A DNA stretch of 64,000 nucleotides from contig NZ_JACCKX010000001.1 in assembly GCF_013423955.1 (NCBI RefSeq), forward strand, positions 2,356,001 to 2,420,000, given 5' to 3'. The DNA comes from Ottowia beijingensis (lineage in GTDB: Bacteria > Pseudomonadota > Gammaproteobacteria > Burkholderiales > Burkholderiaceae_C). This document shows positions 1-64,000 of the stretch, one piece after another. Both the position numbers and the translations under genes were made by a program. The first letter of the stretch is position 1, and every line of letters starts with the position of its first letter. The notes beneath the pieces are model-generated. The model saw nothing but the letters and a program-made list of their open reading frames with translations. It was not told the DNA's origin and searched no databases.

Positions 1-429
1 CGCGTGTCGGTGGCCGGCGTGGCCTGGGCGCTGGCGGCGCTGGGCTGCATCACGCTCGGCACCATGGCGCAGAAGCGCATCGCCCAGCCGCCCACGCGCG
101 TGCTGCCGCTGCAGTGCGCCGTGGCGCTGGCGCTGTGCGTGGCGCTGCTGCCCACGCAGGCGCCGCGCTTCGATCCGCACCCGATGCTCGCGCTGTCGGT
201 GCTGTGGCTGGGCGCGGTGATCTCGGTCGGCGCCACGGTGCTGCTGTACCGCCTGCTGCGCGCCGGCAACCTGGTCAACGTCACCAGCCTGTTCTACCTG
301 GTGCCGGGCGGCACGGCGCTGCTCGACTGGTGGCTGCTGGGCAACCGCATGGCGCCGCTGGCGCTGCTGGGCCTGGGGCTGGTGGTGGCGGGGCTGGTGC
401 TGGTGTTCCACGCGCGGCCGGCGCGGTGA
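1..429 (+). CDS. EamA/DMT-family transporter, C-terminal part
   Basis: The reading frame enters from the left edge, so the true start lies outside the window. About 142 residues are visible, made almost entirely of hydrophobic helices (about five), with the short loops and small-residue-rich segments of the EamA repeat of drug/metabolite exporters. The segment around RLLRAGNLVNVTSLFYLVPG matches the way the second EamA repeat usually ends in these proteins. EamA proteins are inner-membrane permeases for metabolites or amino acids; no substrate can be read from this fragment. It converges on the MarC-like gene with only 4 bases between stops. Confidence 0.75.
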   Translation, partial: RVSVAGVAWALAALGCITLGTMAQKRIAQPPTRVLPLQCAVALALCVALLPTQAPRFDPHPMLALSVLWLGAVISVGATVLLYRLLRAGNLVNVTSLFYLVPGGTALLDWWLLGNRMAPLALLGLGLVVAGLVLVFHARPAR

Positions 430-433
430 AGGC

Positions 434-1036
434 TCAGGCCGAGGCCAGTTGCCGCGCCAGCTCGCGCACCGCGCGCAGCAGCATCTCGACCGACAGCGCC
501 ACCAGGATCAGGCCCATCAGCCGCTCGAAGGCCAGCAGCACGCGCAGGCCCACCACGCGCTGCAGGCGCTCGGCCAGCAGCAGCACCACGGCGCACACGG
601 CCATGGTCACGCAGAGCGCCGCCACCCATTCCCAGCGGCGCTCGGGTGCCTGGCTGACCAGCAGCATCACCGTGGCCAGCGCCGAAGGCCCGGCCAGCGC
701 GGGCACGGCCAGCGGCACGATCAGCGGTTCGCTCACCGGCGCGTCGGCCGGCAATGGCGGCGGCGGAAACACCATGCGCAGCGCGATCAGGAACAGCACC
801 ACGCCGCCCGCCATCTGCAGCGACAGCGGCGACAGGTTCATCAGGCGCAGAAAGCCGTCGCCCAGGAACATGAAGGCCAGCAGCAGTGCAAAGGCGATGA
901 GCACCTCGCGCAGGATCACGCGCCAGCGCCGCTGCACCGGCACCGGCTTCAGCGCGTTGGCGAAGATGGGGATGTTGCCCAGCGGGTCGGTGATGAGCAG
1001 CAGCAGGATGGTGGCGGAGCCGAAGGTGGTGATCAT
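434..1036 (-). CDS. MarC-family integral membrane protein
   Basis: A 200-residue protein with about six membrane helices. The N-terminal signature DPLGNIPIF (residues 17-25) and the second-half motif PALAGPSA are typical of the MarC/YhgN (UPF0056) family, whose members sit in the inner membrane and whose transport substrate is not settled; the old link to multiple antibiotic resistance has not held up. Length is normal for the family. The ATG at 1036 is the only start compatible with the conserved N-terminus. Downstream it meets the EamA gene tail to tail. Confidence 0.85.
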   Translation of the reverse strand: MITTFGSATILLLLITDPLGNIPIFANALKPVPVQRRWRVILREVLIAFALLLAFMFLGDGFLRLMNLSPLSLQMAGGVVLFLIALRMVFPPPPLPADAPVSEPLIVPLAVPALAGPSALATVMLLVSQAPERRWEWVAALCVTMAVCAVVLLLAERLQRVVGLRVLLAFERLMGLILVALSVEMLLRAVRELARQLASA

Positions 1037-1098
1037 GGTTCAAGAGCCGGCGACCGGGCTGGCAGCGGCCATTGTGCGGCCGCGGCCTGCCACTGCGC

Positions 1099-1175
1099 CT
1101 GTGGGAGCGGGCTTGCCCGCGATGCGGCGTCAACTGGGGTGAGGCGTCCTGTCGCGGGCAAGCCCGCTCCCACAG
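1099..1175. repeat. REP-like inverted repeat (copy 1)
   Basis: Two arms, GTGGGAGCGGGCTTGCCC and its reverse complement, face each other across about 30 bases between the MarC and VOC genes. The arms match those at 8172, 11874 and 20035, and resemble the REP sequences described in Pseudomonas. The transcript would fold into a strong hairpin. Confidence 0.9.
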
Positions 1176-1178
1176 GGC

Positions 1179-1592
1179 TCAGGCGGCGTAGACCGAGGCC
1201 AGATCTTCGAAGCCCTTGATCTCGATCGGGTTGCCGAACGGGTCGCGGAAGAACATCGTCCACTGCTCGCCCGGCTGGCCGGCAAAGCGCAGCTGCGGCT
1301 CGATCACGAAGGCCGTGCCGGCCGCCTGCAGCCGGTCGGCCATGGCCTGCCAGTCGGCACGCTGCAGGATCAGGCCCAGGTGCGGCATCGGCACCAGGTG
1401 CTCGCCGACATGGCCGGTGTCGGTGGTCTTGAACGGCTCACCGAGATGCAGCGAAATCTGGTGGCCGAAGAAGTCGAAATCGACCCAGGTGTCGGTGCTG
1501 CGCCCCTCGCGGCAGCCCAGCACGCCGCCGTAGAAGGCGCGCGCGGCGTCGAGATCGGTGACGTGGTAGGCGAGGTGGAACAGGGCTTTCAT
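1179..1592 (-). CDS. VOC-family (glyoxalase/dioxygenase fold) protein
   Basis: 137 residues forming one vicinal-oxygen-chelate domain: it starts with AYHVTDLDAARAFY and ends with RDPFGNPIEIKGFEDL, the usual first and last strands of the fold. Candidate metal ligands are His10 near the start, His in the SLHLGEP segment, and the Glu of NPIEIKG. Members are metalloenzymes (lyases, isomerases, extradiol dioxygenases or resistance proteins), so the reaction cannot be assigned. I chose the ATG at 1592 because it begins the fold directly; the open frame upstream overlaps the neighbouring transferase. It lies 32 bases downstream of the glutathione transferase gene on the same strand. Confidence 0.85.
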   Translation of the reverse strand: MKALFHLAYHVTDLDAARAFYGGVLGCREGRSTDTWVDFDFFGHQISLHLGEPFKTTDTGHVGEHLVPMPHLGLILQRADWQAMADRLQAAGTAFVIEPQLRFAGQPGEQWTMFFRDPFGNPIEIKGFEDLASVYAA

Positions 1593-1624
1593 GGCGGCAG
1601 GATAGCGCGGCTGGGGCGCGCGGC

Positions 1625-2296
1625 TCAGCCCAGCGGCGAGGGCCGGGGCGACACGCCCTGCGCCAGCGCCGCCGCGTGCTGCGCCGCCTGTGCGCGGGCA
1701 TAGGCGGGGCGCTGCGTCAGCTGCTGCCAGTAGGCCGCCACGCTGCCCGGCAGCGGCTGCGGCAGGTCGATGAAGCTGGCCAGCATCACCGCATAGCCCA
1801 CCGCCACGTCGGCGGCGGTGAAGCGACCGGCGCACAGGTGGGGGCGCCCATCGGCCAGCGCGGCCTCCAGCGCACGCAGGCGGCCGAGGAACCAGCGCGC
1901 GTAGTCGTGCGCCACCTGTGGTTGCTGGCGCTCGGGCGGCTCGAAGCGCGCGTAGCGCAGCACCAGCGTCTGCGGAAAGGTCAGCGTGGCGTCGCTCATG
2001 TGCAGCCAGTTCAGGTAGGCGGCGTGATCGGGTTCGTGCGCGGCCACGTCCAGCCCGCCGGGGCTGTGGCGCGCGGCCAGGTACTGGCAGGTGGCGGCCG
2101 ATTCGGTCAGGCGCACGCCGTCATCTGCCGTCAGCAGCGGCACGGTGCCCAGCGGGTTCAGCGCCAGGTAATCCTTGGCCAGCGCGCGCGGCGGAAACGG
2201 CAGCATGCGCAGCTCATAGCGAAGGCCCAGCTCCTCCAGCATCCACAGCGTGCGGAACGAGCGCGCATCGACGCAGTGGTGCAGCGTGTAGCTCAT
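1625..2296 (-). CDS. Glutathione S-transferase family protein
   Basis: 223 residues with an N-terminal thioredoxin-like half (1-80) and an all-helical C-terminal half. Pro53 in the LGTVPLL segment is the conserved cis-proline, and Glu65-Ser66 in LTESAATCQYL is the glutathione-binding signature. Ser13 is a plausible catalytic residue. These are cytosolic enzymes conjugating glutathione to electrophiles or acting as peroxidases or isomerases; the substrate is unknown. Its start overlaps the stop of the upstream crotonase gene by 4 bases (ATGA), so the two are probably translated together. Confidence 0.85.
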   Translation of the reverse strand: MSYTLHHCVDARSFRTLWMLEELGLRYELRMLPFPPRALAKDYLALNPLGTVPLLTADDGVRLTESAATCQYLAARHSPGGLDVAAHEPDHAAYLNWLHMSDATLTFPQTLVLRYARFEPPERQQPQVAHDYARWFLGRLRALEAALADGRPHLCAGRFTAADVAVGYAVMLASFIDLPQPLPGSVAAYWQQLTQRPAYARAQAAQHAAALAQGVSPRPSPLG

Positions 2297-3057
2297 GACG
2301 CGGCGCCTGGCTTCGACAGGGCGGCAATGCGCTGCGCCGTGTCGGGATCGTCGAAACAGCGCGTGGCCGCTGCCTGCTCGGCTTGCAGCGCCGCGGCCAG
2401 CGCGGCCGAACCGCCGATGAGCGCCTGCTTGAGCAGGCCCGTGGCCAGCGGCGAGCGCTCGGCCACGCTGCGCGCCAGCGCCATCGCGGTGTCCAGCATC
2501 TCATCGCGCGGCAGCACGCGGTTCACCAGGCCCAGCGCGTGCAGGCGCTCGGCCGACAACCGTTCGCCCAGCACCAGCAGTTCCATGGTGCGCTGGTGGC
2601 CCAGCGCCTGCGGCAGCAGGTGCGTCACGCCGCCGGTCACGAAGTGGCCCAGCTGCATCTCGGGGAAGAAGGCGACGAGGTCGTCGGCCGCCACCACCAG
2701 GTCGCAGTTCAACAGCCATTCCAGCCCGCCGCCCACCGCATAGCCGTGCACCGCGCCGACGACCAGCTTGGGCCCGCCCACGATGGCGCGGGTGATGCGC
2801 TGGAACGCATCGGCCATGCGCGCGCCCAGGTCGGCGGCGGTGCCTTCGCCGGCGCCGTCCTTCAGGTCGGCCCCGACGCAGAAGGCGCGGCCGGCACCGG
2901 TGAGCACGATGGCGCGCGTGTCGACATCCTGCTGCGCCGCCTGCAGCGCGGCGTGCAGGTCGGTCAGCAGCGGCAGGCCGATGGCGTTCAGCCGCTCGGG
3001 GCGGTTCAGCGTGACGACGCTGACCGCGCCGTCGCGGTGCAGGATGGCAAGGGGCAT
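2293..3057 (-). CDS. Enoyl-CoA hydratase/isomerase family protein
   Basis: 254 residues of the crotonase fold. The oxyanion-hole segments [11 protein letters not shown] (about residue 60) and [15 protein letters not shown] (about residue 107) are present, and a Glu lies in FFPEMQLG where the family carries an active-site acid. The reaction is likely hydration or isomerisation of an acyl-CoA in the cytosol; the exact substrate is open. The ATG at 3057 ([10 protein letters not shown]) starts the domain; an upstream in-frame Met would add residues of no known homology. It faces away from the crotonase-like gene at 3114 across a short divergent promoter region. Confidence 0.85.
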
Positions 3058-3113
3058 GGCGGGCGTGGCAGGGCTTACGATCAGATCATCTTGACACACG
3101 AGGAGACGCTTCC

Positions 3114-3922
3114 ATGACCGCACCCGCCGTCGACTACAGCCGCTATCAGACGTTCAACATCACCCGCCGCGGTGCCAACAACGCCGTGCTCGATCTGCAG
3201 ATGAAGGCCAAGAACGGCAAGCTGCCCACCGCCGCGCACGACGGCCACTGGGAACTGTCCGAAATCTGGCGCGACATCGACAAGGACGACACCGTGCGCG
3301 CCGTGGTGCTGCGCGGCGAGGGCATGGGCTTCTCGGGCGGGGGCGACCTGGCGCTGGTGCAGGACATGGCGGCCGACTTCGAAGTGCGCACGCGCGTGTG
3401 GAAGGAAGCGCGCGACCTGGTCTACAACGTCATCAACTGCGACAAGCCGATCGTCAGCGCCATGCACGGCCCGGCCGTGGGTGCGGGGTTGGTGGCGGGC
3501 CTGCTGGCCGACATCTCCATCGCGGCCAAGAGCGCGAAGATCGTCGACGGCCACACGCGCCTGGGCGTGGCCGCGGGCGACCACGCCGCCATCTGCTGGC
3601 CGCTGCTGTGCGGCATGGCCAAGGCCAAGTACTACCTGATGCTGTGCGAGACCGTGACCGGCGAAGAGGCCGAGCGCATCGGCCTGGTGTCGCTGGCGGT
3701 CGAAGACGACCAGTTGCTCGACAAAGCCTACGAAGTGGCCGACAAGCTGGCCGCCGGCAGCACCACCGCCATCCGCTGGACCAAGTACTCGCTCAACAAC
3801 TGGTACCGCCAGGCGGGGCCGAGTTCGACACCTCGCTGGCGCTCGAATTCATGGGCTTCGCCGGGCCGGATGTGCAGGAAGGCGTGGCCAGCCTGCGCGA
3901 GCGGCGGGCGCCGAAGTATTGA
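3114..3922 (+). CDS. Crotonase-family enoyl-CoA hydratase/isomerase (one apparent frameshift)
   Basis: About 269 residues once one G is restored near 3822 (GGCCGAG for GGCCGGAG); without it the last 35 residues are garbled. Crotonase oxyanion-hole segments [13 protein letters not shown] and [19 protein letters not shown] are present, followed by [18 protein letters not shown]. The C-terminus after correction reads [11 protein letters not shown], as in related proteins. The function is likely acyl-CoA hydration or isomerisation. The start is preceded by a purine-rich GAGGAGACGC segment. It is divergent from the other crotonase gene, and two paralogues back to back suggest a shared degradative role, which is inference. 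Confidence 0.8.
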
Positions 3923-3930
3923 AGCGTGGC

Positions 3931-4005
3931 ATCATGGATACTCCCATGATAGACTGCCTCTAGCGCCCGATAGACGGGCGCTGACAACACATACTCCCTT
4001 GTATC
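3931..4005. repeat. Family A small repeat, GGAGTAT-ended variant
   Basis: The core TAGCGCCCGATAGACGGGCG is an inverted repeat, flanked by outward copies of ATACTCCC. Copies with the same flanks lie at 19268 and 38358. It fills the gap between the convergent crotonase and glutathione transferase genes and could form a hairpin at both transcript ends. Confidence 0.75.
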
Positions 4006-4014
4006 GGATGAAGG

Positions 4015-4659
4015 TCAGCCCTTCGTCCGCGCCATCAGCGCCTCTGTATTGGCCTTGCGATCGGCGTTCACCTGCTGCACGCTGGGCCGCTCGCCCAGGC
4101 GCTTCAGGTAGTCCTTTGCCGGCAGGTCGGCCAGCAGGTCCTGGCCGTAGATGATCCTGGTGGCGCTGCTGACCAGCGGCAGGTGCACGGCGGCGGCACA
4201 GTCGGCCAGGGTGAAGTCGCTGCCGGCGATGTAGGGGCTGAACTTGGCCAGTTGGCCGAAGGCGGCGATGTTCTTTTCCAGCTGCGGGCGAATCTTCTCC
4301 TTGGCCGCGTCGCTCACCTTGCCGCCGAAGAAGGCCTCGGGGTACAGGTTGCGCGCCACCAGCTCCAGGTGCAGCTCGATGTAGCGCAGCAGCTCGCGCA
4401 CCTTGGCGGCCTGGTAGGGGCTGGCGGGCATCAGCGGCTTTTCGGGGTAGCGGTCTTCCACGTATTCGAGGATCACGGTCGACTCGCTCATCGGCCCCTC
4501 GTCGGTGATGGCGTAGGGCACCTTGCCCAGCGGGCTGGCGGCCAGGTCGGTTTCGCCCACCCAGGCCGTCACTTCCTCGAAGGGCACGCCTTTTTCCAGC
4601 AGCGCGAGCTTGACCTTGTTGTAGTAGTTGCTGGCCGAGAAGCCGCAGAGCTTGAGCAT
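4015..4659 (-). CDS. Glutathione S-transferase family protein
   Basis: 214 residues with a thioredoxin-like N-terminal domain starting [20 protein letters not shown]. Ser8 or Ser10 is a candidate catalytic residue. The cis-proline segment GKVPYAI and the glutathione-binding [16 protein letters not shown] follow, then a helical C-terminal domain ending with [14 protein letters not shown]. The family acts in detoxification or as peroxidases in the cytosol. It is not closely similar to the transferase at 1625. Upstream it is divergent from the copper-related cluster, with about 140 bases between. Confidence 0.87.
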
Positions 4660-4801
4660 GGGTGTCTCCGAAAAATGATGAGGGTGGGTGTGGGGCCTGC
4701 GTGCCGCCAGGGCGATCGCGCGCCGCGCAGCTTAGCGCGCACGCAGTCCGCTTGATGTCGCGCAACCGACCGCGCGCCGCCTGCCCCATAATCAACCGCC
4801 G

Positions 4802-5158
4802 ATGGAAGCCCTGCGCCGCGCCCCTTACCTCGCCCGCCTCGTGCTGGCGTGGTTCGCGCTTGCCCTGGGTGTGGCGGCGGCATCGCCGCTGGTGAATCCG
4901 CAGACCATCGAACTCGTCTGCGGCGCCGCCGGCCAGATCAAGGCCGTGGTGCACACTGACGACGGCGCGGTGGAACTGGGTAGCGCCCACCTCGACTGCG
5001 CGCTGTGCCTCGTCGCCTCGGCCCCGCCGCCGGCGCCGTTCGTGGCGCCGCAGCCGCCGCAGGTGCCGGCGCTGGCCTGGGCCACCGTCGATCTTCGCCC
5101 GCTGCCGCTGGCCGCGGCCCTGCCGTGGCAGGCGCGCGCGCCACCGCTGCCCTCCTGA
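4802..5158 (+). CDS. DUF2946-like small exported protein
   Basis: 118 residues: an N-terminal hydrophobic segment (about 12-29) resembling a signal or anchor, and the pair of cysteines in LDCALCLVA typical of DUF2946 proteins, which recur beside copper genes. The C-terminal part is proline-rich. The position directly before SCO1 and PCu(A)C genes supports a role in periplasmic copper handling; the biochemical function is unknown. Upstream at 4660-4801 no clear promoter stands out. Confidence 0.65.
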   Translation: MEALRRAPYLARLVLAWFALALGVAAASPLVNPQTIELVCGAAGQIKAVVHTDDGAVELGSAHLDCALCLVASAPPPAPFVAPQPPQVPALAWATVDLRPLPLAAALPWQARAPPLPS

Positions 5159-5160
5159 TC

Positions 5161-5222
5161 GCTATTGTTTTTGTAGCTGTCCGCGCTTGATGAACAAGCG
5201 CTGGCGCCTCATTTCATTCAGC
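5161..5222. repeat. Family A small repeat
   Basis: Reads GTAGCTGTCCGCGCTTGATG followed by AACAAGCGCTGGCGCC, an imperfect inverted repeat with the AGCTAT/ATAGCT and GCGCTTG cores shared by other family A copies. It occupies the gap between the DUF2946 and SCO genes. Confidence 0.65.
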
Positions 5223-5239
5223 ATTTGCAGGAGGGCAGC

Positions 5240-5884
5240 ATGCCCCCATCCAAGGTTCTCAACCCGCCGCGCCGTACCGCGCTGGCGCGCCTTTCGGGTG
5301 TGGCGCTGGCCGCACTCGGCGGCGCGGCGCTCTCGGCCTGCGACCAACTGGGCCAGGCCACCGGCCAGCAGCCCAGCTTTCGCGGCATCGACATCACCGG
5401 CGCCCCCTACGGCCGCGACTTCCGCCTGACCGACGTGGACGGCCAGGAGCGCACGCTGGCCGACTACCGCGGCAAGCTGGTGCTGCTGTACTTCGGCTTC
5501 GTGCAGTGCCCCGACGTGTGCCCCACCGCGCTGACCCGCGCGGTGGAAACGAAGCGCCTGCTCGGCCCCGACGGCGACCAGCTGCAGGTGATCTTCGTCA
5601 CCGTCGATCCTGAGCGCGACACGCCCGAGATCCTGCGCGAGTACATGGCCGCCTTCGACCCCAGCTTCGTCGCCCTGCGCGGCGATGCCGAACGGCTGAA
5701 GCAGACCGCCGCCGAGTTCAAGGTGTACTACAAGCAGGTGCCCACCGGCAGCAGCTACACCATGGACCACACCGCGCTGTCCTACATCTTCGATGTGCAG
5801 GGCCGCCTGCGCCTGGCGCTGCGGCACGAGCAGACCGCGCAGGACTACGCGCACGACATCGCCCTGCTGCTGCCGCACGACTGA
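5240..5884 (+). CDS. SCO1/SenC-family copper chaperone, lipoprotein
   Basis: 214 residues. A Tat-like or Sec signal with a lipobox (LSAC, Cys34) anchors it in the periplasm. The thioredoxin-fold domain carries the CPDVCP copper motif (Cys90, Cys94) and the third ligand His177 in DHTAL. SCO proteins deliver copper to, or reduce, the CuA site of cytochrome c oxidase. The start at 5240 is fixed by AGGAGG seven bases upstream; an upstream GTG/ATG pair in the same frame lacks such a site. The next gene is a PCu(A)C chaperone, its usual partner in CuA loading. Confidence 0.93.
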   Translation: MPPSKVLNPPRRTALARLSGVALAALGGAALSACDQLGQATGQQPSFRGIDITGAPYGRDFRLTDVDGQERTLADYRGKLVLLYFGFVQCPDVCPTALTRAVETKRLLGPDGDQLQVIFVTVDPERDTPEILREYMAAFDPSFVALRGDAERLKQTAAEFKVYYKQVPTGSSYTMDHTALSYIFDVQGRLRLALRHEQTAQDYAHDIALLLPHD

Positions 5885-5947
5885 AGCGGCGCGGCACCTC
5901 GTTCCCCTTTCTCTTTCTTCGCTCGATTCTTTTCAAGGAGTTCAATC

Positions 5948-6421
5948 ATGAAACGCATGGCTTTCACCCTCGCCGCCCTCGCCCTGGCCGCCGCCGCGCA
6001 CGCGCAGGTCACCGTCTCCGACCCGTGGGTGCGCGCCACCGTGCCGCAGCAGAAGGCCACCGGCCTGTTCATGCACATCGACGCCGCGCAGGACGTCAAG
6101 CTCGTCGCCGGCCAGTCGCCCGTGGCCGGCGTGGTCGAGATCCACGAGATGGTGATGGAGGGCGACGTGATGAAGATGCGCGAAATCCCCGGCGGGCTGG
6201 AGATCGCCAAGGGCCGCACCATGAGCCTCAAGCCCGGCGGCTACCACGTGATGCTGATGGACCTGAAGCAGCAGATCAAGGGCGGCGAGACCGTGCCCGT
6301 GACGCTGACCTTCGAGGAAATCGCCAGCAAGAAGCGCTTCACGCACGAGGTGAAGGCCCCCGTCACCGCGCTGGGCGCCGGCAACGCCGCCCCTGCGGCC
6401 ATGCAGCACGGCAAGCATTGA
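5948..6421 (+). CDS. PCu(A)C-type periplasmic copper chaperone
   Basis: 157 residues with a clear signal peptide cleaved after AHA (residues 1-19). The copper-binding pattern is visible: His66, Met77, His100 and Met102, close to the family signature H-x10-M-x21-H-x-M (the second gap here is 22). The C-terminus ends in a Met/His-rich tail (AAMQHGKH) that could also bind copper. It is preceded by AAGGAG at a good distance. PCu(A)C works with SCO in assembling the oxidase CuA site, so this gene, SCO and DUF2946 probably form one unit. Confidence 0.93.
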   Translation: MKRMAFTLAALALAAAAHAQVTVSDPWVRATVPQQKATGLFMHIDAAQDVKLVAGQSPVAGVVEIHEMVMEGDVMKMREIPGGLEIAKGRTMSLKPGGYHVMLMDLKQQIKGGETVPVTLTFEEIASKKRFTHEVKAPVTALGAGNAAPAAMQHGKH

Positions 6422-6567
6422 TGCCTCCAAGCCATGACAAATGACCGCGGCTACCGCCGCATGACAGATGACGAACAACCCCTTTGTCATCGAAGCGCAG
6501 CGAAGTCATTCGTCATTTGTCATTCTTGAAAGCGAGTTCGTATGAACCCCGGACGGAGCTCAACACC

Positions 6568-7059
6568 ATGAAAACCATGCACCCACTTTCTCTTTCTGCC
6601 GTGGTCGCGGCCCTGCTGCTGGCCGGCTGCGCGCAGACCGCGCCCCCGGCCAAATCCGCGGCGCCCGCCGCAGCTGCCGTGCCAGCGCTGCCGGCCGCGG
6701 CCCTGGGCAAGTCCGTGCCGGGCGATGCGGCACTGCCCATCGCCGAGCTGATGCCGCTGACCATGCGCTACGAGGCCGACCTGAAGCTCACGCCCGAGCA
6801 GATCAAGGCCATCACCGCCTACCGCGAGGCCAACATGCCCAAGCGCATCGCCGGGCAGAAGAACATCCTGGCGCTGCGCGGCCAGCTGCGCGCGGCCATG
6901 CTGTCGGGCCAGCCCACGGGTGATCTGATGCGCCAGGTGTCGCAGGCCGAGCTGGACCACATGCAGGCGCGCGAGCGCTGCGTGGTGTTCATGCGCACTA
7001 CGCTGACGCCCGAGCAGTACACGCAGCTCATCCAGCGCTACCTGGACGGCCTGCGCTGA
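6568..7059 (+). CDS. Lipoprotein of the Spy/CpxP-like (LTxxQ) type
   Basis: 163 residues starting MKTMHPLSLSAVV with lipobox LLAGC, so probably outer- or inner-membrane anchored in the periplasm. After an Ala/Pro-rich linker the helical domain has two LTPEQ motifs (around residues 77 and 147), as in periplasmic Spy/CpxP proteins and heavy-metal sensor proteins. A chaperone or metal-stress role fits the copper cluster just upstream, but that is inference. I chose the Met at 6568 because the signal peptide starts there; the upstream frame crosses an inverted repeat (ATGACAAATGAC at 6434 and its complement near 6510). Confidence 0.7.
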   Translation: MKTMHPLSLSAVVAALLLAGCAQTAPPAKSAAPAAAAVPALPAAALGKSVPGDAALPIAELMPLTMRYEADLKLTPEQIKAITAYREANMPKRIAGQKNILALRGQLRAAMLSGQPTGDLMRQVSQAELDHMQARERCVVFMRTTLTPEQYTQLIQRYLDGLR

Positions 7060-7223
7060 CCCACGCGCCCCGCTCGGGGCGCAGGCCATGAAGCACAGGC
7101 GGGCGGCGCGCCGGGCCGTGGCCTGGCACGCCGCCCGTGCGCATGGGCTGCGCCGCCCAGGCATCGCGCGTCGCCTGCTTGCGGTAAGCTGGCGCCACGT
7201 CCGGCCAACCCAGGAGCCTTCTC

Positions 7224-8132
7224 ATGAGCGACTCTTCCGCGTTCGACTTCGGCAAGTTCATCCCCGGCTTCGACTTTCTGCAGAACCTGGCCGCCAGCGG
7301 CAAGGGCGCGGCCGGCCCGGTGGGCGGGCTGCACAACTGGGTGGCACCCACCGTCAGCACCGACGAACTCGACAAGCGCATCCAGGAGCTGAAGGCCGTG
7401 CTGTTCTGGCTGGAGCAGAACGGCACCGCGCTCAAGGCCACCATCCAGGCGCTCGAAGTGCAGAAGATGACCCTGGCCACGCTGGCCGGCATGAACCTCA
7501 GCATGGCCGAGGTCGCCAAGGCCTTCACCCTGCCCACGCAGGGCACGCGCGCCGCCGCACCGCAGGCTGCCGCTGCCGCCGCCACGGCCGAACACTGGCC
7601 CTTCACCGCTGCGCCCGCGCCGCAGGCCGCCGCGGCCCCCGCGCCGATGGCCGAGCCCGAACCGGAGTCCGAGGCCACGCCCGAGCCCGAACCCCGGCCC
7701 CCGCCCCCAAGACCGCGCCCACCCGCAAGCGCCCGCCGCCCGCCGCCGCGCCCGCGCCAGCCACCGCCGGCCTGGCCGACCCCATGCAGTGGTGGGGCGC
7801 GCTGACGCAGCAGTTCCAGCAGATCGCCGCCAATGCCATGCGCGACGCCACGCCCCCGCCACCACGGCGCAGAGCGCTTCAAATTCAATGGCTGACAGCG
7901 CAGAAGGGGCGGGCGCTACAGCCCGAAAAGGCACTCAAAGAAAGCCGCCGCCAAGCGCCCGGCGAAGAAGGCCGCCAAGAAGGCCAGCGCCCCCGCCGCA
8001 CGCAAGGCCCCGGCCAAGAAAGCTGCCGCCAAGAAAACCGCGGCACGCAAGAAGCCCGCCGCCAAGCCCGCGCCCGCCAAGCCCGCCGCCGCCGGCTGGC
8101 CGCTGCCCCCGCCCTTCAAGTTCGGGCGCTGA
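7224..8132 (+). CDS. phaM: PhaM-like polyhydroxyalkanoate granule protein (three apparent frameshifts)
   Basis: The N-terminal 110 residues (FGKFIPGFDFLQNLA, NWVAPTVSTDELDKRI, LKAVLFWLEQN, IQALEVQKMTLATLAGMN) match the PhaM family, which activates PHB synthase and links granules to the nucleoid. The centre is Ala/Pro/Glu-rich. The C-terminus, read in the frame ending at 8132, is a Lys/Ala/Pro tail of the histone-H1 type that binds DNA, ending WPLPPPFKFGR. The reading frame moves three times, between about 7680 and 7940, each time by one lost base, and returns to the original frame, which argues for one intact gene of about 303 residues. CAGGAG precedes the ATG at 7224. Confidence 0.8.
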
Positions 8133-8171
8133 CCGCGCGCTGCCTTGCCCCGCCGCGATCACCTCTCAGAA

Positions 8172-8249
8172 TTGTGGGAGCGGGCTTGCCCGCGATGCAG
8201 CGCACCCACCCGCACGGCCGCCCCATCGCGGGCAAGCCCGCTCCCACAG
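8172..8249. repeat. REP-like inverted repeat (copy 2)
   Basis: Arms GTGGGAGCGGGCTTGCCC (8174) and ATCGCGGGCAAGCCCGCTCC (8225) are separated by about 30 bases. It sits in the 384-base gap between phaM and the FIST gene, which otherwise holds only two further repeats (8321 and 8410) and no gene I can support. Confidence 0.9.
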
Positions 8250-8320
8250 CGCCGTGCTGTGTGCGCCGTATCACGCTTGGGTCGATGGCTCGCCAATCAT
8301 GACGGCGCCGACCATCGCAA

Positions 8321-8358
8321 AGAAAACCCCTCTCCCTCTGGGAGAGGGCAGGGTGAGG
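8321..8358. repeat. Short palindromic repeat (CCCTCTCCC...GGGAGAGGG type)
   Basis: CCCCTCTCCCTCTGGGAGAG followed by GGCAGGGTGAGGG. The same module, as a longer inverted pair, lies inside recG at 33150-33261. Its complement reads CCCTCACCCTGCCCTCTCCC, a sequence seen between genes in many high-GC Gram-negatives. Confidence 0.75.
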
Positions 8359-8409
8359 GCCGACAGCGTGACTCGCCCCACGGAAACCCCCATCACCCAC
8401 ACGCCCGAT

Positions 8410-8484
8410 GGCAACGGCCTTGGCCGCGATGCAGCGCCTCCTTTCGCACCACCGCCCCATCGCGGGCCAGCCCGCTCCCCCAAC
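8410..8484. repeat. Degenerate REP-like inverted repeat (copy 3)
   Basis: GGCCTTGGCCGCGATGCAGC and, 30 bases on, CATCGCGGGCCAGCCCGCTC are diverged versions of the REP arms at 8172. It lies just upstream of the FIST gene start. Confidence 0.6.
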
Positions 8485-8516
8485 GCCGCGCGGCAACCGT
8501 TGACGATCGACCTGTC

Positions 8517-9777
8517 ATGACCCTCTTCCCCACCGGCCACGCCACCCACCCGCAATGGCCCATGGCCTGCGGGCTGGTGCTGGCGCAACTGCGCGCGCAG
8601 ATGGCGCTGCCGGACCACGCCAGCGCGCCCACGCTCGGCCTGCTCTACATCACCGACCACTACGCAGCCGAAGCACGCGCCATCCTCGACCACCTGCAGG
8701 CCGAGCTGCCCCAGGTGGCCGACTGGGCTGGCACCGTCGGCATCGGCGTGTGCGCCAACAACGCCGAATACATCGACGAACCCGCCCTCAGCGTGATGCT
8801 GTGCGAGCTGCCGGTGGACCAGTACCGCGTGTTCTCCGGCGTCGCGCCACTCAGCAGCGGCACCGGCTTCACCCCCACACCGCCCTCATCCACGCCGACG
8901 CGCAGACGCCCGACGTGGCCGAGCTGATCGCCGAGATGGCCCAGCGCACCACCACCGGCTACCTGTTCGGCGGTCTGGCCGCCAGCCGCGGCGACGTGGT
9001 GCAGTTCGCCGCCAGCGGCCGGGGCAACGCGCCGGGGCAGGGCGCGGCGGGCGGCGTGTTCAGCGGCGGGCTGTCGGGCGTGGCCTTCGGCGAGGGCGTG
9101 GCGCTGGTGTCGCGCGTCACCCAGGGCGCGCAGCCCATCGCGCCCGAGCGCGCCGTCACCGCCGCCGACGGCAACGTGCTGCTCACGCTCGATGGCGAGC
9201 CGGCGCTCGATTTGATGCTCGACGACCTGCAGGTCAGCCTGCAAGAGCCGCGCGCCGCGCTCGACGTGGTGCGCCGCACGCTGGTGGGCCTCTCCAGCCC
9301 CGGCGACCAGGGCGTGAGGCGCACTGGCAACTTCGGCGCCGACGTGCTCGTGCGCCACATCATCGGCGTCGACCCCGGCCGGCGCGGCGTGGCCATTGCC
9401 GAGCACCCGCGGGTCGGCCAGCGCGCCGCCTTCTGCCAGCGCGACCGCCAAGCCGCGCGGGCCGACCTGATGCGCATCTGCGCCGAAATCCGCGAAGAGC
9501 TGGAGCCCGAGGAAGTCACCCAAACCACGGCCGCCGCGCTGGCCGCGCCGCACGAAGCATCAGCCCCCACCCCGCGCGCCGCATCCGTGGCGCGATCTAC
9601 ATCAGCTGCGCCGGCCGCGGCGGCGCGCACTTCGGCGGCCCCAACGCCGAGCTGCAAACCGTGCGCCACGCGCTGGGCGACGTGCCCCTGGTCGGCTTCT
9701 TCGCCGGCGGCGAGATCGCGCGGCATCAGTTGTATGGGTATACGGGGGTGTTGACGGTGTTTGTGGGTGCGCAATGA
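8517..9777 (+). CDS. FIST-domain signal transduction protein (two apparent frameshifts)
   Basis: About 420 residues. The N-terminal FIST domain starts around GLLYITDHYAAEARAILDHL with the typical GCSANAE-like GVCANNAEY segment. The C-terminal FIST_C domain has CAGRGGAHFG after correction and ends GFFAGGEIARHQLYGYTGVL, the conserved FIST_C finish. FIST domains are predicted sensors for small ligands, often tied to methyl-accepting proteins, diguanylate cyclases or histidine kinases; no partner is adjacent here. The frame shifts near 8870 and again near 9560-9580, each by one missing base. Start ATG at 8517 follows a REP-rich region without a strong ribosome-binding site. Confidence 0.85.
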
Positions 9778-9857
9778 AGCCAACCGTCGATACGATAGAA
9801 GATGCACGATGCTTCTATCTTTGAAAGTCAAATTATTTTAGATTCGAATGTTTTTCT

Positions 9858-10859
9858 ATGACTAATCAGGCAACTCCCAATAACCCTTCTGACCGTCTTG
9901 CGATAATTTCGGAGCAATTAAAAAAGGTGTCGCAGGCCCGACAGAGACTGTGCGAACCCTGCTTTCTTGGTTTAATTCAGAGCGCAGGGGTATCGTGTGG
10001 TTACGACAATTAATAAGGCGCTGAGCGAATATGATTTATTGACCGAGCCCAACTTCGAATCCACTTGGATCGATGGCGCTGTCACATTTAAGAGGAGATC
10101 TAATAGCAGCCCTGATGAGGTAGTGCTGGATCCAACTTTTCGACTTGGAAGGCTCGATGCGGCTAACAAAGAGGTTGTTTTTGTTAAGCCTACTGATAAT
10201 CTCGATCGGGCTATTACATTAATGCTTACCAACGATTTTTCCCAATTGCCGGTGATGACTAGTCAGCGCGAAGTAAAAGGGGTTGTCAGCTGGAAAACTA
10301 TAGGATCAAAGTTGGCATTGGGAAAGCCGTGCGTCCAGTGCAAAGATTTCATGGAAAATGCGCAGATCGTGTCTGATGATGTTTCGTTGCTAGATGCTGT
10401 GCAGGTGATTTCTAATTACGATTATGTTCTTATTCAGAGATTCGATAAGACAATTGGCGGCGTCCTTACTGCCTCCGATCTGAGTGCTCAATTTAAGGCT
10501 ATGGCGGAGCCATTTTTGTTGGTCGGAGAGATTGAAAATGGTGTTCGACATCTAATTCATGGAAAATTCACCAACAAGGATTTGCAGGCTGTTCGAGATG
10601 AAAATGATTCCACAAGAAAATCAATACTCCAAGTGATTTGACTTTTGGTGAGTACGTGAGGCTCCTGGGATTCGAGGAAAATTGGAAAAAATTGAATGTC
10701 CAGATTGATCGCGTCGAGTTCATAAGAAAACTGGATCGTGTAAGAGAAATCAGGAATGACGTCATGCATTTCGACCCCGAAGGATTGAGTTCTGATGACA
10801 AGCGTTTTCTCTCCGAATTTGCTCAGTTTCTCAAACGTTTGAGGGATATCTGTCGGTAG
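9858..10859 (+). CDS. CBS-pair protein with C-terminal HEPN-like domain, in a low-GC island (three apparent frameshifts)
   Basis: About 334 residues after restoring single bases near 9935 (G), 10014 (A) and 10627 (A). Residues about 1-75 form a helical, winged-helix-like N-terminal region (SWFNSERRGIVWLRQLI). Two CBS motifs follow: KPTDNLDRAITLMLTNDFSQ to GVVSWKTIGSKLAL, and VSLLDAVQVISNYDYVLIQR to GGVLTASDLSAQF. The last 75 residues (FGEYVRLLGFEENWKKL to FLKRLRDI) are helical and contain RNDVMH, an R-x4-H motif typical of HEPN ribonuclease-like domains. GC content and codon use are clearly lower than in all neighbours, which suggests transfer. CBS pairs bind adenine nucleotides, so a nucleotide-gated RNase or abortive-infection effector is plausible, but this is inference. 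No partner gene is seen. Confidence 0.7.
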
Positions 10860-10948
10860 GAGCTCGGCGGGTTAAAGGGCGAAGCCATCATCCGACGGTG
10901 ACGACACAGCTTTCAGGGTTTCGCTTTGCCGGAGCCCGTCGGTCCAGC

Positions 10949-11762
10949 TTATCGCCCAGTGAACTTCCCCGCCCGCTTCTCCACAAACGACCGCACCCCT
11001 CCGCCGCATCGTCCGAATTCGCCAGCCGCTTTTGCGTTGCCTCGAATTCCCGCATCGCCGCCATCGGGCCTTCTTCCAGCGCCTTCAGCACGTTCAGCCG
11101 CGTGGCGACGACGGCCAGCGGCGCCTGGGCGGCGATTTGCTCGGCTATTTGTAGCGCCTCGCGCAGCACCTGCACCGGCTCCACCACTTTTTGCACGTAG
11201 TTCAGGCGCAGCGCCTCGGCAGCGCCAAATTCGTCGCCGGTCAGCAGGTGCAGCATGGCGTTGCCCAGGCCCGAGCGCTCGGCCATGCGCAGGGTGGCGC
11301 CGCCGGTGGCCATGATGCCGCGCTTGACTTCCAGTTGCGAAAAGCGGCAGTCGGTGGCGGCCACCACGATGTCGGCGGCCAGCATCAGCTCGATGCCGAC
11401 GGTGAAGGTGATGCCTTTCACCGCCGCCACCATCGGCTTGCTGCGGCGGCGGTAGCGCGGCATTCCGAGATCGTTGGGGTCGACCAGGCCGTCGGGCACG
11501 GCGCGTTCGCCGCGTTGCATCAGCGGCGCGACCGAGGGCAGATCGAGCCCGGCGGTGAAGTGGTCACCCGCCGCGTGCAGCACGCCCACGCGCAGCGCGG
11601 GTCGTCGTCGAGCCGGGTGTAGGCCTCGGCCAGTTCGCGGAACATCCTGGCGGTGAAGCCATTGCGCTTGGCAGGGCGGTTGATGCAGATCAGCAGCACA
11701 TGGCCGCGCACTTCGCAGTCGATGCGGCCTTCGGTGTCGGGGGTGGGGTGGGGCGTGTTCAT
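10949..11762 (-). CDS. Enoyl-CoA hydratase/isomerase family protein (two apparent frameshifts)
   Basis: About 271 residues of the crotonase fold read from the ATG at 11762: CEVRGHVLLICINRPAKRNG, then AAGDHFTAGLDLPSVAPLM and AVKGITFTVGIELMLAADIV, the two oxyanion-hole segments. The GLDL/GIEL pattern and the SQLEVKRGIMATGG segment suit acyl-CoA isomerase/hydratases. One base is missing near 11590 and another near 11005, after which the C-terminus reads VEKRAGKFTGR and stops at 10949. The substrate is unknown. The gene is convergent with the CBS-HEPN gene; the 89 bases between hold nothing obvious. Confidence 0.8.
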
Positions 11763-11817
11763 GCGCCCATGCTAGGGCGGGCGCCGCGCGGCAGGTGTCA
11801 CGCAGGTGCGGGGTGGG

Positions 11818-11875
11818 TTTTAAGCCAGATTGGCTTTTAGCGCTCGTCCAGAAAGCGCGAGCAGCTATGAATTTT
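11818..11875. repeat. Family A small repeat
   Basis: TTTTAAGCCAGATTGGC, TAGCGCTCGTCCAGAAAGCG and CGAGCAGCTATGAATTTT. This is the clearest intergenic relative of the copy lying inside hemE at 60853. It directly abuts a REP-like element and is followed by a second family A copy, giving an A-REP-A composite in the 255-base gap. Confidence 0.8.
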
Positions 11876-11952
11876 GTAGGAGCGGGCTTGCCCGCGATAG
11901 GGCGACAGCATGGCCGGATGCGCCCTATCGCGGGCAACCCCGCTCCTACAAG
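11874..11952. repeat. REP-like inverted repeat (copy 4)
   Basis: Arms TGTAGGAGCGGGCTTGCCC and GGGCAACCCCGCTCCTACA, with a symmetric interior (GATAGGGCG...CGCCCTATC), form an almost continuous 75-base palindrome between two family A copies. Confidence 0.9.
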
Positions 11953-12012
11953 GTTTCAAGCAAAATTGGCCTCTAGCGCTTACCAGATAAGCGCGAACAG
12001 CTATAAAAACAG
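11953..12012. repeat. Family A small repeat
   Basis: CAAAATTGGCCTCTAGCGC, TTACCAGATAAGCGCG and AACAGCTATAAAAAC, in the same orientation as the copy at 11818. It ends next to the stop of the XRE-type regulator gene. Confidence 0.8.
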
Positions 12013-12017
12013 AAGCG

Positions 12018-12749
12018 TCAGCGCCGCAGCCGCGTGAACGCTTCGAATTCCCAGCTGCGCATGCCCAGCAGCAGCGTGTAGCCCTCGCGGTCGGCATCTT
12101 TCAGCTTCTGGTCCATCTGGTGCTGCTGCGCAAAGTCCTGCGCCACGCGTTGCAGGCGCTCCAGAAACGAGGGCGCGAGCGCACGGCTGACGCTGCCGTG
12201 CACCAGCAGCAGGCCTTCGGCCGGCCCGTCGAAGCCGCCGCTGAAGTAGTCCAGCACCACGTGTTCGCGCACGTACTGCATCACCGGGCCGTGCGGGCGC
12301 CACCGGAAGGTCTTGGCGACCTTCAGGCGGTAGCGGTTGAGCGGTTTCAGCTCGATCACGCCGATGCGGTCCAGCTGCGCCAGGTACTTGATGACCTCGG
12401 CCTCGCTCAGGCGGTAGGCGGCGGTCATCTGCTCCAGCGTCCACTGGCTCAACACGTTGGTGGCCACCAGCAGCAGCTTTTCGTCGGCCACCACGGCGCG
12501 CTCCTGCTCGGCCGTCAGCTCTTTCAGCAGCGGCTGCGCGTCGGCCACGCGCTGGGCGACTTCGGCAAAGTCGAGCTTCAGCGCGCGGCAAATCGCATCG
12601 ATGCGCGACAGCGGCATGTCGCCCTTGGCCAGCATGCGCTTGACGCTGCTTTCGGCCATGCTCAGCTCCCGCGCCAGATCGGCGTAGGTCATCTGGGCGG
12701 CTTTCAGCTCTTTCTTCAGGACGGTGACGAGGTCGGCGGTGGTGCTCAT
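12018..12749 (-). CDS. XRE-family helix-turn-helix transcriptional regulator
   Basis: 243 residues. Residues about 6-62 form a lambda-repressor-type HTH (MTYADLARELSMAESSVKRM then LDRIDAICRALKLDFAEV-like text). The C-terminal 170 residues contain KFRWRPHGPVMQYVREHVV and HGSVSRALAPSFLERLQRVA, a conserved but uncharacterised region seen in XRE regulators of beta- and gammaproteobacteria. Target genes are unknown; it is not adjacent to a toxin or phage gene. Start ATG at 12749. Confidence 0.88.
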   Translation of the reverse strand: MSTTADLVTVLKKELKAAQMTYADLARELSMAESSVKRMLAKGDMPLSRIDAICRALKLDFAEVAQRVADAQPLLKELTAEQERAVVADEKLLLVATNVLSQWTLEQMTAAYRLSEAEVIKYLAQLDRIGVIELKPLNRYRLKVAKTFRWRPHGPVMQYVREHVVLDYFSGGFDGPAEGLLLVHGSVSRALAPSFLERLQRVAQDFAQQHQMDQKLKDADREGYTLLLGMRSWEFEAFTRLRR

Positions 12750-12887
12750 GTGGAGGCATTAGAGCATCGAAATGCGATACCAATGGTCGAATGTGCTGTA
12801 TTGAGGCGCAATATTCGGGGCTGAGATCGCCGAACCCGCAGACAGTGGCGTACCGATCCACTCCACGCCCCACGGGGCCTGTTCACC

Positions 12888-13763
12888 ATGCGTCTGCACA
12901 CCGCCTCCCACCGCTGGCTGGGCCATCAGGTCGATACCACCGGCGCGTCACGCCCAGCCGAGCTCGCCTTGCTGCTGGCCGTGGCCGCCCTCGCGGTGCT
13001 GGCCGCGCTGCTGCCGGCCACCGGGCTGCCCGCCGGCTACCACCACTTTGCCGACCAGCGCACGCTGCTGAGCCTGCCGCACGCGCTGGACGTGCTGAGC
13101 AACTTGCCCTTCGCGGCCATGGGCGCATGGGGGTTGTGGTGGCTGCGCCGCGTGCCCGTGGGGTGCATCGACAAGGCGCAGCGCGGGCTGGCGGTCCTGT
13201 TCTTCGTCGGCCTGATGGCCACCGCATTCTGTTCGTCCGGCTATCACCTCGACCCGCACGACGCCGGCCTGTGCATCGACCGCGTGGGCATGAGCCTGGC
13301 CTTTGCCGGGCTGCTGGGGCTGGCGGCGGCCGACCGCATCGGCACGCGCGCCGGCGTGGCGCTGGCCGCGCTGGTGGCCGTGGCGGCACCGGCCACGGCA
13401 CTGGTTGCCTGGCTGGGCGGCAACATGACGCCCTGGGCCGTGCTGCAAGGCGGCGGCCTGGTGCTGCTGGCGGCGCTGGCCATGCGCCGGCCACAGTCGC
13501 GCGCGCTGGGCTTTTCGATCATCGGCGTGATCGCGTTCTATGCCGTGGCCAAGGCGCTGGAGCTGGCTGACGCGCCGGTCTTTGCGCTGACGCAGCAGCT
13601 CATCAGCGGCCACAGCGCCAAGCACCTGGTGGCGGCGCTGGCGGGCTGGCCTGTGGTGCGGGCGCTGCAATCTCTCGCGCAGGGGCGCCAGCCGGCGCGC
13701 CAGCCCGCACAATCCGCTGACAACAAGAACCAAAGCATTCTTTCGAGGAAGTTCTTCCCATGA
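12888..13763 (+). CDS. CREST-superfamily (alkaline ceramidase-like) membrane protein
   Basis: 291 residues with about seven membrane helices. The CREST hydrolase signatures are present: SSGYHLDP with Ser/His near residues 116-120, Asp in CIDRVGMS, and the paired His242 and His246 in GHSAKHL near the last helix. These Ser, Asp and three-His residues bind zinc in alkaline ceramidases and related receptors. The protein is therefore a candidate zinc-dependent membrane amidase or lipid hydrolase. Its stop overlaps the start of the MFS-acyltransferase gene (ATGA at 13760), which suggests joint lipid remodelling. The C-terminal 40 residues are unconserved-looking and may be extended by the overlap. 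Confidence 0.7.
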   Translation: MRLHTASHRWLGHQVDTTGASRPAELALLLAVAALAVLAALLPATGLPAGYHHFADQRTLLSLPHALDVLSNLPFAAMGAWGLWWLRRVPVGCIDKAQRGLAVLFFVGLMATAFCSSGYHLDPHDAGLCIDRVGMSLAFAGLLGLAAADRIGTRAGVALAALVAVAAPATALVAWLGGNMTPWAVLQGGGLVLLAALAMRRPQSRALGFSIIGVIAFYAVAKALELADAPVFALTQQLISGHSAKHLVAALAGWPVVRALQSLAQGRQPARQPAQSADNKNQSILSRKFFP

Positions 13764-15730
13764 GCCAGACCACCACCGGCGCCCTGGCGCCCGATGCGGC
13801 CGTGCCCGCGCCTTCCACACCGGTCGCCCCTGCGCCCGAGGCGCCCAACCAGTTCGCCCTGCTGCGCCAGCGCCGCTTCGCGCCCTTCTTCTGGACGCAG
13901 TTCTCGGGCGCAGCCAACGACAACCTGTTCAAGTTCGCCGTCACCGTGATGGTGACCTACCAGCTCAGCGTGGGCTGGCTGCCGCCGGCCATGGCGGGGC
14001 TGGTGATCGGGGCGCTGTTCATCCTGCCGTTTCTGCTGTTCTCGGCCACCAGCGGGCAGCTGACGGACAAGCTGGAGAAGTCGTGGCTGATCCGCCGCCT
14101 GAAGGATTTCGAGATCGCCATTGCGCTGCTGGCCGCCTGGGGGCTGATGGCGCAGAACGTGCCGGTGATGCTGGGCTGCATCTTCCTGCTGGGCTTTCAG
14201 TCGACGGTGTTCGGGCCGGTGAAGTTCGCCTACCTGCCGCAGGCGCTGAACGAGCGCGAACTGACCGGAGGCAACGGCATGGTGGAGATGGGCACCTTCG
14301 TCGCCATCCTGATGGGCAACGTGGTGGGTGGGCTGCTGGTGGCGCTGCCCGGCATCGGCCACGCCACGGTGGCCGTGGCCTGCGTGGTGCTGGCGGTGCT
14401 GGGGCGCATGACGGCGCAGTTCATTCCCCACGCGCCGGCCACCGACCCGGGCCTGCGCATCAACTGGAACCCGGTCAGCGAAACCTGGCGCAACCTGAAG
14501 CTGGCGCACGGCAACATCGTGGTGTTCCGCTCCATGCTGGGCATCTCCTGGATGTGGTTTTTCGGCGCGGTGTTCCTGGCCAACTTCCCGGCCTTCGCCA
14601 AGGAACTGCTGCACGGCAACGAGCACGTGGCCTCGCTGCTGCTGGTGGTGTTCTCCATCGGCATCGGCGTCGGCTCGCTGCTGTGCGAGCGGCTGTCGCA
14701 CCGGCATGTCGAGATCGGCCTGGTGCCGCTGGGCGCCATCGGCATGACGGTGTTCGCGGTCGATTTGTACTTTGCGTCACGCGGCTTGGCCTCGGGCATG
14801 GAGCACACGCTGGGCAGCTTCTTGGCCCAGCCCGCGCACTGGCGCGTGATGGCCGACCTGCTGCTGCTCAGCCTGTTCGCGGGCCTGTACAGCGTGCCGA
14901 TGTACGCGCTGATCCAGCTGCGCAGCGCGCCCACGCACCGCGCGCGCATCATCGCCGCCAACAACATCCTGAACGCGCTGTTCATGATCGCCAGCAGCGT
15001 CATCGCCGGGCTGTTGCTGAAGGCCGGCTTCAGCATTCCGCAGATCTTCCTCGTCGTCGGCCTGGCCAACGCCGTGGTGGCGTTCTACATCTTCATGCTG
15101 GTGCCTGAATACCTGCTGCGCTTCGTGGCCTGGGTGGCTTCGCGACTGGTGTACCGCTACCGGGTAACGGGCGACGAGCACATCCCCGCCGACGGGCCCG
15201 CCGTGCTGGTGGCCAACCACGTGAGCTTTGTCGACGCCGTGCTGCTGATGGCCGCCAGCCCGCGCCCCGTCCGCTTCATCATGGACCACCGCATCTTCAA
15301 GGTGCCGGTGCTGGGCTGGATTTTCCGCCTGGCCAAGTGCATCCCCATCGCGCCGCAGAAGGACGACCCGGCCACCTACCAGCGCGCCTTCGACACCGCC
15401 GCGCAGGTGCTGCGCGAGGGCGACCTGCTGGGCATCTTCCCCGAAGGCGGCATCACCCGCGACGGCGCACTGCAGCCCTTCAAGGGCGGCGTGATGAAGA
15501 TCCTGGAGCGCGCCGAGGCCGATGGCGTAAAGGTGCCCGTGGTGCCGATGGCGCTGACCAACCTGTGGGGCTCGTACTTCAGCCGCATCGAAAACGGCGG
15601 CGCCATGGCGCGCCCGTTCCGGCGCGGCATTTTTAACCGCGTGGGGTTGAATGTGGGCGAAGCGGTACCGGCGGCGCAGGTGACGCCGCAGGGGTTGCAG
15701 GCGCGGGTGGCGGATTTGCTGGCGGCGTAG
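13760..15730 (+). CDS. MFS transporter fused to PlsC-type acyltransferase
   Basis: 656 residues. Residues about 30-450 form a twelve-helix major facilitator of the LplT (lysophospholipid flippase) kind, beginning FAPFFWTQFSGAANDNLFKF. Residues about 465-650 are a 1-acyl-glycerol-phosphate acyltransferase domain with the NHVSFVD catalytic motif (His487, Asp492) and IFPEGGITRDG (about 558-568). The arrangement suits uptake of lysophospholipids across the inner membrane and their re-acylation on the cytoplasmic side, as the LplT-Aas pair does in enterobacteria. It is translationally coupled to the ceramidase-like gene. Frame is intact throughout. Confidence 0.85.
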   Translation: MSQTTTGALAPDAAVPAPSTPVAPAPEAPNQFALLRQRRFAPFFWTQFSGAANDNLFKFAVTVMVTYQLSVGWLPPAMAGLVIGALFILPFLLFSATSGQLTDKLEKSWLIRRLKDFEIAIALLAAWGLMAQNVPVMLGCIFLLGFQSTVFGPVKFAYLPQALNERELTGGNGMVEMGTFVAILMGNVVGGLLVALPGIGHATVAVACVVLAVLGRMTAQFIPHAPATDPGLRINWNPVSETWRNLKLAHGNIVVFRSMLGISWMWFFGAVFLANFPAFAKELLHGNEHVASLLLVVFSIGIGVGSLLCERLSHRHVEIGLVPLGAIGMTVFAVDLYFASRGLASGMEHTLGSFLAQPAHWRVMADLLLLSLFAGLYSVPMYALIQLRSAPTHRARIIAANNILNALFMIASSVIAGLLLKAGFSIPQIFLVVGLANAVVAFYIFMLVPEYLLRFVAWVASRLVYRYRVTGDEHIPADGPAVLVANHVSFVDAVLLMAASPRPVRFIMDHRIFKVPVLGWIFRLAKCIPIAPQKDDPATYQRAFDTAAQVLREGDLLGIFPEGGITRDGALQPFKGGVMKILERAEADGVKVPVVPMALTNLWGSYFSRIENGGAMARPFRRGIFNRVGLNVGEAVPAAQVTPQGLQARVADLLAA

Positions 15731-15751
15731 CGGTGCCTGCCGTGGCGCGCA

Positions 15752-16080
15752 TCAGCACTGAAACAGCTCCGCGTGCGTGCCGGCGCGCACGAAGACGATG
15801 TGGCTGTCTGCTTCGCTCAGGCGATAGATCAGCAGGAAGTCGCCACCGATGTGGCATTCGCGGTGGTCCGACCACTCGCCCTTGAGCGCGTGGTCCAGCC
15901 ATTCGGGCCCAGCGGCGCGTCGGCGGCGATGAGCGGCAGCATGGCCTCCTTCAGCCGCCGCATGTCGTAGCGGCCGGAATGCGTCAGGCGCTGCCAGTCC
16001 TTCCGGAAGGCACGGGTGTAGTCGCTGGCGCGTGGCGGCTTGGCGCGCTTGCGCGCCTTGGCGTCAGTCGTCTTGGTCAA
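15752..16080 (-). CDS. YafQ/RelE-type toxin (one apparent frameshift)
   Basis: About 109 residues read from a TTG at 16080: SDYTRAFRKDWQRLTHSGRY, then LKEAMLPLIAADAPL and, after restoring one C near 15907, DHALKGEWSDHRECHIGGD and YRLSEADSHIVFVRAGTHAELF. The GEW-x-H-x-D/E-C-H-I-x-x-D-x-L pattern with the closing THAELF is that of YafQ-family mRNA interferases, including the catalytic His of the last segment. No ATG fits before the conserved domain, and the TTG start overlaps the antitoxin stop by 17 bases, the usual coupling. Toxin cleaves ribosome-bound mRNA; this is family knowledge. Confidence 0.8.
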
Positions 16081-16330
16081 GATCGGCCAGCAGGGCGTCG
16101 GCGGAGGCGAAGCGGGCGCGCCGCAGGGCGCGCGCCTCCTGCATGGCGGCCACGGTGTCGGCATTGGGCACCTTCAGTTCGAGCGGCAGCGCCTGCTCGG
16201 CTACCACGCGGTGCAGCAGCAGGCGCACGGCGTCGGATACCGTGAGGCCCATGGCGCCCAAGGCCTCGGTGGCCTGGGTCTTGAGGGTGTCGTCCACGCG
16301 GACGTGCAGCATCGAGGTGGTGGCGGACAT
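16064..16330 (-). CDS. RelB/DinJ-type antitoxin
   Basis: 88 residues starting MSATTSMLHVRVDDTLKTQA, a ribbon-helix-helix DNA-binding N-terminus (VRVDDTLKTQATEALGAMGL followed by TVSDAVRLLL). The C-terminal part (LPLELKVPNADTVAAMQEAR) is the toxin-wrapping tail. It would neutralise the YafQ-type toxin encoded next and repress the operon. The ATG at 16330 is preceded by a purine-rich GGAGTCAG. An in-frame open stretch upstream runs into the PAS gene but carries no family sequence. Confidence 0.88.
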   Translation of the reverse strand: MSATTSMLHVRVDDTLKTQATEALGAMGLTVSDAVRLLLHRVVAEQALPLELKVPNADTVAAMQEARALRRARFASADALLADLDQDD

Positions 16331-16419
16331 GAGGGCTGACTCCTTGGGTGAATCGTATCTCATTTGAGAGACAAAGACCATCGAAGTTCCAAGGCTGGCC
16401 GAGGACGACTGGCTGCTTC

Positions 16420-16844
16420 TCAACTGCCGGTCTTGGGGGCTGTGCAGCCACGGCGGCCAGATGCCGCTCGGTCACATCCCGCGCCATCGCCACCGAGCCC
16501 AGCACGGCGTCGGCGTCGTCCTTCACCACGCCAAAGCTCATGTCCACATACAGCTTGCGGCCGTCCTTGTGCACGCCGCGCGTGGTGCGCACTTCTGCGC
16601 CGTGGCTGGTGGTGCCGCGCGCTATGGCGCGGTGAAAGCCCTTCCAGTGCGCGGGGCGCAGGCGCTCGGGGATGATGAGGTCCAGGCTCTGGCCCAGCGC
16701 CTCGGCGGCGCTGAAGCCGAACACGGCCTCGGCGCCGGGGTTCCACACGCGGATGACACCTTGCGGGTCGGCAAAGATCAGCGCGTCGGGCGTGTGGGCC
16801 AGGATGTGCCGGTAGGGTGCGGCATCGGGGGCGCTGGTGTGCAT
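16420..16844 (-). CDS. PAS-domain protein (one apparent frameshift at the end)
   Basis: About 142 residues forming a single PAS domain: HILAHTPDALIFADPQGVIR, VWNPGAEAVFGFSAAEALGQ, and the closing PAC segment GRKLYVDMSFGVVKDDADAV followed by ARDVTERH. As given, the frame runs on for 110 residues through the antitoxin gene; adding one C to the run of five at about 16437 yields the ending AQPPKTGS and a stop at 16420, the normal length for such stand-alone PAS proteins. PAS domains bind haem, flavin or small ligands. No kinase or cyclase partner is adjacent. Confidence 0.75.
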
Positions 16845-17050
16845 GGGGTTCTCCTCAGCCGCCGGGGGCCATCGCCCGGGATGATGCGCCGCCCCTGCAC
16901 GGCGTGCAAGGCGCGCCCTACGGCGGGCAAGGTTATCGCGCCTGGCCGGCGCGGTACGGCGCAGGGGCCTGCTAAGTTCAAGTTTTTGAATGCCGTCGTG
17001 AAAATCCCCGGCTTGCGCGGGGCGGGCGCAGGCGCAAACTGACCTTCATC

Positions 17051-17882
17051 ATGAGCTCGACCACCCCCATCCCGCCGCCGCCCGCCAACCCGCGCTGTTC
17101 ATCCCCCATGGCGCCGGCCCGTGTTTCTTCATGGACTGGAACCCGAAGGACGCGTGGGACCGCACCGCCGCCTTCCTGCGCGGCATTCCGGCCAGCCTGC
17201 CGGCGGCGCCGAAGGCGATTCTGTTGATATCGGGCCACTGGCTGGCGCCGCGGGCCACGCTGGGCGCGACCGAGCGGCCAGGCCTGATCTACGACTACGG
17301 AGGCTTTCCGCCGCACACTTACGAGCTGGCGTACCCGGCGCCCGGCGCGCCCGCCGTAGCGGCGCGCGTGCGGCAGCTGTTGACGGCCGCCGGCCTGCCC
17401 GTGGCGCAGGACGACGCGCGCGGCTGGGACCACGGCGTGTTCATCCCGCTGAAGGTGGCTTTCCCCGACGCCGACGTGCCGGTGCTGCAGCTGTCGCTGC
17501 TGCAAAGCTGGATGCGGCCGCGCACGTCGAACTCGGCCGCGCGCTGGCGCCGTTGCGCGATGAAGGCGTGCTGATCGTCGGCAGCGGCATGAGCTACCAC
17601 AACATGCGCGGCTACGGCGATGCGCGCTCGACGCCGGTGGCCGCCGCCTTCGACCGCTGGCTGGGCGAGACGGTCGCGCTGCCGCCCGACGAACGCAACG
17701 CGCGCCTGGCCGCGTGGGACACCGCCGCCGGCCCCGCCGGCCGCCTGAGCCACCCGCCGCGCGCCGAAGAGCACCTGCTGCCGCTGCACGTGGTGGCCGG
17801 CGCGGCGGGCGAGGGGCGGGGCGCCAAGGTGTTCACCGACCGCGTGATGGCGGTCGACATCTCGGCCTTCCGCTTCGATTGA
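17051..17882 (+). CDS. DODA-type (class III, LigB-like) extradiol dioxygenase (two apparent frameshifts)
   Basis: About 277 residues. NPALFIPHGAGPCFFMDWNP carries the first metal-ligand His; LLISGHW supplies the second; GWDHGVFIPLKVAFPDADVP and GSGMSYHNMRGYG carry further active-site His residues; the protein ends EEHLLPLHVVAGAAG and AVDISAFRFD, as in YgiD/DODA enzymes. These use Fe(II) or Zn(II) to open catecholic rings. Single bases are missing near 17090 and 17515. The start ATG at 17051 is inferred from the homology, because the N-terminal 20 residues lie in a different frame from the rest. Confidence 0.83.
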
Positions 17883-17949
17883 AAATTTATGCCAAACTGG
17901 CCTGCAGCGCCCGACAGATAAGCGCAAAAAGCTATTGAAACAGGAGTAT
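17883..17949. repeat. Family A small repeat
   Basis: TATGCCAAACTGGCCTGCAG, CGCCCGACAGATAAGCGC and AAAAAGCTATTGAAA. Its right end, CAGGAGTATC, supplies the ribosome-binding site of the aldo/keto reductase gene that begins five bases later. Confidence 0.75.
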
Positions 17950-17954
17950 CTTGC

Positions 17955-18925
17955 ATGCACCCCACCGCCCCCGCACGATCGGCCAGACCGGCATCACCCT
18001 GTCGCCGCTCGTCTTCGGCGGCAACGTGTTCGGCTGGACGTCCGACAAGGCGGCCTCGCTCGCCATGCTCGACCGCCTGCTCGACGCCGGCCTGACCAGC
18101 ATCGACACGGCCGACGTGTATTCGCGCTGGGTGCCGGGCAACCAGGGCGGCGAGTCGGAGACGATCCTCGGCGAGTGGATGCAGTCGCGCGGCGCGCGTG
18201 ATCGCATCCAGCTCATCACCAAGGTCGGGCTGGACATGGGCGAGGCCGGCCAGGGCCTGTCGGCCGCGCACATCGAGCGCGCGGTGGAGGCCTCTTTGAA
18301 GCGCCTGCGCACCGACCGCATCGACGTCTACTTCTCGCACCGCTTCGACGACGGTGTGCCGCAGGCCGAGACGCTGGGCGCCTACGACCGGCTGGTGCGC
18401 GCCGGCAAGGTGCGCGCCATCGGCGCCAGCAACTTCACCGCGGCACAGGTGCGCGCCGCGCTGGACGTGGCCGCCGCGCAGGGCCTGCCGCGCTATGCCG
18501 TGCTGCAGCCCGAATACAACCTGCACGACCGCGCCGGCTTCGACGGCCCGCTGCGCGATCTGGCGCTGGCCGAGGGGCTGGCCGTGATCTGCTACTACAG
18601 CCTGGCCAGCGGTTTCTTGACCGGCAAGTACCGCAGCGCGGCCGATCTGGCGCAAAGCCCGCGCGGCGCCGGCATCGGCCAGAAGTACCTGAACCCGCGC
18701 GGCCTGCGCATTCTGGCCGCGCTGGACGCCGTGGCCGCGCGCCACGCCGCGCAGCCGGGCGAGGTGGCGCTGGCCTGGCTGATGGCGCGGCCGGGCGTGA
18801 CGGCGCCCATCGCCAGCGCGTCGAACGTGGCGCAGGTGGAGGGCCTGGTGCGCGCCACGCAACTGCGGCTGTCGGCCGACGATGTGGAAGCGCTCGACGC
18901 CGCCAGCGCGCCGGAGGCGGCATGA
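17955..18925 (+). CDS. Aldo/keto reductase (one apparent frameshift near the start)
   Basis: About 323 residues of the NADPH-dependent AKR barrel. The catalytic tetrad is visible: Asp in SIDTADVYS with the Tyr two residues on, Lys in LITKVGLD, and His in VYFSHRFDD. NADP-binding segments near the C-terminus (TAPIASASNVAQVEGL) are present. Reduces aldehydes or ketones; the substrate is unknown. The ATG at 17955 has AGGAG upstream; one C is missing around 17975 (GCCCCCG for GCCCCCCG), which otherwise separates the start from the domain. The stop overlaps the DUF2218 start (ATGA). Confidence 0.87.
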
Positions 18926-19224
18926 GCAGCGCCGCCCTGACCTCCACCGCCACCATCGCCACCGCCGAGCCTGCGCGCATCATCCTGCGGCTGTGCAAGC
19001 ACTGGGGCCACAAGTGGCCGGTGCAGTACGACGAGCAGCACGGCCGCATCGAGCTGCCCATGGGCACGGTGCACCTGCAGGCCGGCGAAGGGCGGCTGAC
19101 CGCCCGGCTCGACGCCGCGCCCGACGCCGATCTGGACCGCTTCGAGCAGGTGGTGGCCGAGCACGCGCAGCGCATGGCGCGCGGCGAAACCTACGTGTGG
19201 GACTGGCGGCGCCAGGCGGCGTGA
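18922..19224 (+). CDS. DUF2218-family protein
   Basis: 100 residues, cytosolic, with the features of DUF2218: ARIILRLCKHWGHKWPVQYD at the start, then GTVHLQAGEGRLTARLDA and a closing YVWDWRR. Such proteins are small, alpha-beta, and often sit next to siderophore or iron-transport genes or in short operons; the function is unknown. Here the ATGA overlap with the aldo/keto reductase implies co-translation. Confidence 0.8.
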   Translation: MSSAALTSTATIATAEPARIILRLCKHWGHKWPVQYDEQHGRIELPMGTVHLQAGEGRLTARLDAAPDADLDRFEQVVAEHAQRMARGETYVWDWRRQAA

Positions 19225-19267
19225 GCCATGGGGTGAGGCTGCGGCGTGGGTGATGCTGCCATTTTGA

Positions 19268-19330
19268 CGGGGAGTATTATCATTTCGCGCTTATTGCACG
19301 GGCGCTGATGGCTTGCATATAGGGAGTATG
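19268..19330. repeat. Family A repeat, GGAGTAT-ended variant
   Basis: GGGGAGTATTATCATTTC, CGCGCTTATTGCACGGGCGC and CATATAGGGAGTATG. Both ends carry GGAGTAT, as in the copies at 3931 and 38358. The 315-base gap between DUF2218 and the YiaA-like gene holds this repeat and, further right, no other feature I can support. Confidence 0.7.
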
Positions 19331-19539
19331 CAACTGCCGTGCCCGGACTGAGGGGCCGCGAAGCCGCCTCTGCGCCGCCGCCGCGCGGTCGCCCTCCTAT
19401 GCGCGCAGCAGCGGCGAAAAAGTATCGTCATCAGATACCGTTGGGGTGTGAAAGTGCCACCGGCACGCATTTCTCGCTGCTTTTCAGCGTGCCGCGCCCA
19501 CACTCCGGTTCCATGTTCAACCCCACTCATGGAACCCAC

Positions 19540-20025
19540 ATGCAAACCCCCATCCGTCGCGACTCCAAGCCCTGGCAACTGCAAGTCTGGGCGTCGTTCG
19601 GCATCGCCCTCACGCTGTGCGCCATCGGCCTGGCCTGGCTGCCGGGGCAGGACCTGGACCGCGCCTTCATGTTCATGGGCTACCTGTTCTGCCTGAGCAC
19701 CGCCTTCGTGCTGTCGAAGTTCGTGCGTGACGGCGAGATGGCGCGCGACGCCGGCACGCGCCGCGTGGCCGACACGCCCATGTTCAAGCTGGTGGTGTGG
19801 GGCGGCTTCGGCTTCGCCATGGCGCTCACCGCCTGGGGCCTGCTGCGCATGGACATCAACGAGACCTACAAGGTCTTTCTGGGCGTGAGCTGGCTGTACC
19901 TGATCACCTGCGCCTTCACGCTGGCCAAGATGCTGCGTGACCGGCAGGAAGCCGATCTGCTGGAAGCCGAATACCGCGGCCGCCGGGCAGCGCGCGCTGA
20001 AGCCGCCCAGGACGCCGCCGCCTGA
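19540..20025 (+). CDS. YiaA/YiaB-family inner-membrane protein
   Basis: 161 residues with four hydrophobic segments arranged as two similar pairs: WASFGIALTLCAIGLAWL, AFMFMGYLFCLSTAFVLSKF, then WGGFGFAMALTAWGLLRM and VFLGVSWLYLITCAFTLAKM. This duplicated two-helix unit is the YiaA/YiaB domain. Each pair is followed by a charged KxxRD segment (KFVRDGE, KMLRDRQE), probably cytosolic. The function is unknown. An in-frame ATG at 19513 is an alternative start nine residues longer. Confidence 0.85.
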   Translation: MQTPIRRDSKPWQLQVWASFGIALTLCAIGLAWLPGQDLDRAFMFMGYLFCLSTAFVLSKFVRDGEMARDAGTRRVADTPMFKLVVWGGFGFAMALTAWGLLRMDINETYKVFLGVSWLYLITCAFTLAKMLRDRQEADLLEAEYRGRRAARAEAAQDAAA

Positions 20026-20034
20026 CACCCACCC

Positions 20035-20112
20035 TGTGGGAGCGGGCTTGCCCGCGATGGGGCGTGGCCGGAGTGCGATGCGCCGCCATAGCGGGCAAGC
20101 CCGCTCCCACAT
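20035..20112. repeat. REP-like inverted repeat (copy 5)
   Basis: Arms GTGGGAGCGGGCTTGCCC (20036) and GCGGGCAAGCCCGCTCCCAC (ending 20110) directly follow the YiaA-like gene, where the folded RNA could mark or protect the transcript end. Confidence 0.9.
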
Positions 20113-20119
20113 GTCCCTT

Positions 20120-20170
20120 CGCGCTCTAGCGCTCACCCATTGGGCGCTGGCAGCTACTCATTCAGGAGCA
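20120..20170. repeat. Family A small repeat
   Basis: CGCTCTAGCGCTCACCCATT followed by GGGCGCTGGCAGCTACTCAT; the right end (TTCAGGAGC) provides the ribosome-binding site of the next gene. Confidence 0.65.
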
Positions 20171-20174
20171 AATC

Positions 20175-20651
20175 ATGTCTCAAGATAACGTGATGCAACA
20201 TCTGCGCCGCGCCACCGCCGCCGTGCTGTGCGCCAGCGCCCTGCTGCTGGCATCCACCCAGGCCGCCCAGGCACAGAGCGAAGTCTCGGTCGGCCTGTCG
20301 ATGCTGCCGGTGGCCTCGGTCGTCGGCGCCGCGTCGGTCGCCGGCGCGGCGGCCAGCACGGTGGTCGCCATCCCGGTGGCACTGGCCGTCAGCGGCGCGG
20401 TGCTGACGGTGAAGGCCATCGAAGTGTCGGCGCGCGGCACCGTCATCGTGCTGGAGCGCGCCAGCGACGCGGCCACGGCCAGCGTGGAACTGGGCGCGGC
20501 GGCGGCCGGCGGCGTGGCGCTGAGCGTGGGTGCCAGCGTGGTCACCACGGTGATCGCCAGCGGCGTCATCCTGTCGGCCGCGGGCGAGGTGCTGTGCTTC
20601 ATCCCCAACGCCATCGGCCGGGCGCTGCTCTACAACGAGCGGATTCTTTGA
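20175..20651 (+). CDS. Exported hydrophobic glycine/alanine-rich protein, unknown
   Basis: 158 residues. A signal peptide ends near QAAQAQS (about 34). The rest is strikingly rich in Ala, Val, Gly and Ser, with long hydrophobic stretches (VVGAASVAGAAASTVVAIPV, GGVALSVGASVVTTVIASGV) that could be membrane hairpins or glycine-zipper helices, and one segment RGTVIVLERASDAATASVEL that is more polar. I recognise no family. AGGAGC precedes the ATG. It is 10 bases upstream of a DUF2145 gene, and the pair probably forms an operon of envelope proteins. Confidence 0.65.
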   Translation: MSQDNVMQHLRRATAAVLCASALLLASTQAAQAQSEVSVGLSMLPVASVVGAASVAGAAASTVVAIPVALAVSGAVLTVKAIEVSARGTVIVLERASDAATASVELGAAAAGGVALSVGASVVTTVIASGVILSAAGEVLCFIPNAIGRALLYNERIL

Positions 20652-20661
20652 GGTGTCGATC

Positions 20662-21464
20662 ATGAAACTGCGATTCGCTACGTTATTGATAGCTGCCGGC
20701 GCCCTGCTGCTGGGCGCCACGGCCGCACAGGCCGGTCGCCGCTGCGAGGCCGCCAAGCCCACGCCGCAGGTCATCGAGCGCGGCCTGAACCTGGCGCAAC
20801 GCACTGCCGCCGCGCTGGACGCCGCGCACGCCCGCGACGGCACGCGCGTGGTGCTGCTGGCGCGCGCCGGGCAGGACCTGACCCGGTACAGCCAGCACTG
20901 GTCGCACGTGGCCTGGGCCTACCGCACGCCCGAGGGGCCGTGGCGCGTGGTGCACAAGCTCAACGAATGCGGCACAGACCAGTCCATCATCACGCGCCAG
21001 GGCCTGGGCGAGTTCTTCCTGGACGACCTGTGGCGCTACGAAGCCGCCTGGGTGGCGCCTTCGCCCGAGTTGCAGGGCGCGCTGTGGCCGCTGCTGCAGG
21101 ACAACCGCCGCGCCGGCACGCTGCACCAGCGGCGCTACAGCATGGTCAGCTACGCCTGGGGCACGCGCTACCAGCAGAGCAACCAGTGGGCCATCGAGAC
21201 GCTGGCGCTGGCGGCCGAGCCGCACGCGCTGCGGCGCGAGCAGGCGCAGGCCTGGCTGCGGCTGAAGGACTATCGCCCCACCACGCTGCGCATCGGCGCG
21301 CTCACGCGCCTGGGCGGGCGCATGACGGCGGGCAACGTGGCTTTCGACGACCACCCGCCGACGCAGCGCTTTGCCGACCGCATCGAGACGGTGACGGCCG
21401 ATTCGGTGCTCGACTGGCTGCAGCGCGCGCCGCTGGGCGGCGGGTGCAGCGGCTGGGCGGGTGA
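20662..21464 (+). CDS. DUF2145-family exported protein (one apparent frameshift at the end)
   Basis: About 267 residues with a signal peptide (cleavage near AAQAG, about residue 26). Conserved DUF2145 text: QRTAAALDAAHARDGTRVVL, LTRYSQHWSHVAWAYRT, HKLNECGTDQS and FFLDDLWRYEAAWVAP. A Cys, His and Asn-containing arrangement recalls papain-like lipoprotein hydrolases, but that is a guess. As given the frame would run 140 residues past this point into the region antisense to the mscS gene; adding one G in the run at about 21441 gives the ending GGVQRLGG with a stop at 21464. A GTG at 20653 is an alternative start. Confidence 0.8.
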
Positions 21465-21477
21465 TGGGGGTTGGCTT

Positions 21478-21546
21478 ATTTGCTATGTTAAAAATAGCTT
21501 CTGGCGCTTGCTGGACGGGCGCTTGAGGGCGATTTGGCTCTTAAGC
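21478..21546. repeat. Family A small repeat
   Basis: ATTTGCTATGTTAAAAATAG, CTTCTGGCGCTTGCTGGACG and GGCGCTTGAGGGCGATTTGG. It lies exactly between the convergent DUF2145 and mscS genes. Confidence 0.75.
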
Positions 21547-22989
21547 TCAACCCGGCTTGCCGCCCGGTGCCTGCAACATGTCCTCGCTGGCCTTGCGCGC
21601 GCGTTCCTCGGCAATCTGGTCGTCCAGCTCGGTCTCGGGCGACACATCGCCCTGGTCACGCGCGACGGCGCGCGGGTCCACGCTGGTGATGGGCGGCGTC
21701 TGGGCCGGTGCGGTATCGGCGTGCGCGGCGGGCTGCACCAGTTGCACGCGGTAGGTGGGCTCGGGCAGGTCCATGCCGGCGTCTTCCAGTGCCTTCTTCA
21801 CCAGGCGGATGGCCTCGCTGCGGGCCTTGAAGAAGCCGGTCTCGCGCTGGTTGACCCAGGCGTAGTAGCTGATGGTGACCGATGAATCGCCCACCAGATC
21901 GACGGTGGCGCTGGGCGCCGGGTCGTCCAGCACGCCCTGCATGGCGGCCAGCGTGGCCACGCCCAGGTCCTGCGCGCGCTGCAGGTCCTCGCCATAGCTC
22001 ACGCCCAGCGTGAAGCTGAAGCGCCGCCTGGGATTGTGGGTGAAGTTGAGCAGCACCGCCTTGAACACCGTGGCGTTGGGCAGGCGCAGCTCGTTGCCGT
22101 CCATCGTCATCAGCACCGTGTTGCGGGTCGACAGCGACACCACGCGCCCCTCGTGGCTGTCGACGCGCACATGGTCGCCCGGCTCGAACGGGCGCTTGAG
22201 GCTGAGCAGGATGCCCGAGAGGTAGTTCTCGGCCATGTCGCGGAAGGCAAAGCCCAGCACGATGCCCACCACGCCCGCCGAGCCCAGCACGGCGGTGACC
22301 AGCGCAGTGGCGCCCAGCAGATCGAGCGCGATCAGGATGCCGACGATCAGGAACGCCGCGCGCACGCCGCGCCGGATGACGGTACCCAGGAACGGGTTGC
22401 GGCTGTCGAGCCGCACGATGTGCAGGTGCCGGGCCAGCCAGCCGCCCAGCCAGCGCATCACCATCACCACGACGATGGCGGTGATCAGCAGCGGGATGGC
22501 GGCCACGGCGCGGGCGGCGCGGTCCTTCAGCAGCTCCCAGGTCTCGTGCAGGCGGGCGCCGAAGTCGGCCGCCAGGGTGAGCTGGTTCTCGACCGCCACC
22601 ACGCCGTCGACGGCGGCCACCACCTTGGTGGCGAGCTGGCGCGCCTCGTTGTCGGGCACGCTGCCGTGCAGCGTGGCCACGCCGGCCTGCACCGCCGGCG
22701 TGATGGCGCGGAAGGTGACGTTGCGCGACAGGCGCGCGGTCACCTCGGCCAGGATGCGCTCGTCGTCCTGCTGCGTTGCGCGCGCGGCCTGTTGCACCAG
22801 TTTGGGGTTGGCGGCGGCCGGCGCCTCGGACGCGGTGGAGGCGGCGGCGCGCGCCTTGAGCGCGCCCAGCAGCGCGGCGGGCTCTTGCGCGCGGGCCGGC
22901 GCGGCCCCCATCAAGGCGGCCAGCAGCAGGGCGAACAGCGTGGCCAGGCGGCTTGGGCCAGACGAAAAACGGAAGGCTGAAAAAGGCAT
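21547..22989 (-). CDS. MscS-family mechanosensitive ion channel with N-terminal BON domain
   Basis: 480 residues. Signal peptide (1 to about 35, PARAQ), then a periplasmic BON domain (about 80-135, ARLSRNVTFRAITPAVQAGV...LHGSVPDNEARQLA), about three membrane helices (from 165), the pore-lining helix GSAGVVGIVLGFAFRDMAEN, and the MscS beta domain (LKRPFEPGDHVRV, GNELRLPNATVFKAVLLNFT). The C-terminal tail (residues about 440-480) is acidic and probably disordered. The channel would gate on membrane tension; the BON domain may bind the outer membrane or lipid. Start MPFSAF at 22989; an upstream Met adds six residues. Confidence 0.9.
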   Translation of the reverse strand: MPFSAFRFSSGPSRLATLFALLLAALMGAAPARAQEPAALLGALKARAAASTASEAPAAANPKLVQQAARATQQDDERILAEVTARLSRNVTFRAITPAVQAGVATLHGSVPDNEARQLATKVVAAVDGVVAVENQLTLAADFGARLHETWELLKDRAARAVAAIPLLITAIVVVMVMRWLGGWLARHLHIVRLDSRNPFLGTVIRRGVRAAFLIVGILIALDLLGATALVTAVLGSAGVVGIVLGFAFRDMAENYLSGILLSLKRPFEPGDHVRVDSHEGRVVSLSTRNTVLMTMDGNELRLPNATVFKAVLLNFTHNPRRRFSFTLGVSYGEDLQRAQDLGVATLAAMQGVLDDPAPSATVDLVGDSSVTISYYAWVNQRETGFFKARSEAIRLVKKALEDAGMDLPEPTYRVQLVQPAAHADTAPAQTPPITSVDPRAVARDQGDVSPETELDDQIAEERARKASEDMLQAPGGKPG

Positions 22990-23060
22990 CGCGCGATCAT
23001 GCCGCAAGCTGTGGCCAGCGCACGTGGGACGGCGTCGCGTGACAGGCGCCAGAAGCTCAA

Positions 23061-23166
23061 TGGCCGAAGGCCGCGGAGCAGGCCATGCGAGGGCACCCGT
23101 GGCCGGACCTGCGCCGGCCAGTGGGTGCGTCCCCTTTCAGGGGAAGCCGCGTCAGCGGCTCAGGGG
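23061..23166. repeat. Family C repeat (CCCCTGA-starting), right after dacB
   Basis: On the minus strand it reads CCCCTGAGCCGCTGACGCGG, then AAAGGGGACGCACCC, ACTGGCCGGCGCAGGTC, and CTCGCATGGCCTGCTCCGCG. The same order occurs at 38540 (same strand) and 51954 (plus strand). The leading CCCCTGA provides the probable stop codon of dacB. Confidence 0.8.
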
Positions 23167-24922
23167 TCATCCATTTTTGTACCCACTCGATGAAGCGGTC
23201 CATCGCCGGCACGGCGGCGGTGGCGCGTTCGCTGTTGACGACGATGGCCACGGCGATCATGCGGCCCGACTTGCCGCGCACATAGCCGGCCAGCGAACGC
23301 ACGCCGGTCAGCGTGCCGGTCTTCAGGAAGGCGTTGCGCTGCGCGGGCGAGCCCTTGAAGCGGTGGCTGAGCGTGCCGTCGGCACCCGCCACGGGCAGCG
23401 AGGCCAGGAATACCTTCTGCACCTTCGCGTCGTTCCACGCCGCCTGCAGCAGCTGCACCATGGTCAGCACGTTGCCGCGCTCGGTGTGCGCCAGGCCCGA
23501 GCCGTTGTCGATGTGCGGCGCGTCCTGGGCCAGCCCGTGCTTCTTGAGCCACTGGCCCATGCGCTGCCGGGCCAGCTGCAGCGTGGAGGTGGTGGGCGAG
23601 AAGCCCGGCGCGATGGACAGCAGCAGGTTGCGCGCCATCAGGTTGTTGCTGTCCTTGTTGATGGCGCGCACCAGCTCGGGCAGCGGGGCCGATTCCAGCG
23701 TGGCCCAGGGCTTGCCGGGGTAGGGGCTGGCGGGGTGCGGGCGCGCCGCGCGCCGCGCACCGTGGGGGCGGCGCCGTCGCGGTGGATCACGCGGTCGGTG
23801 AGTTGCCCGCCCGAGGCGGCCCAGGCGCCTGCCACCAGCGCCGCCGTCAGCGCGCGGCCGGGGCGGCCTCCATGGTCAGCGCGCTGGCGCAGCGCGGCGA
23901 CCACTGGCCGCTGATGACGACGCGGCCGACCGGGGCCACGGGGGTGGGTGGTGTGGCGGCCGGCTCGGGCATGCTGGCAGCGGCCTGCGGCACTGATGCG
24001 GCGCTGGCGCTGGCCTCGGCACTGGCCGGGCTGGAGGCCGCGACCGCGATGTAGGGCGATGGCGCGGGCGCTGGCGGCGGAGCGGGCTTGGCTGCCGGCT
24101 TCGAAAGATCAGGTGCCGGTGCCGGCTCGAACCGCGCCTGCGCCGTGCAGGCCCGCGCGCCGCCGAGCTGGTTGACGACCTCGATCTGCCCCAGCGGCGG
24201 ATCGAACGTGGCCGCCAGCGCGCCGCCATCGCCCGCGCGCAGCGCCACGCGGAAGCGGTTCTCATCCATCACGAAGGCATCGGGCCAGGCGTGGTGCGGG
24301 TTGCCGGCCTCGGGCACGGGGGTGTTGGCATGGTCCTTGTCGGCCAGGCGGAACAGGCTCTGGTCGAGCACGATGTGGCCCTGCACCTGCGTCAGCCCCT
24401 GCCTGTGCAGGCGCTTGAACCAGTCGGTGAGGCGCTTGCTGTCCAGCGTGGCATCGCCGCCGCCCACCAGCACCAGGTCGCCCGCCAGCTTGCCATCGAC
24501 CGGCGCGCCAGTGAGCCAGGCGCGCGTGCGCCAGCGGTAGTTGCGCGGCAGCGTCTGCAGGCTGGCCAGCGTGGTGATGACCTTGGTGGTGGAGGCCAGG
24601 GTGAAGGGCAGCTTCTCGTTGTGCGAGATCAGCAGCGGCGCGCCCGCGGCCAGCGGCTGGGCCAGCAGGGCGACTTCGGAATCCTTGATGCCGGCCTTCT
24701 GCAGCGCGGTCCACACCTCGGTGGCATCGGGGCGCGCACGGCCGGGGCGCTGGCCGGTGGCGTCGGCGCGATTGTGGCGGCACCGGCCGTCGACGGGGCG
24801 ATGGAGCGTTCACCCGCGGCGGGTGTGGGAGCCTGCGCCAGCGCGGGCGCGGCGGCCAGCAGCCAAGCCAATGCGGCACTGGCCCCTGCGGGCCACGCTG
24901 AAAACGACAGGCGTTTGCTCAT
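23160..24922 (-). CDS. dacB: D-alanyl-D-alanine carboxypeptidase/endopeptidase (PBP4 type; four apparent frameshifts)
   Basis: About 588 residues. Signal peptide ends near APALAQ (about 30). The three penicillin-binding motifs are visible: STTK in TLASTTKVITTLASL (catalytic Ser), SNN in KDSNNLMARN, and KTG in FLKTGTLTGVRSLAGY. Between the first two there is the long insertion typical of PBP4, here including a low-complexity Ala/Pro/Ser stretch. PBP4 trims peptide cross-links in the periplasm. Frames shift near 24735, 23870, 23740 and 23172, all by base loss. The end is uncertain: the corrected form stops at 23160 with WVQKMDDP, using the TGA of the repeat; uncorrected, the frame continues through the repeat to 23057. 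Confidence 0.85.
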
Positions 24923-24923
24923 G

Positions 24924-24978
24924 AATCAATAGCTGCTCACGCTTGCTGGACGGGCGCTGGATGCCAATCTGGCTTGTC
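24924..24978. repeat. Family A small repeat
   Basis: AATAGCTGCTCACGCTTGCT, GGACGGGCGCTGGATGCC and AATCTGGCTTG. It separates tgt from dacB, both on the minus strand. Confidence 0.75.
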
Positions 24979-25008
24979 ATCCATCAACGCGCCTGCGGCG
25001 CACCAGGA

Positions 25009-26180
<1,172 letters not shown>

Positions 26181-26189
26181 GGGCCGCTT

Positions 26190-27510
26190 TCAAGCGGCGG
26201 GCTTGTGGGCGATGACCAGAAAGCCCGGCAGCGGCTCGTCGTTTTCCATGCGCAGGGCCGGCAGGTGCTCGATCTTCACGTCGTCGAAGCCAGCCTCACG
26301 ACACAGGCGTTCGACGTGCGAGGCCTTGTGGGCGTAACGCTGGCTCTTGCGCAGCACCAGGTCCGGCTCGTCTTCTGCAGCCGCTTCGCAGGTGAAGATG
26401 AAGTGCCCACCGGCCTTGAGGATGCGATGGGCGTTGGGGATCACTGGCGTCAGGTCGCCGACGTAGACCAGGACGTCGAGGCAGGTGATGGCCTCGTAGT
26501 GGTCGGCAGGCGTGTCGCGCAAAGCATCCAGCACGTTGACGTTGTGAAAGCGTGCGTAGACGTTGTGCCGTGCCGCCTGTTCGATCATCTTTTCGGACAG
26601 GTCAACCCCGATGATGAAGCCGTTGATGGGGCCGAGATAAACGCCCAGCAGGCCCGTGCCGCAGCCCAGGTCCAGCAGGTTGAAACGGCGGTCGGGATGC
26701 AGTTCGTTCAGGATTTGCGCGGTTCGCTCGGGCACCTTGTACTTCAGGCCGCGTACCAAGTGCATGTCGAATCTGGATGCATAGTCATCGAACAGAGAGG
26801 ACACTACATCCCGCGGTTGCGTGGAAGGGGTTTGCCCGTGTGCCACCGCGTGAAAATACTGCGCATTCGCATCGTCTGGTTGCAGCGCCAGCAACTGGTC
26901 TGCTATGGCCTCCGCCGCAGCGTTGTCCTTTACGCCCATTGCGCAGGTCAAAGTGCCCCGCAAGGCCAGTATGTTCTGAGGCTGCGCACGCGTCACTTCC
27001 TCGAAGTGAGGTCGTGCTGACTCGTATTCTTTCTTGCGCGCGAGGCAATCGCCCAAGATCAAGTGATACTGCAAATCTTCGGGTTGCAGTTCCAGCCCCG
27101 TGCGCGCCCATTGGATGGCTTCGTCGGTGGCAGCCGCAATGTTGGCGACTGCCGCTGCACGCTGAATCACCATGATGTCACGAGGTGCCTGGGCGACAGC
27201 CTTGCGCGCGTGCTGCATGGCTTCCTCATTCTTGCCTTGCCGGGTCAGTGAAAGCGCCAGCTCAATAAGGGCTACAGGCCAATCAGGCGCCAGTGCCAGT
27301 GCGCGACGGGCGGCCATGGTTGCAGCTTCGAAGTTGCGTGCGACGGTCGCCAGGCGCATGCCCATCAAGGGACGCGCGCGTCTCTTGGTGCCGCGCGTTG
27401 GGCCTGATTCAATGACAGTGCCGCATCCTGCAACTTGCCTTCGCCAATGAGGCCCGGATGCGGGCCAACTCCGTAGTGAACGCGTCGTTGGGAATCTTGT
27501 AATTGGACAT
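26190..27510 (-). CDS. TPR-repeat protein with class I methyltransferase domain (two apparent frameshifts)
   Basis: About 440 residues. Residues 1 to about 200 form tetratricopeptide repeats (ALALAPDWPVALIELALSL, ARKAVAQAPRDIMVIQRAAA, GLELQPEDLQYHLILGDCLA). From about 225 there is an S-adenosylmethionine-dependent methyltransferase: YKVPERTAQILNEL, motif I LLDLGCGTGLLG, GVDLSEKMIEQA and the later ITCLDVLVYVGDL. The methylated partner is unknown; TPR fusions usually act on proteins. Bases are missing near 27440 and 27375. The start MSNYKIPNDAF at 27510 is the first one giving TPR sequence. The gene ends 9 bases from tgt. Confidence 0.82.
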
Positions 27511-27599
27511 AGAAGAGCGGAAGAACGTCTGGTCGGTGCCGACGATGAAGAAGCTGGCGCCACGGCAAGCAGGACTCGCAAGGTGCGCGGAACCCGGGA

Positions 27600-28532
27600 T
27601 TATCTGGTATGGCTGTGCCCAGCGCACGGGTTGTCGGCAAAGGTGTGTTGCACCAGCTCCCGCAGCCAGCGGTGCGCCGGGTCCCGATGCGTTCGCGCGT
27701 GCCATACCTGATGGATCACGGATGGCGCCAGGCTTGCGGGCACCGGCCGGCGCGTCAAGGCCAGCGTGGCGCAGATGCGCTCGCCGAAGCGTTCCGGCAC
27801 AGTAGCGACGAGATCGGTGTGCAGCAGCACGTGGCCCAGCGCAACGTAGTCGGGCACGGCCAGGCGTATGCGGCGCTGCATGCCCAGCCTCTGCAACTGG
27901 GGTTCGATGCGGCCGTGGCCGGAGCCGCCGGCCTCGACCCGGACGTGATCGCACCCCAGGAAGCTGGCCTTGCCCCATGGGCGCAGGGTGGCCGGATGCC
28001 CCGCCCGCATCAGGCAGGTATAGCCCTGCCGGAACAGCACCTGCTGAAAGAACCCGGTTTGCAGGTGGGGCAGCCAGCCCAGTGCCAGGTCGATTCGGCC
28101 GTCGGCCATGCCGTCAGCCAGCTCCGCATCGCTCAGGGCGACCGTGCGCAGGCTGACCTGGGGCGCCGTGTGGGCCAGCACTTCCATGAGCTGCGGCAGA
28201 AAGTAGATCTGGCCCACGTCCGACATGGCGATGGAGAAGTGGCGTGGGTCGCGGGCCGGGTCGAAATCCTGTGCCCTGGCCAGCGCGCCGTCGATGAGCT
28301 CCAGCGCCTGCGCCACGGCGGGTGCGATGTGCAGCGCGTACGCGGTGGGCTGCATGCCGGCAGCGGTGCGCAGAAACAGTTCGTCGCCGAGCTCGTTGCG
28401 CAGCCGGCGCAGCGCGTTGCTGACCGTCGGTTGCGATAACCCCAGCGCCAGCGCGGTGCGGGAAACCCGGCGCTCACGCATCAGTTGCGCGAACACTCGC
28501 AGCAAGTTCAGATCCAACTGGCGTACGTCCAT
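27600..28532 (-). CDS. LysR-family regulator, divergent from aromatic hydroxylase genes
   Basis: 310 residues. N-terminal winged HTH (LDLNLLRVFAQLMRERRVSR, LGLSQPTVSNALRRLRNELG) and a co-inducer domain. The family text (MDVRQLDLNLLRVF, DELFLRTAAGMQPTAYA, FSIAMSDVGQIYFLP) is close to NahR/NagR-type regulators that answer to salicylate or related aromatics. It is transcribed away from the NagG-like gene across 111 bases, the usual layout for a LysR activator and its target. The inducer is inferred from context only. Confidence 0.85.
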   Translation of the reverse strand: MDVRQLDLNLLRVFAQLMRERRVSRTALALGLSQPTVSNALRRLRNELGDELFLRTAAGMQPTAYALHIAPAVAQALELIDGALARAQDFDPARDPRHFSIAMSDVGQIYFLPQLMEVLAHTAPQVSLRTVALSDAELADGMADGRIDLALGWLPHLQTGFFQQVLFRQGYTCLMRAGHPATLRPWGKASFLGCDHVRVEAGGSGHGRIEPQLQRLGMQRRIRLAVPDYVALGHVLLHTDLVATVPERFGERICATLALTRRPVPASLAPSVIHQVWHARTHRDPAHRWLRELVQHTFADNPCAGHSHTR

Positions 28533-28538
28533 GAGCGG

Positions 28539-28559
28539 ATTATTCTCAAACAAAATAAT
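28539..28559. promoter_or_regulatory. Candidate LysR operator in the lysR/nagG-like intergenic region
   Basis: ATTATT and AATAAT face each other around a 9-base A-rich centre, an interrupted palindrome of the T-N11-A kind bound by LysR proteins. It lies just upstream of the regulator's ATG and in the only AT-rich patch of the divergent spacer. No reliable -35/-10 pair can be named. Confidence 0.4.
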
Positions 28560-28643
28560 TCAAATCAGCTAGGGGCCATTGATGAATGATTGAAAGCGGC
28601 TCAGCATCACTGGTTTCGCATTCCTGCACGGAGTTGGCTGCCG

Positions 28644-29914
28644 ATGTCCTCACCATCCGTTTCATGGCCTGCCGGCGACACCAGCCGCATTCCCTTCGCC
28701 GTTTACACCGACGAGTCGCTGCACCGCAAGGAGCTGGAGCGCTTCTTCTACCAAGGCCACTGGTGCTACATCGGCCTGGAGGCCGAGGTGCCGAACCCGG
28801 GCGACTTCAAGCGCACGGTGGTGGGCGAGCGCTCGGTGATTCTGAGCCGCGCGGCCGATGGCACGCTGCACTGCTTCGAGAACGTGTGCGCGCACCGCGG
28901 CATGCAGTTCTGCCGCAAGCGCCACGGCAGTGGGGTGAAGGAGTTCGTCTGCCCGTATCACCAATGGAGCTACACGCTGAACGGCGACCTGCAGGGCGTG
29001 CCGCTGCGGCGCGGCGTGCGGCAGGACGGGCAGGTCAAGGGCGGCATGCCGGCGGACTTCAACCCGAAGGAGCACAACCTCACCAAGCTGAAGGTGGCCA
29101 CGCGCGGCGGGGTGGTGTTCGCCTCGTTCGACCACGAGGTCGAATCGCTGGAGGACTACCTTGGCCCGACGATCCTCACGTACTTCGACCGCCTGTTCAA
29201 CGGCCGGCAGCTCACCATCCTGGGCTACAACCGCCAGCGCATCCCGGGCAACTGGAAGCTCATGCAGGAGAACATCAAGGATCCGTACCACCCCGGCCTG
29301 CTGCACACCTGGTTCGTCACTTTCGGCCTCTGGCGCGCCGACAACAAGGCGGCGCTGAAGATGGATGCCCACCATCGGCACGCCGCCATGATCTCGACGC
29401 GCGGCAATGCGGGCAGGCAGTCCGATGTGTCGCAGGTGTCCAGCTTCAAGTCGAGCATGGAGCTGGAGGACAAGCGCTTCCTCGACATCGTGCACGAGGA
29501 CTGGTGGGGCGAGCCGACGGCGGTGATGACGACGATCTTCCCCAGCGTGATCTTCCAGCAGCAGGTCAACAGCGTGTCCACGCGCCACATCCAGCCCGAC
29601 GGGCACGGCAACTTCGACTTCGTGTGGACGCACTTCGGCTTTGCCGACGACACCCCGGAGATGACGGCGCGCCGCCTGCGCCAAGCCAACCTGTTCGGAC
29701 CGGCCGGCTTCGTCAGCGCCGACGACGGCGAGGCGATTGAGCTGTCGCAGTGCGGTTTCACGCAAAGCCTCAGCACCGCGCGCTGGCCGAACTGGGCGGG
29801 CGCGGCGTGGAGGAAACCGACCACATGGTCACCGAAACGCTGATCCGCGGCATGTACGCCTACTGGCGCAAGGTCATGGAAGCCGAACCGCAGTCCGCGA
29901 AGGAGGGCGCATGA
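28644..29914 (+). CDS. Aromatic-ring hydroxylating oxygenase, large subunit, NagG-like (one apparent frameshift)
   Basis: About 423 residues. The Rieske centre is Cys82-x-His84 (NVCAHRG) and Cys103-x2-His106 (CPYHQW). The catalytic domain has the mononuclear iron site in DPYHPGLLH (Asp213, His216, His221). Overall text (LEAEVPNPGDFKR, LQGVPLRRGV, KLKVATRGGVVFASFD) is closest in my recall to NagG, the large oxygenase of salicylate 5-hydroxylase, with anthranilate-type dioxygenases as alternatives. One base is missing near 29760; the corrected end reads AELGGRGVEETDHMVTETL to EGA and overlaps the small-subunit ATG. The substrate is likely a hydroxy- or aminobenzoate. Confidence 0.83.
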
Positions 29915-30387
29915 AACTCGACTTCGACACCTGGCAGGCGTTGGTGCAACTGCAGGCCGATTACGCCGCCGCCGTGGACTCGGGCGACTGGGAGCTGTGG
30001 CCGACCTTCTTTACCGCCGATTGCCTCTACAAGCTGCAGCCGCGCGAGAACCACGAGCGCGGTTTTCCGCTGGCCACGCTGTCGTTCGACAGCCAGGCCA
30101 GTCTGCGCGACCGCGTTTACGGCATCAAGGAAACGCTGTTCCACGACCCGTACTACCAGCGCCACGTGGTCGGCGCGCCGGTGATTCGCGGCGTGGGCGA
30201 GGACGGCATCCGCTGCGAGAGCAACTACGCGGTGTTCCGCACCAAGCTCAACGGCCTGTCGACGGTGTTCAACGTGGGCCGCTACATCGACCGCGTGGTG
30301 CCCACGCCCGCCGGCCTGAGGTTTGCCGAGCGGCTGGCGATCTACGACAGTGAGATGATTCCCAACTCGATCATCTACCCCATCTGA
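29911..30387 (+). CDS. Aromatic-ring hydroxylating oxygenase, small (beta) subunit, NagH-like
   Basis: 158 residues of the NTF2-like ring-hydroxylating beta fold. Segments PRENHERGFPLATLSFD, RDRVYGIKETLFHDPYYQRH and AIYDSEMIPNSIIYPI are those of NagH-type small subunits, which pair with the large subunit to form the oxygenase. The start overlaps the large-subunit stop (ATGA), giving equal translation. AAGGAGG precedes the ATG at 29911. Confidence 0.88.
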   Translation: MKLDFDTWQALVQLQADYAAAVDSGDWELWPTFFTADCLYKLQPRENHERGFPLATLSFDSQASLRDRVYGIKETLFHDPYYQRHVVGAPVIRGVGEDGIRCESNYAVFRTKLNGLSTVFNVGRYIDRVVPTPAGLRFAERLAIYDSEMIPNSIIYPI

Positions 30388-30401
30388 GGAAGGAGCGGGC
30401 C

Positions 30402-30716
30402 ATGAGCCAGTGGGTCGACGTCGCCGCCGAGGGCGACATCTTTGAAGGCGCGGCCATCGGCGTGGCCGTCGGCGGCCACGATATCGCCGTCTACAAGACC
30501 GAGGCGGGCGAAGTATTCGCCACCCACAACATCTGCTCGCACGCCGATGCGCGGCTGTGCGATGGGTTTCTGGAAGGGCACGAGATCGAGTGCCCGTACC
30601 ACCAGGGCCGCTTCGACATCCGCAACGGCGCGGCCACGCTGGAGCCCTGCGTGGACGCGATCCGCAGCTATCCCGTCAAGGTCGACGGCGGGCGGGTGTG
30701 GGTCGAGATCGACTGA
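30402..30716 (+). CDS. Rieske-type ferredoxin of the aromatic oxygenase
   Basis: 104 residues with one Rieske cluster site: Cys-x-His in NICSHADARL and Cys-x2-His in IECPYHQGRFD. It would carry electrons from a reductase to the oxygenase encoded just upstream. GAAGGAGCGGG precedes the ATG. No ferredoxin reductase gene follows, so the electron source must be encoded elsewhere. The cluster ends at a long inverted family A repeat. Confidence 0.9.
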   Translation: MSQWVDVAAEGDIFEGAAIGVAVGGHDIAVYKTEAGEVFATHNICSHADARLCDGFLEGHEIECPYHQGRFDIRNGAATLEPCVDAIRSYPVKVDGGRVWVEID

Positions 30717-30810
30717 TTTTTGATAGCTGCTCGCGCTTGTTATATATTGATTTCAGGTCATTTTGTATCTGAAATCATTGCATGACAGGCGCAAGCAGCT
30801 ATAAAAATAG
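30716..30810. repeat. Family A repeat, long inverted form
   Basis: ATAGCTGCTCGCGCTTG at the left and CAGGCGCAAGCAGCTAT at the right are near-complements, with an inner GATTTCAG/CTGAAATC pair between them. With the T-run to the left and AAAAATAG to the right it could serve as a two-way terminator between the convergent ferredoxin and queA genes. Confidence 0.8.
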
Positions 30811-30811
30811 A

Positions 30812-31843
30812 TCATTCCCTGGCCAGCCACATCGCGTCGCCATAGCTGAAGAAGCGGTAGCGCTGCGCGATGGCGTGGCAGTACAGGGCCATGATGCGGT
30901 CGTAGCCCGCGAAGGCGCTCACCAGCATCATCAGCGTGCTGCGCGGCAGGTGGAAGTTGGTGATGAGGGCATGGACCACCTTGAACTCGAACCCCGGCGT
31001 GATGAAGATGCCGGTGTCGCCGCTGGCCTCGCCGCTGGCGGCCCACGATTCGAGCGTGCGCACGCTGGTCGTGCCCACGGCCACCACACGGCCGCTGCGC
31101 GCGCGACAGTCGGCAATGGCCTGCACGGTTTCGGGCGGCACGTGGTAGCGCTCGCGGTGCATCACGTGCTCGGCCAAGGTTTCGGTCTTCACGGGCTGGA
31201 AGGTGCCGGCGCCCACGTGCAGCGTCACGGCCGCGCGCTGCACGCCGCGTGTGTCGATTTCAGCCAGCAGGGCTTCGTCGAAGTGCAGCGCCGCCGTGGG
31301 CGCAGCCACGGCGCCCGGGTTCCGGGCAAACACGGTCTGGTAGCGCGCGGCATCTTCGGCGGTGTCACCGTGCGTGATGTACGGCGGCAGCGGCACGTGG
31401 CCGTGCGCGGCCATCAGCTCGTAGGCATCGCCCGACAGCCGCAGGTGGAACAGCGGCCCCTGCGCGTCGGGCCAGCGCCCCAGCAGCTCGGCCGTGAAGC
31501 CGCCCGCCATGCGCAGCACCGTGCCCGGCGGAGGCTTCTTGCTCACCTTCATGTGCGCGGCCACGCTGCCATCGGGCAGCACGCGTTCGATCAGCAGCTC
31601 CAGCTTGCCGCCACTGGGTTTTTCACCGAACAGGCGCGCTTTCACGACTTGTGTGTCATTGAAAACGAGCAGATCGCCGGCGCGCAGCAGCGTGGGCAGA
31701 TTGCGAAACGCTCGGTCGACGAGCGCCTCGCCGCTGCCATCCAGCAGGCGCGAGCCGCTGCGCTCGGGCGCGGGGTGCTGGGCGATGAGTTCGGGCGGCA
31801 GAGCGAAGTCGAAATCGCTCGTGGTGAAAGTGCGTGCAGACAT
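30812..31843 (-). CDS. queA: S-adenosylmethionine:tRNA ribosyltransferase-isomerase
   Basis: 343 residues, normal for QueA, which builds epoxyqueuosine on preQ1-tRNA using the ribosyl part of SAM. Typical text: [83 protein letters not shown], and [20 protein letters not shown]. The start at 31843 gives the expected N-terminus. It is divergent from recG with 63 bases between. The partner enzyme Tgt is encoded further downstream on the same strand. Confidence 0.95.
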
Positions 31844-31906
31844 GCTTGAGGGCCGGACGGGCCCGTTCCAAGAAGGGGTGAGAAAGGAGAAGGGCAGAAT
31901 TGTCCC

Positions 31907-34102
31907 ATGCCATCCCCGGCCGCCACTGCCGACAAGCCGCTGTCCGCACCGCAAAAGGCGCTGCGCAAGCTGGGCCTGGTGCGCCCCATCGACCTGGCGT
32001 TGCACCTGCCGCTGCGCTACGAGGACGAGACGCGCATCGTCCGTTTAAGCGATGCGCGCGACGGCGACACGGTGCAGATCGAAGGCGAGGTGACGCATCA
32101 GGAGGTGACGTTTCGCCCGCGCCGCCAATTGCTGGTGAGCTCAACGACGGCACCGACACGGTGGTGCTGCGCTTCTTCAACTTCTACCCTTCGCAGCAAA
32201 AGCAGATGGCGGTGGGCACGCGCATTCGCGCGCGGGGCGAGCTGCGCGGCGGCTTTGCCGGGCTGACGATGATGCACCCACGGTGCGCGCGGCCGGCGGT
32301 GCGCTGCCGCAGGCGCTGACGCCCGTCTACCCCACGGTGGCGCAACTGCCGCAGCCGTACCTGCGCAAGGCCGTGCTGGCGGGCCTGGCGCAGGCGGATC
32401 TGTCGGAGACCGTGCCACCAGAGGTTTTGAGCGAAATCGGCCATTTGCGCTTGTGGGACCTGCGCAAGTCGCTCTCATTTTTGCACCAACCGACGCCCGA
32501 TGTGTCGCTGGCCCAGCTGGAAGATCACAGCCACCCCATCTGGCAGCGCCTGAAGGCCGAGGAGCTGCTGGCGCAGCAGTTGTCGCAACTGGAAGCGCGC
32601 CGGGCGCGCGAGCATTTGCGCGCGCCCGTGCTGCGCGCCGAGCGCGGCGGCGTGCACGAGCAACTGCTGGCCGTGCTGCCGTTCCAGCTCACCGGCGCGC
32701 AGCGCCGCGTGGGCGAAGAGATTGCGCGCGACCTGGGCCGCGTGCAGCCCATGCACCGCCTGCTGCAGGGCGACGTGGGCAGCGGCAAGACGGTGGTGGC
32801 CGCGCTGGCGGCCTGCATCGCCATCGACGCCGGCTGGCAATGCGCACTGATGGCGCCCACCGAAATCCTGGCCGAGCAGCACTTCGCCAAGCTGGTCGAC
32901 TGGCTCGCGCCGCTGCTGCAGGCGCGCGGCCAGCGCGTGGCCTGGCTCACCGGCAGCCAGAAGAAGAAGGCGCGCGGCGAGATGCTGGCCGCCATCGCAA
33001 GCGGCGAGGCGGCGCTGGTGGTGGGCACGCACGCCGTCATCCAGGAGCAGGTGAAGTTTCAGAAGCTGGGCCTGGCGATCATCGACGAGCAGCATCGTTT
33101 TGGGGTGGCGCAGCGGCTGGCGTTGCGGCAGAAGTTGACCGATGCGGGTGGCGCACTTCTTCTCCGCCGGCGGGAGAGGGCCGGGGTGAGGGGAAGGCCT
33201 CGCTCGCTTCAGGCCAGCCCCTCACCCCAGCCCTCTCCCCAGAGGGGCGAGGGCGCCAGATGGCCACCGAGCCCCACCTGCTCATGATGAGCGCCACCCC
33301 CATCCCGCGCACCCTGGCGATGAGCTACTACGCCGACTTGGACGTCTCCACGCTCGACGAGCTACCGCCCGGCCGCACGCCGGTGGTCACCAAGCTGTTG
33401 GCCGAGCACCGCCGCGGCGAGGTCATCGAACGCATCCGCGGGCAGATCGCCGAAGGGCGGCAGGTCTACTGGGTCTGCCCGCTGATCGAGGAGAGCGAGG
33501 CGCTGGATTTGCGCAACGCCACCGAGACCCACGCCGAACTGAGCGAAGCCCTGCCCGGCCAGATGATCGGCCTGCTGCACTCGCGCATGCCGGTGGCCGA
33601 GAAGAAGGCGGTGATGGCGCTGTTCACCAGCGGTGCCATGCCGGTGCTGGTCAGCACCACCGTGATCGAAGTCGGCGTCGACGTGCCCAACGCCAGCCTG
33701 ATGGTGATCGAGCACGCCGAGCGCTTCGGTCTGAGCCAGCTGCACCAGTTGCGCGGCCGCGTGGGGCGCGGCGCCGCGGCTTCGGCCTGCGTGCTGCTGT
33801 ATTCGGCGCCCGACGGCGGCCGCCTGGGCGAGACGGCCCGCGCGCGGTTGAAGGCCATGGCCGAAACCAGCGACGGCTTCGAGATCGCGCGGCGCGACCT
33901 GGAGATTCGCGGTCCGGGCGAATTCCTCGGTGCGCGCCAGTCGGGCGCGGCGCTGTTGCGCTTTGCCGACCTGGCCGAAGACAGCACCCTGCTGCAATGG
34001 GCGCGCGGTGCGGCGCCGCGCATGCTGGACCAGCACGCCGAGATGGCGCGCAGGCATGTCGACCGCTGGCTGGGTACCAAATCGGACTACCTCAAGGCAT
34101 GA
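31907..34102 (+). CDS. recG: ATP-dependent DNA helicase RecG with an in-frame repeat insertion (three apparent base losses)
   Basis: About 732 residues, some 40 longer than usual. It branch-migrates stalled forks and Holliday junctions. N-terminal wedge/OB domain, then Walker [13 protein letters not shown], motif [11 protein letters not shown], motif [23 protein letters not shown], and the C-terminal helicase motifs [14 protein letters not shown] and [13 protein letters not shown] with the TRG-region RFADLAED. Bases are missing near 32135, 32280 and about 33154. Between motif II and motif III lies a palindromic repeat (33150-33261) adding about 35 residues rich in Gly, Pro, Leu and Ser; with the lost C at its left arm restored the frame continues intact. 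Start ATG at 31907 follows AAAGGAGAAGG. Confidence 0.9.
33150..33261. repeat. Palindromic repeat inserted in recG
   Basis: GGGAGAGGGCCGGGGTGAGG at the left and CCCTCACCCCAGCCCTCTCC at the right are near-perfect complements around CCTCGCTCGCTTCAGGCC. The same module occurs between genes at 8321. It encodes, in the helicase frame, about 35 residues that RecG proteins otherwise lack. Confidence 0.85.
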
Positions 34103-34109
34103 TGGCGCC

Positions 34110-34420
34110 ATGACGCTGACTGAACTCAAGTACATCGTGGCCGTGACCGTGCGGAGGGCAGGGCGAGGGGCCCCGCTTGCGGGGATCGACCCCGCAGCGC
34201 GATCGTTGCGACGGCGTTGTCGCGCATCGAAGCTGGGGGCAGCCGCATGACCCTGACCGAACTCAAGTACATCGTCGCCGTGATCGTGCGGAGGGCAGGG
34301 CGAGGGGCCCCGCTTGCGGGGATCGACCCCGCAGCGCGATCGTTGCGACGGCGTTGTCGCGCATCGAAGCTGGGGACAGCCGCATGACCCTGACTGAACT
34401 CAAATACATCGTCGCCGTCG
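34110..34420 (+). repeat. 137-bp tandem duplication of the oxyR start region
   Basis: The start ATGACSCTGACYGAACTC occurs at 34110, 34247 and 34384, exactly 137 bases apart. Copies one and two each encode MTLTELKYIVAV followed by 34 unrelated residues and stop in an ATGA overlap with the next start; only the third leads into the full OxyR protein. The about 100-base spacers differ at one position. Each spacer has CCCCGC, GCGGGG and CCCCGC in a row (34171, 34179, 34190), so two alternative hairpins are possible. Confidence 0.9.
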
Positions 34421-35355
34421 CCCGCGAGAAGCACTTCGGCAAGGCCGCCGAGGCCTGCTTCGTCTCGCAGCCCACGCTATCGGTGGCGGTGAAGAAGCTC
34501 GAAGACGAACTGGAGCTGAAGCTGTTCGAGCGCAGCAGCGGCGAGGTGACGGTGACGCCGCTGGGCGAGGAGATCGTGCGCCAAGCGCAGAGCGTGCTGG
34601 AGCAGGCGGCCGAGATCAAGGAGATCGCCAAGCGCGGCAAGGACCCGCTGGGCGGGCCGCTGAAGCTGGGCGTGATCTACACCATCGGCCCCTACCTGCT
34701 GCCCGACCTGGTGCGCCAGAACATCGAGCGCACGCCGCAGATGCCGCTGATGCTGCAGGAGAACTTCACCGTGCGCCTGCTGGAGATGCTGCGCACCGGC
34801 GAGATCGAGGCCGCCATCCTGGCCGAGCCCTTCCCCGACACCGGCCTGGCCATCGCCCCGCTGTACGACGAGCCGTTCCTCGCCGCGCTGCCCAGCAGCC
34901 ACCCGCTGGCGGCCGGCACTGAAGTGACCACCGAGCAGCTCAAGAACGAGCACATGCTGCTGCTGGGCAGCGGCCACTGCTTTCGCGACCACGTGCTGCA
35001 GGTGTGCCCCGAGTTCGCGCGCTTTTCCAGCAGCACCGACGGCATCCGCAAGAGCTTCGAGGGCTCGTCGCTGGAGACCATCAAACACATGGTGGCGGCC
35101 GGCATGGGCGTGACGCTGGTGCCGCGCCTGGCGGTGCCGGCGGCCGCGCTGGCCAACCCGCCCGCCAAGGCCGCCCGGCAGGCCGAGGGTGGCCTGATCC
35201 GCTACCTGCCGATCCGCGACGACGCCGGCGGCGAGCCGCCCACGCGCCGCGTTGTGCTGGCCTGGCGCCGCAGCTTCACGCGCTATGAGGCCATCGCGGC
35301 CCTGCGCAACGCCATCTATGCCTGCGAGCTGCCGGGCGTGGCGCGGCTTTCGTGA
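34384..35355 (+). CDS. oxyR: Hydrogen peroxide-sensing LysR regulator OxyR
   Basis: 323 residues. The HTH (KAAEACFVSQPTLSVAVKKL) is followed by the sensor domain with the redox pair Cys199 and Cys208 in GSGHCFRDHVLQVC, at the same numbers as in E. coli OxyR. Further text: VIYTIGPYLLPDLV, AILAEPFPDTGLAI, EGSSLETIKHMVAAGMGVTL. It senses peroxide by disulfide formation and activates antioxidant genes. I chose the third of three tandem starts because only it joins the full domain. It lies downstream of recG, a common neighbour in Burkholderiales, and its stop overlaps the GTG of the PAP2 gene. Confidence 0.92.
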   Translation: MTLTELKYIVAVAREKHFGKAAEACFVSQPTLSVAVKKLEDELELKLFERSSGEVTVTPLGEEIVRQAQSVLEQAAEIKEIAKRGKDPLGGPLKLGVIYTIGPYLLPDLVRQNIERTPQMPLMLQENFTVRLLEMLRTGEIEAAILAEPFPDTGLAIAPLYDEPFLAALPSSHPLAAGTEVTTEQLKNEHMLLLGSGHCFRDHVLQVCPEFARFSSSTDGIRKSFEGSSLETIKHMVAAGMGVTLVPRLAVPAAALANPPAKAARQAEGGLIRYLPIRDDAGGEPPTRRVVLAWRRSFTRYEAIAALRNAIYACELPGVARLS

Positions 35356-36256
35356 GGCTGCCTGAGGCCGCCACGCGGCTTCTTGCCGTTGTGCTGATGG
35401 CGCTTGCGCCACTGCCCGTGGCCGCGGCGCTGGTGTCCGATGCGCTGGCCGCGCGCGTGGCGGGCTGGCAGCGGATGATCGATCCGTTGATGCCGGCGTT
35501 GCTGCTGCTCGTGCTGATGGTGGTGGCGTGGGCGCTGGTGCAGGCCCGCCGTCGCGCACACCAGCTTGCGGCGGCGGGCGAGGCGCTGGCGGCGCCTTTC
35601 GGCTGGCGCCGTGGCCTGGGGCTGGGCGCGCTGGCGCTGGGCTTCGCGCTGCTGGCCGCGGCCATCGGCGGGCACGACACGCACCAGCGCCTGCTGCAGT
35701 GGGATGCCGCCGTCGTGGCGGCGGCGCAGCGCGGGTCTCACCGGCGACCCAGCAGGCGTTGCGCTGGGTCAGCGACCTGGGCGACGTGCTGGTGCTGACG
35801 CCACTGGTGCTGGCTGTCTTCGGCGGGCTGCTGCTGCGGCGCCAGCGGGTACTGGCGCTGGGCTGGCTGCTGGCGGTGCTGGTCAACAGCCTGGCGGTGC
35901 GGGTGCTCAAGGGGGCGATCGGGCGCGAGCGGCCGGCCGGCGCGGCGGAGCTGGTCACCTCGGGCGCCAGTTTCCCCAGCGGGCATGCGGCGGGCGCGTT
36001 GCTGGTCTACGGCCTGCTGCTGTGGATCGTGCTGCCGCTGGTGGCGCGGCGGCGCTGGCGCGCGGTGCTGGCGGTGGCGGGCGGCGTGCTGATCGGCGCC
36101 ATCGTCGTCAGCCGCGTGCTGCTGCGCGTGCATTTCGTCAGCGACGTGGTGGGCGGGCTGCTGCTGGCGGGCTTCACGCTGCTGCTGGCCACGGGGCTGC
36201 TGCGCCCGTGGCGCCCGGGTGATGGGGTTGAGTGGGAGCGGCCTTGGCCGCGATAG
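35352..36256 (+). CDS. PAP2-family phosphatase (one apparent frameshift; C-terminus inside a REP arm)
   Basis: About 301 residues with about six membrane helices. The three PAP2 signature motifs are complete: KGAIGRERP, FPSGHAAG and SRVLLRVHFVSD. These enzymes remove phosphate from undecaprenyl pyrophosphate or phosphatidic acid at the periplasmic face. A base is missing near 35738. The start is a GTG overlapping the oxyR stop. The last dozen residues (EWERPWPR) and the TAG are encoded by a REP-like arm, so an older C-terminus was probably truncated or extended by that repeat. Confidence 0.83.
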
Positions 36257-36442
36257 AGCGTCGCCCGCGGTCTTTATTCCAATTCCCGATCAAGACAGCA
36301 AGAAATTCGTCATTCCGGCGAAAGCCGGAATCAAGCGGCGTGTGCAAGAACACATGGATCCCGGCTTTCGCTGGGATGATGGTTGTTCACGCTTTGAAGT
36401 AGAGGCGGAATTGCGCCGCATCGCGGGCAAACCCGCGCCCAC
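36230..36442. repeat. REP-like element split by a second palindrome
   Basis: GTGGGAGCGGCCTTGGCCGC (36232) and CATCGCGGGCAAACCCGCGC (36419) are the two arms of the REP family but lie about 170 bases apart. Inside them is a different inverted repeat, GTCATTCCGGCGAAAGCCGG (36309) with CCCGGCTTTCGCTGGGATGA (36360). One repeat appears to have landed in another. No gene is present in the rest of the 268-base gap. Confidence 0.75.
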
Positions 36443-36524
36443 GACGCGATCCATGGCGCGGCGTTGAGGAACGCCGCGCCGCTTGCTCGCGGCGGCGTCC
36501 AGCAGCGGGCTTATGCTCGGCGCC

Positions 36525-37400
36525 ATGGCTGCTGTTTCGCTGCGCGAGCGCCTGGCGCTCTATCTGGACCTGATCCGCTGGGACCGGCCCGCCGGCTGGC
36601 TGGTGCTGTACTGGCCCACGATGGGCGCGCTGTGGCTGGCGGCCGGCGGCTGGCCGGGCTGGCATTTGTTCATCGTCTTCACGCTGGGCACGGTGCTGAT
36701 GCGCTCGGCCGGCTGCTGCATCAACGACGTGGCCGACCGCAACTTCGACCGCCACGTCAAGCGCACGGCGCAACGGCCGATCACCAGCGGCAAGATCAGC
36801 GTGAAGGAGGCGCTGGCGGTGGGCGCGGTGCTGGCGCTGGTGGCCTTCGGCCTGGCGCTGACGACCAACGCCGCCGTCATCGCCTGGTCGGTGCCGGCGC
36901 TGCTGGTCACCATCCTCTACCCGTTCACCAAGCGCTGGTTTGCCATGCCGCAGGCGGTGCTGGGCATCGCGTTCGGCTTCGGCATCCCGATGGCCTATGC
37001 GGCGGTGCAGGGCCGCGTGCCGCTGGAGGCACTGTGGCTGTTTACGGCCAAGATTGCCCTGGTGCTGGCCTACGACACCGAATACGCCATGGTCGACCGC
37101 GACGACGACCTGAAGATCGGCATGAAGACCTCGGCCATCACGCTGGGCCGCTTCGATGTGGCGGCGATCATGGTGTTCTACGCCATCTACCTGTCGATCT
37201 GGCTGTGGATCGCCGCCCGGCATGCGCCATCAGCTATTCTTTATATAGCGTTCGCGCTGGCGGCGGCGCAGGCGCTGTGGCATTACACGCTGATCCGCGG
37301 GCGCACGCGCGAAGGCTGCTTCGTGGCCTTCAAGCAGAACCACTGGCTCAGTGCCACGGTGTTCGCAGGCATCGCACTGTCGTTCGCGCTGCGGGGCTGA
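36525..37400 (+). CDS. ubiA: 4-hydroxybenzoate octaprenyltransferase
   Basis: 291 residues with about eight or nine membrane helices. Both Asp-rich prenyl-diphosphate sites are present: [16 protein letters not shown] and [16 protein letters not shown]. The first half starts [20 protein letters not shown], typical of UbiA in ubiquinone synthesis, which attaches the polyprenyl chain to 4-hydroxybenzoate in the inner membrane. I chose the Met at 36525 ([13 protein letters not shown]); a Met at 36513 is possible. The segment [10 protein letters not shown] is encoded by CAGCTATTCTTTATATAG, which recalls family A repeats. Confidence 0.92.
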
Positions 37401-37406
37401 AGGCGC

Positions 37407-38240
37407 TCAGCGCCCGAACTCGTCGCCCAGTTCCCTGGCCCGCGTGCAGGCCGCGTGCATGGCCTGCACGAAGGCGTCCTTGATCCCGGCCTGGTCCATG
37501 GCCGTCAGCGCGGCATAGGTGGTGCCGCCCTTGCTGGTCACGCGCTCGCGCAGCAGGGCAAGCGGCTCGGTCGAATCGGCGGCCAGTTGCGCGCCGCCGG
37601 CGAAGGTGCCCACGGCCAGGCGGCGCGCCTGTTCGGCGGAAAGGCCCAGTTCGGTGCCGGCCTGCTGCATCGCCTCCAGAAAGTAGAAGACGTAGGCCGG
37701 GCCGGAGCCCGACAGTGCGGTCACGGCGTCGAGCTGCGCCTCGCGCTCCACCCACAGCGCATCGCCGGTGGTGCGGATCACGGCTTCGGCCAGCTGCCGG
37801 TCGGCGGCGCTGACGGCGGCGCTGGCGAACAGGCCCGTCATGCCCCGGCCCACCAGCGCGGGCGTGTTGGGCATGCAGCGCACGATGCGCGCGCTGCCCG
37901 TGGCGGCGGCAATGTCGGCGGCGCGGATGCCGGCCATCACCGACAACTGCAGGGCATTGCCGACGTGCGGGGCGACAGGCGCGGAGGCTTCACGAAAGCT
38001 CTGCGGCTTGACGGCCCAGACGATCAGCCCGGCATCGGCCAGCGCGGGGGCGGCGGCGGGCGCGGCGTCGATGTCGTGCTGCGCCTTGAGCGCGGCGCGC
38101 GCGGCCTCGAAAGGCTCGACCACCTGGATGTTCGCCGCCGGCAAGCCCTGCCGGATCAGCCCGCCGATGATGGCGCTGGCCATGTTGCCGCCGCCGATGA
38201 AGGCGATGCGGGTGGAAGGGGGCAGGGCAGGTGGGGTCAT
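37407..38240 (-). CDS. proC: Pyrroline-5-carboxylate reductase
   Basis: 277 residues, last enzyme of proline synthesis. The NADPH site IAFIGGGNMASAIIGGL lies near the start; VWAVKPQS, VRCMPNTPALVGRGMTGLFA, ALSGSGPAYVFYFLEAM and the closing RERVTSKGGTTYAALTAM are standard ProC segments. Start ATG at 38240. It converges on ubiA with 6 bases between stops, and nothing follows upstream for 400 bases but repeats. Confidence 0.95.
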   Translation of the reverse strand: MTPPALPPSTRIAFIGGGNMASAIIGGLIRQGLPAANIQVVEPFEAARAALKAQHDIDAAPAAAPALADAGLIVWAVKPQSFREASAPVAPHVGNALQLSVMAGIRAADIAAATGSARIVRCMPNTPALVGRGMTGLFASAAVSAADRQLAEAVIRTTGDALWVEREAQLDAVTALSGSGPAYVFYFLEAMQQAGTELGLSAEQARRLAVGTFAGGAQLAADSTEPLALLRERVTSKGGTTYAALTAMDQAGIKDAFVQAMHAACTRARELGDEFGR

Positions 38241-38357
38241 GGCAGATCGGTGGTCGCGTGAACGCGCCAGTGTAGAGGGCGGTGGTGGGCGAGGCGGCGG
38301 GTGGTCAGCGGCGGAATGCACTGCGGGGCGACCGGCGCAGGTCTGCCTGTCTCAAGA

Positions 38358-38423
38358 AAATGGGAGTATGTGTTTTTACGCTTAATGGATAAGCGCTGTC
38401 GGCTTGTTTATTGGGGAGTATGC
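38358..38423. repeat. Family A repeat, GGAGTAT-ended variant
   Basis: TGGGAGTATGTGTTTTTACG, CTTAATGGATAAGCGCTG and TTATTGGGGAGTATG. It is one of three repeats (with 38457 and 38540) filling the 400-base gap between proC and the phytase-like gene; no gene is supported there. Confidence 0.7.
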
Positions 38424-38456
38424 CGGCGCATGCGTCCGCGAAGTCGGCGGCGCTGC

Positions 38457-38481
38457 CATCGCGGGCAAGCCCGCTCCCACA
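38457..38481. repeat. Single REP-like arm
   Basis: ATCGCGGGCAAGCCCGCTCC followed by CACA matches the right arm of the REP family. No facing left arm is nearby. Confidence 0.7.
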
Positions 38482-38539
38482 ACACCAGGCAGCGCACGGC
38501 CCCATCGGGCGGCCTCAACGTGCGCCGGCCTCTCATCGG

Positions 38540-38650
38540 ATGGTCGCGAAGCGGGCCATGCCAGCGACAGCCGTGCGCGGACCTGTGCCGCGCACTGGCT
38601 GTGTCCCCTTCGCGCAGCAAGAAGGGGAAGCGGCGTCAGCCGCTCAGGGG
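38540..38650. repeat. Family C repeat, at the end of the phytase-like gene
   Basis: On the minus strand it begins CCCCTGAGCGGCTGACGCCG and continues with GAAGGGGACACAGCCAG and GCGCGGCACAGGTCCGC, matching the order in the copies at 23061 and 51954. The CCCCTGA gives the probable stop of the upstream gene. Confidence 0.75.
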
Positions 38651-39812
38651 TTGTCCCGAATCCTGGGGATGTGACCTCCATCACCACAAACTGCGTCACC
38701 TGCAGCGGGTTGAAGTTGTCGTCGGTACACAGCACCAGTGTGCGGTTCCCATTGGGCAAGGGCGGGCCCCAGGCCATGGCCTCGAAGTTGTCGACGTGCG
38801 GCAGGCCGCTGGCACGGAAGTCGAGCAGCAGGCGCTTGGGCGCCGGGCGGTAACGGCCGGGGCGCAGGGTGCCGACGCCCAGCGTGTCGCTGGCGCCGTC
38901 CAGATCGGCCTCGTACAGCCGCACCGACACGCCGGTGGCCAGCGACCAGGCGCGCTCCAGCACCCACACGTGGCGCTCGTCCCGCAGCAGGATTTCCGAC
39001 ACGCCGCTGTCGGCCACGCCGTGCGGCATGGCGGGGCCGAAGGGTTCCGGCTCGGGCAGGTAGGCCACCTGCCGGTCGGCGCGGCCGCTGGCCAGGTCGA
39101 ACCGGGTGATGCGGCACGGCCCGGGCGGCGCGGCGGGCGAGGCGGTGCCGCGGTCCTGCGCCAGCGCGCCTTCCATGGCGGCCCAGGCGTGGCGGCCGTC
39201 GGGCGCCAGCGCCAGGCCTTCCAGGGTTTCGTTGTTGCGCGGGCCGCGGCGCAGGCGGCCGATTTCGCGCAGGTGGGCGGGCAGCGGCAGCTGGCGCAGC
39301 AGGCGGCCATCGAGCGCGGATTCGTACAGCGCCGGCGCGATGCGGGCGCGGATGTTGCCCTCGCTGGCCCACAGCAGGGTGGCGGGCTGGCCGCCGCTGC
39401 CGGGGCGCAGGGCCAGCGCCTCGGGGTCGACCTGCTGGCGCGCGAACGGGCGGCCGTCGGCACCGCGCAGGGTGATCACGTCCACCCACTCGGGCCGCAG
39501 CGGCTGGCCGGCGGCAAACGGCGGCAGGCGCAGCACGTAGCAGCGCGCGGGGGCGTGGCGGCTGCGGTCGTCCGACAGGGCGTACCACAGGTTGTTGGGC
39601 GCGTCGTAGGCCAGGCCGGAGAGGCCGCCGACCAGCGTGCCCTTGAACTCGGTGCCGCTGGGCAGGCTGCCGTGCGCCAGCCGCTTCAGCGGCGGGGGCG
39701 GGGCGGCGCCGCGCTCGCGCGCGCGCAGCACGGGCACGGCCAGCGCGGCCGCGGCGGCCGATGCGCCGATCAGCAGGCGGCGACGGGCAAGAGGTGTCGC
39801 AAGGCGGGGCAT
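38644..39812 (-). CDS. Esterase-like activity of phytase family protein (one apparent frameshift at the end)
   Basis: About 389 residues. The N-terminus RRRLLIGASAAAAALAVPVL is a Tat-type export signal. The body is a beta-propeller-like protein of the phytase-esterase-like family (GTLVGGLSGLAYDAPNNLWY, LSDDRSRHAPARCYVLRLP, VDPEALALRPG, NNETLEGLALAPDGRHAWAA, VDNFEAMAWGPPLPNG). Members are extracellular or periplasmic; substrates vary and phytase activity is unproven. One C is missing near 38667; with it the protein ends VTSPRIRDNP and stops at 38644, on the TGA of a family C repeat. Without it the frame would read on through repeats to 38382. Confidence 0.8.
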
Positions 39813-39862
39813 GGCGGCGCAGTGTAGTGCGCTGGACCGCGTTGGGCGACGATTGGCGCGCC

Positions 39863-40029
39863 TCAGAGGCTGTCCTCAAATTCATCGCGGTAAGCGATTG
39901 CCCCGGATCGGGTGTCCTGCAAGGCGCATCTCGCAGCCAATAGCTTGTGCTATTGGCAAGGGATGCAACGCCGCAGGGCGCCCGAGACCGGGACAAGCGC
40001 GGCGCGAGGAGTTTGAGGACAGCCTCTCA
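39863..40029. mobile_element. MITE-like element upstream of glpK
   Basis: 161 bases bounded by perfect 15-base terminal inverted repeats, GAGGCTGTCCTCAAA (39866-39880) and TTTGAGGACAGCCTC (40012-40026), and flanked by a direct TCA on each side (39863, 40027). A 3-bp TNA target duplication is typical of IS5-group elements. The interior has no coding capacity but holds a hairpin, CCAATAGC...GCTATTGG. It ends 24 bases before the glpK ATG, so it occupies the glpK promoter region. Confidence 0.8.
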
Positions 40030-40052
40030 GGTCTTCGGCTACGCTTGCCGGC

Positions 40053-41594
<1,542 letters not shown>

Positions 41595-41636
41595 TGGCGC
41601 TGGGTGCGGTGGCGCGCAAGGCTTGCAGGCGCCCAT

Positions 41637-41752
41637 CAGGCGATAGCGATTTGGCGCCGCATTGCGGTCATTATTCAAGAGCTGCTTGCGCCCGATGATT
41701 GGGCGCTGAAGCCGTTTTTCATTACCAAAAAATTTCAGAAGTCCCCCCTCCA
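41637..41752. repeat. Family A-related repeat, long form
   Basis: CAGGCGATAGCGATTTGGCG, AGAGCTGCTTGCGCCCGATG, GGGCGCTGAAGCCG and AAAAAATTTCAGAAGTCCCC. The same series of blocks occurs at 57357, down to AAAAAATTTGGAAAGTCCCC. It fills most of the 310-base glpK-glpD gap. Confidence 0.8.
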
Positions 41753-41904
41753 TTCCCCTGCCGCAACAAGCGCTGCGCCAGCCCAGGCGCGCCCGCGCCG
41801 CAGGCCGCAGCCGCCGCGGGGCGACAAAAACCGCGCGCATTCCGTCATATGCTTGCCGTCTTTCCGCGCCGCCCCCGGCGCCTGATCTGCAAGCCGCTCC
41901 CGTC

Positions 41905-43495
41905 ATGACCACCCCCTGCCCACCGACCGCGCCGCCCTGCTGGCGCGCCTGGCCGAGCCGCGCAAATACGACATCGCCATCGTCGGCGGCGGCGCCACCG
42001 GCCTGGGCGTGGCGCTGGACGCGGCCCAGCGCGGCCACAGCGTGGTGCTGATCGAGGCCCACGACTTCGCCAAGGGCACCAGCTCGCGCGCCACCAAACT
42101 GGTGCATGGCGGCGTGCGCTACCTGGCGCAGGGCAACATCCACCTGGTGCGCGAGGCGCTGCACGAGCGCGTGCACATCCTGGGCAGCGCGCCGCACCTG
42201 GCGCAGCCGCTGGCCTTCGTGATGCCCTCGTACAAGCTGTGGGAGACACCTTTCTACGGCACCGGCCTGAAGATGTACGACGCGCTGGCCGGCAAGGCCG
42301 GGCTGGGCCGCACCGAATGGCTGGGCGCGGCCGAGACGCTGCACCTGCTGCCCGGCGCCCGGCCGCAGGGGCTGAAAGGCGGCGTCAAATACTGGGACGG
42401 CCAGTTCGACGACGCCCGCTTGGCGCTGGCCATTGCCCGCACGGCGGCGGCGCACGGCGCGCTGCTGGTCAACTACTGCGAGGCGGTTGACGTGCTGCAC
42501 GACGCCGGCCGCGCCGTGGGGCTGGTGGCGCGCGACGTGGAAACGGGGCGCGAATTCCGCATCCAGGCTGGCTGCATCGTCAACGCCACGGGCGTCTGGG
42601 TCGATGCGTTGCGCCAATACGACGCCCGCGCCGCCGGCAAGCCCGTCACCCCCATGGTGGCGCCCAGCCAGGGCGCCCACGTGGTGGTCGACCAGTCCTT
42701 CTCGCCCGGCGACCATGCCCTGCTGGTGCCCAGCACCGCCGACGGCCGCGTGCTGTTCGCCGTGCCCTGGCTGGGCAAGCTGATCCTGGGCACCACCGAC
42801 GCGCCCCGGCCCGACCTGCCGCTGGAGCCGCAGGCCTCCGGCACCGAGGTCGATTTCATCCTGCGCGAAGCCGCCAAGTACCTCCGGCGAGCGCCTACGC
42901 ACGCCGACATCCTCAGCACCTGGGCCGGTCTGCGCCCGCTGGTCAAGCCCGTGGGCGAGGCCGGCAGCACCCAGTCCATCAGCCGCGAGCACACCGTGCT
43001 GGCCGCGCCCTCGGGCCTGATCACCGTGACCGGCGGCAAATGGACCACCTACCGCGCCATGGCCGCCGACGTGCTGGCGCGCTGCACGCAGGCAGGCGTG
43101 CTGCTGCCGCGCGGCGCCTCGCACACGGCGGGGTTGCATCTGGTCGGCGCGCCGGCCCCGGGCAGCCAGCCGGTGGGCCTGAACCAGCCGCCGGGCCTGC
43201 ACCTGTACGGCGGCGAGGCCGACGTCGTCAGCGCGCTGCCCGGCGCCGACCGCTGGCTGGCCCCGGGCCTGAGCGAAGCCATGGTGCGCTTTGCCGCTCG
43301 CCACGAATACGCCCGCAGCGTGGAAGACGCGCTGGCGCGGCGCGCGCGCCTGCTGTTCCTGGACGCACGCGAGGCCCTGCGCGCCGCCCCGCCGTGGCCA
43401 AGGTGCTGCAGGACGAGCGGACGGGCGACCCGGGCCTGGCCGCGTTTGAGGCGCTGGCGCGCAGCTACGCCGGGCCAGCGGCAAGCGCGGCTTGA
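41905..43495 (+). CDS. glpD: Aerobic glycerol-3-phosphate dehydrogenase (two apparent frameshifts)
   Basis: About 530 residues. FAD-binding YDIAIVGGGATGLGVALDAA with GGGATG near residue 30, then FAKGTSSRATKLVHGGVRYL, NATGVWVDALRQYD, QGAHVVVDQSF and TVTGGKWTTYRAMAADV. It is a membrane-associated flavoprotein feeding electrons from glycerol-3-phosphate into the quinone pool. A C is missing near 41917 (start joined as MTTPLPTDRAALLARLAEPR) and another near 43395; the corrected end is ALARSYAGPAASAA. The stop TGA lies inside the TTGACA of the ribosomal promoter. Confidence 0.93.
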
Positions 43496-43521
43496 CACGT
43501 TTGGAAAAGCTCGGCTAAAAT
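43492..43521 (+). promoter_or_regulatory. Sigma-70 type promoter ahead of rplN
   Basis: TTGACA (43492-43497), an 18-base spacer, and TAAAAT (43516-43521): near-consensus for the housekeeping sigma factor. The -35 box overlaps the glpD stop codon. The leader to rplN would be about 130 bases. It implies the ribosomal cluster from rplN on is transcribed independently of glpD. Confidence 0.75.
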
Positions 43522-43660
43522 CAGCGGCTTCGCCCATTTTGGGTGTAAGACACTGCCCAATCGCAGGCGCCTTTCAGGCGCCAGGCGGCGGGCCCAAGAC
43601 TGATCCGGCACAAGCGCTTTTTTGAAGTGCCCGCCGGGTACAAGTTGGGAAACATTTGAA

Positions 43661-44028
43661 ATGATCCAATCTGAATCTCGACTCGAGGTGGCCGACAACA
43701 CCGGCGCCAAGTCCGTCCTCTGCATCAAGGTGCTGGGCGGCTCGAAGCGCCGTTACGCAGGTGTCGGCGACATCATCAAGGTGAGCATCAAGGAAGCCGC
43801 TCCGCGTGGCCGCGTCAAGAAGGGCGAGGTCTACAGCGCCGTGGTGGTGCGCACCGCCAGGGCGTGCGCCGCGCCGACGGCTCGCTCATCAAGTTCGACG
43901 GCAACGCCGCCGTGCTGCTCAACAACAAGCTGGAGCCCATCGGCACCCGCATCTTCGGCCCGGTCACGCGCGAACTGCGCACCGAGCGCTTCATGAAGAT
44001 CGTGTCGCTGGCCCCCGAAGTTCTGTAA
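43661..44028 (+). CDS. rplN: 50S ribosomal protein L14 (one apparent frameshift)
   Basis: 122 residues after restoring one A near 43859 (GCCAGGG for GCCAAGGG): [40 protein letters not shown], then [20 protein letters not shown] and [17 protein letters not shown]14 binds 23S rRNA at the subunit interface and is essential, so the break must be a sequence error. It is the first gene of this ribosomal block; rpsQ, its usual left neighbour, is not here. Confidence 0.96.
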
Positions 44029-44039
44029 GGACAAGCGCC

Positions 44040-44357
44040 ATGAACAAGATTCGCAAGGGCGACGAAGTCATCGTGCTGGCCGGCCGTGACAAGGGCAAGC
44101 GCGGCACCGTGTCGCTGCGCGTGTGCCCCGAGCGCGTGGTGATCGACGGCATCAACATGGTCAAGAAGCACGCCAAGCCCAACCCCATGAAGGGTGTGGC
44201 CGGCGGCATCGTCGAGAAGGCCATGCCCATTCACCAGTCGAACGTGGCCATCTACAACAAGGCCACCGGCAAGGCCGACCGCGTCGGCATCAAGACCCTG
44301 CAGGACGGCACCCGCGTGCGCGTGTTCAAGTCCAGCGGCGAAGAGATCAAGGCCTGA
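44040..44357 (+). CDS. rplX: 50S ribosomal protein L24
   Basis: 105 residues: [20 protein letters not shown] (KOW motif), [16 protein letters not shown] and [20 protein letters not shown]24 initiates 50S assembly by binding 23S rRNA domain I. Start ATG at 44040, 11 bases after the rplN stop, with AAGGACAAG upstream. Position between L14 and L5 is standard. Confidence 0.97.
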
Positions 44358-44365
44358 GGACCATC

Positions 44366-44905
44366 ATGGCACGACTGCAACAACACTACCGCGAAAACGT
44401 GGCGCCCGAGCTGATGAAGAAGTTCGGCTACAAGTCGCCGATGGAGGTGCCGCGCATCACCAAGATCACGCTCAATATGGGCGTGAGCGAGGCCGTGGCC
44501 GACAAGAAGGTGATGGACAACGCCGTCGCCGACCTGACCAAGATCGCCGGCCAGAAGCCCGTGGTCACCAAGGCCAAGAAGGCCATCGCCGGCTTCAAGA
44601 TCCGCGAAGGCCAGGCCATTGGCACCATGGTCACGCTGCGCGGCACGCGCATGTACGAATTCCTGGACCGCTTCGTCACCGTCGCGCTGCCGCGCGTGCG
44701 TGACTTCCGCGGCATCTCGGGGCGCTCTTTCGACGGCCGCGGCAACTACAACGTCGGCGTGAAAGAGCAGATCATTTTCCCCGAGGTCGAATACGACAAG
44801 GTCGACGCCCTGCGCGGCCTGAACATCAGCATCACGACGACGGCCAAGAACGACGAGGAAGCCAAGGCGCTGCTCGCCGCCTTCCGTTTCCCGTTCAAGA
44901 ACTGA
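44366..44905 (+). CDS. rplE: 50S ribosomal protein L5
   Basis: 179 residues: [57 protein letters not shown], and [21 protein letters not shown]5 binds 5S rRNA in the central protuberance. It follows rplX by 8 bases with a GAGGA site. Confidence 0.97.
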
Positions 44906-44914
44906 GGTAGCGAC

Positions 44915-45220
44915 GTGGCCAAGAAAGCACTGATCGAACGCGAACTCAAGCGCGAGCAACTCGTCGCCAAGTACGCCAAGAAGCACGCCGAGCTGAAAAG
45001 CATTGCCAACGATGCCAAGCGCAGCGACGAAGAGCGCGCGCAGGCCCGCCTGGCGCTGCAAAAGCTCCCGCGCAACGCCAACCCGACGCGCCAGCGCGCC
45101 CGCTGCGAGATGACCGGTCGTCCGCGCGGCACCTTCCGCCAGTTCGGCCTCGGCCGCGCCAAGATCCGCGAGCTGGCCTTCGAAGGCCAGATTCCCGGCG
45201 TCACCAAGGCCAGCTGGTAA
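44915..45220 (+). CDS. rpsN: 30S ribosomal protein S14
   Basis: 101 residues, GTG start. It is the long, zinc-free form (no CxxC pair), with [19 protein letters not shown] near the end. S14 binds the 3' head domain of 16S rRNA. Ten bases after rplE with GAGGTAG ahead. Confidence 0.96.
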
Positions 45221-45238
45221 TCGGCAGGAGAGAACAAC

Positions 45239-45634
45239 ATGAGCATGAGTGATCCCATCGCCGATCTGTTGACCCGCATCCGCAACGCGCAGATGGTGGC
45301 CAAGCAGGTCGTGTCGGTGCCGTCGTCCAAGGTCAAGGTGGCCATTGCCCAGGTGCTGAAGGACGAGGGCTACATCGACGGCTTTGAAGTCAAGAGCGAA
45401 GGCGGCAAGTCCGAGCTGCAGATCGCCCTGAAGTACTACGCCGGTCGCCCGGTTATCGAGCGCATCGAGCGCGTCAGCCGTCCCGGCCTGCGCGTGTACA
45501 AGGGCCGCGACGCCATTCCCCAGGTCATGAACGGCCTCGGCGTGGCCATTGTCACCACCCCGAAGGGCGTGATGACCGACCGCAAGGCGCGCGCTACCGG
45601 TGTGGGCGGCGAAGTGCTGTGCTACGTGGCCTAA
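45239..45634 (+). CDS. rpsH: 30S ribosomal protein S8
   Basis: 131 residues: [53 protein letters not shown], and the closing [14 protein letters not shown]8 binds 16S rRNA helix 21 and in enterobacteria represses the spc operon; whether it does so here cannot be read. AGGAG precedes the ATG at 45239. Confidence 0.97.
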
Positions 45635-45646
45635 GGAGAAACGAGC

Positions 45647-46180
45647 ATGTCACGTATTGCAAAAATGGGCGTCGCCGTTCCTCAGGGCGTCGACGTGCAG
45701 ATCAAGGAAGATCAGATCACCGTCAAGGGCAGCGGTGGTGAGCTCAAGCTCGCCCCTAACGACCTGGTGAAAGTGACGGCCAAGGACGGCGCCCTGTCGT
45801 TCGAGCCCGCGAACGAGACCCGCGAGGCCAACGCCATGAGCGGCACCATGCGCCAACTGGTGAACAACATGGTGGTCGGTGTCAGCAAGGGCTTCGAGAA
45901 GAAGCTGAACCTGGTCGGCGTGGGTTTCCGCGCCCAGGCCAGCGGCAACAAGCTGAACCTGCAGATCGGCTATTCGCACCCCGTCAACTTCGAGATGCCC
46001 GAGGGCGTCACGGTGACGACCCCGACCCCGACCGAGATCATCGTCAAGGGCGCCAACCGCCAGGTGATCGGTCAGCTGGCTGCCGAGATTCGCGACGCGC
46101 GTCCGCCCGAGCCCTACAAGGGCAAGGGCATCCGCTATGCCGACGAGCGCGTCGTCATCAAGGAAACCAAGAAGAAATAA
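45647..46180 (+). CDS. rplF: 50S ribosomal protein L6
   Basis: 177 residues with the two duplicated L6 domains and the signature [20 protein letters not shown] at the end. Binds the sarcin-ricin region. Start [14 protein letters not shown], with AAGGAGAAA upstream, 12 bases after rpsH. Confidence 0.97.
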
Positions 46181-46191
46181 GGACCTGCATC

Positions 46192-46556
46192 ATGATGACC
46201 AAGAAAGAGCAGCGTCTTCGTCGTGCACGTCAGACGCGCATCCGCATTGCCGACAAGGGCGTGGCACGCCTGTCCGTGAACCGCACCAACCTGCACATCT
46301 ACGCCACCGTGGTGTCGGAAGACGGCAGCAGGGTGCTGGCCAGCGCTTCCACCGCCGAGGCCGACATGCGCAAGGCGCTGGGTGCCGCCGGCAAGGGTGG
46401 CAACGTCGCCGCCGCGCAGCAGATCGGCAAGCGCATCGCCGAGCGTGCTAAGGCCGCGGGCGTGGAAAGGTGGCTTTCGACCGTGCGGGCTTCGCCTATC
46501 ACGGCCGCGTCAAGGCTCTGGCCGACGCAGCCCGTGAGGCCGGTCTGCAGTTCTAA
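46192..46556 (+). CDS. rplR: 50S ribosomal protein L18 (one apparent frameshift)
   Basis: 121 residues after restoring one A near 46470 (GTGGAAAGG for GTGGAAAAGG); the end then reads [20 protein letters not shown] and [11 protein letters not shown]. Earlier text: [21 protein letters not shown]18 binds 5S rRNA beside L5. ATGATG at the start leaves two possible Met codons. Confidence 0.95.
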
Positions 46557-46573
46557 GACGGCAGGACAGACAA

Positions 46574-47095
46574 ATGGCAAAGTTTCAGGCAAGAACGCAA
46601 GGCGACGGTCCCGAGGACGGCCTGCGCGAGAAGATGATCGCGGTCAACCGCGTGACCAAGGTGGTCAAGGGTGGCCGTATCCTGGGTTTCGCCGCGCTGA
46701 CCGTCGTGGGCGATGGTGATGGCCGCGTCGGCATGGGCAAGGGCAAGTCCAAGGAAGTGCCGGTGGCCGTGCAGAAGGCCATGGAGGAGGCACGTCGCAA
46801 CATGCTGAAGGTGTCGCTTAAGGATGGCACCATCCACCACAACGTGACCGGCCACCACGGTGCCGCGGTCGTGATGATGGCCCCGGCCCCGCGCGGTACC
46901 GGCATCATCGCCGGCGGCCCGATGCGCGCCGTGTTCGAGGTGCTGGGCATCACCGACATCGTGGCCAAGAGCCACGGCACGTCGAACCCCTACAACATGG
47001 TGCGCGCCACGCTGGATGCGCTGCGCAACTGCACCACGCCCGCCGAAGTGGCGGCCAAGCGCGGCAAGTCGGTCGAAGACATCTTCGCCGCCTGA
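46574..47095 (+). CDS. rpsE: 30S ribosomal protein S5
   Basis: 173 residues: [40 protein letters not shown] and [21 protein letters not shown]5 sits at the mRNA entry and contributes to decoding accuracy. Frame intact, ending VEDIFAA. Confidence 0.97.
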
Positions 47096-47109
47096 ACTGG
47101 AGTAGAGAT

Positions 47110-47295
47110 ATGGCAACCGAGCAGAAAACCGTCAAGGTTCAGCTGGTTCGCAGCCCCATCGGCTGCAAGGAATCGCACCGTGCGACGGTGCGCGGCCTGG
47201 GCCTGCGCAAGCTGAACAGCGTGCGCGAACTGCAGGACACGCCTGCGGTGCGCGGCATGATCAACAAGATCGACTACCTGGTCAAGATCGTCTGA
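47110..47295 (+). CDS. rpmD: 50S ribosomal protein L30
   Basis: 61 residues: [41 protein letters not shown] small 23S-binding protein; the usual gene between rpsE and rplO. Confidence 0.96.
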
Positions 47296-47306
47296 GGAAT
47301 CGGATC

Positions 47307-47738
47307 ATGGAACTCAACACCATCAAACCTGCCGACGGCGCCAAGCGCGTGCGCCGCCGCGTGGGGCGTGGCATCGGCTCCGGCCTGGGCAAGACCGCTG
47401 GTCGCGGCCACAAGGGCCAGAAGTCGCGTGCCGGCGGCTATCACAAGGTTGGCTTCGAAGGCGGCCAGATGCCGCTGCAGCGTCGCCTGCCCAAGCGCGG
47501 CTTCAAGTCGGCCTCGCTCAAGTACAACGCCGAAGTGACCCTGTCGGATCTCGAGCGCCTGGGTGCTGCGGAGGTTGACCTGCTGGTACTCAAGCAGGCT
47601 GGTCTCGTGCGCGCGATCGCCAAGGTCGTCAAGGTCATCAAGTCGGGCGAACTCACCAAGGCCGTCAAGCTGACGGGCGTGGGCGCGACTGCGGGTGCCA
47701 AGGCTGCCATCGAGGCGGCTGGCGGCTCGCTGGCCTGA
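47307..47738 (+). CDS. rplO: 50S ribosomal protein L15
   Basis: 143 residues: [40 protein letters not shown] and the C-terminal L15 domain. Binds 23S rRNA late in 50S assembly. Directly followed by secY, as in most bacteria. Confidence 0.97.
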
Positions 47739-47764
47739 GTGTTTCAAGTCAGAGGTATTGAGTA

Positions 47765-49084
47765 GTGGCCACCAGCGGACCGCAAATCGCGAAGACCGGC
47801 AAGTACGGCGACCTGCGTCGCCGCCTGGTCTTCCTGCTGCTCGCGCTGGTCGTGTACCGCATCGGCGCGCACATTCCCGTGCCCGGCATCAACCCGGACC
47901 AGCTGCGTCAGCTGTTCCAGGGCCAGCAGGGCGGCATCCTGAACCTGTTCAACATGTTCTCGGGTGGTGCACTGTCGCGCTTCACGGTGTTCGCCCTGGG
48001 CATCATGCCCTACATCTCCGCATCGATCATCATGCAGTTGATGACCTATGTGGTGCCGACCTTCGAGCAGATGAAGAAGGAAGGCGAGGCAGGGCGTCGC
48101 AAGATCACCCAGCTGACGCGCTACGGCACGCTGGCGCTGGCGCTGTTCCAGTCGTTCGGCATCGCCGTTGCGCTGGAAACGTCGCAGGGCCTGGTGGTCA
48201 GCCCGGGCTGGGGTTTCCGCATGACCGCGGTGGTCAGCCTGACGGCCGGCACCATGTTTCTGATGTGGCTGGGCGAGCAGATCACCGAGCGGGGCTTGGG
48301 CAACGGTATCTCGATCCTGATCTTCGCCGGCATCGCCGCAGGCCTGCCGAACGCGGTCGGTGGCTTGATGGAATTGGTGCGCACCGGTGCGATGAGCGTC
48401 ATCATCGCGCTGTTCATCGTGGCCTTGGTGTGCCTGGTGACCTACTTCGTGGTGTTCATCGAGCGCGGCCAGCGCAAGATTCTGGTCAACTATGCGCGGC
48501 GCCAGGTGGGCAACAAGGTGTATGGTGGCCAGTCGTCGCACCTGCCGCTGAAGCTGAACATGGCCGGTGTGATCCCGCCGATCTTTGCGTCGTCGATCAT
48601 CCTGCTCCCGGCCACCGTCGTGGGTTGGTTCAGCGCCGGTGATTCGATGCGCTGGTTGAAGGACCTTGCCGGTACCTTGACACCGGGCCAGCCGATCTAT
48701 GTCATGCTGTACGCGGCGGCCATCATCTTCTTCTGCTTCTTCTACACGGGCCTGGTGTTCAACAGCCGTGAGACGGCAGACAACCTGAAGAAGAGCGGTG
48801 CGTTCATTCCCGGCATTCGTCCAGGTGATCAGACGGCGCGCTACATCGACAAGATCCTGATGCGCCTGACCTTGGCTGGTGCGATCTACATCACGGCGGT
48901 GTGCCTTCTGCCGGAGTTCCTGATCCTGCGCTACAACGTGCCGTTCTACTTCGGCGGCACCTCGTTGCTGATTCTGGTGGTGGTGACCATGGATTTCATG
49001 GCCCAGGTGCAGAACTACATGATGAGCCAGCAATACGAATCGTTGCTCAAGAAGGCCAACTTCAAGACAACGCTCAACGGCTGA
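47765..49084 (+). CDS. secY: Preprotein translocase channel subunit SecY
   Basis: 439 residues, ten membrane helices, GTG start. Signature segments: [60 protein letters not shown] and [20 protein letters not shown]; the end is [14 protein letters not shown]. It forms the Sec channel with SecE and SecG. No infA gene lies between secY and rpmJ. Confidence 0.97.
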
Positions 49085-49150
49085 CGGAAATTGGTGTTCA
49101 GTGGTGCCTGCGTGGCGCCGGCTGAACAAAGAAAGTTTTAGGAGAGTGAA

Positions 49151-49264
49151 ATGAGAGTTTCAGCTTCGGTCAAGAAGATTTGCCGCAACTGCAAGATCAT
49201 CCGCCGCAAGGGCGTCGTGCGCGTGATCTGCACCGACCCGCGCCACAAGCAGCGCCAGGGTTGA
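49151..49264 (+). CDS. rpmJ: 50S ribosomal protein L36 (zinc-binding form)
   Basis: 37 residues starting [20 protein letters not shown]. Zinc ligands Cys11, Cys14, Cys27 and His32 are all present, so this is the C+ form. TAGGAGAG precedes the ATG. Located in its normal place between secY and rpsM. Confidence 0.95.
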
Positions 49265-49300
49265 TGGGTTAGCGCCCGCTAGAGTTCAAGAGGATAGACC

Positions 49301-49664
49301 ATGGCACGTATTGCTGGTATCAACATTCCGCCGCACAAGCACGCCGAGATCGGCCTGACCGCGATCTACGGCATCGGCCGTTCGCGCGCCCGCCAGATCT
49401 GCGAGGCCTGCGGCATTCCGTACGCCAAGAAGATCAAGGACCTGACGGACGCTGATCAGGAAAAATCCGTGACGCGATCGCCCAGTTCATCATCGAAGGC
49501 GACCTGCGCCGCGAAACCACGATGAACATCAAGCGCCTGATGGACATCGGCTGCTACCGCGGTTTCCGTCATCGCCGCGGCCTGCCCATGCGCGGCCAAC
49601 GCACGCGCACCAACGCACGCACCCGCAAGGGCCGCGCAAGGCCGCGCAGGCGCTGAAGAAATAA
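49301..49664 (+). CDS. rpsM: 30S ribosomal protein S13 (two apparent frameshifts)
   Basis: 121 residues after restoring an A near 49465 (GGAAAAATCC for GGAAAAAATCC) and a C near 49632 (AAGGGCCGC for AAGGGCCCGC): [20 protein letters not shown], then [40 protein letters not shown] and KAAQALKK. S13 bridges the subunits and contacts the P-site tRNA. Two breaks in one essential 364-base gene make sequence error certain. Confidence 0.95.
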
Positions 49665-49681
49665 TCAAGGAACGCTAAGAC

Positions 49682-50086
49682 ATGGCCAGAGCACCCGCCA
49701 GCAACGCCGCGCAGCGCGTACGCAAGAAAGTCCGCAAGAACATTTCGGACGGCATTGCCCACGTGCACGCATCGTTCAACAACACCATCATCACCATCAC
49801 CGACCGCCAGGGCAACGCCTTGTCGTGGGCATCGTCGGGCGGCCAGGGCTTCAAGGGTTCGCGCAAGTCGACGCCTTTCGCGGCCCAGGTGGCCTCCGAA
49901 GTGGCCGGCCGTGCGGCGATGGAACAAGGCATCAAGAACCTGGATGTCGAGATCAAGGGCCCCGGCCCCGGTCGCGAGTCTTCGGTGCGTGCACTGGCCG
50001 CACTGGGCATCCGCATCACGTCCATCTCCGACGTGACGCCGGTGCCGCACAACGGTTGCCGTCCGCAGAAGCGCCGCAGGATCTAA
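49682..50086 (+). CDS. rpsK: 30S ribosomal protein S11
   Basis: 134 residues: [60 protein letters not shown], and [17 protein letters not shown]. Lies in the 30S platform near the mRNA exit. Frame intact. Confidence 0.97.
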
Positions 50087-50100
50087 ATAACGAAGGGTCA

Positions 50101-50137
50101 ACACGGCATTGCTGCGCATGCCGTGTCCTTTGTTTTT
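50101..50137 (+). terminator. Terminator-like hairpin between rpsK and rpsD
   Basis: ACACGGCAT (50101-50109) and ATGCCGTGT (50118-50126) form a 9-bp perfect stem with an 8-base loop, followed by CCTTTGTTTTTCG. It looks like an intrinsic terminator, partial or regulated, inside the alpha operon, where rpsD is usually read through. It may serve attenuation. Confidence 0.55.
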
Positions 50138-50217
50138 CGTTAAGCCCACCGCCGTCCGCTTGCATGCAGACGGCTCCCCGGCAAGCGGCCGGGGCAGACA
50201 ACTTCAAGGAAACCCAC

Positions 50218-50841
50218 GTGGCACGTTACCTCGGCCCCAAAGCCAAACTTTCCCGCCGTGAAGGCACCGACCTGTTCCTGAAGAGCGCACGCCGCTCGAT
50301 CAGCGACAAGGCCAAGTTCGACACCAAGCCCGGCCAGCACGGCCGCACTTCGGGCCAGCGCACGTCCGACTACGGCCTGCAGCTGCGCGAGAAGCAGAAG
50401 GTCAAGCGCATGTACGGCGTGCTGGAGAAGCAGTTCCGCCGCTACTTCGCGGAAGCCGAGCGCCGCCGTGGCAACACCGGTGCCAACCTGCTGTTCCTGC
50501 TCGAGTCGCGCCTGGACAACGTGGTGTACCGCATGGGCTTCGGCTCCACCCGCGCCGAAGCGCGCCAGCTGGTGTCGCACAAGGCCGTCACGGTGAATGG
50601 CCAGCCGGTGAACATCCCGTCGTATCTGGTCAAGACCGGCGACGTGATCGCCGTGCGCGAGAAGTCGAAGAAGCAGACCCGCGTGCTGGAGGCCATGCAA
50701 CTGGCCGGCCAGGTGGGCTTTCCGTCCTGGGTCGAGGTCAGCACCGACAAGGTCGAGGGCACCTTCAAGAAGGTGCCGGATCGCGATGAATTCGGTGCCG
50801 ACATCAACGAATCGCTGATCGTCGAACTCTATTCGCGCTGA
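50218..50841 (+). CDS. rpsD: 30S ribosomal protein S4
   Basis: 207 residues, GTG start preceded by CAAGGAAACCC. Text: [39 protein letters not shown], and the S4 RNA-binding domain [40 protein letters not shown]. Primary 16S binder; in E. coli it represses the alpha operon. The length matches beta-proteobacterial S4. Confidence 0.97.
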
Positions 50842-50953
50842 TCCTTGAGTTTCAGCGCGCCATCTCATCCGACCCGCCGCCCTGGCGGGTTTGGCGCTTC
50901 ACCAGCCTTACCGGTGTAACGAGCCGGGGGTATTGAGAGGAAGTCTAGGAAAA

Positions 50954-51948
50954 ATGCAAACCCAACTGCTGAAACCCAAAGCGATCAACGTCGAGCCCCT
51001 GGGCCACAACAAGGCGAAGGTCACGCTCGAGCCGTTCGAACGCGGCTACGGCCACACCCTGGGCAACGCGCTGCGCCGTGTGCTGCTGTCGTCGATGGTC
51101 GGCTACGCGCCCACCGAAGTGACGATCGCCGGCGTGCTGCACGAGTACTCGTCCATCGACGGCGTGCAGGAAGACGTGGTCAACATCCTGCTCAACCTGA
51201 AGGGCGTGGTGTTCAAGCTGCACAACCGCGACGAAGTCACGCTGAGCTGCGCAAGGATGGCGACGGCGTGGTCACGGCCGCCGACATCCAGACGCCGCAC
51301 GACGTCGAGATCATCAACCCCGAGCACGTCATCGCCAACCTGTCGCAGGGCGGCAAGCTCGACATGCAGATCAAGGTCGAGAAGGGCCGTGGCTACGTGC
51401 CCGGCACGCTGCGCCGCTACGCCGACGAGCCGACCAAGTCGATCGGCCGCATCGTTCTGGATGCCTCGTTCTCGCCGGTCCGGCGCGTGAGCTACGCGGT
51501 CGAGAACGCCCGCGTGGAGCAGCGCACCGATCTCGACAAGCTGGTGATGGAGATCGAGACCAACGGTGCCATCAACGCCGAGGAAGCGGTGCGCGCATCC
51601 GCCAAGATTCTGGTCGAGCAGCTGGCGGTGTTCGCGCAGCTGGAAGGCAGCGCGATCGGTGAAATTTTCGAGACGACGCAGCAGCGCAGCGGCGCCGCCA
51701 GCTTCGACCCGATCCTGCTGCGTCCGGTGGACGAGTTGGAACTGACGGTGCGTTCGGCCAACTGCCTGAAGGCCGAGAACATCTACTACATCGGCGACCT
51801 GATCCAGCGTACCGAGAACGAGTTGCTCAAGACCCCGAACCTGGGTCGCAAGTCGCTCAACGAGATCAAGGAAGTGCTGGCTTCGCGTGGCCTCACCCTC
51901 GGCATGAAGCTGGAGAACTGGCCGCCGTCCGGTCTGGACAAGAGGTAA
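50954..51948 (+). CDS. rpoA: RNA polymerase alpha subunit (one apparent frameshift)
   Basis: 331 residues after restoring one C near 51250 (GAGCTGC for GAGCCTGC). N-terminal assembly domain: [41 protein letters not shown]-terminal DNA/activator domain: [20 protein letters not shown]-like text, [20 protein letters not shown] and [20 protein letters not shown]. Start ATG at 50954 (MQTQLLKPK) follows TCTAGGAAAA. A GC-rich stem, ACCCGCC...GGCGGGT at 50872, lies upstream. Confidence 0.96.
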
Positions 51949-51953
51949 ACAAG

Positions 51954-52055
51954 CTCCCCTGAGGCGCTGGCGCGCCTTCCCCTGAGGGGACGGCGCCAGT
52001 GGCCGGGCCAAGCCCGTTCCACGGCGCCCTCGCATGGCCTGCTCCGCGGCCATCT
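51954..52055. repeat. Family C repeat, downstream of rpoA
   Basis: CTCCCCTGAGGCGCTGGCGC, CCCCTGAGGGGACGGCG, CAGTGGCCGGGCCAAGC and CTCGCATGGCCTGCTCCGCG in order. It lies between rpoA and rplQ, so it is transcribed within the operon, and its hairpin could lower rplQ expression. Confidence 0.8.
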
Positions 52056-52156
52056 GTTTTTTTAAGTAGTCCGCCCTTTCAAAAGGGCACACCAGTGCAA
52101 GGGCCGTACCTGATCCGGCGGTCCTGTTAATAAAGAAACCTGAAAGGAAAAGCACC

Positions 52157-52543
52157 ATGCGTCACGGCAACGGCCTTCGCAAACTCAACCGCACCAGCGC
52201 GCACCGCCAGGCGATGCTGCGCAACATGATGAACTCGCTGATCGAGCACGAGGCGATCAAGACCACCGTGCCCAAGGCCAAGGAACTGCGCCGCGTGGTC
52301 GAGCCCATGATCACGCTGGCCAAGAACGACAGCGTGGCCAACCGCCGCCTGGCCTTCGCCCGCCTGCGCGACGACGCCAGTGTGGCCAAGCTGTTCACCG
52401 AACTGGGCCCACGATACAACGCCCGCCCGGGCGGCTACACGCGCATCCTGAAGATGGGCTTCCGCGTCGGCGACAACGCCCCCATGGCTTTCGTCGAGCT
52501 GGTGGATCGCCCCGAAGCGGATGGCGAACAAGCGGCTGAATAA
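52157..52543 (+). CDS. rplQ: 50S ribosomal protein L17
   Basis: 128 residues: [40 protein letters not shown], and [20 protein letters not shown]. Last protein gene of the alpha operon. GAAAGGAAAAG precedes the ATG. Confidence 0.97.
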
Positions 52544-52565
52544 TCTGTTATAATCTCAGGCTTAC

Positions 52566-52642
<77 letters not shown>

Positions 52643-52655
52643 AATACCTGACAAG

Positions 52656-52683
52656 AAGCCCGCTGATCACAGCGGGCTTTTTG
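52656..52683 (+). terminator. Rho-independent terminator after tRNA-fMet
   Basis: AAGCCCGCT (52656) and AGCGGGCTT (52671) pair perfectly around GATCAC, followed by TTTT. This is a strong intrinsic terminator ending the tRNA and probably the alpha operon transcript. Confidence 0.9.
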
Positions 52684-52729
52684 TGGCCGGTCGCAGCAGC
52701 TCAGGCTACTTCGCCGGCCGTCGATGCTT

Positions 52730-52817
52730 CTATATTGATAGTTGCTTGCGCACGTCGGGACTTGTTTTCAAGAAGAAATGGCCTGAAATCGCTGTGGAAC
52801 GTGCGCGAGGCGCTATA
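52730..52817. repeat. Family A repeat, long inverted form
   Basis: TATTGATAGTTGCTTGCGCACG at the left and CGTGCGCGAGGCGCTATAG at the right are imperfect complements, as in the copy at 30716. It lies between the tRNA terminator and the convergent lipoprotein gene. Confidence 0.7.
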
Positions 52818-52829
52818 GATGGAGAAGCG

Positions 52830-53323
52830 TTACCAGCCCGTGCCACCGCGTGCGCGGCGCAGGATGAAGTCGCTTTCAGCCAGCACAGGCTGCCCTTCGC
52901 GCGCCAGCGGTTGCCACTTGCCGCGGATCTCGGCGCCGCAGGCAGCGGGGACCAACTGGCCGCTCCAGAAGGCGAACAGCGTCTTGCCGTCGCGCGATTC
53001 GTCCAGGTTGAATTCGCCGCCTTCGACGTCGCCCGAGGCAATCGACCGCTGCCCGCCGTAACGGAACTCGCCGCGCAGGCTGGCGCTGAATTCGGGTGCT
53101 GGCGCAGCGTGAGCTGGCCGCGCTGGCCCGCCTGCACCAGCTCCACCTCCCAGCTGCCGTGCAACTGTGCGGCATGCAGGCGCGTGACGTCGGGGCAATC
53201 CGCCCCTGTGGTGGCGGTCGATGTTGCGGCAGGCGCACGGGTTTCAATGGCGTTTTGGCCTGCGGCACAGGCAGATAAAGCGCTGGCAGCTATCAATAAT
53301 GAAGTCAATCGCGGCTTGATCAT
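52830..53323 (-). CDS. Small exported lipoprotein, unknown (one apparent frameshift)
   Basis: About 164 residues starting MIKPRLTSLLIAASALSACA with lipobox LSAC (Cys19). After one missing base near 53098 the mature part reads DVTRLHAAQLHGSWEVELVQ, then FSASLRGEFRYGGQRSIASG, DESRDGKTLFAFWSGQLVPA and FILRRARGGTGW. The pattern HGSWEVEL...FWSGQ...IRGKWQPL suggests a small beta-barrel lipoprotein, but I do not recognise a family. It is coupled to rep by an ATGA overlap. Confidence 0.65.
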
Positions 53324-55380
53324 GGGGTGGTTCCCTGCGGGCTGCGCGCCGCCTGCTCCGACGCGCGCTGCGCGAACTCGGCGCGCAGCGCCTTGAGTTT
53401 CGCGCGGGTCTTCGCGCACGGTGGTCTTGTCGAGCGCCATTTCGGGGATGAAGCGGCTCGGCTGCGCGGCGACGATCTCGCGGCCCTTCTTGCGGCGCCG
53501 CGTCCAGCTCACGGCCAGGGTGCGCTGCGCGCGCGTGATGCCGACGTACATCAGCCGGCGCTCTTCCTCGATGCGCGCGGCCTGCGCGGCGGCGCCGGCG
53601 TCCTCGTCGGGGCGGAAGGGCAGCAGCCCCTCGATCACGCCCGCCAGCACCACGTGCGGCCATTCCAGGCCCTTGGCCGCGTGCAGGGTGGACAGCGTGA
53701 CCACGTTCGGGTCCTGCTCGCGTTCGTTCAGCGTCGAGATGAGCGAGATAGTCTGCGCCACCTCCAGCAGCGTCTTGCGCTCGGCAGTCACGGTGACGCC
53801 GGCCGCGTCGTCGATCTGGCCGCCGCAGCGCCCGGCCATCCAGTCGCAGAACTCCAGCACGTTGGTCCAGCGCGCGGCGGCCTGGGGTTCGGTGTCGGAG
53901 GTGTCGTAGAGGTGCTGCTCGTAGCCGATGGCCTTGAGCCAGTCGGCCAGGAAGGCGCGCGCCGCCTCGTGGCCCACGGTGTGCTGGGCGCGGTGGCGCA
54001 GGTCGTTGATCTCGCGCCCGAACTCGTGCAGGCTGCCCACGGCGCGCGCCGGCAGCGCGGCACTTAAGGAGTGCGAGAACAGCGCGCCAAACAGCGACAG
54101 GCGCGACTTGGCGGCGAACTCGCCCAGCGCCGCCAGCGTCTGGTGGCCGATGCCGCGCTTGGGCGTGGTGACGGCGCGCAGGAAGGCCGGGTCGTCGTCC
54201 TCGTTGATCCACAGGCGCAGCCAGGCGCACAGGTCCTTGATCTCGGCGCGGTCGAAAAGCTCTGCCCGCCCGACACCTTGTACGGTATCTGCGCCCGCCG
54301 CAGCGCCTGCTCGAAGACGCGCGCCTGGTGGTTGGCGCGGTACAGGATGGCGAAGTCGCGCCATTCCTTGTGCGGCGAGGTCTGGCGCAGGCTCTGGATG
54401 CGCGCCACGGCGCGGTCGGCCTCGTGCGCCTCGTGGTCGCAGTCGACCACGCGCACCGGCTCGCCTTCGCCCAGTTCGGAATACAGCGTCTTCGGAAACA
54501 GCTTGGGGTTCGGCCCGATGACGTTGTTGGCCGCGCGCAGGATCGCGCCCGTGGAGCGGTAGTTCTGCTCCAGCTTGATGACCTTGAGCGCCGGGTAGTC
54601 GTGCGGCAGGCGCTTCAGGTTGTCGAGCGTGGCGCCGCGCCAGCCGTAGATGCTCTGGTCGTCGTCGCCCACGGCGGTGAAGCTGCCGCGCGCGCCCACC
54701 AGCAGCTTCATCAGCTCGTACTGCGTGGCGTTGGTGTCCTGGTATTCGTCCACCAGCACATGGGCCAGCCGCGCCTGCCACTTCTGCGCGATCTGCTCAT
54801 GTTTTTGAAGCATGCGCAGCGGCAGGCCGATCAGGTCGTCGAAATCCACGCTCTGGTAGGCGGCCAGGCGTTCCTCGTAGCGCGCCATCAGCTGCGCGGT
54901 CTGGCGTTCGCCCTCGCTGGCGGCGCGGGCCAGCGCGGCGGCGGCGTCCAGGCCGGCGTTCTTCCAGCCGCTGATGGTCCACTGCCACTGGCGCGCGGTG
55001 GCGGCGTCGGTGGTGGCGCCGCAGTCCTTCAGCAGGCTCAGCACGTCGTCGCTGTCGAGGATGCTGAACTGCGGTTTCAGCCCCAGCGCCGCGCCGTCCT
55101 CGCGCAGCAGCCGCACGCCCAGCGCGTGGAAGGTGCAGATCAGCACCTCGCCCGCGGCCTTGCCCACCAGGCCGCGCGCGCGCTCGCGCATCTCGGCGGC
55201 GGCCTTGTTGGTGAAGGTGATGGCGGCGATGCGCTTGCCCTCCACGCCGGTCTGGATCAGGCGCGCGATCTTGTGCGTGATGACCCGCGTCTTGCCCGAG
55301 CCCGCGCCCGCCAGCACCAGGCAGGGGCCGCGCAGGTGGTTGACGGCGTCTTGCTGGGACAGGTTGAGGGAAGCGGTCAT
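53320..55380 (-). CDS. rep: ATP-dependent DNA helicase Rep/UvrD family (two apparent frameshifts)
   Basis: About 688 residues. Superfamily 1A motifs: Walker A LAGAGSGKTRVITHKIARL, TFTNKAAAEMRERA, LVDEYQDTN, AVGDDDQSIYGWRGA, VIKLEQNYRST, LSTLHAAKGLEWPHV and EERRLMYVGITRAQRTLAVS. Wording such as LKVIKLEQNYRST and LYSELGEGEPVRVV is nearer Rep than UvrD. It clears proteins ahead of replication forks by moving 3' to 5'. A T is missing near 54262 (GCTTTTCG for GCTTTTTCG) and two As near 53402; the corrected end is LRAEFAQRASEQAARSPQ and stops in an ATGA overlap with the lipoprotein gene. Confidence 0.87.
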
Positions 55381-55632
55381 GCAAAGGCCGGCCAGTTGGC
55401 GGCGCAAAAGTCACTCATCGGGGGAGGGCGCATGATACCCGCCGGGCACGAATGTGGCGTGGGCACAGCGTTTGTGACACCGATGTGGCACAGGGCAGAA
55501 CGCAGTGTGCAGTTGTTCACCAAGCGCGCCAGCAGGTGTGTTGCAAACCCTTCGGCGTGGCTTTTAATCATGAACTGCCGTTCATAGGCGACGGCGCTTC
55601 TTTCCTTACAAGTCACGCTCAGGGAACCAGAC

Positions 55633-56241
55633 ATGATCAGTCATTGGATGAAGTGCGCGGTGCTGGGCACCGCGCTGGCGCTCGGCACCCCGGTGGTGAT
55701 GGCCCAGGGCTCCGCCGCCTTCGCGCCGACCACCCAGCTGGCCGGCCAGACCTTGCAGCTCAACGGCCAGGGCGTGCGCTACCGCACCGTGATCCCGGTG
55801 TACGAGATGGGCCTGTACACCGCGAAGAAGGTCATCACGCCCGAGCAACTGCTCAGCCTGCCCGGCCCCAAGCGCGCCAGCTTCGTGGCGCTGCGCGACT
55901 TCCCGGTCGAGCAGATAGGCCTGTCGCTCGTGCGCGGCATGCGCGAGAACGCCGATCCGGCGCACGCCATTGCCGTGGCCGGCTACATGGACAAGCTGGG
56001 CCGCATCTTCAGCACCGAGAAGAAAATTGCCGCCGGCCAGACCTTCACGCTGGAATACGTGCCGGGCAAGGGCACGGTGTTCCTGATCAACGGCGTGCAG
56101 AAGGGCGAAACCGTCACCGAACCCGGCTTCATGGAGGCCGTGCTGCGTATCTGGGTCGGCCCCAAGCCGCTCGACAGCCAGCTGAAGGAGCTGCTGCTGG
56201 GCGCGCCGCCGAAGAAGACGGAGCAACTGCACCAGGGCTGA
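55633..56241 (+). CDS. Chalcone isomerase-family periplasmic protein
   Basis: 202 residues with a signal peptide (cleavage near VVMAQ, about 25). The body (LQLNGQGVRYRTVIPVYEMG, LYTAKKVITPEQLLSLPGPK, FVALRDFPVEQIGLSLVRGM, FLINGVQKGETVTEPGFMEA) is the bacterial chalcone isomerase-like family. Activity on flavonoids is not expected; the true role is unknown. A signal peptide and a following terminator show a single-gene unit. The 250 bases upstream contain nothing recognisable. Confidence 0.85.
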   Translation: MISHWMKCAVLGTALALGTPVVMAQGSAAFAPTTQLAGQTLQLNGQGVRYRTVIPVYEMGLYTAKKVITPEQLLSLPGPKRASFVALRDFPVEQIGLSLVRGMRENADPAHAIAVAGYMDKLGRIFSTEKKIAAGQTFTLEYVPGKGTVFLINGVQKGETVTEPGFMEAVLRIWVGPKPLDSQLKELLLGAPPKKTEQLHQG

Positions 56242-56269
56242 GGCGCACGCGCCCGTCCCGGCCACCCCC

Positions 56270-56295
56270 AAAGCGCGGCTCGTCCGCGCTTTTTC
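56270..56295 (+). terminator. Rho-independent terminator
   Basis: AAAGCGCGG (56270) and CCGCGCTTT (56284) pair perfectly around CTCGT, followed by TTCT. It ends the chalcone isomerase-like gene transcript. Confidence 0.8.
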
Positions 56296-56346
56296 TGTGC
56301 CGCTGCGCCGGATGGTGCCCCGGGTTTGCTACGCTCACCGCCTTTC

Positions 56347-57324
56347 ATGCAAGCGCTCAGCGGCATCTTCGCCGTCACCTTCCCGTTCTTTGCCCTGGTG
56401 CTGTGCGGCTACCTGGCGGCGCGCTCGCGCCTGCTGCCGCTCGACGCGGTGCCGGGCCTGAACATGTTCGTGCTGTACTTCGCGCTGCCCTGCATGCTGT
56501 ACCGCTTCGGCAGCACGACGCCGCTGATGCAGCTGTTCAACCCGGTGGTGGCGGTGCTGTGGCTGCTCAGCGGCGCGCTGATCGTGGGCGCCACCGCCTG
56601 GCGGGCGCGGCGGCTGGGCGCCGGCTGGCCCGACGCCGCCATGGGCGCGCTGGTGGCGGCCTTCCCCAATTCCGGCTTCATGGGCGTGCCGCTGATCCTG
56701 GCGCTGCTGGGCGAGGGCGGCGTGGGGCCGGTCATGGCCACGCTGCTGCTGGATCTGGTGGTCACCACATCGCTGTGCATCGGCCTGGCGCACCTGGGGC
56801 CCAGCGGCAGTGGCGACCATGGCGCCGCACAGGCCGTGGGCCGCGCGCTCAAGGGCATGTTGCGCAACCCCATGCCGTGGTCGATCCTGCTGGGCGCGGC
56901 GGCCGGTGCCGTGGGGCTGCAGTTGTGGGCGCCCGTGGGCAAGACGGTGCAACTGCTGGCCGATGCCGCTTCGCCGGTGGCGCTGTTCACCATCGGCGCG
57001 GTGCTGGCGCGCTCGCAATACCAGGTGGCGGCGCTGGGCGAGCGGCCGTCGCCGCTGCGCGACGTGGGCAGCATCGCCTTCACCAAGTTGCTGGTGCACC
57101 CGGCGCTGGTGTGGGGCCTGGGCATGCTGGCGGTGCGGGCGGGCTGGCTGGCGCCCGCCATGCTGGTGCCGCTGGTGCTGGCGGCGGCGCTGCCGGCGGC
57201 CAGCAACGTGTCGCTGCTGGCCGAGCGCTTCGGCGCCGACAACGGCCGCGTGGCGCGGGTGATCCTGTGGTCGACGGCGGTGGCCTTCTTCAGCTTCTCG
57301 GCCGTGGTAGCCTTGCTTGGCTGA
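56347..57324 (+). CDS. AEC-family (auxin efflux carrier-like) transporter
   Basis: 325 residues, about ten membrane helices. Segments FPFFALVLCGYLAARSRLLP, MFVLYFALPCMLYRFGSTTP, AAFPNSGFMGVPLILALLGE and NPMPWSILLGAAAGAVGLQL are typical of the family, which exports or imports carboxylates such as malonate. FPNSGFMG is the helix-breaking signature. Substrate unknown. ATG at 56347; 51 bases after the terminator. Confidence 0.88.
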   Translation: MQALSGIFAVTFPFFALVLCGYLAARSRLLPLDAVPGLNMFVLYFALPCMLYRFGSTTPLMQLFNPVVAVLWLLSGALIVGATAWRARRLGAGWPDAAMGALVAAFPNSGFMGVPLILALLGEGGVGPVMATLLLDLVVTTSLCIGLAHLGPSGSGDHGAAQAVGRALKGMLRNPMPWSILLGAAAGAVGLQLWAPVGKTVQLLADAASPVALFTIGAVLARSQYQVAALGERPSPLRDVGSIAFTKLLVHPALVWGLGMLAVRAGWLAPAMLVPLVLAAALPAASNVSLLAERFGADNGRVARVILWSTAVAFFSFSAVVALLG

Positions 57325-57356
57325 GGGCGGCGCTGGTGCTGCGCTACGGAGGGGGT

Positions 57357-57470
57357 AAATCAGGCGATAGCCATTTGGTGTCGATTGAAGGTATCAAAAA
57401 TAGCTGGCTGCGCCAGATGAATGGGCGCTGAAGCCTTGTTTGTTATCTAAAAAATTTGGAAAGTCCCCCC
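57357..57470. repeat. Family A-related repeat, long form
   Basis: CAGGCGATAGCCATTTGGTG, AATAGCTGGCTGCGCCAG, GGGCGCTGAAGCC and AAAAAATTTGGAAAGTCCCC, the same blocks and order as at 41637. The remaining bases to 57582 hold a GC-rich stem (GGCGACC...GGTCGCC, 57522-57549) that may end the following minus-strand gene. Confidence 0.75.
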
Positions 57471-57582
57471 TCGCATGGCGCGTGCCGCGCGTCCCGCTCC
57501 ACACGCGCGCCCAGCAAAACGGCGACCGGCCGCGAGTGCGGGTCGCCGTGGGGTGACGAGGGCGGCCCGAAGCCGCGCCCGG

Positions 57583-57945
57583 TCAGCGGGCCGGCAGCGT
57601 CATCGGCTGGTGGCTCTTCATCATGGCGTCCAGCTCGGACTGGGGCAGGGTGGTCACGGTTTCCTTCACCAGGCCGCCACCGATCACGCTGCCGGACACC
57701 TGGCCCTGGCCCTTCACGCGGGCTTCGCAATCGGTCTTGTACATGGCAGGCAGGTTGGCGCAGCGCTGCAGGGCGTTGGCCTGGGCCTGCTCGGCGCTGA
57801 CGGCGGTCAGCTGGCCGCCGCGGGCATTGCGGCTTTCCATGCGCGCGGCGTTCTTGTCCAGGTTGGTTTCGGCGGGCGTCATCTGCGCCACGGCGGGCAG
57901 GGCCACGGCACCGGAGAGGGCGAGCAGGGCGAACAGCTTTTTCAT
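57583..57945 (-). CDS. Small periplasmic protein, unknown
   Basis: 120 residues with a clear signal peptide (MKKLFALLALSGAVALPAVA). The mature part has two cysteines (RCANLPAMYKTDCEARVKG) that could form a disulfide, and ends LVKETVTTLPQSELDAMMKS. No family is recognised, although similar small 'RCQRLPEADRADC' proteins occur in Burkholderiales. AAAGGATTTCAC precedes the ATG at 57945. It stands alone between a repeat and priA. Confidence 0.75.
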   Translation of the reverse strand: MKKLFALLALSGAVALPAVAQMTPAETNLDKNAARMESRNARGGQLTAVSAEQAQANALQRCANLPAMYKTDCEARVKGQGQVSGSVIGGGLVKETVTTLPQSELDAMMKSHQPMTLPAR

Positions 57946-58098
57946 TGTGAAATCCTTTCTGGGCTTGGGCCGGCCGGAATGGCCATGGCCCTCAGGGTGG
58001 GCCGGGCGCCTGTGCAGCGCCCGTGCCGGCACCCAAAGACTCTAGCCCTGCGCGTGGCCGGCCCCTGTCAGACAAGGCCGCATGCGTGTGACGCGCGG

Positions 58099-60212
58099 TC
58101 AAACCGCCAGCGGGTCGACGTCCACCGCCCAGCGCACGATGGCGCGGTGCTCGGACCGCAGGGCGTGCAGCAGCGGCTGGCAGGCCGCCAGCACGCGCTG
58201 CAGGGCGGCGCGCGAGGGGCTTTCCAGCAGCATCTGGGCGCGCTCGATGTTGGCCACGCGCTGCACCGCCAGGGGTACGGCGGGGTACCAGGTGACTTGG
58301 GCCAGCGCGGCGGCCAGCGCTGGGTCGGCGGCCAGCGCGTCCTGTGCCTGCCGGGCCAAGGCGGCCAGAAAGCCCTGCGCGGCCTCCTGGCCGCGCGCTT
58401 CGGCCCGCAGCAGGGCCAGGTGCGCGAAGGGCGGCAGCCCGGCCTGGGCACGCTCGGTCAGCTGCTGCGCGGCAAAGCCGGGGTAGTCGTGCGCCTTCAG
58501 GGCCACGAACAGCGGGTGCTGCGGGTGGTGGGTCTGCACCCACATCTCGCTGGCGGCGCCCTGGGCGGCGTCGCGCCCGGCGCGGCCGGCGGCCTGCATG
58601 AGCAGGGCGAACAGGCGCTCGGGCGCGCGGAAGTCGCTGGAGAACAGTGCCGCATCGGGGTTGACGGCCGCCACCAGCGTGACGCGGCGAAAGTCGTGCC
58701 CCTTGGCGATCATCTGCGTGCCCACCAGCACGTCCACGGCGCCGGCGTGCACGTCGGCCAGGCTGGCCTCCAGCCGGCCCTTGCCGCGCGTCGAATCGGC
58801 GTCGATGCGGGCGATGCGTGCCGGCTGGCCGTCGGGCCGCGCGACGCCGGCCAGCAGCTCGGCCAGGCGCTCCTCCAGCTGCTCGGTGCCGCGCCCCAGG
58901 GTGCCGATGTCGAGGTTGCCGCAATCCGGGCAGGCGCGTGGCACGCGCTGGGTGAAGCCGCAATGGTGGCAGCGCAGGGTGCGGTCGATCTTGTGGAACA
59001 CGCGGTAGGCACTGCAGTGCGGGCACTCGCTCTTCCAGCCGCAGTCGGCGCAGTGCAGCACCGGCGCCCAGCCGCGGCGGTTGAGCAGCAGCAGCGCCTG
59101 CTCACCACGCGACACGCGCTCGCCGATGGCCGCCAGCAGCGGCGGCGCGATCAGCGTGCCCTTGGGCTGGCGCGACATGTCGACCCGCCGCACGCGCGGC
59201 AGGCCGGCCAGCGGGTCGGCATCGGCCGCCACGCCCACGCGGCGCGGCATGGCCAGGCGTAGGTAGCGGCCGGGGCCATCCGGTGCCGGCTCGCTGGCAT
59301 GCCAGCTTTCCAGCGCCGGCGTGGCCGAGCCCAGGATGACCTTGGCCCCGCACAGCTTGCCGCGGTACAGGGCCAGGTCGCGCGCCGAATAGCGGGCGCC
59401 TTCCTGCTGCTTGTAGCTGGGGTCGTGCTCCTCGTCGACCACGATCAGTGCCAGCCCCGGCAGCGAGGCCAGCACCGCCACCCGCGTGCCCAGCACGATG
59501 CGCGCGCGCCCGCTGTGCGCCGCCAGCCAGGCGGCCAGGCGCTGCGCCGGCGTCAGCCCGCTGTGCAGGGCCACCACGGCGGCATCGCCAAAGCGCGCGG
59601 CAAAACGCGCCAGCAGCTGCGGCGTCAGGTTGATCTCGGGCACCAGCACCAGCACCTGCGCATCGGCGCGCGCGGCCAGGGCCCGGGCGGCGGCGCGCAT
59701 GTAGACCTCGGTCTTGCCGCTGCCGGTGGTGCCGAACAGCAGGAAGGGGCCGGATTGTTGGTCAATTTGCGCCAGAGCGCCCGTCTGGTCTGCGGTAAGT
59801 GCTTCGTTATCGATAGCGATCTCGACGCCCGGCGCGGCCGCGGGCGGCGGGCGCTTCAGGCGCCGCGCCATCTGCACGCCGCTCAGGCCGCGCAGCTGCG
59901 GCGGCAGGGCGGCCAGTGCCACCTCGCCCAGCGCGCGCTGGTAGTAGCGTGCGGTGAAGGCCACCAGCTGCCGCCATTCGGCCGCCAGCGGCGCCAGGCC
60001 GTCGAACACGCCGGCCACGGGGCGCACCTGCGCGACCAGCTCGGGCGGCGGCGCGGGCGCCTCGCCCCACACCACGCCCAGCACCTCGCGCGCGCCCAGC
60101 GGCACGCGCACGATGCTGCCGGGGGCAGCGGTGCTGGGCTGGCGTACGTCAGCGGCTCGCCCAGCCCGCTGTGCGCCGGGGTGGGCACGGCGATGCTCAG
60201 CCAGTGGGTCAT
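58099..60212 (-). CDS. priA: Primosomal protein N', replication restart helicase PriA (one apparent frameshift)
   Basis: About 704 residues. N-terminal DNA-binding part MTHWLSIAVPTPAHSGLGEP, then helicase motifs FLLFGTTGSGKTEVYMRAAA, VVDEEHDPSYKQQEG, GSATPALES, the zinc-binding stretch CADCGWKSECPHCSAYRVFH, and LVGTQMIAKGHDFRRVTLVA. It reloads DnaB at stalled forks. One C is missing near 60120 (CTGCCCCCGG for CTGCCCCCCGG). The start at 60212 is chosen because it gives the conserved N-terminus; the other frame's Met at 60282 does not. Confidence 0.93.
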
Positions 60213-60603
60213 GCGCTCGGGCGGCCCTGGAGGGCTTGACCCAGATCACTTCCACTTTCGGCTTTAAGTCGTTGTTTTGCAAGTCGATCTTGAGTCATGC
60301 CCAGTTTCTGTGGATAACTTTGTTGAAAATTCACCGTGGGTGGTCGCGAGGCCTTGAAAATCAAGGGTTTCGTTGCGCTGCCCGCCAAAAGAGCAAAACT
60401 TGAAGTTCAATGAAATCAACAACTTGCGTGCGCTGCGCGTTTTGTAGCAAGGCGTTGATGACTTTCTCGTGACGCCCGGCCGCGCGCCCGTTTTTGTGCA
60501 TAAGTCAAGCCCCGGCGGGCTTCGTCGGGACAAAAAACATGCCCGTGGGCCTTGACGCACGGGCATGGCGCGGGTAGGCGGCGTCCTACGGCGTGCCGGC
60601 GGC
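60213..60603. other. Intergenic region priA-hemE with DnaA-box-like sites
   Basis: 390 bases without a gene, lower in GC than the surroundings. TTATCCACA (perfect DnaA box, minus strand, 60310-60318) and TTATGCACA (one mismatch, 60495-60503) are the only notable sites. The right end holds the hemE terminator. Priming or initiation function is not shown; DnaA-controlled expression of priA is equally possible. Confidence 0.5.
60532..60567 (-). terminator. Rho-independent terminator of hemE
   Basis: CATGCCCGTG and CACGGGCATG pair perfectly around a 10-base loop, and read on the minus strand are followed by six Ts. It ends the hemE transcript 37 bases after the stop codon. Confidence 0.88.
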
Positions 60604-61788
60604 TCAGGCGGCCCGCAGCCGGCGCGAATGGGCATGCACCTCGTCCACCAGGTGCGACACGTGCTCGGGCGGCGTGAACTGGCTGATGCCGTGGCCCAGG
60701 TTGAAGATGTGCGTGCTGCCCGGCGCGGCGCGGTAGGTGTGCGGGCGGCCAAAGCTGTCGAGCACGCTGCGCACCTCGGTGCGGATGGCCTCGGGCGGGG
60801 CGAACAGCACGTTGGGGTCGATGTTGCCCTGCAGCGCCTTGGGGGCGGTGTATTTCAAGCCATTTTGGCCTTCAGCGCCCGCCGGTTGGGCGCGAGCAGC
60901 TATGAAATCAGGAGTTTTCTGCTGTGCGGCATCGACCACGATGCGGCGCGCGGCGCCCAGGTTCATGGTCCAGTCCAGGCCCAGCACGTCGCAGTCCAGC
61001 GCCGTCATCTCTGGCAGCCACAGGCCGCCGCCCTTGGTGAACACGATGCGCGGCACCACCGCGCCATCGGCGCCGGTGCGCTTGAGCTGCGCCAGCACGC
61101 GCCGGGTGTAGGCCAGGCTGAAGTCCTGGAAGGTGCCATCGGCCAGCACACCGCCCCAGCTGTCAAACACCATCACGGCCTGCGCACCGGCGTCGATCTG
61201 CAGGTTCAGGTACTGCGCCACGGCGTCGGCGTTGACGGCCAGCACGCGGTGCATCAGGTCGGGCCGCGCGTACATCAGCGTCTTCACGTGGCGGTAGTCG
61301 CTGCTGCCGCCGCCTTCCACCATGTAGCAGGCCAGCGTCCACGGGCTGCCGCTGAAGCCGATCAGCGGCACGCGGCCGTTCAGCGCCTTGCGGATGCTGG
61401 TGACGGCATCGAACACGTAGCGCAGCTTGTCCATATCGGGCACCGCCAACTCGGCCACGGCGGCCTCGTCGCGCACCACCTTCTCGAACTTCGGCCCCTC
61501 GCCCTGCGCGAACGACAGGCCCAGGCCCATGGCATCCGGCACGGTGAGGATGTCGGAAAACAGGATGGAGGCGTCGAGCGGGTAGCGCTCCAGCGGCTGC
61601 AGCGTCACTTCGGTCGCGTAATCGACGTTGGTGGCCAGCCCCATGAAGCTGCCGGCCTGGGCGCGCGTGGCGCAGTACTCGGGCAGGTAGCGGCCGGCCT
61701 GGCGCATCAGCCAGACGGGGGTGTGGTCGGTGGCCTGACCCAGGCAGGCGCGCAGAAAGGTGTCGTTTTGCAGAGGGGCGAAAGTCAT
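60604..61788 (-). CDS. hemE: Uroporphyrinogen decarboxylase with an in-frame family A insertion
   Basis: 394 residues, about 25-30 more than usual. Decarboxylates uroporphyrinogen III in haem synthesis. Conserved text: [79 protein letters not shown], and [15 protein letters not shown]. Between GAARRIVV and KALQGNID lie about 28 residues (including [20 protein letters not shown]) encoded by a family A repeat at 60853-60918. The frame is open through it. Downstream of the stop is a strong terminator. Confidence 0.93.
60853..60918. repeat. Family A repeat inside hemE
   Basis: ATTTCAAGCCATTTTGGCCT, TCAGCGCCCGCCGGTTGGGC and GCGAGCAGCTATGAAATCAG align along their whole length with the intergenic copy at 11818. 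It encodes about residues 290-312 of HemE in frame. Confidence 0.85.
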
Positions 61789-61919
61789 GCCCCCATTGTC
61801 TCAGTCTTGTGCAAGGGAGCTTGCGCGAACTTGCCTTCCTTATCTGCTGGCCAGCGCCTAGCCGCTTCCAGCTGATCCATGCCGCGCTGTCAGGACGGTC
61901 AGGACATCGACGTTGGGCG

Positions 61920-62372
61920 TCAAGCAGCCATCACCAACACAAGCATGCCAACCCCAGCGACCAAAACACCGCTGGTCACCAAGGCCCACATCTGGCTTCG
62001 TGATCGGGCGGCATGGAGATGAAGCATCGATATGTTGGGTCTGTCAATACGGTGCCACACAATGATTTTTGTGCCGGGTGCATAGTACTGCGCCAACCTG
62101 CCACGCACGGCCACCTGACCATCCAAGCCCTCGGCCCGCGAATAGGCGTAGCGATCACCGAAAAAGTGCTGGCCTTGCACCTCATAGGTGTAGCGGACCA
62201 CTGGCCGCCACAGCGGCGATCCTGTCGTGCCTGTCGACACGCTCACTGCATCGTGCGATACGACCTGCCCCTCGCACGCGCGCCAACGCGAATGGTGATG
62301 ACGCCAAAGCGCCAGAAGGCCAGTACCCACTAAGATGAGTTCAACAACGAAGAGCAGCAGCGCGCCTGCCAC
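61920..62372 (-). CDS. DUF3592-like membrane protein
   Basis: About 150 residues from a GTG at 62372. Two hydrophobic helices (LLLFVVELILVGTGLLALW and the C-terminal ALVTSGVLVAGVGMLVLVMA) bracket a soluble part with RWRACEGQVVSHDAVSV, RPVVRYTYEVQGQHFFGDRY, and YYAPGTKIIVWHRIDRPNIS, as in DUF3592. Function unknown. No ATG fits; the GTG is a guess. Base composition is somewhat lower in GC than its neighbours. Confidence 0.65.
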   Translation of the reverse strand: MAGALLLFVVELILVGTGLLALWRHHHSRWRACEGQVVSHDAVSVSTGTTGSPLWRPVVRYTYEVQGQHFFGDRYAYSRAEGLDGQVAVRGRLAQYYAPGTKIIVWHRIDRPNISMLHLHAARSRSQMWALVTSGVLVAGVGMLVLVMAA

Positions 62373-62394
62373 AGAGAATCGCGTCTCGAGCAGC

Positions 62395-62766
62395 TCAGTA
62401 GCGGCCGGCGGTGGCCATCTCGCGCGCCAGTTCGGCGCGCATCTCACGCAGCACCGGGCCCAGCAGGCCGGCGGCATCGCGTGCCAGCGCCGGGGCGGTT
62501 TGCGCCATCTGCTGCTCGATCTGCTTGCGCGTGTTGTCCATCTGTGCCGCATCGGGCGCGCGGCCCTCGGCGGCGGCCTGGGCCGATTGCTCGAAGCCGC
62601 CGATCAGGGCGTCGAAGTCGACGCCCGACAGCGCGCGCAGCACCAGCGACTCCATCGCGCCGCCGTCCAGCAGGCGGTCCAGCGCCTCGCCCGGTTCGGC
62701 ATGGGCGGGCAGGCTCAGGCCGGCGGTCAGGGCCAGGGCGGTGGCGAAGGCGGTGCAGCGGCGCAT
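62395..62766 (-). CDS. Small exported protein, unknown
   Basis: 123 residues with a signal peptide (to AHAEP, about 23). The mature part is helical and Ala-rich: LDRLLDGGAMESLVLRALSG, FEQSAQAAAEGRAPDAAQMD, TRKQIEQQMAQTAPALARDA. It may be of the DUF2059 kind, but the match is too weak to name. It directly precedes the DUF3592-like gene (22 bases). Confidence 0.7.
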   Translation of the reverse strand: MRRCTAFATALALTAGLSLPAHAEPGEALDRLLDGGAMESLVLRALSGVDFDALIGGFEQSAQAAAEGRAPDAAQMDNTRKQIEQQMAQTAPALARDAAGLLGPVLREMRAELAREMATAGRY

Positions 62767-62843
62767 GGCAGGGGCTTTCAGGCGATGGGGATGTGTGACA
62801 GCACAGCCGCTTCAACGCACCAGCCGGCCGCCCGGCCGACACG

Positions 62844-63431
62844 TCACCGTGCTGGGGCGTGACCGAATGCGCGCTCGATCACTGCCTGGTGCGGATAGGC
62901 CGCCCCAGGGTCGACCTTGCGGCGCCGCTCGGGTGCGCACGGCATGCGGCCGCGGTCCAGGTCGGAATGGCGTTGGATGCTGCGACGCGTCACCTGCGGG
63001 TGGCGCTGCGCGATGCCCTGCAGCAGCGCCACCAGGGCGTCGATCTGTGCCGGCGGAAAGGGGTCGCGCCCGTCGCCGTCGTTGATCAGCTCGACGGCGA
63101 TCGACCGGCGGCTGTGCGTGAGCACGTGGTGCGCCACCTGCGATTCAGGCACGCTGGCGCGCGTGCTGCCATCGCGGTCGATCATCCAGTGGATGCCCAG
63201 GCGCGGGTGGGCTCCGATCTGGCGCAGGTTCTCCGCCAGCTCGCCCGCCGGCACCCAGATCGGTTGGCCTTGCGCATTGCAGGTGGGGCCGCCGGTGGAG
63301 TGGATGACCACCATGTCGACCGGCTGCGTGCGCGGCGCGCCGCTGCGGCGCGCGTGGGCGGGCGAGGCCAGGCAGGCCAGCAGCACCAGTACGGCGACTG
63401 CGCACCGCCATCCCTGGGTCATCGTCATCAT
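62844..63431 (-). CDS. N-acetylmuramoyl-L-alanine amidase (amidase_2/PGRP fold)
   Basis: 195 residues with a signal peptide (cleavage near ASPAHARR, about 28). The amidase_2 domain carries the zinc ligands: His in MVVIHSTGG, His in the SQVAHHVLTH stretch, and His/Cys-adjacent RHSDLDRGRMPCAPERRRKV near the end, with a Glu in IAVELIND. It cleaves the bond between MurNAc and the stem peptide in the periplasm. Start ATGATG at 63431 overlaps the upstream gene's stop. Confidence 0.88.
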   Translation of the reverse strand: MMTMTQGWRCAVAVLVLLACLASPAHARRSGAPRTQPVDMVVIHSTGGPTCNAQGQPIWVPAGELAENLRQIGAHPRLGIHWMIDRDGSTRASVPESQVAHHVLTHSRRSIAVELINDGDGRDPFPPAQIDALVALLQGIAQRHPQVTRRSIQRHSDLDRGRMPCAPERRRKVDPGAAYPHQAVIERAFGHAPAR

Positions 63432-63865
63432 CCTGTGAAGTGCTGCAGGCGAGGCCGCAGCCACAGCCCGCACACGCCCAGCGCCGTGGCCATGCCCAGC
63501 AGGCTGACGCCGCCGATCACCCATTCGATGCCTTCGAGGTTCACGCCCTGCCCGCTGCCATCCGGCACCAGCCAGGTGAACGTGGCCAGCAGCAGCGCCC
63601 AGAAGCCCACCAGCAGGGCGGTGATGGGCGATGCCGCCAGCCGGGGCGGCGCCAGCAGCACCAGCAGCGCGTGCAGCACACCGCCCACCAGCCCCAGCAT
63701 CAGGAACGGCTGGACGAAATACGGGCTCACGTTGCCGCGCCCCGACAGCACCAGCGCCGGCAGCAGCGTGCACGCCAGCAGCCAGGCGCCCAGCGCACCG
63801 GCCGCGGTGCGCAGGCGCAGGCGGCGCGGCAGCGCGGCCGGTGGCGCGGCGCCGGTGGGGTTCAT
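63428..63865 (-). CDS. Small membrane protein, unknown
   Basis: 145 residues with four hydrophobic helices ([81 protein letters not shown]). No family recognised. Coupled by ATGA overlaps to the amidase on one side and to the PLP enzyme gene on the other, so the three are probably one operon. Confidence 0.75.
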
Positions 63866-64000
63866 GCGGTGGCGCGGCCCAGCGCCTGGTCGATGTCCCA
63901 CAGGATGTCGTCGATGTCCTCGATGCCGACGGACAGGCGGATCATGTCGGCGCTGACACCCGCGCGCTGCAGTTCTTCGTCGTTCAACTGTCGATGCGTG
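63862..64000 (-). CDS. Cys/Met-metabolism PLP-dependent enzyme, C-terminal end
   Basis: About 45 residues are visible, entering from the right edge: [20 protein letters not shown] followed by [20 protein letters not shown]. This is the conserved C-terminus of O-acetylhomoserine sulfhydrylase or cystathionine gamma-synthase/lyase type enzymes, with the RLSVGIED carboxylate-binding Arg. Its stop overlaps the next gene's ATG. Which enzyme it is cannot be told from this fragment. Confidence 0.75.

Follow-up and report, generated by a model that had tools for sequence, protein, structure and literature searches.

The window analysed here is a 64-kb stretch of Ottowia beijingensis DNA, and all features described in it lie on the forward strand. 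At 34384–35355, it contains oxyR, which encodes a LysR-type regulator of 323 amino acids. The product possesses the Pfam domains HTH_1 and LysR_substrate, and its best NCBIfam match is OxyR PRK11151 with 219 bits, which is under the cut-off of 329 for that entry. The start of oxyR is found twice more upstream of the real one, at 34110 and 34247, and the three starts are spaced by 137 bases, as an earlier note on this DNA had described. Tandem Repeats Finder places an array at 34109–34418 with a period of 137, 2.3 copies and a score of 578, the top of 14 rows in the window, with the runner-up scoring 68.

Start positions, the Tandem Repeats Finder output and reading frames delimit a first unit at 34110–34246, which consists of a duplicate of the oxyR start with 12 codons followed by an element of approximately 100 bp. 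Comparison of the units shows that the second, at 34247–34383, is built in the same way. The element is therefore situated at codon 12/13 of oxyR, and the combination of start and repeat occurs twice in tandem. The repeat had been called exact, which is not the case, as the two units differ at 5 of 137 bases: three differences fall in the 36-base OxyR part, all at third codon positions, and two in the other 101 bases. Similarly, the statement that the spacers differ at one base is true only when codon 13, with its change, is counted outside the spacer; otherwise there are two differences in 101. Reading of the frames did bear out the two predicted mini-genes. The first start opens a leader of 46 codons (34110–34250), whose TGA lies within the ATGA of the second start (34247–34250), and the second start opens another of 46 codons (34247–34387), ending in the same manner within the ATGA of the real oxyR start (34384–34387).

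The conserved core of the element, GCGAGGGGCCCCG-loop-CGGGGATCG, was located by the core pattern and the consensus at 34163–34188 in the first unit. In the second unit, the core pattern, RNAalifold and covariation place it at 34300–34325, with the hairpin arms at 34308–34312 and 34317–34321. An outer stem, here called P1, was assigned by covariation among 12 oxyR units. Its left arm in the second unit (34276–34286) extends in the leader from the end of codon 10 to the beginning of codon 14, and its right arm (34337–34353) comprises CGATC at 34337–34341 and ACGGCG at 34348–34353; the equivalent arms of the first unit lie at 34139–34149 and 34200–34216. Two alternative hairpins, as proposed earlier, can indeed be drawn from CCCCGC (34308–34313), GCGGGG (34316–34321) and a further CCCCGC (34327–34332). 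However, among the 12 oxyR units from eight genomes, this third block is present only in the two units of O. beijingensis, and the alternative hairpin is therefore not conserved.

The upstream neighbour, recognised by its reading frame and family match, is an open reading frame containing the 3′ part of recG (32453–34102), whose TGA stop (34100–34102) lies 7 bases 5′ of the first oxyR start. No sigma-70-type promoter or intrinsic terminator was found in 33800–34500, and an Rfam search of 33900–34700 gave nothing credible, all matches being sub-threshold with E-values of 2.4 or worse. A survey of the O. beijingensis genome for the spacer run, in which 148 of 7518 first-look candidates were scored, found none beyond the two oxyR units.

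oxyR arrays in related genomes

The reading in the earlier note would have been refuted if all relatives had a single oxyR start. Twenty-nine genomes of the genus were searched, and the oxyR start region was matched in 24. Extra starts are present in six of these 24, namely in O. beijingensis itself (three starts), G321 (four), G323 (three), and G312, G305 and G307 (two each). In the other 18 genomes, the match covers the last oxyR start only, and the 14 of these that were read have one start each. Outside the genus, an array at oxyR with the same layout and 137-base spacing was found in one other genus (G066) and in Polaromonas sp. BC.025. In G066, a start with 13 codons is followed by a diverged but homologous spacer and, 137 bases on, by the real start, both starts being written in the genome's own codons. 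A combined pattern of core and oxyR start matched only G000 and G066 among 399 family genomes, which is an undercount, since the start of G321 has TTG where the pattern needed CTN. In G305, an apparent decayed extra copy lies 5′ of the oxyR array.

The arrays of these carriers contain one to three units with lengths of 137, 139 or 140 bases. The hairpin loop varies by one or two bases among them, and the total length still fits coupling: all 12 leaders from the eight genomes stop at the next start, 10 of 12 by ATGA and 2 of 12 by a TGA one base before the ATG. The suggestion that the leader may vary in copy number is supported, as one, two or three units occupy the same spot among related species. 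This variation (1–3 units) is seen between species and includes the sister pair G321 and G312, with three units and one unit, respectively. Mapped onto a tree of 28 oxyR bodies, the occurrence of arrays requires six changes, three of which are forced by well-supported (starred) branches, and the array label is no more clustered than in shuffles (109 of 500 as low).

A dispersed repeat family and its insertion sites

Rather than being native to oxyR, the spacer is a member of a family of structured repeats that is dispersed in Betaproteobacteria. A search of 299 family genomes, in which two first-look candidates were scored per genome and which hence shows presence rather than absence, revealed the core of the spacer at other genes in other genomes of the family. 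The exact core pattern matched 19 of the 299 genomes, that of O. beijingensis included, while the reversed pattern used as a control matched none of the 299. A scan of 84,980 species, each represented by one genome, yielded at least 120 stretches with the core. Among the matches listed (120), 111 belong to Betaproteobacteria and one to Hydrogenophilia, six are without a class by their labels, and two are contigs of one MAG labelled Gammaproteobacteria. The pooled set from all searches contains at least 151 different copies, those from related species not being independent of each other in any of the counts given here. No plasmid match was found for the window region, nor any match in plasmids or phages for one Piscinibacter copy. 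Searching 17 loci against Rfam at the gathering score gave no match, and a literature search, with subscription journals thinly covered, found no published account of the element.

Stop/start overlaps are the more frequent location of the element; at oxyR and at the start of a GMC-oxidoreductase gene (Pfam; L075, L077 and L247) the insertions lie instead 12–16 codons inside the gene. At the GMC gene, the start and the first 14–16 codons are followed by the element and a restart, although in L077 the leader ends not at an ATGA but a few bases into the restarted gene. Direct duplication of at least 10 nt of flank was observed for 39% of the 137 copies with enough flank, compared with 3% of mismatched pairings; tandem arrays lengthen some of these direct matches. 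Coupling is seen for part of the copies, and some (L122, L137 and L140) lie at gene 3′ ends. These three are found at the end of apparently one Ramlibacter gene and have outer stems of 15–16 bp that include the stop codon; between L140 and L137, 5 of 15 positions of the outer stem differ and the pairing is kept. At a Polaromonas-type locus (L143 and L220, with the look-alikes L070, L186 and L193), direct matches lie 147 bases apart around the core in a variant without an obvious tie to a gene start. Tandem copies with diverged units also occur at other loci (L230 of G303, L160 and L184).

The junction between an upstream gene, presumably mnhF-like, and an mnhG-like gene (Pfam PhaG_MnhG_YufB) provides filled and unfilled versions of one site. 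Here, 27 loci of the genus were read, a 28th match being unrelated. The core is present at four of the 27 loci (G321, G300, G314 and G303), always directly after GARTGA. At 16 loci, the overlap is plain, and the start in GARTGA opens a frame of at least 115 codons with neither element nor short leader. Four others possess core-less short leaders of 14 bases in G312 (L253), 41 in G307 (L263), 38 in G315 (L266) and 74 in G323 (L273), each of which closes in ATGA on an mnhG start opening 126–138 codons. G312, with its 14-base leader and no element, is the sister of G321, which has the element. Two of the 27 loci lack GARTGA, and in O. beijingensis the frame closes after 55 codons, perhaps through a frameshift. 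These counts indicate that presence or absence at one site varies within the genus and that even the core-less leaders, which may be remnants of the element, keep the coupling. At the mnhG locus of G303 (L268), a single leader frame of 146 codons runs through several tandem copies of the element and terminates in the GTGA of a start whose own frame has 122 codons.

Reading frame and RNA structure of the element

Copies with NTGA starts on both sides were collected with no condition on the frame. The starts had to be 95–124 bases apart, with NTGA 11–15 bases before the core and an open reading frame that either reached 60 codons or continued past the end of the sequence; 103 of the 151 copies were unfit or redundant. 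In 45 of the 48 remaining non-identical copies, the start-to-start distance is 2 mod 3, with values of 110 (18 copies), 113 (17), 107 (7), 116 (2) and 122 (1), and in the other three it is not. Such three-base steps in the spacing are a prediction of selection for a coupled frame. Gene calling with a heuristic that picked a wrong downstream start for the first unit of the window assigned a clear downstream start on the same strand to 77 of the 151 copies, a better antisense gene to five and none to 47; of the rest, 14 were too short or contained N and eight were redundant. Where a neighbouring start was callable, the element is thus mostly in the coding orientation (77 versus 5). NTGA is found in 54 of the 77 called starts, and at 49 of these 54 no stop interrupts the coupled frame within the element, whereas the two other frames are open in 32 and 24.

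RNAalifold of 78 copies gave a hairpin and an inner stem, the core being invariant because the copies were selected by it. P1 joins gene sequence left of the core with the arm to its right. At least seven Watson–Crick pairs of P1 can form in 34% of 137 copies, compared with 5% of mismatched pairings. For 26 copies of one class, in the choice of which P1 was ignored, double changes were observed in all eight P1 pairs, and the double-change cells of the whole structure number 58, compared with 21.8 in shuffled and 4–18 in slid controls. Slid controls are disfavoured here and for the 12 oxyR units, as the structures were drawn from the same sequences. One of five measures gave no support, with nine pairs showing a double change in these 26 copies and 7.5 in shuffles (78 of 500 as high). 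The 12 oxyR units have 14 double-change cells compared with 4.0 in shuffles, and their innermost P1 pair appears as A-U, G-C, U-A, C-G and U-G. At the mnhG junction, the gene has GATTGAAT in G303 and GATCGAAT at the other filled loci, and the arm of G303 has changed to match, so that the difference is compensated. A comparison of left and right arms (36 of 39 left) was set aside, since the arm had been selected as the one fitting the left flank best, which introduces a bias. The folding energy of the window unit is no better than in shuffles (z −0.07), and six folds gave z between −0.07 and −1.71, without clear thermodynamic support. Therefore, the structural argument rests on covariation.

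P1 covers the upstream stop and the leader start, so that the element might also serve as a coupling switch. In many copies, a segment of the element matches, in inverted form, the few bases just left of its own insertion point. It is conceivable, albeit rather unlikely, that the repeat is mobile and either generates or exploits an arm that is complementary to its target. Such an arm might either be written from the target at insertion, by direct-inverted-direct copying, or act as a guide for insertion. To our knowledge, a retargetable, target-complementary arm is not known from MIRUs, REPs or similar repeats. The arm could reveal the insertion mechanism.

Origin of the array and relation to known repeats

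The repeat family, its sites, the frame rule, the stem, the presence or absence at one site and the differences in unit number can all be read directly from the genomes compared. On these sequence grounds, the array is probably a MIRU-like structured repeat of Betaproteobacteria together with a duplicated oxyR start, coupled, nearly neutral for expression and variable in copy number. Its first arrival would have been a transposition-like event brought about by an enzyme. A ribosome entering at the first start would read 46 codons, disrupting P1 and the hairpin, and its stop at ATGA would lead to termination and reinitiation at the next start, twice in this locus, before OxyR is made. Such an insert would keep oxyR expressed and be nearly neutral, so that it could persist. 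The number of units may change through recombination between the 36-base repeats, which might tune the output of OxyR.

The opposing view, that the tandem mini-genes and hairpins form a dedicated regulatory leader selected to set or sense the level of OxyR, draws on the leader codons. Across codons 2–12, comparison of the 12 leaders with the real start in each genome gives 38 synonymous and five nonsynonymous changes (pN/pS 0.048), three of the latter belonging to G307. This almost purely synonymous change indicates more constraint than a neutral insert predicts, which counts against our explanation. A regulatory role would also fit the total length, which stays compatible with coupling despite the changes in loop length, and the six tree changes, three of them forced, needed for arrays at the same codon. 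Nevertheless, only the last start is seen in 18 of the 24 genus genomes with an oxyR match, and the same element with the same ATGA logic occurs at unrelated genes. The synonymous bias could mean that the first residues of the leader peptide are important, or else that recombination exchanges start segments between the leader and real positions. The four oxyR starts of G321 look mosaic by eye, which favours exchange, at least in part, and fits a turnover by recombination that would also keep leaders near functional starts. Overall, a dedicated regulatory leader seems improbable. Ribosome bypass, in which ribosomes would leave the leader at codon 12 and land on the corresponding codon of the real gene, so that the leader codons encode OxyR itself, would account for the nearly exclusive synonymous change as well. 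Judged by known bypassing systems, however, it is unnecessary, given a gap of 137 bases, the lack of a stop beside the take-off codon and the intact real start, and we consider it extremely unlikely.

The earlier note had interpreted the array as a recent duplication of oxyR. Plain slippage, which would have duplicated the 5′ end of oxyR in tandem without any dispersed element, would agree with the two spacer copies being the only ones found in this genome and with the little divergence between them. In contrast, the spacer is a dispersed repeat, found with target duplication at many other genes, unrelated ones included, and in other genera, and filled and unfilled sites coexist. These dispersed, family-wide copies contradict plain slippage, which is very unlikely to be the origin. 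The spread of the spacer, together with leader and real starts that differ by up to six synonymous sites in 36 bases, means that a recent duplication of oxyR is not supported. An assembly artefact could be suspected from an assembly that is 89.25% complete with 5.2% contamination, in which the neighbouring recG lies in three frames and the mnhG gene reads in two. This is highly improbable, since arrays of this kind occur in seven other genomes, including the one-contig G321 with four starts. As far as the relatives show, the array is real and not an artefact, and it is an instance of something more general than the earlier note had supposed.

According to a 2025 review, MIRUs are repeats of apparent mobility whose insertion at start codons leaves an internal open reading frame coupled at −4 nt, which likely limits the harm of insertion (PMC12548453); they are polymorphic in size and in tandem copy number (PMC2734929). 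The element shares with MIRUs the interspersed short repeats, the coupled frame and the variable tandem copy number. The −4 overlap is seen in the ATGA of 10 of 12 oxyR leaders and in the 2 mod 3 spacing of 45 of 48 start pairs. Insertion at a start or overlap is seen at all four filled mnhG loci, on GARTGA, and at many junctions, while the window copies lie after oxyR codon 12; interspersion extends over many loci and genera, although in O. beijingensis only the oxyR locus was found. Unlike MIRUs, the element has its host group in Betaproteobacteria, a hairpin core that is conserved and an outer stem that covaries and is partly formed by host sequence. MIRUs reportedly (Supply, 1997) lack dyad symmetry, whereas the stems here are conserved and covary. 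We therefore call the element MIRU-like and not a MIRU, since the same job is done with a structured sequence and the likeness is judged by the description of MIRUs.

REP/BIME and ERIC-type palindromic repeats are short, dispersed, palindromic and non-autonomous, and the element shares this nature. In contrast to them, it has a frame-constrained coupled reading frame and a target duplication. Classical REPs begin with a 5′ GTAG head, which is absent from the element consensus. Rickettsia palindromic elements are structured repeats that stay in frame inside one protein; tolerance of insertion in coding sequence is common to both, but at the present sites the gene begins anew after the insert and encodes an unchanged product. 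The comparison suggests that the lifestyle of MIRUs, with insertion at a coupling site and restoration of the coupling, exists in distant bacteria with a different, structured repeat. This leads to a testable general rule, namely that small mobile repeats evolve under selection for the ATGA frame. Furthermore, natural oxyR variants with one to four starts offer material to ask whether leader number sets the level of this peroxide-stress regulator.

Two minor observations concern the O. beijingensis assembly. The three frames of recG span 31907–34102, and its middle and C-terminal parts are separated by a GC-rich insert of about 100 bp (about 33147–33254) that resembles another kind of dispersed repeat. 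In addition, contigs C4, C3, C2 and C1 (L049–L052) all contain the same two short matches about 9.1 kb apart, which suggests a long repeat or redundant contigs.
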